Positions 1-32,950 of a stretch of DNA of 32,950 nucleotides are shown piece by piece. Numbering within the stretch: position 1 is the first letter of the stretch; each line of letters starts with the position of its first letter. Source of the DNA: Actinomycetota bacterium. Its GTDB lineage: Bacteria; Actinomycetota; Actinomycetes; Nanopelagicales; Nanopelagicaceae. A model generated the notes under the pieces. That model was not told the DNA's origin. It worked only from the letters and a program-made list of their open reading frames with translations, and made no database searches. The stretch lies in the NCBI GenBank assembly GCA_016870365.1, contig VGBW01000013.1, positions 1-32,950 on the forward strand, given 5' to 3'. Made by a program: the position numbers and the translations under genes.

Positions 1-1
1 A

Positions 2-163
2 ACTGCTGATCAGATTAAGAAGAACCTGACCGAAAACAATCAACGCCAAGCTCTAAAGGGCATAGTCAATTCACTAACTACCTTGATTATCGCTGGGCCT
101 ATCTACATTTTCCATTGGCGTTTAGCTGGACGATCAAGCTCTCAACAGCTGCTCAAATCATAA
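2..163 (+). CDS. C-terminal tail of a small membrane protein (partial)
   Basis: A reading frame is open from the left edge to a TAA and gives the last 53 residues of a protein whose start lies outside the window. A polar stretch rich in K, N and Q is followed by one hydrophobic segment (about residues 24-36, containing TTLIIAGPIYIFHW) and a short polar, Ser/Gln-rich tail. This looks like the last transmembrane helix of a multi-span protein; the PIYIFHW ending recalls small DUF5671-like membrane proteins, but that is only an impression. A hairpin follows 20 bases after the stop. It could also be a chance open frame, since nothing upstream is visible. Confidence 0.45.
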   Translation, partial: TADQIKKNLTENNQRQALKGIVNSLTTLIIAGPIYIFHWRLAGRSSSQQLLKS

Positions 164-698
164 GAACATTGAATCCTAAACTGTCACTTCATTGACTGCA
201 CTAGTAGATGAAGTGAAAGCGTAAGGATATGATTTTCGAATGGAAGAAATAAATTCGTACTCGGTGAGATTCCTAGTGAGGGCGAAGGGCCGGTTGGGCT
301 TGTCTCAGAGTCTCTAACCTACCTAAGTTTGATTCCAATTGGCTAGGTTGAAACTCTCAGATTCAACTGAGATTTTGGTCAATTTGGGCAAATCTTCGAG
401 CATAAAGCCGTATCCGAGTCGTTATCAGAAGGAGTCTGGGGAAGAACTGAGTGCTAAGGAAATTGTTGAACGCTAACAGACGCACTTAGTCACAAAGAGA
501 ATGTTAGATGAGGCTGCTTCGAAACTAGCCTTTGCGCTAGATCATGCTTCGATGATTCTTGATCCAGGCTGAATAGTTTTCAGCGGAGAATTGCGCGCCC
601 CCGGAAGGAATCGAACTTCCGACCTACGGTTTAGGAGAAATTATTTGGGGTTGCCGGGGGATAATCAAGGGATGGGCAGAAAGGCCGCATTCCAGCCC
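164..698. other. Gene-poor stretch with hairpins and a tRNA 3'-half remnant
   Basis: No coding frame that I can support. It holds an 8-bp inverted repeat (CACTTCAT/ATGAAGTG, 185-192 and 208-215, 15-nt loop), which may end the upstream partial gene. A second hairpin (TCTCAG/CTGAGA, 355-372) is followed by TTTT. The tRNA-like half element at 596-637 is listed separately. The rest looks like non-coding or decayed sequence. Confidence 0.5.
596..637 (-). repeat. tRNA-Arg(CCT)-like 3' half, probable attachment-site remnant
   Basis: Read on the minus strand this matches the 3' half of a tRNA: anticodon loop CTCCTAA (anticodon CCT), 3' anticodon strand ACCGT, variable loop AGGTC, T-arm GGAAG-TTCGATT with a CTTCC partner after one extra C, then GGGGGCG as the acceptor 3' strand. 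The 5' half is missing: the bases before the loop (rc AAATAATTT) cannot form the anticodon stem. A break exactly at the 5' edge of the anticodon loop is typical of the att site left when an integrative element recombines into a tRNA gene. No integrase is nearby. Confidence 0.6.
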
Positions 699-1325
699 CT
701 ACTTTCGGTTAGCCTTTTCAAAAGCTCGGATTGCCTCATTTAATTCTTGGTACTCTTCACAAGAAGCACCACAAATTGCCTTGAGTTTTGCCAGATTCTG
801 TTTAGCTTGGCGAAGTTGCTTGAGTTTCAGGAAGAGTTCTCCCTGGTACTCCAGCGCCCCTTTATGCTTGCTATCTAAAGAGAGCGCTCTGCGATAGTAA
901 GCAGTTGAGTTCTTTATGTCCTCCACATTTCGGGCTGCAAACCCTGAAAGATTCCAAACTTCGGGATTTTTCTTATCCTCACGGCGAAGATCTTTGAGAA
1001 TTTTCTCTGCTTCGGACCAATTCTGGGCCTTGATAAAAGCCAAAGATCTTGCAAGACGCTCTGCCAAAGTTAATTTCTCAGGAGTTGGAGTAGGAGTGGG
1101 CGTGGGAGTAGGAGTGGGCGCGGGCGTGGGCGTGGGAGTGGGAGTGGGCGCGGGAGTGGGCGCGGGCGCGGGAGTGGGAGTGGGAGTGGGCGCGGGAGGG
1201 GGAGGGGGAGGGGGCTCAGAACCAGAGCTACTGCCACCGCTACTAGGAGCCGCTTGCGCCGGAGAGACTCCTGCGAGAACTACACAAAGTGATAAGAGAA
1301 GCCCTGAGAATCTACTCATCCACAT
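699..1325 (-). CDS. Secreted protein: Pro-Thr-rich linker plus TPR-like domain
   Basis: 208 residues in three parts. Residues 1-25 are a signal peptide (short basic/hydrophobic core, AQA-like cleavage). A low-complexity linker of about 55 residues follows, first Ser/Gly, then a Pro run, then alternating Pro-Thr/Pro-Ala. A C-terminal helical domain of about 120 residues has TPR-like spacing (a WNLSGFAARN helix, an AYYRRALSLD helix, then an EYQGELFLKLK helix). It is probably exported and held away from the membrane or wall by the rigid linker; the TPR part would bind a partner protein. The start may be the ATG at 1325 or the one two codons in; neither has a strong ribosome site. The linker DNA is a tandem repeat, so its length may vary between strains. 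Function unknown. Confidence 0.75.
   Translation of the reverse strand: MWMSRFSGLLLSLCVVLAGVSPAQAAPSSGGSSSGSEPPPPPPPAPTPTPTPAPAPTPAPTPTPTPTPAPTPTPTPTPTPTPEKLTLAERLARSLAFIKAQNWSEAEKILKDLRREDKKNPEVWNLSGFAARNVEDIKNSTAYYRRALSLDSKHKGALEYQGELFLKLKQLRQAKQNLAKLKAICGASCEEYQELNEAIRAFEKANRK
1081..1214. repeat. GGAGTGGGCGTG-type tandem repeat coding for the Pro-Thr linker
   Basis: An imperfect hexanucleotide-based array of GGAGTG, GGCGTG, GGAGTA and GGCGCG units, in phase with codons. On the minus strand it encodes alternating Pro-Thr and Pro-Ala pairs, ending in a GGAGGG run that gives consecutive prolines. The in-phase 6-bp unit means copy-number change would not break the frame. Confidence 0.85.
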
Positions 1326-1738
1326 GTCTCGAGCATAATTGGGTCAGGCAATTCTGCAACTCAGAATTGCGTTATTTGCATCCTAAAGGAATCAGAGTCG
1401 GGATAGGGAAACCATTTAGGGTCGGCTTCTGCTTTGGAGCAATCACCACCATCTTTGATCTGCGGAATCGACCTAGCCCTTGGGTTCCAAGTGGTAGGAA
1501 AGGCCGTAAGGTGGCAGATCAAATAGTCGAATCCACGGTTGAGACAACGCCCCCGGACCCTGCTGAACCGATACCGCCAGAAGCGAACTTCTTGCGAGTG
1601 GAATCTGGGAGCAGATCTTCATGAAGAGCGCGACCGGCCACGACATGATCGTCTGGAGCAAGGTAGTCCAACTCTAGCTATCAAAGTAGAAGAACCCTCA
1701 GTCATATCCACCAAGGGTTCTTCTGCTTACTTCACTAC
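1326..1738. other. Intergenic stretch without a supportable gene
   Basis: Overlapping open frames exist on both strands, but none has a convincing start, composition or recognisable domain. The only clear element is the hairpin at 1688-1724. The stretch may contain the promoter of the secreted TPR protein. Confidence 0.5.
1688..1724 (-). terminator. Strong hairpin, terminator of the ethanolamine-type permease
   Basis: Perfect 11-bp inverted repeat AGAAGAACCCT/AGGGTTCTTCT with a 15-nt loop, extendable by a G-T pair. It lies 14 bases beyond the stop of the permease on the minus strand, the expected place for a terminator. The run after it (CTACTTTG) is only moderately T-rich. Confidence 0.7.
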
Positions 1739-3187
1739 CTATTCATGTCCCTTGACAGCTGCTGCTTCTTCTGGCGAGAGGACTAGTTTCTTTCTGCCAA
1801 AGAGAGCGAAGCCAAGAAGTCCGATTACGTAGACGACTGCGATTGCGATGATTGCGTCTCTGTAACCCTCATTTAGAGCCTGACCGATGAAGATAAGAGC
1901 AGCAATTACGCCTCCAACTATTGCGCCCATACTTCCAAGTGGTGACTTATATGGACGATTTAGGTTTGGATACTTACTCTTAAGGAGTAGGTAGGAAACC
2001 ATCTGGAGAAGGTAGGCAAGGACTGCGCCCCAGACCGCAATATTTAGAACTATTGCGCCTGCGGCCTCGCCCCCATATTGAGCCCAAAGTAGCGCACAAT
2101 ATCCAACGATTGCCCCGGCGACGAGGGCTATCCACGGAGTCTTCCGAGTTCCGGTTAGGGAAAGGACCTTCGGAAAGTAACCCGCGCGCGATAAGGAATA
2201 GATGTTGCGTCCGTAGGCAAACATGATTCCTTGTAGCGATGCTAAGAGTCCGATGAGTGCAAACGCAGCAAGGATCGCTGCGATATCGGCGTTCGGCAAG
2301 ATAGCGCGGAAGCCATCGAGAAGTGGTTCGCCAGATTCTTTGAGCTGATCCGCACCAGTAATACCTGGATTAAGTACCAGCACTAAGATTCCAGTGACGC
2401 AGAGTGTGATCAATCCGCGAATACCTGCTTTAGGGATGTCGCGAGTCGGATTCTCTGCCTCCTCTGCAGCGAGTGGAAGTTCTTCGATACCGAGGAAGAA
2501 CCACATCGCAAATGGCATTGCTGCGATTATCGCCCAGAAGCCAAATGGAAGGAATTCTGTGTTCCCATCTGTTGGTGCGATGTTGAATAGGTTATCTACC
2601 GAGAACTTGCCACTGAAAATCGCCATCACAGAAAATACGCCTAGAACCACTAGCGATGCGACTGCGACAATCTCCATGAACCTGAAGGAGGTCCTCACCC
2701 CAGCGATATTTACCGCTAGGAAGATGGCATAGAGAATGATCCACCAAACCCAAACTGGCATACTGAGATTGAATAGCTCCTTGGTGATTCCGTCTGCGTA
2801 ACTTGCGGAGAAGAAGACGACTACGCCGGTTGTTGCGACATACTCGATCGTCTCTGCAAAGCCAGTTACGAATCCACCCCAAGGGCCCATCGCAGATCGT
2901 GCGAACGAATATGCGCCACCGGTATGTGGTAGTGCGGAAGCCATTTCGCCGATACTGAAGATCATTCCGAAATACATGGCGACAACAAGTAGGGATGCGA
3001 TCAGAAGACCGCCCCATCCAGCTTCGCCGATTCCGAAGTTCCATCCGGAGAAATCTCCAGAAATAACTGCGGCTATTCCGAGCGCCCAGAGGCCAAAAAG
3101 ACTTGCATGCCTTTGGAGCCCACGTTTTTCAAAGTAATCATGAGATACATCGGTGTAGCTCACGCCTTGAACATTCTTATTAGACAA
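1739..3187 (-). CDS. APC-family permease, ethanolamine-permease type
   Basis: 482 residues with about 12 hydrophobic segments and the layout of amino acid/polyamine/organocation (APC) transporters: a cytoplasmic N-terminus of about 30 residues, the glycine-rich first helix (SGWNFGIGEAGWGG), the SIGEMASALPHTGGAYSFAR motif of helices 2-3, and AEEAENPTRDIPKAG between helices 6 and 7. The overall character is closest to the ethanolamine permease branch. Its divergent neighbour is a GlnA4-like ligase followed by aldehyde dehydrogenase and SDR, which fits ethanolamine or a similar amino alcohol as substrate. Start: TTG at 3187 with an AGGGGA ribosome site 5-6 bases upstream. Substrate is inferred from family and context; another small amine is possible. 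Confidence 0.85.
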   Translation of the reverse strand: MSNKNVQGVSYTDVSHDYFEKRGLQRHASLFGLWALGIAAVISGDFSGWNFGIGEAGWGGLLIASLLVVAMYFGMIFSIGEMASALPHTGGAYSFARSAMGPWGGFVTGFAETIEYVATTGVVVFFSASYADGITKELFNLSMPVWVWWIILYAIFLAVNIAGVRTSFRFMEIVAVASLVVLGVFSVMAIFSGKFSVDNLFNIAPTDGNTEFLPFGFWAIIAAMPFAMWFFLGIEELPLAAEEAENPTRDIPKAGIRGLITLCVTGILVLVLNPGITGADQLKESGEPLLDGFRAILPNADIAAILAAFALIGLLASLQGIMFAYGRNIYSLSRAGYFPKVLSLTGTRKTPWIALVAGAIVGYCALLWAQYGGEAAGAIVLNIAVWGAVLAYLLQMVSYLLLKSKYPNLNRPYKSPLGSMGAIVGGVIAALIFIGQALNEGYRDAIIAIAVVYVIGLLGFALFGRKKLVLSPEEAAAVKGHE

Positions 3188-3206
3188 AGGTATCCCCTCT
3201 CTCCCC

Positions 3207-3238
3207 CTCTATAGCTATGAATGAGGATGCCTATAGAG
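3207..3238. promoter_or_regulatory. Inverted repeat between divergent permease and GS-like gene
   Basis: Perfect 8-bp arms CTCTATAG and CTATAGAG separated by 16 bases, in the 175-base region between the divergent permease and ligase genes. Position and symmetry suit a regulator binding site that controls both. It differs from the 18-bp palindromes further right, so a different regulator, not present in this window, would be expected. Confidence 0.4.
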
Positions 3239-3362
3239 TGATTGGGCAATAGGTTAGACCTGGGTCATGGCGTAGTCCAGAGGCATTTGGTGTATTTCGA
3301 GAGTATTTTCAGTAGTTATGCCCCCCAATTATGCTTACTTCCCTACAAGAAAAGGGGAGAAA

Positions 3363-4739
3363 ATGGGATCGGCTAGAGCTGCTAAACCATCAATGACTTT
3401 GAATGAGCTGAAGGGTGAGGTGGCGAACGGTGGGATAGATACCGTCGTTGTTGTGATGACTGATATGCAAGGTCGTCTCGTCGGCAAGCGAATTCATGGC
3501 TCCTTCTTCATCGATGAGATTGCGCATCATGGAACCGAGGGCTGTAATTACCTACTAGCTGTTGATGTCGATATGAATCCAGTTGCGGGCTATGCGATGT
3601 CATCTTGGGATAAGGGATATTCGGATTTCGCGCTAGTTCCAGATTTCAGCACGCTTCGTCGCCTTCCTTGGCAGCCCGGAGCTGCGATGGTGACTGCGGA
3701 TGTGCGGTGGTTGGATGGAAGTGATGTGGTTGCATCGCCTCGTCAGATCCTAAAGCGACAAATAAAGGCGCTTGCTGATGCGGGAATGACTGCGATGGTC
3801 GGAAATGAATTGGAGTTCATCGTATTTAACGATACCTATGAGCAGGCCTGGCAGAAGCGTTACAAGGGTCTAACTCCAGCAAATCTCTATAACGTCGATT
3901 ACCAGATCTTGGGTGGAAGTAGATTGGAACCTTTGTTACGGGCGATTCGACTTCATATGTCTGGCGCTGGGATGAATGTTGAGTCGGTAAAGGGCGAATG
4001 CAATTACGGGCAACATGAGATCGCCTTTAGATATGACGATGCCCTTACGACATGTGATAACACCTCCATTTATAAGAATGGTGCGAAAGAGATTGCGGCT
4101 CAGATGGGCTACTCCCTCACCTTCATGGCAAAGTTCAATGAGCGGGAAGGAAACTCATCTCACATCCACCTCTCATTTCGTGGGGCTAAGGATGAGTTGG
4201 TGATGGCCGATGAGAAGGATCCGCATGGATTAAGTGAGGTTGGTAAGTCATTTATCGCTGGACAACTTGCCCATGCAAGAGAGCTGACGCTCTTGTTCGC
4301 TCCGAATATCAACTCCTATAAGCGTTATGTACCAGGCTCATTTGCACCAACTGCAATCCGTTGGGGAAGAGATAACCGGACCTGTGCCTTCAGATTGGTC
4401 GGGCATGGCATGAGTCTCCGACTCGAAAATCGCATCCCGGGCGGAGATGTAAATCCTTATCTCGCCGTCGCTGCGGTAATTGCGGCAGGATTAGATGGAG
4501 TAGATAAGAAGTTGAAGCTTGAGCCGATCTTTGAAGGCAATGCCTATCTCTCAGATTCACCGCGTGTTCCAGCCACGATGCTTGAGGCGCGCAACCTCTG
4601 GGCGGAGAGCTCCTTCGTGCGAGGAGCCTTCGGTAAAGAGGTACAGGAGCACTACACCAACTTTGCCGATGTCGAGATGGCTGCTTACAACAAGTCGGTA
4701 ACTGATTGGGAGCTCTTTAGAAACTTCGAGAGATTCTAA
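3363..4739 (+). CDS. Glutamine synthetase-like gamma-glutamyl-amine ligase, GlnA4-like
   Basis: 458 residues of the GS fold, acting on an amine other than ammonia: ATP + glutamate + amine to gamma-glutamyl-amide. The N-terminal beta-grasp part contains the MQGRLVGKRIHG signature. The run HGTEGCNYLLAVDVDM followed by GYAMSSWDKGYSDF resembles Streptomyces GlnA4, reported as a gamma-glutamylethanolamide synthetase. The catalytic domain shows NELEF, the ECNYGQHEI metal-ligand segment, NSSHIHLSF, the WGRDNRTCAFR arginine motif and RLENRIPGGDVNPYL. I place the start at ATG 3363, behind AGGGGAG; an upstream in-frame ATG at 3318 has no such site. The dehydrogenase gene starts 7 bases after the stop, so the genes are co-transcribed. 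Ethanolamine as substrate is inference. Confidence 0.85.
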   Translation: MGSARAAKPSMTLNELKGEVANGGIDTVVVVMTDMQGRLVGKRIHGSFFIDEIAHHGTEGCNYLLAVDVDMNPVAGYAMSSWDKGYSDFALVPDFSTLRRLPWQPGAAMVTADVRWLDGSDVVASPRQILKRQIKALADAGMTAMVGNELEFIVFNDTYEQAWQKRYKGLTPANLYNVDYQILGGSRLEPLLRAIRLHMSGAGMNVESVKGECNYGQHEIAFRYDDALTTCDNTSIYKNGAKEIAAQMGYSLTFMAKFNEREGNSSHIHLSFRGAKDELVMADEKDPHGLSEVGKSFIAGQLAHARELTLLFAPNINSYKRYVPGSFAPTAIRWGRDNRTCAFRLVGHGMSLRLENRIPGGDVNPYLAVAAVIAAGLDGVDKKLKLEPIFEGNAYLSDSPRVPATMLEARNLWAESSFVRGAFGKEVQEHYTNFADVEMAAYNKSVTDWELFRNFERF

Positions 4740-4746
4740 GTCAAAT

Positions 4747-6102
4747 ATGGGTAGCTATTCGGTAATTAACCCCTCTACTGAAACGGTGGTCACAGACGTT
4801 CATCTCCACTCCGAGGCTGAGACCGATGCTTTGATCGCAAAGGCAGGCAGCGCATATGAGAGTTGGCGGAAAGTTGCTCCGGGTGAGCGAGCTGCGCTGC
4901 TCCGTAGTTTCGCATCTGAGGTTTCCAAAGAACGTGAGGCGCTCGCCGAGCTCGAGATTCGCAATTCGGGACATACTCGGGGCAATGCGCTCTGGGAAGC
5001 GGACAATGTTGCAAATGTTCTCAACTATTACTCCGCAGCACCGGAAAGACTCTTCGGTCGCCAGATCCCAGTTCCAAGCGGAATCGATGTGACCTTCAAG
5101 GAGCCACTTGGGGTTGTCGGAGTAATAGTGCCTTGGAATTTTCCGATGCCGATCGCCGGGTGGGGATTTGCTCCTTCACTTGCCGCCGGAAACTGTGTGG
5201 TTTTGAAGCCAGCGGAGTACACGCCACTTACCGCAATCAAGCTTGGCGAGATCGCGAAGAAAGCCGGAATCCCCGATGGGGTATTTACGGTTATTACCGG
5301 TAAGGGATCGGTTGTCGGAGCGCGCTTTGTCACGCATCCTGCGGTACGAAAGATCGTATTCACCGGCTCTACCTCAGTCGGTAGATCGATCATGGCGGGA
5401 TGTGCCGACCAGGTAAAGCGCGTGACTTTAGAGCTCGGCGGAAAGAGCGCAAATATCATCTTTGCCGATGCCGATGTCGATAAAGCCGCGGCGAACGCGC
5501 CGGGTGCAGTATTTGATAATGCCGGCCAGGATTGCTGCGCTCGATCACGCTTACTGGTTGAGAAAAGGATCTTTGATGAGTTCATGGCGAAGTTTGAAGT
5601 CGCAGTCAAGAAGTTCCGGGTGGAGGATCCATCACTTGCTAGCGCTGAGATGGGGCCGTTGATCTCGAGGAAACAATTTGAAACCGTAACCTCCTATCTG
5701 GAAGAGAGGGTGGCGTTTACGGGAAGCGCGCCAAATGGTAAAGGTTTCTGGTTGGCGCCACATGTATTGCTTGCCAAAGATACAAGCGCCCGCTCTTGGC
5801 GCGAGGAGATCTTCGGACCTGTTGTATCGGTCCTTGCCTTTGAAGATGAAGCTGATGCAATCAGGAAAGCTAATGACTCGGAGTATGGGCTCTCCGGATC
5901 GATCTGGACGAGAGATTTGGCGCGCGGGCTGCGTGTTGCCCGGGGGGTTGAGTCAGGAAATCTCTCGGTTAACTCAAATTCATCGGTTAGATATTGGACG
6001 CCCTTTGGCGGCTTCAAGCAATCTGGCCTTGGCCGTGAGCTAGGTCCTGATGCGCTAGATGCTTTCACTGAAGTCAAGAACGTCTTCTTCTCAAACGAAT
6101 GA
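4747..6102 (+). CDS. Aldehyde dehydrogenase (NAD(P)-dependent), amine pathway
   Basis: 451 residues, slightly shorter than the usual 480-500 because of a short N-terminus. Recognisable ALDH elements are VPWNFPMP, VVLKPAEYTPL (cofactor-binding Lys), the FTGSTSVG turn, ELGGKS with the general base Glu229, GQDCC with catalytic Cys263, EEIFGPV, and PFGGFKQSGLGRE near the end. It oxidises an aldehyde to a carboxylate. Between the GS-like ligase and an SDR, its likely substrate is a gamma-glutamylated aldehyde; in the pathway proposed for Streptomyces, gamma-glutamylacetaldehyde becomes gamma-glutamylglycine. The start lies 7 bases after the ligase stop with no strong ribosome site, suggesting translational coupling. 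Confidence 0.9.
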   Translation: MGSYSVINPSTETVVTDVHLHSEAETDALIAKAGSAYESWRKVAPGERAALLRSFASEVSKEREALAELEIRNSGHTRGNALWEADNVANVLNYYSAAPERLFGRQIPVPSGIDVTFKEPLGVVGVIVPWNFPMPIAGWGFAPSLAAGNCVVLKPAEYTPLTAIKLGEIAKKAGIPDGVFTVITGKGSVVGARFVTHPAVRKIVFTGSTSVGRSIMAGCADQVKRVTLELGGKSANIIFADADVDKAAANAPGAVFDNAGQDCCARSRLLVEKRIFDEFMAKFEVAVKKFRVEDPSLASAEMGPLISRKQFETVTSYLEERVAFTGSAPNGKGFWLAPHVLLAKDTSARSWREEIFGPVVSVLAFEDEADAIRKANDSEYGLSGSIWTRDLARGLRVARGVESGNLSVNSNSSVRYWTPFGGFKQSGLGRELGPDALDAFTEVKNVFFSNE

Positions 6103-6112
6103 AAGGTAGAAA

Positions 6113-6880
6113 ATGAAACGACTAGAGGGACGAGTTGCCGTAATCACCGGAGCTGGAAGCGGCATCGGTCTAGCAACCGCAAAGCGCCTCGCAGATGAGG
6201 GTGCAAAGGTTGTCGCAGTCGATACCAACGAGGAGACGGGAAAGAAGATCGCTAATGAGGTGGACGGAATATTCGTAAAGGCCGATGTGACCAACCGTGA
6301 AGAAGTCGAGAATATGTATAAGGTCGCATTTGATACCTACGGTCGCATCGACATTGCCTTTAACAATGCTGGTATTTCACCACCAGATGATGACTCAATC
6401 CTTGTGACTGAGTTGCCAGCTTGGGAGAAAGTTCTCAAAGTGAATACGACCTCGGTCTACTTATGCTGTAAAGCTGTTATCCCTTACATGCAAAAACAGA
6501 AGAAGGGTTCAATCATCAACACCGCATCCTTCGTCGCAACCATGGGAGCTGCTACCTCACAGATCGCCTACACCGCATCTAAAGGCGGCGTGCTTTCTAT
6601 GAGCCGCGAACTCGGTGTGCAATTCGCCCGCGAAGGAATTCGCATCAATGCGCTCTCACCCGGACCGGTAAATACTCCGCTGCTTCAAGAACTCTTCGCA
6701 AAAGATAAGGAACGCGCCGCTCGTCGCCTCGTTCATATCCCAATGGGGCGCTTCGCTGATGCAAGTGAAATCGCCGCAGCCGTTGCATTCCTTGCTAGCG
6801 ATGACTCAAGCTTCATCACCGCATCTAACTTCCTAGTTGATGGCGGTATCTCAGGGGCTTACGTAACCCCGCTTGATTAG
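6113..6880 (+). CDS. Short-chain dehydrogenase/reductase, amine pathway
   Basis: 255 residues, a classical SDR: TGAGSGIG nucleotide-binding loop near residue 13, an Asp after the second beta strand (VAVDTNEE), which favours NAD(H), NNAGIS, catalytic Ser in the NTASF strand, YTASK with Tyr153 and Lys157, and a C-terminal DGGISGAY. The start at 6113 follows a GAAAGG site 10 bases after the dehydrogenase stop. As third gene of the operon it could oxidise the alcohol end of a gamma-glutamyl amino alcohol to the aldehyde used by the preceding enzyme. A dedicated hydrolase to release glutamate is missing from this operon; one of the two amidotransferase-fold hydrolases further right could supply it. 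Confidence 0.88.
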   Translation: MKRLEGRVAVITGAGSGIGLATAKRLADEGAKVVAVDTNEETGKKIANEVDGIFVKADVTNREEVENMYKVAFDTYGRIDIAFNNAGISPPDDDSILVTELPAWEKVLKVNTTSVYLCCKAVIPYMQKQKKGSIINTASFVATMGAATSQIAYTASKGGVLSMSRELGVQFAREGIRINALSPGPVNTPLLQELFAKDKERAARRLVHIPMGRFADASEIAAAVAFLASDDSSFITASNFLVDGGISGAYVTPLD

Positions 6881-7006
6881 GCGGAAACTTCTTGCGAATT
6901 AGCAACTCGCGTCAAGAACTTCTCAACCTTAGTTCCGCGGGGGATGTTTCCCAGAACTCTTCCGTTAGCAGCACTGATTACCGGAATTTGTTCCCCATCG
7001 GAAAAC

Positions 7007-7044
7007 TTGTCACTCCCAATGAGGTGAGTCGTTGGGAGTGACAA
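7007..7044. terminator. Perfect 13-bp hairpin between convergent genes
   Basis: TTGTCACTCCCAA and TTGGGAGTGACAA form a perfect 13-bp stem around a 12-nt loop, between the convergent SDR and permease genes. On the minus strand it is followed by GTTTTCC, consistent with terminating the permease transcript; in the plus direction there is no T-run. It probably blocks read-through from both sides. Confidence 0.7.
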
Positions 7045-7144
7045 TGAAGAGACAAGACTTTGCCAACCTTCAAATGTTCCAATCAGGGCAAAGACCTTGC
7101 CCGGTCAATTTTTCCAATGCCTTTCTTGTAACCATGCTCGATTT

Positions 7145-8626
7145 CTAGGAGAAGTCCTTGCTGAGTGATTCATGGCTCTTCTTGGACAAAGTTGCCACGC
7201 CTAGTCCGACCAACATTGCAATAAATGGCGATAGGACTAAGAACCAACCAAGACTGGACAGTTTCCAGGCGCTCTCGGGAAGAGTTGGATCAACATTGGC
7301 GGCGACCGTCCCAGCAAGTAGGTTGAATCGAGACATCAGGAGGTACAGACCTCCGACAAGTAGAACGATGGAAACCACAGGTGCGACTCTTGTCTTCCAT
7401 ACATTTCCGCCGCCTTGGGAGCTGAAGTAGCGAAGGACTGCTAGCGAGACCAGAATTTCAATTGCCACGATAGCAATAACTGCGATACCGCTCATCCAAC
7501 TGAACAACTTGGTGTAAGGATCTAAACCACCGGCTGCAAAAATAACGATGACAAGTCCGGCAATGGCCGAAGTGACCATTGATGCCATCTGTGGCGCGCC
7601 CGAGGCATTGGTAGTTGCTAGGTTCTTTGGCATCACGCCGGCACGACCCATCGCGTAGAAGTAGCGTGAAGCAGCATTCTGGAAAGCGAGCAACCCAGCG
7701 AAGAGTGAGGTAAGAATAAAAATCTGCATGAGGTCGACGATCCATGTTCCTACATACTCGCCTCCAAGACTGAATAGAACGCTCGCAGGATCAGAAAGAT
7801 CACTCGAGCGTGCCAAGACCTGTTCGACGGCTTTGCTAGATCCCATGCCAACGACCATGGCGAAAGACACGAAGGCAAATAGAACGGAAATAGCTATGAT
7901 TGCAAAATAAGTCGCTCTTGGTACATCACGTTTCGGATCTCTCGACTCTTCACCATAGATGGCGGTGGCTTCGAAACCGATGAACGAAGCAAACGCAAAC
8001 GCAAGAGCGATTCCCGCAGTGCCGGCAAAACCTCCGGCAAATACATTTGCTGGATTAAAGGACGCCCCAAGATCCATCGGCTCCGGGCCCCCTTTGGCAA
8101 AAATTGCTAGACCTACGATGACTAGGGAGAGGAGTTCTACCACTAGCAGAGTTCCAAGTATCTTGGCACCAATGTCGACGCTGAGAATCGAGAGGACTGT
8201 TACAGCCAGCCAACCAATGAGTGCCCAAGCCCACCAAGTCAGATTCAGCCCGTAGTCCGCCATTGTGATGTTCATGACCAACCCGAAGAAGCCATATATT
8301 GCTAACTGAATTGTTATGTACCCCACCAATGATGCATAAGCCGAAGCAACTCCCGCTTTCACACCAAGGCCCCGGCCGACAAATGCGAAGAAGGCGCCCG
8401 TGTTTGTGACGTGGTTGCTCATGGTCGCATAACCAACAGAGAAGAACAGTAGAGCGATACCCGTGGCCAGGTAAGCGCCCGGGGTTGCGCCACCATTGCC
8501 GAGAACTATTGCTACCGGTACCGCGCCGGTCATTCCAATAAGGGGGGCAGAGGCTGCAACGACGAAGAAAACTATGCCGAAAACGCCAAGCCTGCCCTTC
8601 CTCAATGAAGTATTTTCACTTGCCAT
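7145..8626 (-). CDS. APC-family amino acid/amine permease (second)
   Basis: 493 residues with 12 or more hydrophobic segments, typical of the APC superfamily. The first helix contains APLIGMTGAVP, helices 2-3 contain NTGAFFAFVGRGLG, helix 6 runs into FIGFEATAIYGEESRDPKRDVPRAT, and the C-terminal SKDFS tail is cytoplasmic. The start is ATG 8626, five bases after AAGGAG; longer in-frame versions lack a ribosome site and would run into the palindromic operator at 8655-8672. It is divergent from the acetoacetate-decarboxylase-family gene and shares the operator found at the other promoters of this cluster. It probably imports the amine or amino acid degraded by the cluster. Substrate unknown. Confidence 0.85.
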   Translation of the reverse strand: MASENTSLRKGRLGVFGIVFFVVAASAPLIGMTGAVPVAIVLGNGGATPGAYLATGIALLFFSVGYATMSNHVTNTGAFFAFVGRGLGVKAGVASAYASLVGYITIQLAIYGFFGLVMNITMADYGLNLTWWAWALIGWLAVTVLSILSVDIGAKILGTLLVVELLSLVIVGLAIFAKGGPEPMDLGASFNPANVFAGGFAGTAGIALAFAFASFIGFEATAIYGEESRDPKRDVPRATYFAIIAISVLFAFVSFAMVVGMGSSKAVEQVLARSSDLSDPASVLFSLGGEYVGTWIVDLMQIFILTSLFAGLLAFQNAASRYFYAMGRAGVMPKNLATTNASGAPQMASMVTSAIAGLVIVIFAAGGLDPYTKLFSWMSGIAVIAIVAIEILVSLAVLRYFSSQGGGNVWKTRVAPVVSIVLLVGGLYLLMSRFNLLAGTVAANVDPTLPESAWKLSSLGWFLVLSPFIAMLVGLGVATLSKKSHESLSKDFS

Positions 8627-8654
8627 ACCCGCTCCTTTGCTCATCGCTTCGAAA

Positions 8655-8672
8655 TCGTTAACATTCGAACGA
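8655..8672. promoter_or_regulatory. 18-bp palindromic operator, copy 1
   Basis: TCGTTAACATTCGAACGA, 28 bases upstream of the permease start and in the shared region with the divergent ADC-family gene. The outer halves TCGTTA and GAACGA match the copies at 13048 and 14403. Likely bound by the MarR-type protein encoded at 13126, an inference from co-location. Confidence 0.65.
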
Positions 8673-8766
8673 ATTTGATGTAGAGTGGCGCAACTCACAC
8701 TTGAAGTCAAGGGTTTATGGGTGTTTCCTTCATGGATTCTCTGAGTGCACGCAAGGAGTCAGATAG

Positions 8767-9579
8767 ATGTCATCGCTGCATGGTTTCTTCCCTCCGCGTA
8801 CACCAAGCGGCAAGAGCGCGATCGCACCGGAGATGCCATGGTTCTACTCGGGCAACCTTCTAACCGTTGAATTTCGTACCGATCCCAAGAGCGTGCAGGC
8901 TCTACTGCCTGAAGAGATCTCATTGGCCGAGGACGATCCAGGTGCCGTCGCGCTGATATGGGCAGATTGGCAGAGCTGCTCTCAATCGAAAGAAGAACTC
9001 CTAGATCCCCTTCGGTCACAATACCTGGAAGCGTTTGTGGTCATCCGCTGTCAATATCAAGGTAAGACTTACAGCAGATGCGTGGCAATTTGGGTAACCA
9101 AGGATTTCTCACTTGCTCGTGGTTGGTTCCAGGGATATCCCAAGAAAATCGGCTCCATTGGCCTGACTCGGATCTTCAATCATGGGAAGGCAACGCCGCG
9201 ACTTGAACCCGGTGCTCAACTAGGCGCAAGTATCGCCGCCTACGACCATAGATTGGCGACCGCGCGAGTTACCCTGCGAGAGCCGTCCCAAACAGATGGG
9301 TTCGTCAATGGACATCCGATGCTTCACAGCCGTTGGGTACCTTCCATCACTCCAGGGCTTGGAAACTCTCTCGATCAATTGATAACCATGAGTGGCGTTG
9401 ATGCCGACCTCGGCCAACCATGGGCTGGCGACGCGGAACTAGAACTCCTTGATTCGCCCTGGGACGAACTCGCTTCAATACTGCCGATTAAGAAAATGAT
9501 TGGTGCCTACTACCGCGAGGTTGGTGTCACCTTCAACGGCGGTAAGCTCGTATTGGACAAGTCCAATCCCAAGATCTGA
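8767..9579 (+). CDS. Acetoacetate decarboxylase (ADC)-family protein
   Basis: 270 residues, the usual size of the ADC fold. The key feature is FQGYPKKIGS, in which the adjacent lysines (Lys126/Lys127) match the Schiff-base lysine and its pKa-lowering neighbour in acetoacetate decarboxylase. The N-terminus has the family's entry-strand pattern (PWFYSGNLLTVEFRTDP). Relatives outside solventogenic clostridia include aldolase-dehydratases and decarboxylases of other beta-keto acids, so the reaction cannot be fixed. It could decarboxylate or dehydrate an oxo-acid made from the cluster's amine. The ATG has AAGGAG nine bases upstream. It converges on the second GS-like gene with 24 bases between the ends. 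Confidence 0.75.
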   Translation: MSSLHGFFPPRTPSGKSAIAPEMPWFYSGNLLTVEFRTDPKSVQALLPEEISLAEDDPGAVALIWADWQSCSQSKEELLDPLRSQYLEAFVVIRCQYQGKTYSRCVAIWVTKDFSLARGWFQGYPKKIGSIGLTRIFNHGKATPRLEPGAQLGASIAAYDHRLATARVTLREPSQTDGFVNGHPMLHSRWVPSITPGLGNSLDQLITMSGVDADLGQPWAGDAELELLDSPWDELASILPIKKMIGAYYREVGVTFNGGKLVLDKSNPKI

Positions 9580-9603
9580 ATCGGCAACTCGATTAATTCT
9601 CGA

Positions 9604-10953
9604 TCAATACCGGAGCAAGTACTCATCCTGTTCCCACTGGGTAACTTCACGAGTCGAAGAGTCAGAGACACTATTCTGGTAACGCTCGATTTCTTCTCGC
9701 TTAAGCACAAGGAAAGTTTCCACTAGTTGCGGCGATAACTGACTCTTGAGATGGGCGTTCGCCTCAAGAGCGTCCAACGCGGCTTCAAGAGTCATGGGAA
9801 GGATCGGCGCCGATTCCATCTCATAGGCCATACCAACAGCTGCATCAGGGCACTTGAGTTTTCGTTCAATCCCATCCAGGCCAGCAGCCAAGATCGCCGC
9901 AATAATCAAATACGGATTAGCCGCACCGTCTCCGACTCGGACTTCCAACCGAGTGCCGCCGCCCCGTTCTGGCGGTATTCTCACCATGCAACTTCGATTG
10001 TCGAGTCCCCAGTTGGCACGAAATGGCGCCAGTGTGTCGGGCCCTAGCCGCTTAAATGCGTTGACTGTGGGGTTAGCAAGAGCCGTAATTGCAGCTGCGT
10101 TGGCCAAAATGCCGGCGATAAGTGAGTGGGCAATGTCTGATAGACCATCTTTTCCATCACGCATCTTGTTATTGCCACTCTTGTCAGCCACCGAGAAGTG
10201 AAGGTGGAATCCGCTGCCGCCCTCGTCGCCCCAAGGCTTACCCATGAAAGTTGCTATCTTGCCCTCGCGGTAAACCATGTCCTTAATGGCGGTCTTGAAG
10301 ATGAATGTTCTGTCGGCCGCATCTAAAGCCTCACTATGCCAGAGATTGATTTCATATTGGCTCGGACTGAATTCGTGATTACCTGCAAAAGCACCTAGTT
10401 CCATTTGATCTAGAGCACGAATGACTCGCAGAAACGTACCATCTGGATCAACCATAGACCCCGTCGTGTAAACGAATCCGAGATTCTCATGGGACCGGAA
10501 ATACTTTCCATTAACACATTTTGCGATATAGAATTCGAGCTCTGCACCGACGGTAGGCACGAGCCCATGTTTGGCATAGGCAGAAACGATCTTCTTTAGG
10601 ACTGTTCGGGGCGCGAAGTTGTTCTCGGACTCATCGGGATTAAAGGCATCAACCACGGTGCAGGCCATTCCGGGTTCGTAGGGAAGTTTGCGGACACGGC
10701 TTGAATCTAGCTTGGTAACGAAATCTTGCAGTCCGTCAGAAGCGATATTGCCTGCATTGAGAACGCCGCCGCGGTTGGTTGTCACCCATACGCCTTGGCA
10801 AAATGAAGGACCATGACCGACACCTTTCTCAAGTTCTGAGGTCAGTAGATATTTGGATCGAGTTACTCCGAGAACATCGGCATACATGACCTGCAACACA
10901 TCGACACCGAGAGATTGCAACTCCTTCTTCAAACTATCAACTGAGCTTGACAT
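9604..10953 (-). CDS. Second glutamine synthetase-like gamma-glutamyl-amine ligase
   Basis: 449 residues. GS fold: N-terminal region with VMYADVLGVTRSKYL, then catalytic-domain motifs GAELEFYI, NHEFSPSQYEINL (glutamate/metal site), GGSGFHLHFS, the WGLDNRSCMVRIP arginine motif and GTRLEVRVGDGAANPYL. It differs clearly from the ligase at 3363 and from housekeeping GlnA. Members of this group (PuuA, IpuC, AtdA1/TdnQ, GlnA3-like) attach glutamate to polyamines, isopropylamine or aniline. Start ATG 10953: GGGAG lies six bases upstream, while longer frames read through the operator at 10982. A divergent amidotransferase-fold hydrolase is next door, the same pairing as in aniline (AtdA1/A2) and isopropylamine pathways. 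Substrate not determinable here. Confidence 0.85.
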   Translation of the reverse strand: MSSSVDSLKKELQSLGVDVLQVMYADVLGVTRSKYLLTSELEKGVGHGPSFCQGVWVTTNRGGVLNAGNIASDGLQDFVTKLDSSRVRKLPYEPGMACTVVDAFNPDESENNFAPRTVLKKIVSAYAKHGLVPTVGAELEFYIAKCVNGKYFRSHENLGFVYTTGSMVDPDGTFLRVIRALDQMELGAFAGNHEFSPSQYEINLWHSEALDAADRTFIFKTAIKDMVYREGKIATFMGKPWGDEGGSGFHLHFSVADKSGNNKMRDGKDGLSDIAHSLIAGILANAAAITALANPTVNAFKRLGPDTLAPFRANWGLDNRSCMVRIPPERGGGTRLEVRVGDGAANPYLIIAAILAAGLDGIERKLKCPDAAVGMAYEMESAPILPMTLEAALDALEANAHLKSQLSPQLVETFLVLKREEIERYQNSVSDSSTREVTQWEQDEYLLRY

Positions 10954-10981
10954 TCTCATCTCCCTTTTGGCCGCATGGCTT

Positions 10982-10999
10982 TCATTAGGGCGCGAACGA
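10982..10999. promoter_or_regulatory. 18-bp palindromic operator, copy 2 (weaker)
   Basis: TCATTAGGGCGCGAACGA, 28 bases upstream of the GS-like ligase start and in the divergent region with the hydrolase. The right half CGAACGA matches the other copies exactly; the left half has A for G at position 3 and the centre differs. It is therefore the least symmetric of the four. Confidence 0.5.
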
Positions 11000-11090
11000 T
11001 ATTCTAGGGTTTGCTGGGGTATTCTTGGCAAGAACCTCAGAGCCAAATTGGAGTTGTTTCTCGCTTTTATCCATCGTGAAGGAGGCAAGA

Positions 11091-11798
11091 GTGAAAGCCC
11101 TCTTTGTCGAGCATGACCATGTTTCACCGCCCGGTCCGGTTGCTGAGCGGTTACAACATCATGGTTTTGAGATTGCTGAAGTTGTAGTGGTGAGCGAGGA
11201 AAACTTCAAGAAACCTAACATCACCTTTGTTCCTCCTGATGCAAGTGAATACGACTTGATCGTTCCCCTTGGTGCGCCATGGGGGGCATGGGATGACGGA
11301 TGCATTGGCAAGTGGCTATTGCCAGAGGTGGACTGGATTCGCACCATAGTCGAATCAGGCAAACCGGTCCTTGGTATCTGCTTTGGCGGTCAATTGATGG
11401 CAAGAGCTCTCGGCGGGTCAGTAGCTAGGGCACCTCAATGTGAGATTGGATGGAAGTCAATCTGGAGTGATCAACCTGATTTGGTTCCAGAAGGGCCTTG
11501 GTTCCAATTCCATTACGACCAATGGAAGTTGCCCCCCGGTGCTAGAGAAATTGCACGAAACCCAATTGCCTCTCAAGCATTCGTCATAAGAAACTCCCTG
11601 GCGGTGCAATTCCACCCTGAAGTTAATGCCACTTCGCTAAAGCAATGGCTTGACTGGGGTGGTCGAAGTGAAGTAACTGATGATGGCCAAGATCCAGAGA
11701 TCATGCTTGCGCAAACCATTGCCTACGAACCAGCAGCGCGAGAACGCACGTTCAAACTAGTCGATTCATTCTTGAAGCAAGTCGCAGGCCTAATCTAG
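11091..11798 (+). CDS. Class I amidotransferase-fold hydrolase, probable gamma-glutamyl-amide hydrolase
   Basis: 235 residues of the class I glutamine amidotransferase fold. Catalytic triad visible: nucleophile Cys97 in GICFGGQ, His175 and Glu177 in QFHPE. No synthetase domain is attached. The start is GTG 11091, five bases after a perfect AAGGAGG; an upstream in-frame ATG lacks a site. It is divergent from the GS-like ligase and probably cleaves a gamma-glutamyl intermediate to release glutamate, or, like AtdA2/TdnT of aniline degraders, limits build-up of the gamma-glutamyl compound. The stop overlaps the convergent P450 stop by four bases. Confidence 0.8.
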   Translation: MKALFVEHDHVSPPGPVAERLQHHGFEIAEVVVVSEENFKKPNITFVPPDASEYDLIVPLGAPWGAWDDGCIGKWLLPEVDWIRTIVESGKPVLGICFGGQLMARALGGSVARAPQCEIGWKSIWSDQPDLVPEGPWFQFHYDQWKLPPGAREIARNPIASQAFVIRNSLAVQFHPEVNATSLKQWLDWGGRSEVTDDGQDPEIMLAQTIAYEPAARERTFKLVDSFLKQVAGLI

Positions 11799-13036
11799 CG
11801 AAGATGAACTTTCACCGGCATTCTCTTAATGCCGTGGACGAAATTGGATCTCAAGTAATCGACTTTGCCTACGATGTCCATCGAATCAATCCTAGAAATC
11901 AGGTCCTCGAACATCACTCTGAGTTCAATTCGAGCCAAGGCATTGCCGAGGCACATATGAGGACCACTCCGACCAAAAGTCATATGTTCATTTGGAGTGC
12001 GCGTGACGTCGAAGCTATCAGGATTATCAAAAAACGCCCCGTCGCGGTTTCCTGAAGCGAACCATGTGACAATCTTCTCTCCTTTTTTCACCGTATCGCC
12101 ATGAAGTTCGACATCCTTCGTTGCAGTCCGCCTGAAGTGGTAGACCGGACTGGCGAATCTCAAGAATTCTTCCACTGCCCAGGGAATTAGATCAGGGTCT
12201 TCCTGCAGTCGTGCAAGTTGGTTTGGATGCTCAATTAGATTAATCATCGTATGGGTGATGGTATGCCGGGTCGTCTCATTACCTGCAACTACCAACAAGA
12301 GGAAGTTGGTATGAAAGTCGCGCTCGGTCAAAGGAACTCCATCGCTCATCTCCCCGTTTACCAAGACGGAGATCAAATCCGAACCATTCTTTCCCCGCCG
12401 CTCCTTGGCAAGGGCATCCCCGTAAGCGAACACCTCAAGGGCCGCTGGTGAACGGAAAGGAACCAATCGATACTTCTCGCTATCTGGATCGCTAAGCAAG
12501 ATATCTGCATGCTCTGGATCGTCAAAACCAATCATGCGATTTCCCCACTCGATAAGCTGACGATTGTCCTCAGCTGGAACATCAAGTAGCTGTGCCAAAA
12601 CATTTATCGGAAAGTCTGCGGCTACATCCTTAACAAAGTCGAACTCGCCTTTTGCAAAAGCGTTATCTAGCGTTGTCGCGGTGAGTCCGCGAAGGAATGT
12701 CTCGTAGCGAGCGACCGCAGCTGGGGTGAATTGACCCTGCAACAGGCGACGAAGTGCTCGGTGTCGAGCGCCATCAGTCTCAAGGAGTGAGCGTCGAGCT
12801 TCTTCTTGTTCAGCATCAACCTCCTCGAGGTTGGTGAAACGCTCACTTGTGAAAGTTGCTGGGTCACGCAGTATCGAGACGATGTCGTGATAGCGAGTGA
12901 CAGACCAGAACCCATGATTTGGGGCGACTTCTTCACTCCAATGGAGAGGTTCTACCTCTCTCAATCTCTTGAAAACCGACCAGGGAGCGCCGGGCTCAAA
13001 GAGATTGACATCGGCAAGATTTATCGAAGAACCCAT
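11795..13036 (-). CDS. Cytochrome P450 monooxygenase (bacterial class I)
   Basis: 413 residues, soluble bacterial type. Landmarks: C-helix segment with ARHRALRRLL, I-helix AGNETTRH (acid-threonine oxygen-activation pair), K-helix EFLR (ExxR), a PVYHFRRTA strand, and heme loop FGRSGPHMCLGNALAR with ligand Cys362. It needs electrons from a ferredoxin and a reductase, which are encoded at 17768 and 17996. I choose ATG 13036, five bases after GGAG; GTG 13042 and ATG 13039 are close alternatives. In mycobacterial morpholine/piperidine degraders a P450, a ferredoxin, a reductase and a GS-like gene also sit together, so N-dealkylation or hydroxylation of an amine or its gamma-glutamyl derivative is plausible. 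Confidence 0.9.
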   Translation of the reverse strand: MGSSINLADVNLFEPGAPWSVFKRLREVEPLHWSEEVAPNHGFWSVTRYHDIVSILRDPATFTSERFTNLEEVDAEQEEARRSLLETDGARHRALRRLLQGQFTPAAVARYETFLRGLTATTLDNAFAKGEFDFVKDVAADFPINVLAQLLDVPAEDNRQLIEWGNRMIGFDDPEHADILLSDPDSEKYRLVPFRSPAALEVFAYGDALAKERRGKNGSDLISVLVNGEMSDGVPLTERDFHTNFLLLVVAGNETTRHTITHTMINLIEHPNQLARLQEDPDLIPWAVEEFLRFASPVYHFRRTATKDVELHGDTVKKGEKIVTWFASGNRDGAFFDNPDSFDVTRTPNEHMTFGRSGPHMCLGNALARIELRVMFEDLISRIDSMDIVGKVDYLRSNFVHGIKRMPVKVHLR

Positions 13037-13047
13037 CATCACTCCAC

Positions 13048-13065
13048 TCGTTAGGATACGAACGA
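13048..13065. promoter_or_regulatory. 18-bp palindromic operator, copy 3
   Basis: TCGTTAGGATACGAACGA, 11 bases upstream of the P450 start in the P450/MarR divergent region. It lies just after a possible minus-strand -10 box (TATTCT preceded by TG), so a bound repressor would cover the P450 transcription start. The MarR gene would be autoregulated from the same site or nearby. Confidence 0.68.
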
Positions 13066-13088
13066 AACGAGAATACCACCGGCTATCT

Positions 13089-13118
13089 TTGGTTAGAAGC
13101 GATTTCTGCAGATAAGAT
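13089..13118 (+). promoter_or_regulatory. Putative promoter of the MarR gene; leaderless transcript
   Basis: TTGGTT (13089-13094) and TAAGAT (13113-13118), 18 bases apart, resemble -35 and -10 boxes. The expected start of transcription, about 7 bases on, coincides with the ATG at 13126. No ribosome site precedes that ATG, so the message may be leaderless. Confidence 0.4.
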
Positions 13119-13125
13119 ACAAATT

Positions 13126-13653
13126 ATGGCCGGCTCTCATACACTCGCTGAGACCGAGCGCCAAGTTTCTTCCTTGCTTCGTGGCATGAATATTGACTTC
13201 AAGGCTATGACGGTGGTGTCCAATCTATTCCGTGCAGCAAACGCTGCAAGGAATCACCTCGAGCGAGAAGTCCTTAGCGGCAACCGCCTCTCTTGGACTG
13301 GCTTTGTAGTGCTCTGGGTGGTCTGGGTTTGGGGAGAGTGCGAAACACGCGAAATCGCCGAAGAGGTTGGGACTTCAAAGGCAACTCTGACCGGAGTCTT
13401 GAAGACCTTGGAACGGGATAAGTTGGTGGCAAAGCGACGATCCAAGAGCGATGGTCGCCTTGTCTTGGTTACATTAACGGGCGATGGAAAGCGATTGATG
13501 ACGCGAATCTTTCCTGAATTCAACAAACAAGAGGTCTACCTGGTCTCCTCACTTGAAGGGAGTGAACGCAAGGGCACTGCAGATGCCCTTCGCAAGATCA
13601 CGCTACACGCGCGAGGCGACCTTGCTCAGAAGGGAAAGAAAAGGAAGCGCTAG
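13126..13653 (+). CDS. MarR-family transcriptional regulator
   Basis: 175 residues. An N-terminal dimerisation helix region (ETERQVSSLLRGMN onward) is followed by a winged helix-turn-helix: TREIAEEVGTSKATLTGVLKTLER as helices and recognition helix, then KRRSKSDGRLVLVTLTGDGKRL as the wing with the conserved D-R pair. MarR proteins usually repress catabolic genes until a phenolic or other ligand binds. It sits centrally among four divergent promoter regions that carry the same 18-bp palindrome, one of them directly upstream of its own promoter, so it is the best candidate for the cluster's regulator. Its stop overlaps the convergent PuuD-like gene by four bases. Confidence 0.88.
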   Translation: MAGSHTLAETERQVSSLLRGMNIDFKAMTVVSNLFRAANAARNHLEREVLSGNRLSWTGFVVLWVVWVWGECETREIAEEVGTSKATLTGVLKTLERDKLVAKRRSKSDGRLVLVTLTGDGKRLMTRIFPEFNKQEVYLVSSLEGSERKGTADALRKITLHARGDLAQKGKKRKR

Positions 13654-14342
13654 TTTCTCGCTGCTTTGATGAAGGACTTTACTATCTCAAGCTGGTCAGC
13701 TATCTCCAGATAATTATCCTCAGGGTGCCACTGTAGGCCAAACGCCCAAGTGCGAGATGGGTATCTAACCGCCTCGACGTGCCCCTCTTGGGCAAAACCA
13801 AGCGGAGTTATCTCCCTTCCTAGTCGATCTATTGACTGATGATGGAAACAGGAAACTGAAATCATGGAACTTGAGTTACCAAGGGTCGGGTCGACTATCT
13901 TGAACTCCACGTTTGAACGATGGTTTATATGCGGTATCTGCATATGTTGAATCAAGGAGCCACCCAGAGCGACATTTGCCAACTGCGTTCCCCGGCAGAT
14001 GGTCAAGAGTGGAATCGAGGATTCCAGCGAGAATCGCACCAATTCCATATCGGTCTGATCCTGAACCGGGTCGATTCCGTAAAGCTCGCTTCTTTGGGGT
14101 GCTTCTCCATAAAGCCTGGGATCAACATCGCCCCCGCCTGGAAGCAAGACACCACCAATTCCCTCGAGTCGCTCGGACCAAGGCACGCCCACCACCGGTA
14201 GGAATGTGAGCGGTTCGCCTCCCGCAGCCCAGACTAATTCAGCGAGTTTTCGCGCTGTGACAATCCCTGAGTAACGGGTGGCGGAAGTAGAGTCTGCGAA
14301 GCGAGCGGGGATAGCTATCCGAGGCCGTACTGCACTTGCCAC
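13650..14342 (-). CDS. PuuD-like gamma-glutamyl hydrolase (peptidase C26 type)
   Basis: 230 residues. It begins with the C26 pattern RPRIAIPARF, has the LLPGGGDVDPRLYGE loop typical of gamma-glutamyl-GABA hydrolase, nucleophile Cys116 in TICRGTQ, and His206/Glu208 in GLQWHPE. PuuD removes glutamate from gamma-glutamyl-GABA in the putrescine pathway; here the substrate would be the oxidised gamma-glutamyl intermediate of the cluster. Start GTG 14342 has GGGAG six bases upstream; a longer version from ATG 14363 lacks a site. Divergent from the aldehyde dehydrogenase with an operator copy between. It is unrelated in close sequence to the hydrolase at 11091, so the cluster has two such enzymes. 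Confidence 0.85.
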   Translation of the reverse strand: MASAVRPRIAIPARFADSTSATRYSGIVTARKLAELVWAAGGEPLTFLPVVGVPWSERLEGIGGVLLPGGGDVDPRLYGEAPQRSELYGIDPVQDQTDMELVRFSLESSIPLLTICRGTQLANVALGGSLIQHMQIPHINHRSNVEFKIVDPTLGNSSSMISVSCFHHQSIDRLGREITPLGFAQEGHVEAVRYPSRTWAFGLQWHPEDNYLEIADQLEIVKSFIKAARN

Positions 14343-14402
14343 AGGAATCTCCCGTCGGTACATACTTCACAGTGAAGATTGCCTAGAGTAGCCTAAACCA
14401 TC

Positions 14403-14420
14403 TCGTTAGTATCCTAACGA
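14403..14420. promoter_or_regulatory. 18-bp palindromic operator, copy 4 (perfect)
   Basis: TCGTTAGTATCCTAACGA: perfect 7-bp inverted repeat TCGTTAG/CTAACGA around TATC. It lies between the divergent PuuD-like gene and the long rightward operon starting with the aldehyde dehydrogenase, so it could control the Hpa genes, ferredoxin, reductase and decarboxylase. Confidence 0.72.
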
Positions 14421-14468
14421 TTAGATCGCCTCCCAAATGGAGTGCTCGGCGAGGGCAGAGGATATGAA

Positions 14469-15932
14469 GTGAATAGCATTTCGGTCGCGGGCGTGGAAAT
14501 ACCAACCGGCCATCTCATCAATGGCCATCGTATCGATTCAGTTCGGACGCTTCGCAACACATCTCCGATAGACGGACAGTTCTTAGGTGATTTCTCTTCG
14601 GGAGGCGCTGGGGAAATTGACCTCGCTGTCAATGCCGCGCGCGTGGCCTTTCCCGCTTGGCGAGATCTTGGCCCAAGCGGTCGCGGCGAGATTTTGGAGA
14701 AGCTTGCGACGTTGATCGAGGAGAACGTTGAGACTCTCGCACAGATCGAGACTCTTGACAATGGCGCTCTTCTTCGTTCACATCGCAAAGGTGTAATGCC
14801 TCGCGCTGCGGCAAACATCAGATTCTTTGCCGAGTGGGCGAAAGAGCAGTTGAAGCACGAACCATTTGAAACTCGCGGCCACATCAATAATGTTTCGTGG
14901 GATCCATCTGGCGTGGCAGCGCTAATCACCCCGTGGAATGCGCCGCTGATGCTTGCAACTTGGAAGATCGGACCAGCCCTCGCTGCTGGTGACACGGTGA
15001 TCTTGAAACCAGCAGAGTGGACACCATTATCGGCAAGTTTCTTCGCCGACTTGACCATGAAGGCTGGCATGCCTCCCGGCGTCTTCAACGTGGTATTCGG
15101 TCCAGGCGAAGAAGCGGGCGCCGCCCTAACCAAGCATCCAGGAATCTCAAGAATCTCCTTTACGGGTTCTGTGCCCACCGCCAAGATTATTGCAAAGGCA
15201 GCAGCTGAGAACCTGACTCCAATTACTCTTGAGCTTGGTGGAAAGAGTCCGTTAATCGTTCTTGAGGATGCTGACCTCGAGCTCGCCGCCACCTTAGCGA
15301 TAGAACAATACGACAACGCCGGTCAAGTATGTCTCTCCGGAACTCGACTCTTGGTGCATGAGAAGGTAGTTGATGACTTCACCAGACTCTTTGTCGATAA
15401 GGCATCGAGAATCAATCAAGGCGATCCAAGGCATGAGGAGACTCAGGTGGGGCCACAGATACATCCAGACCACCTAGCCAGAATTGAAGGTTTCGTTGAG
15501 CGAGCGAGAAAAGAAGGTGCAGATATAGTTCTTGGAGGTAAACCTAATGAACAACTCGGCGGTCTTTTCTATCAACCAACTCTAGTAATGAAGCCGAACC
15601 CAGAGAGTGAGATCTTCCGCGAGGAGGTCTTCGGCCCGGTTCTCTGCCTCCAAACCTTCGCTAATGATGAGCAAGCACTCGCTATGGCGAACGACACCGA
15701 ATTCGGTCTTGCTGCTGTAGTGGTCTCGGGAAGGCGCGAACACGCGGCGAAGATAACTAAGAACCTAGTCGCTGGGACCATCTGGGTGAATTGCTTTTTC
15801 GTCCGCGACCTTAGAGCACCTTTTGGTGGATCAAAGAAGTCTGGTATCGGTCGCGATGGTGGCACTTGGTCATTTGACTTCTATGCTGATGTAAAGAACA
15901 CAGTGGTTGCACCTCATGGGTGGAAGGAGTAA
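14469..15932 (+). CDS. hpaE: Aldehyde dehydrogenase, 5-carboxymethyl-2-hydroxymuconate semialdehyde dehydrogenase type
   Basis: 487 residues with full ALDH signatures: TPWNAPLM, VILKPAEWTPL, FTGSVPTA, ELGGKS (Glu255), GQVCLSG (Cys288), EEVFGPV. The C-terminal block VNCFFVRDLRAPFGGSKKSG followed by GRDGGTWSFDFYADVKN is characteristic of HpaE, which oxidises the ring-cleavage product of homoprotocatechuate; related HMS and betaine-aldehyde dehydrogenases differ there. The extradiol dioxygenase directly downstream supports this. Start GTG 14469 follows AGAGGA by six bases; an upstream in-frame GTG at 14442 is less likely. It is the first gene of an operon reaching 20840. Confidence 0.85.
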   Translation: MNSISVAGVEIPTGHLINGHRIDSVRTLRNTSPIDGQFLGDFSSGGAGEIDLAVNAARVAFPAWRDLGPSGRGEILEKLATLIEENVETLAQIETLDNGALLRSHRKGVMPRAAANIRFFAEWAKEQLKHEPFETRGHINNVSWDPSGVAALITPWNAPLMLATWKIGPALAAGDTVILKPAEWTPLSASFFADLTMKAGMPPGVFNVVFGPGEEAGAALTKHPGISRISFTGSVPTAKIIAKAAAENLTPITLELGGKSPLIVLEDADLELAATLAIEQYDNAGQVCLSGTRLLVHEKVVDDFTRLFVDKASRINQGDPRHEETQVGPQIHPDHLARIEGFVERARKEGADIVLGGKPNEQLGGLFYQPTLVMKPNPESEIFREEVFGPVLCLQTFANDEQALAMANDTEFGLAAVVVSGRREHAAKITKNLVAGTIWVNCFFVRDLRAPFGGSKKSGIGRDGGTWSFDFYADVKNTVVAPHGWKE

Positions 15933-15937
15933 CAAAA

Positions 15938-16849
15938 GTGGGAAAAGTAGTTGGAGCAGCTCTCTTGGCACATGTGCCAACGATCATGCTGCCTGAGACG
16001 GTCAGGAAAGATCTCAACGAGGGAAAAGAGATCTCGTTGGTGCCTGGCCTTAAGAGACTTCGAAAAGATGTGTTTGAGACCCTCGACTATGACACAGTCG
16101 TCGTGCTCGATAGCCATTGGGCTACTACCGTTGAATTCGTCATCACCTCAGCCGCTGAGCGCTCCGGGCTCTTCACTTCAGAGGAATTACCACGAGGCAT
16201 GACGCAGATTCCGTACTCCATAAAGGGTGACCCTGAGCTTGCAAAGTCGCTCTCTAAGTATGACGAGAAGAACGGAACTTGGGTCACCCCGATTGCCGAT
16301 CCCCATCTTCCAATCTTCTATGCCACGGTAAATCTCTGGCACTATCTTGGACGCGGACTTGACGAGAAGAGATGGATCAGCATGTCTGTCTGTCAGACCG
16401 GAACCCCAGAGGACTTCATCCGAGCAGGAAGAGCCTTGGGCGAAGCGATTCGCGACAGCGATAGAAAGGTGTTCCTGATTGCCTCGGGGGCTCTCTCACA
16501 CACGTTCCACAAGTTACGTGACTTGCGAAAACACGAGGCAAGCGACCCCGTCCACATCTTTACGCCCGAGGCGTATCAATACGATCTCAAAGTTCTAGAG
16601 TGGATGAAGCAGGGAAATCATGGCGCAATTCTTCAAGACTTCGGCACGTTTAGAAAATACAAGCCTGAGGCAGGCTTCTTTCATTATCTAGCCATGGCCG
16701 GCGCGCTTGGTGAGGAGCGCAATCAAGGGCGAGGGATTCTCTATAGCGAATATGAAAACTCAGTGGGAACGGGACAAGTTCATGTCTACTTCCCCGAACC
16801 TCCAGGAGGCTTCCCAATGGCTAAGGATTTGGTCCTCACCCGTGACTGA
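15938..16849 (+). CDS. hpaD: Class III extradiol dioxygenase, homoprotocatechuate 2,3-dioxygenase-like
   Basis: 303 residues of the LigB superfamily, which uses non-heme Fe(II) to open a catechol ring next to the hydroxyls. Visible: His12 in the N-terminal HVP motif, His60 in VVLDSHW (metal-ligand candidates), FTSEELPRGM, IASGALSH, and the C-terminal SVGTGQV. These match the E. coli-type HpaD pattern (HVPS, DTHW, TSNELP, ASGSLSH, GTGQVN). It is therefore likely to act on 3,4-dihydroxyphenylacetate or a close catechol. Start GTG 15938 is eight bases after AAGGAG, the site lying across the end of the dehydrogenase gene. The last eight bases overlap the next gene. Confidence 0.85.
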   Translation: MGKVVGAALLAHVPTIMLPETVRKDLNEGKEISLVPGLKRLRKDVFETLDYDTVVVLDSHWATTVEFVITSAAERSGLFTSEELPRGMTQIPYSIKGDPELAKSLSKYDEKNGTWVTPIADPHLPIFYATVNLWHYLGRGLDEKRWISMSVCQTGTPEDFIRAGRALGEAIRDSDRKVFLIASGALSHTFHKLRDLRKHEASDPVHIFTPEAYQYDLKVLEWMKQGNHGAILQDFGTFRKYKPEAGFFHYLAMAGALGEERNQGRGILYSEYENSVGTGQVHVYFPEPPGGFPMAKDLVLTRD

Positions 16850-17711
16850 GTTCAGACGAATCGAAGTCGATGGTGATGCGCTAACCGTTGAACGAGTTGG
16901 CGAAGGCCTTGCTGCAGCAGATGGACGCAAGTTCACTATAAGTGATGTGAAGCATCTTCCTCCAGCCACTCCTACCAAGATCATCGCAGTGCATCTCAAC
17001 TATGAGAGTAGAACCAAGGAATTCCTCACGAAGTTGCCGCTGGCTCCCACTTACTTTCATAAGCCGATTACTGCACTTAATTCTCACGGAGGCGAAGTAG
17101 TCCGACCCAAACGATGTAAATGGCTCAATTACGAAGGTGAGATCGTCATCGTCATAGGCAAGCAGTGCAAGGACATCTCAATTGAGGAGGCTTCAGATTA
17201 CATCGCCGGATATAGCGTCGGAAATGACTTCGGCCTCCATGATTTCCGCGACACAGATGCGGGATCGATGCTTCGAGTCAAGGGCGCGGATTCGCTCGCT
17301 CCCGTCGGACCTGGGTTGATCACCGATTGGGATTTCAGGAACAAGGTGATCCGAACCTTGGTTAATGGCGTTCTAAAGCAAGAAGACAACACCAATAACA
17401 TGGAATGGAATATGCATTACCTCGTGGCAGACATTGCCCGAACCATCACTTTGGTTCCTGGTGACATGATTTTTTCGGGCACGCCAGCGAATTCAAGACC
17501 GGTTGAGATTGGCGATCTAGTGGAGGTGGAAGTCGAAGGTCTTGGTCGGCTGAGCAACAAGATTGTGGAAGGTCACAGGATTCGAAGCGAAGTTGGCGCC
17601 CAACCTACTGAGAGTGAGGAGGTGATCTCAACGGCGCTAGGTGGCGATTGGGAATTTCGGGGAATCCGAACCCCTTCAAAGGACCTCTACCCGTCAACTA
17701 TCAAAGAGTAG
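16842..17711 (+). CDS. hpaG: Fumarylacetoacetate hydrolase-family protein, HpaG-like isomerase/decarboxylase
   Basis: 289 residues of the FAH fold. Core motifs: KIIAVHLNYESR, PTYFHKPITALN, the metal-binding YEGEIVIVIGK (two Glu) with GNDFGLHDFRD (Asp), GPGLITDWDF, and FSGTPANSRPVEIGD near the end. In the homoprotocatechuate pathway the corresponding enzyme decarboxylates and isomerises the dehydrogenase product, and dioxygenase, dehydrogenase and FAH protein adjacent to one another is the standard arrangement. Start GTG 16842 overlaps the dioxygenase stop (GTGACTGA), so translation is coupled. The later enzymes of that pathway (hydratase, aldolase, separate isomerase) are not in the window. 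Confidence 0.8.
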   Translation: MTEFRRIEVDGDALTVERVGEGLAAADGRKFTISDVKHLPPATPTKIIAVHLNYESRTKEFLTKLPLAPTYFHKPITALNSHGGEVVRPKRCKWLNYEGEIVIVIGKQCKDISIEEASDYIAGYSVGNDFGLHDFRDTDAGSMLRVKGADSLAPVGPGLITDWDFRNKVIRTLVNGVLKQEDNTNNMEWNMHYLVADIARTITLVPGDMIFSGTPANSRPVEIGDLVEVEVEGLGRLSNKIVEGHRIRSEVGAQPTESEEVISTALGGDWEFRGIRTPSKDLYPSTIKE

Positions 17712-17767
17712 ATCCGATCTGTAATTGCGAAGAAGTGCTACGCAAAACGAGCGAGTAAGGAGTTGAC

Positions 17768-17959
17768 ATGATAAGAGTTTATGTTGATTTGTCTAAGTGC
17801 CAGCACTACGGTCAGTGCGTCTTTGAAGCACCGAACATCTTTAAGCTCAATGACGAAGATAAGTTGGAATACGCGGCAACGGCAGATGACTCTGAGCTTT
17901 TGAATGTGCGAGAAGCAATTGATGTGTGTCCAATGCAAGCAATCAAGTTGGTGGATTGA
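17768..17959 (+). CDS. [3Fe-4S] ferredoxin, P450 partner
   Basis: 63 residues. Cysteine pattern CQHYGQC followed by VCPMQAI near the end gives three cluster ligands with His at the position where a fourth Cys would be. This is the hallmark of the small [3Fe-4S] ferredoxins that reduce actinobacterial P450s. Start ATG 17768 has a strong AAGGAG five bases upstream. It lies with its reductase about 5 kb from the P450 gene and on the opposite strand, but both units carry the same operator at their promoters. Confidence 0.9.
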   Translation: MIRVYVDLSKCQHYGQCVFEAPNIFKLNDEDKLEYAATADDSELLNVREAIDVCPMQAIKLVD

Positions 17960-17995
17960 TTCGGATTCATCAGCGAGGGCAAGCCGGGGCAGCAA

Positions 17996-19195
17996 TTGAG
18001 TAGCGTGGTGATTGTCGGCGCATCCATGGGTGGGCTGCGTGCAGCCGAATCTCTCCGTAGATCAGGTTTTGATGGCCAAATCAATCTGATTGGAGCTGAG
18101 CCGCACCTTCCATACAACAGACCGCCCTTATCCAAGGACCTGCTTGCAAAGGACAAGACTCTGGCCGACATTGCCTTTCCGATTCATCATGGAGAGTTGC
18201 AAGCAAATTTCGTCCTAGGGAATCGAGTTGAAACACTCAACCTGGAAGAATCGCACGTGGAATTGTCCTCAGGGGCTAAGTATCAATTCGACTATCTCGT
18301 GGCTGCAACGGGCCTGAGATCTCGGCAGATGTCATTTCCTAACAACCTAGGTCGAGGGCGCTACTCGCTTCGAACTTATGACGATGCTCGATCATTGCGT
18401 GATTCGCTCGCACCGGGAAAGCGAGTCGTCATACTCGGAGCGGGTTTCATTGGACTTGAATTGGCGGCGACCCTTAGAACATTGGGTTGTTTGATTGATG
18501 TTGTAGCGGTAGAAGCAATCCCGCTTGCCGCAATTCTTGGGAATGAGTTTGGCGATGAAGTTCGTCGCCGTCATGTAAATGAGGGAGTTCGCTTCCATTT
18601 GGAACGTAGCATCGTGGATTTGATTGGCACCAGAGAGGTTGAGGGGGTCTTGCTCAGTGATGGCACTGAATTGCCATGTGAGATCTTGATTGAAGCCGTA
18701 GGGTCACTGCCGAACATTGAATGGTTGTCCGGAAATGAAATAGAACTGTCTAACGGTGTCCTCACTGATCAGACCTTGAGAGTCATGAGTGAAAGTGGGA
18801 CCTCATACCAACACGTGTTTGCGATTGGAGACATCGCTCGTTTCCCCTACTCCACACGCTCGCTCCCTGCTCGAAGAATTGAGCACTGGAATATTCCGAT
18901 TGAATCTGCCAAGTGGGTTGGACGTCAGATTTCCCATCACGAGAAGCCAGGCTCGGTCCTCGAATTCAAACAAGGGGAGCGCTTCAATCCCCTCCCTTCC
19001 TTTTGGAGCGATCAATTCAGCGTTAGCATCTTGTCCTACGGGGAACCAACACTTGCTGATGAATGCCTGCTCATTGAAGGTGAGCTCGGAAACGAATTCA
19101 TCATGGGTTATAGGCGAGCAGGTGAACTAGTTGGCGTGGCAGGAATCGGAATGCGGCGAGAAGTAAACAAATTGCGAGGGGAGATTAGACTATGA
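17996..19195 (+). CDS. FAD-dependent ferredoxin reductase (NAD(P)H)
   Basis: 399 residues, two-dinucleotide-fold flavoprotein like those feeding P450 and Rieske systems. N-terminal FAD loop VVIVGASMGGLRAAE (Ala in place of the middle Gly), YNRPPLSK, AATGLRSR, a second nucleotide loop VVILGAGFIGLELA for NAD(P)H, and FAIGDIARF for the flavin. A C-terminal domain of about 80 residues follows, with EHWNIPIESAKWVGRQI. It would pass electrons to the ferredoxin encoded 36 bases upstream. The start is TTG 17996 or GTG 18005; neither has a clear ribosome site, so coupling is likely. Its stop overlaps the next start (ATGA). Confidence 0.87.
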   Translation: MSSVVIVGASMGGLRAAESLRRSGFDGQINLIGAEPHLPYNRPPLSKDLLAKDKTLADIAFPIHHGELQANFVLGNRVETLNLEESHVELSSGAKYQFDYLVAATGLRSRQMSFPNNLGRGRYSLRTYDDARSLRDSLAPGKRVVILGAGFIGLELAATLRTLGCLIDVVAVEAIPLAAILGNEFGDEVRRRHVNEGVRFHLERSIVDLIGTREVEGVLLSDGTELPCEILIEAVGSLPNIEWLSGNEIELSNGVLTDQTLRVMSESGTSYQHVFAIGDIARFPYSTRSLPARRIEHWNIPIESAKWVGRQISHHEKPGSVLEFKQGERFNPLPSFWSDQFSVSILSYGEPTLADECLLIEGELGNEFIMGYRRAGELVGVAGIGMRREVNKLRGEIRL

Positions 19196-19449
19196 GCGAT
19201 TTCTTCGACCTTGATATCTCATTTGAAGATGACGGAGAGAAGTTGGATCTTTCCAAGATTCCAGCCAAGGATCTTCTCGCCGCTATCGAGACGCTACCTG
19301 ATTCGCTCAGAGAAGTGGCTATGGGAGTCCTTTATCAGAAAAGAACGTTCTCTGATGTCTCACAGGCTCTCGCTATCCGCCAATCAGAATTGGTTACCAG
19401 GCTTCACCGAGCGCAGCTCGCAATTTCCATGCATCTGATGAGGCGTTGA
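19192..19449 (+). CDS. Small protein resembling sigma factor region 4
   Basis: 85 residues. An acidic N-terminus (FFDLDISFEDDGEKLD) is followed by a segment that reads like sigma-70 region 4: ETLPDSLREVAMGVLYQKRTF, then SDVSQALAIRQSELVTRLHRAQLAI, in the positions of LPERxREV and the helix-turn-helix ending in KSRLHRA. Regions 1-3 are absent, so it is not a complete sigma factor. It is tied to its neighbours by overlaps on both sides (ATGA with the reductase, TGATG with the decarboxylase). It could be a DNA-binding co-regulator or anti-sigma partner; the resemblance is by eye and the function is unknown. Confidence 0.7.
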   Translation: MSDFFDLDISFEDDGEKLDLSKIPAKDLLAAIETLPDSLREVAMGVLYQKRTFSDVSQALAIRQSELVTRLHRAQLAISMHLMRR

Positions 19450-20840
19450 TGGAAAGACTGCGCATTAGTGTCGAGAGACACGCGGTCTTAGGTTTCCTCG
19501 CAAGGGAGATGGAGCGAATCTGGGGCAGTTTCGACCATGCTCGCGAAAAAGAACCTGAATTAACGGCATCACTCAAATCTCTTCTAAGCGAAGGTCTTCC
19601 CGAGGATTCTCAGGAGATTATCGATGTGCTTGGGAAGTCAATTGATGTTCTAGAAGCATCCATCGCACAATCGCGACCAAGGTTTTTGGCCTACATTGGG
19701 TCCAGTGGGCTTGAGGTGGGTGCAATTGGTGACTTCCTGGCCTCTTCTTACGACATCAATCAAGCGATTAACTCTCGAGCATCAACCCTCTTGGAGCAGC
19801 AAACGGCTAGGTGGGTAGGCGAGTTCATTGGATTCGAAAGTTCAATCGGATACTTCACTTCAGGAGGGATGGTTAGCAATCTCACTGCTCTTGCAACAGC
19901 GCTAAATCGAGCATTGCCAAATTCGCGAAAGTCGGGAGTAGATAGGAAAGTTGCTATCTACGCCTCTCACGAATCTCACTACTCGGTTCGAAGAACAATT
20001 GAAATTCTTGGCATTGGAAGTGATGGGATGCGCCTTATCCCTATCGACGATCGCCATCGAATGAATGTGACTCAGCTGAGGCAGCAAATCGATGCGGATC
20101 TAGCAGCAGGGGTAGTTCCAATAGCAATCGTCGCAACGGCTGGAACCACTCTCACTGGCGCCGTTGACCCTATCCAAGACGTTGCAAAAGTGGCCCAAGA
20201 GAAGAAAATTTGGCTACACGTCGATGGCGCATATGGAGTTCCAGCGGCCGGATCTACAAAGTCAGCGCTCTTTTATGGCATAGATGGCGCAGACTCCGTA
20301 ACCGTCGATGCACACAAATGGCTATTCGTTCCTAAATCCTGTTCTTTGGTCTTGATGAAGAACATTGAGGGACTGGTCAAGACTTTTGCGCATCATGAAG
20401 CGTATATGCCTCACCTTGAGGGCGACTACAACCCAGTTGATCTCACCTTGGAGTATTCGCGTCCATTCCGGGCACTTAAACTATGGATTGCACTCAAAGC
20501 TTACGGTGCGAATGAATTCCGCAGGGCTATAGATAAGAACATCCAACTCGCAGAGCTGACCTATGAGATTGCATCAAGCCGAGAAGACTTTAGGACCCTT
20601 CCCCACCCACCAGATCTTTCAATTGTCCCTATTCAATACCGCAGTTCGCGGGAACCTGATGCCAGCACTCTGAACGAAAGAATTTGTCAGAAGATTATTG
20701 AAGATGGGCGCTTCTACATTTCCACCGCGCGAATAGATGGTGAAACCTGGCTCCGTCCGTGCTACACAAATTTTAGGACGACGGAGGATGATGTTCTCGC
20801 TCTTTTCCAAGTGATACAGGAATTAGGCGCAATTCTTTGA
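19449..20840 (+). CDS. PLP-dependent decarboxylase, aromatic-L-amino-acid decarboxylase family
   Basis: 463 residues of group II PLP decarboxylases (DOPA, tyrosine, tryptophan, glutamate decarboxylases). Features: YFTSGGMVSNLTAL for PLP phosphate, SHESHYS, ATAGTTLTGAVDPI, HVDGAYG with the PLP-pyridine Asp, and VDAHKWLFVP with Schiff-base Lys290. A C-terminal small domain of about 120 residues is present. It removes the carboxylate of an amino acid to give an amine and CO2. With ring-cleavage genes upstream, an aromatic amino acid is a reasonable substrate, but residues for specificity cannot be judged. ATG 19449 overlaps the preceding stop by one base. Last gene of the operon. Confidence 0.88.
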   Translation: MERLRISVERHAVLGFLAREMERIWGSFDHAREKEPELTASLKSLLSEGLPEDSQEIIDVLGKSIDVLEASIAQSRPRFLAYIGSSGLEVGAIGDFLASSYDINQAINSRASTLLEQQTARWVGEFIGFESSIGYFTSGGMVSNLTALATALNRALPNSRKSGVDRKVAIYASHESHYSVRRTIEILGIGSDGMRLIPIDDRHRMNVTQLRQQIDADLAAGVVPIAIVATAGTTLTGAVDPIQDVAKVAQEKKIWLHVDGAYGVPAAGSTKSALFYGIDGADSVTVDAHKWLFVPKSCSLVLMKNIEGLVKTFAHHEAYMPHLEGDYNPVDLTLEYSRPFRALKLWIALKAYGANEFRRAIDKNIQLAELTYEIASSREDFRTLPHPPDLSIVPIQYRSSREPDASTLNERICQKIIEDGRFYISTARIDGETWLRPCYTNFRTTEDDVLALFQVIQELGAIL

Positions 20841-20967
20841 ATTAACTCAAGTACTCTTCGCATAGAATTTTCATGAATGCCCGGGCAAATGCCCGATAAA
20901 TGAGGAAAATTTGACTCAATACAATTGCAAGACTCGCACTCTGATAATTAAAGCAGTGATTCCTAAG

Positions 20968-21007
20968 TGCGTTGTGAGGGGTCGGACCTACGACCCGGTT
21001 TATCAAA
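20968..21007 (-). repeat. tRNA-3'-half-like repeat, copy B (left end of AT-rich island)
   Basis: On the plus strand a 32-base unit with GTGAGGGGTCGGACCTACGA as its core and CCGGT at the end; by my count 27 of 32 bases equal the copy at 28084. Read in reverse it resembles a tRNA from the 3' anticodon strand through variable loop and T-loop, but the T-stem cannot pair and no 5' half exists. It is the left boundary of the HDAC/transporter island. Confidence 0.55.
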
Positions 21008-21039
21008 AACAGTTAGTCGGCACCAATGAGGGCGCTTAA

Positions 21040-22155
21040 TCATAAATCATGCGTTGACTTACATTCATCAATCATGGCTTTTTGATGAGCATGAAGCTGT
21101 TGGTCTCGTCGAGTTGAAGCATCGCTCATATCTGCCATGTAATCCGGAATCCCAGAGGATTTTCCTAGGAATGCTTCCAGAACCGCTAACCCACAGAAAG
21201 GTACATAAACTTCTGAGTAACCACCTTCATGAGTTGCCACGATTCTTCCAGAGCAGTGTTTGTCGGCGAGCTTGATGGTTTCTTCTGCCATCCACTTATA
21301 TGTATATGCATGAAGCGCCATCCGTGAGAGTTGATCGTAGTATGAGGCATCAAAACCGGATGCCACGAAGATAAATTCAGGCTTAAAACGATCAACTGCA
21401 GGTTTCACAACATTTTCAAAAGCGTAGCGATATGCGCCGTCACCACTACCTGCTGGAATTGGAATATTTATGTTAAAACCTTTCCCAGCACCTTCTCCAA
21501 TTTCGCTTATTTTTCCTTCATACCGCGGATAGAGCTCATCTTGATGGAGTGAGATGGCAAGGACATCAGGATCGTCATAAAAGACAGATTGTGTTCCGTT
21601 TCCATGGTGGACATCCCAGTCAATTACTGCAAATCTACGTAGTTTTGTAGTTGCCCTTAGATGTTCTATTGCGACGCCAATATTGTTGAACATGCAATAT
21701 CCCATGCCATGATCGCGAACCGCGTGGTGTCCAGGTGGACGGATCAAAGCGTAGGCAAGATCAACTTCACCTTTATAGACCGCGTCAGCAGCTGCAATCG
21801 CGCCACCTGCGGATAAACATGCGATTTCAAATCCGTAAGGTCCAAATACTGATTCCTCATCACCCATAAGCCCGCCACCATTATCTGAGAGCTCTTTCAT
21901 CTTCTTTATATGTTTAGGATTATGAACTCTCTCTAGTTCTGCGACAGTTGCAGGGCGTGGTTCGATAGGAATTACTTCACTCTTAAAAGGAGAAACTTCA
22001 ACCAGACTCTTGAAACGTCTTTTGGAGTCTGGTGATTCCCAATGTTTTCCAGCTTGAACGAACTGGCCGGGTTTGTAAGTTCCCGCATAAGTTCCAGTGT
22101 CATGCCAAAAATAATACTCGTGAGTCAGGAAGCCAACCTTGCGTTCTTTGCTCAC
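21040..22155 (-). CDS. Class II histone-deacetylase-fold amidohydrolase 1
   Basis: 371 residues of the arginase/deacetylase fold; in bacteria these are acetylpolyamine amidohydrolases and related Zn-dependent amide hydrolases. Active-site residues: the His pair 143-144 in RPPGHH, Zn ligands Asp181 and His183 in DWDVHHGNGTQ, Asp269 in SGFDAS, and transition-state Tyr313 in HEGGYS. It would remove an acyl group from an acetylated amine or cleave another amide in the cytoplasm; no signal peptide. The start is GTG 22155, with no ribosome site, so the message may be leaderless. Divergent from a paralogue that heads the transporter operon. Confidence 0.88.
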   Translation of the reverse strand: MSKERKVGFLTHEYYFWHDTGTYAGTYKPGQFVQAGKHWESPDSKRRFKSLVEVSPFKSEVIPIEPRPATVAELERVHNPKHIKKMKELSDNGGGLMGDEESVFGPYGFEIACLSAGGAIAAADAVYKGEVDLAYALIRPPGHHAVRDHGMGYCMFNNIGVAIEHLRATTKLRRFAVIDWDVHHGNGTQSVFYDDPDVLAISLHQDELYPRYEGKISEIGEGAGKGFNINIPIPAGSGDGAYRYAFENVVKPAVDRFKPEFIFVASGFDASYYDQLSRMALHAYTYKWMAEETIKLADKHCSGRIVATHEGGYSEVYVPFCGLAVLEAFLGKSSGIPDYMADMSDASTRRDQQLHAHQKAMIDECKSTHDL

Positions 22156-22338
22156 GAGCGATGAGTCTAGGTATCGAGCCCTGATGAATCAAGGACACCC
22201 TTTTTGATAAATCTGAGCCTGGATAGCCTCTGAACAAGTTGATCGATCTTCGGAAAATTAACTCACCTGGTTATAGAAGTTGGTCTAGGACATGGCTACT
22301 ATTGCTAAGAGGAAAGGCCACCCAGGGGGAGATGAGAA

Positions 22339-23475
22339 ATGTCCGGAACCACTGGCTATGTCTGGGAGGAAATCTATGGCTGGCACAATACGGGAAATTG
22401 GGCTGGTGCCGCCCCTGCGGGCCTAAACGCTCAACCATATGAACACTTTGAAAGTGCGGAATCGAAAACTAGATTGGCGAGTGCCATCGAGGTTTCTGGT
22501 CTACACAAGAGTCTAAGAAGATTGCCTGCGCGAATGGCAGATATTGACGAAATTGCCCTCGTGCATAACTGGGACTACATTGGAAGAATCAAACGGGATA
22601 GCGCTTCGCCCTTTGGCGGTGATGCGGGAGATGGTTTGAGCCCATTTGGAACGGGATCGTTTGAAATTGCACTCTGGGCTGCTGGTGGCGCAATTACCGC
22701 TATGGAGGCAGTAGTTTCAGGATTGGTAAATAATGCCTATGCCTTGATTCGTCCACCAGGTCATCATGCAAGAATCGAAACGGGTATGGGTTTTTGTATC
22801 TTTGCGAATGCATCCATAGCTATTAAGTATGCCCAAAAAAATCTTGGCGTAAGACGTGTAGCAGTTCTAGATTGGGATGTTCACCATGGGAATGGAACTC
22901 AATCAATTTTTTATGAAGATCCAAGCGTTCTCACGATTTCTATCCACCAGTCCGGACTTTTTCCGCCAAACAGTGGAGGAGTAGATGAACAAGGACAAGG
23001 ATTTGGCGAGGGATTATCAATTAATATTCCGTTGCCTGCGGGTAGTGGCAATGGCGCCTATGTAGAAGCTCTAGAAAAAATAGCTTTTCCAGCTATTAAG
23101 AAGTTCAAACCTGAAATTATCGTTGTTTGTTCAGGATTCGACGCAGCCATGACTGATCCGCTTGGTCGGATGATCGTAACTGCCAATGGATATAGAGAAA
23201 TGACCAAGCGCCTTATTGCCGTTGCAAAAGAAGTCTGTAATGGAAGAATAGTTATGACCCATGAAGGAGGTTATTCTCCAACATATGTACCTTTCTGTGG
23301 TTTGGCAGTAATAGAAACTCTTGCGGGAGTCAAAACAAACATGAACGATATCCTCGCTGAATTTTGGGATAATTTGCCCGATCAAAAACTTCACTCTTGG
23401 CAAGATTCAATTATCAGAGATATTTTGAAAGATATTCACTTTCTCACATCTGCGAAACTAGAGGCCTCTTCATGA
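22339..23475 (+). CDS. Class II histone-deacetylase-fold amidohydrolase 2
   Basis: 378 residues, a clear but diverged paralogue of the enzyme at 21040. Conserved catalytic set: His142-143 in RPPGHH, Asp180/His182 in DWDVHHGNGTQ, Asp268 in SGFDAA and Tyr312 in HEGGYS. The N-terminus has GYVWEEIYGWHNTGNW, like the HDAH-type class II bacterial enzymes. ATG 22339 follows GGGGGAG by eight bases. The stop overlaps the first transporter permease start (ATGA), tying hydrolysis to uptake. The two enzymes differ most in the N-terminal 60 residues and the loop near the active-site rim, so they may prefer different acyl or amine groups. Confidence 0.88.
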   Translation: MSGTTGYVWEEIYGWHNTGNWAGAAPAGLNAQPYEHFESAESKTRLASAIEVSGLHKSLRRLPARMADIDEIALVHNWDYIGRIKRDSASPFGGDAGDGLSPFGTGSFEIALWAAGGAITAMEAVVSGLVNNAYALIRPPGHHARIETGMGFCIFANASIAIKYAQKNLGVRRVAVLDWDVHHGNGTQSIFYEDPSVLTISIHQSGLFPPNSGGVDEQGQGFGEGLSINIPLPAGSGNGAYVEALEKIAFPAIKKFKPEIIVVCSGFDAAMTDPLGRMIVTANGYREMTKRLIAVAKEVCNGRIVMTHEGGYSPTYVPFCGLAVIETLAGVKTNMNDILAEFWDNLPDQKLHSWQDSIIRDILKDIHFLTSAKLEASS

Positions 23476-24329
23476 ATCCAACTATCACCAGAGGAATATT
23501 TGACGTTCTTAGTCTCTCTTCTGTTCTAATTTTGCTGGTTATTGGAATGGCAATAATAGTTGGAATGATGAAGGTATTTAACATGTGCCAGGGGGAATTA
23601 ATTTTGCTTGGTGCGGTGACTGCTTTCTTATGTAGCAAGTATTTAGGAAACATATGGTTAGGAATCTTTTTGGCACCCTTAATCGTTGGAATTTTCGGTT
23701 TTTTTCTGGAACGAACAATCATCCATCGATTTTATGTAAATCCACAAGCGGCATTGCTTGCAACCTTTGCCATCGGACTCATAATTAGGGAGACATTAAG
23801 GACGAGAATGAATACTCAGGGGGCGCCTGTTGCTCCACCAATTGAGAACTATGTTGAAATTGGTGGTACAAATCTTCCAGTTTGGCGCGTTGTGATTATA
23901 GCTGTCACACTTGTCTTAACTCTGACAATTGCTTTCGTTTTGCTGAAGACTAACTTGGGTATGAAGGTAAGAGCAACTTTAGATAATCCCGAATTGGTTT
24001 CTGTTTCCGGTATCTCAACTAAGTGGATGTATGCCTGCACCTATGCAATCGGAGCAGCCCTATCAGGGTTTGCAGGCGCAATGATTGTTCCGTTGCAAAC
24101 TCTTTATCCAAATCTTGGTTATGACAACTTAATTCTCATGTTTATCGCCGTATTGGTTGGAGGGCTTGGCCAATTTTCCGGACCTATAATCGGCGCGGCA
24201 ATAATCGCATCAACGGGGGCGCTATTAGGTCAATTTATTAGCCCAGTAACAGGCCAAATAATGGTAGTGCTTTTTGCTGTCGTCCTCACAAGGCTTCGAC
24301 CCGCTGGAATCTTAAAAGGAGGTCGATAA
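23472..24329 (+). CDS. Branched-chain-amino-acid-type ABC transporter permease (LivH-like)
   Basis: 285 residues, strongly hydrophobic with about eight membrane segments. It has the LivH-type N-terminal pattern (SSVLILLVIGMAIIVGMMKVFNMCQGELILLG), which in the family carries the N-x-A-x-G-x-x motif; the central NTQGAP and the C-terminal GGLGQFSGPIIGAAI. It forms the translocation channel with the LivM-like protein. The family (HAAT) carries branched-chain amino acids, urea, short amides and aromatic acids. ATG 23472 overlaps the stop of the preceding amidohydrolase. AT-rich: one 60-base line sampled (23521-23580) had 19 G/C. Confidence 0.88.
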   Translation: MNPTITRGIFDVLSLSSVLILLVIGMAIIVGMMKVFNMCQGELILLGAVTAFLCSKYLGNIWLGIFLAPLIVGIFGFFLERTIIHRFYVNPQAALLATFAIGLIIRETLRTRMNTQGAPVAPPIENYVEIGGTNLPVWRVVIIAVTLVLTLTIAFVLLKTNLGMKVRATLDNPELVSVSGISTKWMYACTYAIGAALSGFAGAMIVPLQTLYPNLGYDNLILMFIAVLVGGLGQFSGPIIGAAIIASTGALLGQFISPVTGQIMVVLFAVVLTRLRPAGILKGGR

Positions 24330-24392
24330 CCCAGACACTAGCTCCAATTTTTGGAAATCCGAAAGATATTACTAGAAAGGAAAAGTTCTAAA

Positions 24393-25592
24393 ATGAATAT
24401 ACGAACGATTAGGAAGGGAAAATCTGTCAAGACTGTTGCAATTTTCTCATCCTTACTGATGTTACCAACCTCTTTCATGTTCACGCCGGCAAGAGCTGCC
24501 GACCCAATTAAGGTTGGCGTATTGACCGATATGACCGGACCATTTGGTCTTGTTGGAAAATCTAATCTTGCTGTCGCACAATTTACAATTAATGAAATCA
24601 ATAAGAAGGGTGGCGTTCTTGGTCGTAAACTAAAGCTTGTTTTAGCGGATGGCGGGAGCGATCCAGCTATCGCAGCCCAGGCTGCAAGCCGACTTGTTAA
24701 CCAAGATAAAGTCGCCGTAGTCGTAGGGGGAGTTGCAAGTTTCACACGTGTTGCGGTACGTGATGTAATAACAAAACGAGGTAAGACCCTCTATATATGG
24801 CCGGCCTCTTATGAAGGAAATGAGTGTTCCAAATATGTTTGGAATACCGGTTCTGCCCCAAATCAACAAGTAGATCCGACGGTCAAGTATCTTCTTTCGC
24901 AAGGAAAGAAGACTTTCTTCCTTACAGGAAGCGACTACTTGTATCCGAGAAATATTCTGGCTCGCGTAAGACAAGTTGTACTAGCGGGTGGAGGAAGCAT
25001 TGTGGGTGAGGAATATGTTCCTCTAGACATGACTGATCCATCTAACTTGGTCAGCAAAGTTCTAGCGTCTAAAGCTGATGCTTTGTTTGAAGTCGTCGTA
25101 CTTCCTGGCACGGCACCTTTCATAAAAGGTGTGGTAAATGGCGGTTTCAAAGGAACAATTGCCGGAACTCTTTTTGATGAGGGAATTAATCCTCTTATCG
25201 GCAAAGAGGCAGAAGGCTTGATTGGTGTACAGGATTACTACGGACCCGTAACAGACAGTTTCACGAAAACGAAGGTCGCTGCCTTCAACAAGCAACATCC
25301 AGAAGCGGCGGGCCTATTCACCTCAACATTCAACGCGCCCGCTTGGTACAGAAGTTTCTACCTCTGGAAAGTGGCTGTCGAGAAAGCAAAATCTTTTGAT
25401 ACGGCAAAAGTTGATGCGGCAATGAATTCTGCATCTCTTAAGTCATCAATTGGTGGCCCGGTTTCATTTTCACCGGGTACAAAGCATGTCAATTTGACTA
25501 TGTATCTAGGTAAAGGAAATGCAGATGGTTCTCAAACTATCTTGAAGAATCTAGGTATGTTGAGTCCTTTTGAATGCGCAAAGAAGCAATAA
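24393..25592 (+). CDS. ABC transporter substrate-binding protein (LivK-like)
   Basis: 399 residues. The export signal (basic N-terminus, hydrophobic core VAIFSSLLMLP) ends at ARA-ADP, around residue 36. Mature protein starts DPIKVGVLTDMTGPFGLVG, typical of type I periplasmic-binding proteins of the HAAT family, with KLVLADGGSDPAIAAQAASRL and a VGGVASFTRVAV hinge strand. In an actinobacterium it would be held at the outer membrane face; no lipobox Cys is seen at the cleavage site. Start ATG 24393 is preferred over a TTG 14 codons earlier because the signal peptide begins there. The ligand is unknown; an acylated amine or amide is suggested by the amidohydrolases. Confidence 0.88.
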   Translation: MNIRTIRKGKSVKTVAIFSSLLMLPTSFMFTPARAADPIKVGVLTDMTGPFGLVGKSNLAVAQFTINEINKKGGVLGRKLKLVLADGGSDPAIAAQAASRLVNQDKVAVVVGGVASFTRVAVRDVITKRGKTLYIWPASYEGNECSKYVWNTGSAPNQQVDPTVKYLLSQGKKTFFLTGSDYLYPRNILARVRQVVLAGGGSIVGEEYVPLDMTDPSNLVSKVLASKADALFEVVVLPGTAPFIKGVVNGGFKGTIAGTLFDEGINPLIGKEAEGLIGVQDYYGPVTDSFTKTKVAAFNKQHPEAAGLFTSTFNAPAWYRSFYLWKVAVEKAKSFDTAKVDAAMNSASLKSSIGGPVSFSPGTKHVNLTMYLGKGNADGSQTILKNLGMLSPFECAKKQ

Positions 25593-26571
25593 GGAAATAA
25601 AAAAGAATAATAGACTCAGAACAGGTATAGCAATTGTTTTAGCTATCCCTGTTCTGAGTCCTTTGCTCTTTTTGTCAGGAAATGACTACTTGACTCAGAT
25701 AGTCACGAGAATCTTGATTTATGGGATTCTCGTGCTGAGCGTAGAAATGTGTTGGGGGCAAACCGGAATATTTACATTCGGTCAAGCAGCTCTTTTCGGA
25801 ATTGGTGGATATACTGTTGGACTAATAACTACAAAAACAACGATTACAAATCTATTTATTGCCTTAAGTTTTGCCATAGTAGTTGGCGCTCTCATAAGTA
25901 TTCTAATTGGTTTCTTCCTTTTTTCTGGGAAAAGAGTCGGTGAACTTTACGTTGCACTCGTAACTCTAGCGCTGTCTTATATCTGCGAAAGATTGGCTAA
26001 CAGTTGGACCTTCCTAGGGTCAGGAAATGGAATACCAGGTATTCCGTTTCCCACTATTCTTGGGAAAGAAATCAATTCAAATATTGGTCTTTTCTTCATG
26101 GTTTATAGCTTTTTTGCTTTTACTTTGATCATCTGTGTAATTCTTGTCAACTCGCAATTTGGACTGACTATGAACGCAGTAAGAGATGATGAAGAAAGAG
26201 CAGAGTTCTTCGGCTATCGCAGAAATAAGGTGCAAATATTGGTATTTACCTTCTCGGCCGTATTGGCTTCTCTTGCCGGGGGTTTATTTGCACTGTCGGA
26301 AGGATTGGTTTCTCCGTCAATGAGTGGATTAGCACTTTCTACGACGACGGTCTTATGGGTAGTCTTAGGTGGCCGAGGAACTTTCTTTGGTCCTCTAATT
26401 GCGCTAGCTCTTCTTCAAGCAGTCAATATTCAGCTTCAAAACATCTTGCCAAGTCTGTGGACAATCTTGCTTGGCATTATTCTCTTGCTGACAATGCTCT
26501 TTCTGCCAAAGGGTCTTAGTTCGATACCCTCACTTTATCGGCAGCGAAAATCGGAAAGAAGTGCAAAGTGA
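25570..26571 (+). CDS. Branched-chain-amino-acid-type ABC transporter permease (LivM-like)
   Basis: 333 residues, eight to ten membrane segments. LivM traits: VEMCWGQTGIFTFGQAALFGIGGY near residue 57, the cytoplasmic loop MNAVRDDEERAEFFGY for coupling to the ATPases, and LWVVLGGRGTFFGPLI near the end. It pairs with the LivH-like permease. The start is uncertain: TTG 25570 overlaps the binding-protein gene by 23 bases, while an AAGGAAA at 25591 hints at a non-ATG start just downstream. The stop overlaps the next start (GTGA). Confidence 0.85.
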   Translation: MNAQRSNKEIKKNNRLRTGIAIVLAIPVLSPLLFLSGNDYLTQIVTRILIYGILVLSVEMCWGQTGIFTFGQAALFGIGGYTVGLITTKTTITNLFIALSFAIVVGALISILIGFFLFSGKRVGELYVALVTLALSYICERLANSWTFLGSGNGIPGIPFPTILGKEINSNIGLFFMVYSFFAFTLIICVILVNSQFGLTMNAVRDDEERAEFFGYRRNKVQILVFTFSAVLASLAGGLFALSEGLVSPSMSGLALSTTTVLWVVLGGRGTFFGPLIALALLQAVNIQLQNILPSLWTILLGIILLLTMLFLPKGLSSIPSLYRQRKSERSAK

Positions 26572-27302
26572 ACTTACTAAGAGTTGAAAAAGTCTCGATG
26601 AAGTTTGGACCCCTACTAGCAGTGAATAATGCATCACTTCATTTATCGCAAGGTGAAATATTGGGTCTAATAGGTCCAAATGGATCTGGGAAATCAACAC
26701 TACTTCACACAATTTGCGGCCGTATTCTGGCAACTGAAGGAAGAATCGAATTACTTGGCATAGATATTACAAACCAAAAACCTAATTTGAGGGCATCTTT
26801 GGGTATGGGCATAAAGTTTCAGCTTGCTAGAATTTACCTTGAAAAAACTGTTCGCGAGAATATCCTAATTGCATTACAGGCATCATTGTCTATATGGAAT
26901 CAAATTAGGAATAGGACTTTGAAGCAGAGTGCCGATGAAATAATGAAATTAGCTTCGGATTTTCAACTCATAGATCATCTTGATACTCCTGCAAGAGAGT
27001 TATCTCATGGGCAGCGACAATGGCTTGAGTTAGGTATGGTTCTCGCAACAAAACCTAAACTACTTCTGCTGGACGAACCGACGGCAGGCATGAGTCCAAA
27101 AGAGCGAAGTGATACTTCTAGACTGATTCGATCAGCTTCAAGGCAATGTGGGGTATTGATTGTCGAGCATGATTTAGATTTCATAAAGGAACTTTGTGAC
27201 CGCATTTGTGTAATTCATCACGGCGAGATTGTTGCTACTGGTAGACCAAAAGAAATTGAGAATGATGAACGAGTGAAAGAAGTGTACTTGACTCGTGCCT
27301 AA
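26568..27302 (+). CDS. ABC transporter ATPase (LivG-like)
   Basis: 244 residues. Walker A GPNGSGKST, signature LSHGQRQWLEL, Walker B LLLLDEPTAGM and switch His in IVEHD. The insert IKFQLARIYLEKTVRENILIA is typical of LivG. GTG 26568 overlaps the permease stop. It energises uptake together with the LivF-like subunit. Confidence 0.9.
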   Translation: MNLLRVEKVSMKFGPLLAVNNASLHLSQGEILGLIGPNGSGKSTLLHTICGRILATEGRIELLGIDITNQKPNLRASLGMGIKFQLARIYLEKTVRENILIALQASLSIWNQIRNRTLKQSADEIMKLASDFQLIDHLDTPARELSHGQRQWLELGMVLATKPKLLLLDEPTAGMSPKERSDTSRLIRSASRQCGVLIVEHDLDFIKELCDRICVIHHGEIVATGRPKEIENDERVKEVYLTRA

Positions 27303-28005
27303 ATCTAATTCTTCTTTGTCGGTTTCTGAACTTGAAAGTGGATATCTTTCTAGTCAAGTGCTATTTGACTTAACTTTTGAAATACCTGCGATAGGAATAA
27401 CTGCCCTAGTTGGAAGAAATGGAGCGGGTAAGTCGACACTCTTACAGACGGTTGCAGGCTTCATAAAACCTACCAAGGGAGATATTGAATTATTTGGGGA
27501 ATCGGTCCTTAGATTTGGACCTTTTGAAAGGACAAAGCGAGGAGTTGGATATGTCCCGCAAGAACGATCAGTTTTCTCTGATCTCTCGGTAAAGGAAAAT
27601 CTTCTAATGGGAGGCGTTCGTTTGCCTAAATCTGATAGAGAAGATCTAACATTCGTTTTGAATCTTTTTCCTAAGTTGGCAGATCGACTAAGTCAAAAGG
27701 CTGGCACCATGAGTGGCGGTGAAAGGAAGATGGTTGGAATCGCTAGAGCTCTAATGGGTAAACCAAGGCTATTGATGATGGATGAACCAACCGAAGGCGT
27801 ATGGCATGGGGTAGTTGATGAGATAAAAGAATGCTTAGTTCAATACGGAAAGGAAAACTCAATTTTGATTGTTGAGCAGAATCTAGATTTTGTTACAAAT
27901 ATTGCCTCTCAAGTTCTATTGTTGGAGCGTGGGGTTCTGACTAGAAAAGTTAATGCTTCTGACAAGGCGTTGTTAGAGGAACTCAAGGGTCGTTTAACTG
28001 TCTAG
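27295..28005 (+). CDS. ABC transporter ATPase (LivF-like)
   Basis: 236 residues. Walker A GRNGAGKST, the LivF-type VGYVPQERSVFSDLSVKENL, signature MSGGERKMVGIARAL and Walker B LLMMDEPTEGVWHGVVDEI. The usual switch His is replaced in LIVEQNL (Gln), which is normal for LivF; the WHGV segment replaces the common LAP/LSP stretch after Walker B. GTG 27295 overlaps the LivG-like stop. Last gene of the operon; a terminator hairpin follows. Confidence 0.9.
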   Translation: MPKSNSSLSVSELESGYLSSQVLFDLTFEIPAIGITALVGRNGAGKSTLLQTVAGFIKPTKGDIELFGESVLRFGPFERTKRGVGYVPQERSVFSDLSVKENLLMGGVRLPKSDREDLTFVLNLFPKLADRLSQKAGTMSGGERKMVGIARALMGKPRLLMMDEPTEGVWHGVVDEIKECLVQYGKENSILIVEQNLDFVTNIASQVLLLERGVLTRKVNASDKALLEELKGRLTV

Positions 28006-28030
28006 TCTGCTATCGTGGCGTTTGGCAATT

Positions 28031-28060
28031 ACCAAGGTATTTCCTTGGTGACCTGGTTTT
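28031..28060 (+). terminator. Terminator of the amidohydrolase-transporter operon
   Basis: ACCAAGG-TATTT-CCTTGGT, a perfect 7-bp stem with a 5-nt loop, followed after six bases by GGTTTTTC. It starts 25 bases after the stop of the last transporter gene. Confidence 0.75.
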
Positions 28061-28083
28061 TCAGAGCAGAGTCACGCTCAAAG

Positions 28084-28124
28084 TGGGTTGCGAGGGGTCT
28101 AACCTGCGACCCGGTGATTAAGAG
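28084..28124 (-). repeat. tRNA-Lys(CTT)-like 3' half, copy C (right end of AT-rich island)
   Basis: Reverse strand reads CTCTTAA (anticodon loop with CTT), TCACC, GGGTC, GCAGG, then a T-loop-like TTAGACC. The bases that should close the T-stem (CCTCG) do not pair with GCAGG, and the bases before the loop cannot form the anticodon stem, so it is not a working tRNA. It breaks at the 5' edge of the anticodon loop, as att sites do. Same orientation as the copies at 20968 and 31423. Confidence 0.6.
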
Positions 28125-28290
28125 GTGGTAATGATTCTCGGCATCTAGATTTCTATCTGTCAAGCCAATCATCACCTACCGCGCCAACTTGCTTACCCGT
28201 CATCAGCGCTCCTATCTGCTCTACCAAGTAGTCCTTCAGAGCGAGTGATGATTCATACCGCCAAGAATTTCAAGAACCAATCAAGCCCGA

Positions 28291-28350
28291 CCCCACGTTG
28301 CTTATCAGCAACGCAGTGCCGGATGTACTACCTGCCCAGAAATCTCTCCT
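28291..28350 (+). repeat. Direct repeat, copy 1, left of acdS cassette
   Basis: About 60 bases shared with 29732-29790: CCCCACGT at the left, a perfect 26-base core (28307-28332, beginning AGCAACGCAGTGCC) and TCTCCTA at the right. This copy also contains CGTTGCT-TATC-AGCAACG as written on the plus strand, a 6-7-bp hairpin. It marks the left edge of the segment carrying acdS. Confidence 0.75.
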
Positions 28351-28398
28351 AGATTCAGACTCCTTCAGATCCTCAGAAGATTGAGTAAGAAATGAGGT

Positions 28399-28578
28399 AT
28401 GGCAAAAAAGGTTTCGGAGGCGAAGGCTAGAGAATTATTCTTACCAAATGATCTAAAACCGCTTGCTCCATTTCCTGGTACTAAAAAGCCCGGGAAGAGT
28501 CAATGTTTGAAATGTAGGATCATCGTTCGACCTACCTACTCATCTGTCCAACAGGGTCAAGGGGCTGCCTGTTCTTAA
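28399..28578 (+). CDS. 59-residue ORF, degenerate zinc-ribbon-like repeat protein
   Basis: ATG 28399 to TAA 28576-28578. Sequence pattern PNDLKPLAPFPGTKKPGKS, then CLKC, then PTYSSVQQGQG and a final Cys. It resembles a short repeat module seen in actinobacterial accessory proteins of the form L-PL-PYPG-KPW-KCxC-PxY-QxGxGGCxxC. Here the expected Trp is Gly, the first Cys pair is irregular, and the protein stops before the last CxxC, so it is probably a truncated remnant. Only a weak GAGG (28394-28397) lies near the ATG. Family match is from memory of the pattern and is uncertain. Confidence 0.4.
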   Translation: MAKKVSEAKARELFLPNDLKPLAPFPGTKKPGKSQCLKCRIIVRPTYSSVQQGQGAACS

Positions 28579-28678
28579 AGATATTCAACGACCGATGTCG
28601 CCTGGGACGGAGCCATAAGATCAACCTCTTTTGAGCCAATGTGCACTTTGAGGCAGTCTGATCAACTACATTGGTGCT

Positions 28679-29695
28679 ATGTCTAGAGCCAAGCTTGAAT
28701 CGTTTCCCAGAATCCAGCTAACTATTGGTCCATCCCCTGTTCAGAGATGGGATCGACTAACCAAAGACCTGGGCGGTGATGTTGAGATTTGGGCAAAGCG
28801 CGAAGATCTCAATTCAGGCCTTGCCTACGGTGGAAACAAGACCAGGAAGCTTGAATACCTAGCAGCGGAGGCAATCAATCAAGGTTGCGACACCTTGGTT
28901 TCAATTGGCGGTGTTCAGTCCAACCACACCAGACAGGTTGCAGCGGTGGCGGCAAAGCTCGGACTAAGAGCTGTTCTTGTGCAGGAGCACTGGGTCGATT
29001 GGGATGAGGTCAACTACGAGAAGACCGGCAACATTCTGCTTTCAAGAGTAATGGGCGCCGAGGTAAGGCTCGATCCGGCAGGTTTTGACATTGGCTTCAG
29101 GGCCTCTTGGGAAAAAGCGATTCAAGATGTTAAAGACAGGGGCGGCAAACCCTATGCGATCCCAGCTGGAGCAAGTGACCACGAACTGGGTGGACATGGT
29201 TTTGCTCGCTGGGCCTTTGAGCTCGAGGACCAAGAAAAAGAAATAGGTGTCAAGTTTGACAACTTTATCGTTTGCTCGGTGACTGGTTCATCCCAAGGTG
29301 GAATGATTGCGGGCCTTGCTCATTCCAACCGCGCAAAGGATGTAATCGGAATTGATGCTTCTGCAACCGTGCAGCAGACCTGGGACCAGATTGCCCGCAT
29401 TGCCAGACGAACTGCCAAGACCATAGAGCTGGGTCGAGAGATCACCGATGAAGAGGTCATTCTTCTTGATCGTTGGCACGATGGTATTTATGGTGTTGCA
29501 GGGCCAAGGACGATTGAAGCAATCAAGCACCTAGGACGAACAGAGGGCGTTATCACTGATCCCGTGTATGAAGGCAAGAGCATTGCGGCACTAATCGACT
29601 TGGTCGGTGAAGGTTACTTCCCAGCTGGCAGCAAGGTTCTGTATGTCCACCTAGGTGGCCAGCCAGCGATCAATGCTTACACAACTGCTTTTTAG
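28679..29695 (+). CDS. acdS: 1-aminocyclopropane-1-carboxylate (ACC) deaminase
   Basis: 338 residues, full length for the family. PLP enzyme that opens the ACC ring to 2-oxobutyrate and ammonia. By comparison with Pseudomonas ACC deaminase, numbering is offset by +3 and the key residues are kept: Lys54 (Schiff base, GGNKTRK), Ser81 (GGVQSNHTR), Tyr271, Tyr297, Glu298 (VYEGKS) and Leu325 (VHLGG). Glu and Leu at the last two positions separate true deaminases from D-cysteine desulfhydrases. No ribosome site; a TACATT box six bases before the ATG suggests a leaderless message. It lies alone between two direct repeats, with no Lrp-type regulator nearby, and is less AT-rich than the transporter genes to its left: probably acquired separately. 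Confidence 0.92.
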
Positions 29696-30028
29696 TCCTT
29701 TGGTCTCTTGCGCAAAGTTGAAAGGGGTAGTCCCCACGTCCCTCATTAGCAACGCAGTGCCGGATGTACTACCCCGAAAAAATTTCTCCTAATATTTGTA
29801 GACAGGAGCAATAAAGACTTCGAGTTGACGCGTCTCTAGGTCGATACCCACATATCTGCCTACCCGACTTCTGAAACAGGCTCAACTCCCGTCAAGGCCA
29901 CCCCCTAAGGGGCATCCGCTCTGACCCCTCATTGAATAATGCCTGTTCGCCCCATCTGTATAGACACTATCTGAGATTCTCTGCTAGAGAGGTCAGAGGC
30001 AGGGAGTAAAGATTAATTCATTCGAAGC
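29696..30028. other. Non-coding stretch right of acdS
   Basis: Holds direct repeat copy 2 (29732-29790), a short CCCC-TAA-GGGG hairpin near 29902-29912 and a weak TCTCT-GCT-AGAGA hairpin at 29978-29990 beyond the hydrolase stop. No gene that I can support. Confidence 0.5.
29732..29790 (+). repeat. Direct repeat, copy 2, right of acdS cassette
   Basis: Second copy of the repeat at 28291-28350: CCCCACGT, the identical 26-base core (29748-29773, AGCAACGCAGTGCC through GTACTACC), and TCTCCTA. The inner segment between CCCCACGT and the core differs (CCCTCATT against TGCTTATC). It is 37 bases past the acdS stop. Confidence 0.75.
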
Positions 30029-30889
30029 TCATTCTAGGTAGGTCAGAGCATCTGCAATGATCGTAGGTCGGAACTCTTCACCGAGTGAGATATGTCCGTG
30101 TCCAGGAACGAAGCGGAGTTGAGAGCCTGGAATGTGTTTGGCTAGCCACTCGCTGTGAGCCTTAGGGACCATGTAGTCGTCATCACCTTGCCAGATCACT
30201 ACCGGCTTTTGGATTCGGTGGAGATCAAATCCGAAATCTCGAACAAACGCCAGATCATCATCAATCCAGCCAGTGAAACCATTCCGTAATGCGCGTCGTA
30301 GCGTCGCAGCATGCTGGTCTGCCACCCGTGGTGTGAGCGCTCGTTTATCAGCATCTCCAATCAATCCACCGAAAGCCTCGATGATCTGCTCGCCGGTCAC
30401 AGTTTGAAAACTTGGTGCGTTCTTCTCCATCCACGCAGTGATCGCTGCTTCTCCACGCAACGCTTCACCAAATTCATCGTGATTCTCGGGGCCCATTCCC
30501 TCAAGAAAATTCAGATCTTCGCGACCGGATTCACCAACGCCGGCCAAGGTAAACGATGCAACACATCGAGAATCTCGTGTCATGTTGAGCGAATGTGGGC
30601 CGCCACCTGACCATCCAATTGCGACGAAGGACTTAATCCCGAGATGATCCAAGACTTGGGCCTGATTCTGGAGATCATGGGCGACTGTCCGACCGCCCTT
30701 TCTCTCCGAAAGTCCATAACCCGGGCGAGATGTCGCAATCGCAGTTACTGTCGTAATTTCGTTGAGCCATGTGGACCACGCGGTGGCGTCTCCAGGCGTT
30801 CCATGTAAGAAAAGAATCGCTTTATCGCTGGAGATTCCATTATCTAAATATTCAAAAGCTCGACCATCACTCAGACGTAAAGTTGACAT
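30029..30889 (-). CDS. Alpha/beta hydrolase
   Basis: 286 residues. Alpha/beta-hydrolase landmarks: LFLHGTPGDA (oxyanion HG), SRPGYGLSE, nucleophile Ser94 in GWSGGG, a cap domain of about 90 residues, IWQGDDDYMVP (acid) and GHGHISL (His). The substrate cannot be told; family members include esterases, epoxide hydrolases and proline iminopeptidase-like enzymes. Start ATG 30889 lies ten bases after the stop of the YqhA-family gene, so the two form an operon; the frame extends 15 codons upstream, but into that gene. Confidence 0.82.
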   Translation of the reverse strand: MSTLRLSDGRAFEYLDNGISSDKAILFLHGTPGDATAWSTWLNEITTVTAIATSRPGYGLSERKGGRTVAHDLQNQAQVLDHLGIKSFVAIGWSGGGPHSLNMTRDSRCVASFTLAGVGESGREDLNFLEGMGPENHDEFGEALRGEAAITAWMEKNAPSFQTVTGEQIIEAFGGLIGDADKRALTPRVADQHAATLRRALRNGFTGWIDDDLAFVRDFGFDLHRIQKPVVIWQGDDDYMVPKAHSEWLAKHIPGSQLRFVPGHGHISLGEEFRPTIIADALTYLE

Positions 30890-30899
30890 AGTTGAGGGA

Positions 30900-31364
30900 C
30901 TACTCGGAACCATCTTTCTTTGTCGCAAAGGCAAAGATTGCCAGTCCGACCACGAGCGCGCCTGCGCCTACCCCGTAGGAGATCACATCTTCGGATCGAT
31001 TGGAGTCTACGAAGACTCCAACAAAAACGACAGCGATAATTGCGACAACCACCCCGATTAACTTGGATTTCAAATCATCGAGATTGTTCACTCGAAGCCA
31101 TAAAGGCACTTCGATATCGGTATCGATAAAGAGTTCATAGAGGCCATAACCGATGACCAGTAGTACTGTTCCAAGAAGAATCGCATCGATTGCAGTCAGA
31201 ACATCCACAATTGATTCCTTCAGCGACGAGCTTTCGGTAACGGCCTGGATGACCACGGTCACCATTGAGATTGAACCCTGGGCCATCAGAAGGAGGGCAC
31301 CAACGATCGAGGCGATGGCAGGGACAACGACTGCGAAACGAGTAAGGCCGAGGATGCGCTTCAT
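30900..31364 (-). CDS. YqhA-family (UPF0114) inner membrane protein
   Basis: 154 residues with four hydrophobic segments. The pattern AIDAILLGTVLLVIGYGLYELFI followed by LDDLKSKLIGVVVAIIAVVFV matches the YqhA/UPF0114 family (D-x-x-L-x-G-x-L-x-x-x, then LK-K). Function of the family is unknown. Start ATG 31364 has GGA five bases upstream; GTG 31373 is possible. First gene of a two-gene unit with the alpha/beta hydrolase. Confidence 0.82.
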   Translation of the reverse strand: MKRILGLTRFAVVVPAIASIVGALLLMAQGSISMVTVVIQAVTESSSLKESIVDVLTAIDAILLGTVLLVIGYGLYELFIDTDIEVPLWLRVNNLDDLKSKLIGVVVAIIAVVFVGVFVDSNRSEDVISYGVGAGALVVGLAIFAFATKKDGSE

Positions 31365-31422
31365 GAGTTCCACTCTATTCGACTCTTTGTTTTGAGACCA
31401 TCACCTAATAGATGTTGAAATG

Positions 31423-31464
31423 TGGGCTGTGAGGGGATCGAACCTGCGACCCGGTGACTAGGAG
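31423..31464 (-). repeat. tRNA-3'-half-like repeat, copy D
   Basis: Closest to a real tRNA of the three copies: reverse strand reads CTCCTAG, TCACC, GGGTC, GCAGG, TTCGATC, then CCCTCACAGCCCA. The T-stem again cannot pair and the 5' half is not adjacent. A fragment with a D-loop-like TTTGGTAGAG and a perfect GCCGA/TCGGC stem lies at 31561-31592 on the same strand. Confidence 0.55.
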
Positions 31465-31560
31465 TTAGCAGAAGATCTCTTAAGCACGACCAAACCACTG
31501 TTTTGAGTGCACCTTAGCCTGGATCTATCCGGAGAGCGACCCCATGGGAAGTTTTCTATT

Positions 31561-31592
31561 GCCGACTTAGATTCGGCTGTTCCTCTACCAAA
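31561..31592 (-). other. Possible 5'-half tRNA fragment with anticodon-like hairpin
   Basis: Reverse strand has TTTGGTAGAGG, then GCCGA-ATCTAAG-TCGGC: a 5-bp stem with a 7-base loop whose centre would be CTA. It lies about 100 bases upstream (minus-strand sense) of copy D. Similarity is limited to a few motifs; it may be chance. Confidence 0.25.
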
Positions 31593-31644
31593 GCATCGAC
31601 TGTGGGGCTTGGGAATTGAGCTTCGGTGGGATAATCGATCAGGA

Positions 31645-32950
31645 TTAGTTTCTAGTTATTTCAACCAAGTCTCCACCTGAAGTAGATTGCTTAACCAGGA
31701 TTGTGATGCCCTCAACCGTAACTTGCTCACCCTCGGCACGCGGACTTTCAAGTCGACGTGGGTCGCTCTTTTCTGCCGGGTAAACTCGAACGGGTCCGTA
31801 GCCGGATTTGATACTTGCGTCGACAACATAGACAAGAGCTCCAGCCTTCTTAAGGTTCCTATCTACCCCTTCAGCTCTTCTGCTTTCGACAACGACAACT
31901 TTAGATTTAGAAATAGGAACTACAACCGCCTTTATCCCCCCAACTTGAGCGATGGGTGTAAGAAGCTGAGTAATCTTGCCTCCGCTCATGCATGAGATTT
32001 GCGAATCCTCAAGCCAGTCCAAGAGCCATCGTTCCCACGCTAGGTAACCGGGTGAATTGGCGTTGAGGCTACTCAAACCCATTAACGAGAACTCGCCAAC
32101 AAAACGATGATAGTCGTAAGGATTGGTGGAATCTTCACCCTTGAATGCGTATAGATCGGGCAATCCGAGGGCGTGACCAAATTCGTGATTGAGCCAGATA
32201 TATTTCCAATTATTTAGATCGTATGCAGAAGTCGCTCCATTTGCAATGTAGGTGCCATCGAGCGTAATTCCACGTCCAAATATTGAAGCGAATGCTGGTC
32301 CGGCATTTCCGGTATCTCGCGCGTCAGGATTAGAGATGACCAATAGGGCATTCGCGCCACTGAAATCAACATCGGGATCAGCAAGCGTGACAGCTTCAGA
32401 AATGTAGTTTCGATGATGATTAAATGATTGATTAAGTGGAGCATATGATTTGCTTGTCCCACTCATTCGAAACCACTTGTAGGTGGGATCCAACGTAAAT
32501 TGCATCTTTCCGTAAGAAAGTTCGGAGAAGAGGTCTGAAGCTTGCGCGACTTTAGCAAAAGCCTGTTGGGGCGTCATGGTTGCTGGAGAATCTGGAAAAT
32601 CAACAAAGATAACTTTGGTTATGACACGACCAGTTGATTTCAAGCGATCGGAAATTCTCGGGAAACCTCCAATTGCAACATCGCCAAGACCATCTTGAAT
32701 TGCTAATTTGCAAGTTGATATATCGGATGTCTCTGAACTTGGCGTAGGAGTCGGTCTCGGAGTCAGAGTGGGAGATGGTGAGGTAGTCGGCGCTGGCGCC
32801 GGCGTCGGCATCGGTGAAGACGCTGGAGCAGGCGTTGGCGTGGGTTGAGCTATAGCAACAGCAACGCCTTTGCTCCAAGCTAGTTTCTTGCCTCTCTTGA
32901 CGCATGTGTACTTCTTGCCCTGGTAGGTCTTGGCGATCCCCGCCTTCGTG
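31645..32950 (-). CDS. Secreted M6-type metalloprotease (N-terminus cut by window edge)
   Basis: At least 434 residues; the frame is open through the window end, so the true start and signal peptide are outside. Order: a small Lys-rich motif (AKTYQGKKYTCVKRGKKL), a Pro-Thr/Pro-Ala/Ser linker of about 40 residues, then a peptidase domain. The zinc motif is HEFGH in LNHEFGHALGLPDLYAF (about 32150-32190), matching immune-inhibitor-A/M6-like enzymes; GEFSLMGLSSLN holds the downstream Met of the Met-turn. A C-terminal beta-rich part of about 120 residues follows. It is probably cell-surface-associated and digests extracellular protein. The linker resembles that of the TPR protein at 699. A methionine at 32811 inside the linker is not the start. 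Confidence 0.85.
   Translation of the reverse strand, partial: TKAGIAKTYQGKKYTCVKRGKKLAWSKGVAVAIAQPTPTPAPASSPMPTPAPAPTTSPSPTLTPRPTPTPSSETSDISTCKLAIQDGLGDVAIGGFPRISDRLKSTGRVITKVIFVDFPDSPATMTPQQAFAKVAQASDLFSELSYGKMQFTLDPTYKWFRMSGTSKSYAPLNQSFNHHRNYISEAVTLADPDVDFSGANALLVISNPDARDTGNAGPAFASIFGRGITLDGTYIANGATSAYDLNNWKYIWLNHEFGHALGLPDLYAFKGEDSTNPYDYHRFVGEFSLMGLSSLNANSPGYLAWERWLLDWLEDSQISCMSGGKITQLLTPIAQVGGIKAVVVPISKSKVVVVESRRAEGVDRNLKKAGALVYVVDASIKSGYGPVRVYPAEKSDPRRLESPRAEGEQVTVEGITILVKQSTSGGDLVEITRN

Follow-up and report, generated by a model that had tools for sequence, protein, structure and literature searches.

A stand-alone relative of ECF sigma region 4 between a ferredoxin reductase and a decarboxylase in a catabolic operon of Nanopelagicaceae

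The window, that is, the whole 32,950-nucleotide stretch analysed here (contig VGBW01000013.1 of assembly GCA_016870365.1, family Nanopelagicaceae), carries what appears to be a P450/ring-cleavage catabolic operon. On the forward strand, genes for an aldehyde dehydrogenase (ALDH, 14442–15932; Pfam), a LigB/HpaD-like extradiol ring-cleavage dioxygenase (15920–16849; Pfam and NCBIfam), an FAA-hydrolase/HpaG-like enzyme (FAH, 16842–17711; Pfam and NCBIfam, with the start taken from the orthologue at locus L008), a single-cluster ferredoxin (17768–17959; Pfam, Fer4_13 and Fer4_15), a ferredoxin reductase (FdR, 17996–19195; Pyr_redox_2 plus Reductase_C by Pfam and NCBIfam), a small protein designated sig4 (19192–19449) and a PLP-dependent decarboxylase (DC, 19449–20840; Pyridoxal_deC by Pfam and NCBIfam) follow one another in this order. 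Just upstream lie a cytochrome P450 gene of the same conserved cluster (11795–13042, reverse strand), a MarR-family regulator, the obvious local regulator of the cluster (13126–13653, forward strand), a glutamine-synthetase-like enzyme and amidotransferases. Its gene content suggests that the cluster handles an aromatic amine or an amino acid of that kind. Elsewhere in the window, two divergent histone-deacetylase-like genes adjoin a branched-chain-amino-acid-type ABC transporter set (21040–23475), in which the binding protein was assigned by match and the remainder by reading of the open reading frames (ORFs). Furthermore, an ORF at 699–1325 on the reverse strand begins like a signal peptide and contains an extended Pro-Thr/Pro-Ala repeat, for which a GC-rich tandem repeat at 1081–1214 codes.

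The sig4 ORF (forward strand, ATG to TGA) encodes 85 amino acids and is annotated as a stand-alone ECF-type sigma region 4 protein on the basis of the ORF, NCBIfam, the orthologues, dN/dS and profile comparison. Its ATG at 19192 overlaps the FdR stop by 4 nt (ATGA), and its TGA at 19447–19449 overlaps the DC ATG at 19449 by 1 nt (TGATG). A TTG at 19446 was rejected as the DC start, the orthologues starting at the ATG (MERLRI, MERMRI). The preliminary description had regarded sig4 as translationally locked between both neighbours; this applies on the DC side in all seven genomes that carry sig4, while the 4-nt overlap with FdR is found in three and is replaced by a spacer of 15–16 nt in the remaining four. 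The link of sig4 to DC is therefore tighter than that to FdR. Taken as a whole, the protein is acidic (pI 5.2), with an N-terminal tail of net charge −6 (residues 1–24, 19192–19263) and a net charge of +3 over residues 25–85. The tail contains MSxFFDLDISF in six of the seven orthologues and has low confidence to about residue 16–18 in both of the structure models described below.

A search with the window protein detected sig4 in 7 of the 296 genomes of its family, its own included, and a profile built from the seven sequences found the same seven again. With the profile, sig4 was also found in 4 of 394 genomes in a class sample, all four from the same family; in a sample of 246 genomes from the phylum it was found in one, namely its own. 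The orthologues in the six further genomes have identities of 64–89%, and the seven genomes represent three genera. Whether orthologues always sit between the same two genes had been proposed as a check, and they do so, between FdR and DC, in 7/7. In full-length pairs, identity to the window is 71–88% for sig4, 55–72% for FdR and 61–78% for DC. The dN/dS of sig4 is 0.035–0.10 in 5 of 15 pairs; nine pairs give no ratio with dS saturated, and the value of 1.9 for the pair G230–G229 (dS 0.017) is uninformative because the two are near-identical. Residues 62–74 (19375–19413) are invariant in all six full-length rows while all 13 codons vary synonymously, the length of this run being borderline by column permutation (p=0.056), and the most constrained part of the protein is the recognition-helix stretch (13 of the 14 columns 62–75). 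The ORF is thus a real gene, and it is under purifying selection. The copy in G207 (L028, 1111–1329, reverse strand), excluded from the dN/dS and invariance counts, has a replaced N-terminus and is shorter, which is either real or an assembly fault. Ten loci related to the window protein were found, of which one is an orthologue (L008, counted once with G310); the other nine sit in longer open frames reading as ECF sigma factors and were rejected. The search with the window protein returned no paralogue from its own genome, only the protein itself, and among the titles listed in literature searches none concerns this protein, which does not mean that it is unpublished.

The idea, already put forward in the preliminary description, that sig4 is a stand-alone relative of sigma region 4 is upheld only by NCBIfam and by profile-profile comparison; Pfam assigned the window protein to no family at E≤1. 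In NCBIfam, ECF sigma models match the window protein at E 5e-4 to 0.1, all far under their own cut-offs, and the alignment covers only the region-4 end of the ECF profiles; TIGR02937 matches all seven orthologues at E≤0.01, below its cut-off. Sigma70_r4_2 (PF08281) matches three of the seven weakly, with a best E of 0.013 that falls short of the Pfam gathering cut-off, and sig4 is absent from the matches of the Pfam sigma-4 model to its own genome at E≤10. When the six full-length orthologues were compared by hhalign with two ECF sigma-4 domains of the same genome, chosen by Pfam alone, the score was 31.9 over 53 columns, as against a mean of 10.0 and a maximum of 15.7 in 200 column shuffles. 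The scores against the sigma-A region 4 of the same genome (10.5) and LuxR domains (9.0) lie within their shuffles and are noise. Against eight ECF sigma-4 domains the score rose to 62.1 (maximum of shuffles, 17.5), a comparison that is partly circular because six of the eight ECF rows came from searches with the query. The profile similarity thus extends above chance over most of the ECF region 4 domain. A sequence search of the PDB gave no match at E≤1 with the orthologue profile, and two matches with the single protein, one at E 1.1 and one, to a sigma factor, at E 1.4. Its sequence profile places sig4 with the ECF-type sigma region 4 domains, as a divergent member. Because region 2 is absent from its 85 residues, sig4 cannot by itself serve as a sigma factor.

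Structure prediction gave an answer that depends on the alignment. In an AlphaFold2 model from a two-row alignment (pLDDT 74), helices are predicted at residues 25–33, 37–50 and 53–84, with the two helices of the helix-turn-helix (HTH) fused, and there was no significant fold match. In an eight-row model including ECF sequences (pLDDT 80), which is partly circular since the ECF rows were mostly found by the query itself, an HTH is present with helices at 53–59 and 64–84 (19348–19443). This model superposes on SigR region 4 (5fgm) with Z 11.1 and an rmsd of 1.3 over 63 aligned residues, and on sigma-E4 bound to DNA (2h27) with Z 9.5; Foldseek gave nothing at E≤0.001 with it. The expected HTH was thus recovered with ECF rows in the alignment and not with two rows only, and because of this dependence the fold is likely but conditional.

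According to PMC6713349, the recognition helix of SigW4 on −35 DNA makes contacts through T168, K170, T171, R172, H174 and R175, with K170 touching the base G'-31 and T168 the backbone; K148 is a further backbone contact. These contacts were placed on sig4 by the SigW numbering and the aligned common LP motif. T171, R172, H174 and R175 correspond to T69, R70, H72 and R73 of sig4, identical and invariant in 7/7, while K170, T168 and K148 are changed to V68, E66 and V/I46. Four of the six recognition-helix contacts on that list are thus identical and two altered: by alignment, the half that would read −35/−34 is preserved in sig4 and the other half is altered.

The operon also occurs in genomes that lack sig4. 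Among 22 loci examined, 15 have both FdR and DC, seven with sig4 and eight without, and the FdR–DC gap measures 239–271 nt in the former and −22 to 12 nt in the latter. FdR and DC are adjacent in all eight sig4-less loci, one of which (G096) is from the same family, and the seven sig4 genomes form one group at 100/100 in both trees, which fits one gain of sig4. The pattern is that of an ECF region 4 captured once by a catabolic operon; this ECF-derived single origin is supported by the homology, the one group in two trees and the selection. Identity within the sig4 group is lower than in the sig4-less group for FdR (0.56 vs 0.69) and DC (0.63 vs 0.71), and the corresponding divergence ratios are 1.56 for FdR, 1.36 for DC and 1.52 for FAH. 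P450 (0.49) and LigB (0.50), opposite to FdR and DC, diverged more slowly in the sig4 group. The faster divergence of FdR and DC is a hint of co-adaptation, and no more.

An 18-bp palindrome, TCGTTAGKATMCKAACGA, is found where promoters of the P450 cluster diverge, between P450 and MarR (13048–13065) and between the amidotransferase and ALDH (14403–14420), with a weaker copy at 8655–8672; over both strands there are 5 matches vs 0.04 expected. Similar palindromes were seen by eye at equivalent positions in genomes lacking sig4, and for this reason the palindrome is most likely a MarR operator. By eye, no sig4-specific DNA motif was found in the intergenic regions of the cluster, where the MarR-type palindrome stands out instead, and a sigma-70 scan of 14200–21100 gave 2 sites vs 5.6 in shuffles, i.e., fewer. 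In three of the seven sig4 genomes, G230, G229 and G207 (loci L025, L027 and L028), which are 97–99% complete, no MarR match was found at E≤1e-5. The cluster of these genomes has neither MarR nor the amidotransferase beside it; P450 and ALDH diverge directly from each other there, and the operator appears degenerate. They are close relatives, and MarR was probably lost once. Since sig4 is kept there, it is a candidate regulator in these genomes, but no more than a candidate.

Several known systems resemble sig4 in part. ECF (group IV) region 4 (PF08281; SigR, SigW) is like it in sequence profile, in the four-helix HTH fold predicted with the ECF rows and in the majority of the SigW contacts above, whereas sig4 has the helix-7 lysine and two of the contacts in the recognition helix changed, lacks region 2, is a separate gene in a catabolic operon and, in the case of the window protein, lies below Pfam detection. 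UPF0122/YlxM proteins (1xsv, 1s7o) are also small and stand-alone with a sigma-4-like fold, and their genes adjoin ffh. The structural match to them has Z 9.5, but identity is only 6–7%, no Pfam family matches the window protein at E≤1, and the neighbours of sig4 are FdR and DC in 7/7, not ffh. A similar HTH is found in KorA of plasmid RP4/RK2, there an operator-binding repressor (Foldseek 5clv, E 0.037). KorA has an additional dimer domain; none is visible in sig4. PhyR (3t0y, Z 7.9, VIA) is an example of a sigma-like fold serving outside sigma function (PMC8103513); unlike sig4, it is a response regulator that retains an ECF-like structure in full. The genome that holds sig4 encodes another stand-alone sigma region 4 protein (L064, 1468–1701, reverse strand; G000:C6, near 53988–54140), in a 78-codon frame that matches PF08281 at 39.6 bits, above the cut-off, and is flanked by what we take to be SRPBCC-like and DUF3117-like ORFs. 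It was rejected as a sig4 paralogue: the hhalign score is 22.8 with a probability of 27% for a single sequence, so that the two are at best distantly related.

What sig4 does is best approached from its homology. The preliminary description had offered a co-regulator of the pathway or a domain reused for another purpose. Tentatively, and at somewhat less than even odds, we favor a regulator: an accessory protein that binds DNA and is produced together with DC. An ECF region 4 with an acidic tail would have become a separate gene once, between FdR and DC, and its product would be made in step with DC through the observed stop-start overlap, if the overlap does couple translation. With T69, R70, H72 and R73, the DNA-binding protein would then read the upstream half of a −35-like element and help to regulate transcription of its own cluster as an accessory factor. 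It would tie transcription of the operon to its translation, beside MarR or replacing it. The ECF homology, the preserved contacts, the frozen residues 62–74, the charge of +3, the HTH model and the loss of MarR support this reading; MarR and the palindromes existing without sig4, the changes at K170, T168 and K148, the acidity of the protein, the two-row model, the failure of the Pfam sigma-4 model to match sig4 and the lack of a sig4-specific site among the intergenic regions viewed speak against it, and the three MarR-less genomes probably count as a single loss. The faster divergence of FdR and DC in sig4 genomes fits an enzyme partner rather than a regulator. The main rival, although unlikely, is a sigma-4 fold reused as a protein-protein adaptor that binds FdR and/or DC, assembles or tunes them and is made in a fixed ratio with both. 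The fixed position between the two genes and the 1-nt overlap with DC, both in 7/7, and the lower FdR and DC identity with P450 and LigB reversed would suit such an adaptor, and the conserved acidic tail could serve as a docking motif. On the other hand, the eight sig4-less genomes evidently manage without it, the recognition-helix stretch is the part most constrained, and FAH, which is not adjacent to sig4, is accelerated as much as FdR.

Another reading sets sig4 at the level of RNA polymerase. Both the beta flap and anti-sigma factors are contact partners of ECF region 4. A decoy competing with primary or ECF region 4 for either of these, which would damp or release a sigma regulon upon expression of the operon, is distinctly improbable: it draws on the homology and on the sigma mimicry known from PhyR (PMC8103513), but such a global effect is hard to reconcile with confinement to one operon in 7/7 genomes, and inspection of the window ORFs by eye revealed no anti-sigma gene. 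Split sigma factors do exist, as in SigO-RsoA of Bacillus subtilis, where regions 2 and 4 are on separate proteins (PMC8103513; a table in PMC10141391 gives the domains in reverse order), and sig4 might be one half of such a pair, its sigma-2 partner being encoded at another site of the genome. This is very improbable because no such partner was found in its own genome, where the three PF04542 matches at E≤1 all lie in frames of 222–471 aa with a region 4 of their own; a partner that has diverged beyond the reach of PF04542 would have escaped this search. Finally, the small size, the lack of a curated domain over cut-off and the replaced N-terminus in G207 could suggest a non-functional ECF leftover or a mere translational spacer; low dN/dS where measurable, a helix invariant despite free codon drift and retention in three genera make this hardly credible.

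Returning to the accessory regulator, a bolder possibility, and a rather doubtful one, is that the sigma-4 domain has been domesticated for feedback regulation from inside the operon, reads the translation of that operon and has replaced MarR in one lineage. A sigma fragment would then have given rise to a transcription factor specific to one pathway. Because the operon exists with sig4 and without it, and likewise with and without MarR, it offers natural before-and-after pairs. No new principle is at stake; the case of sig4 is small, well bounded and open to testing, and it would show how, in genomes of 1–2 Mb, a sigma fragment comes to act as a local regulator or as a partner of enzymes.
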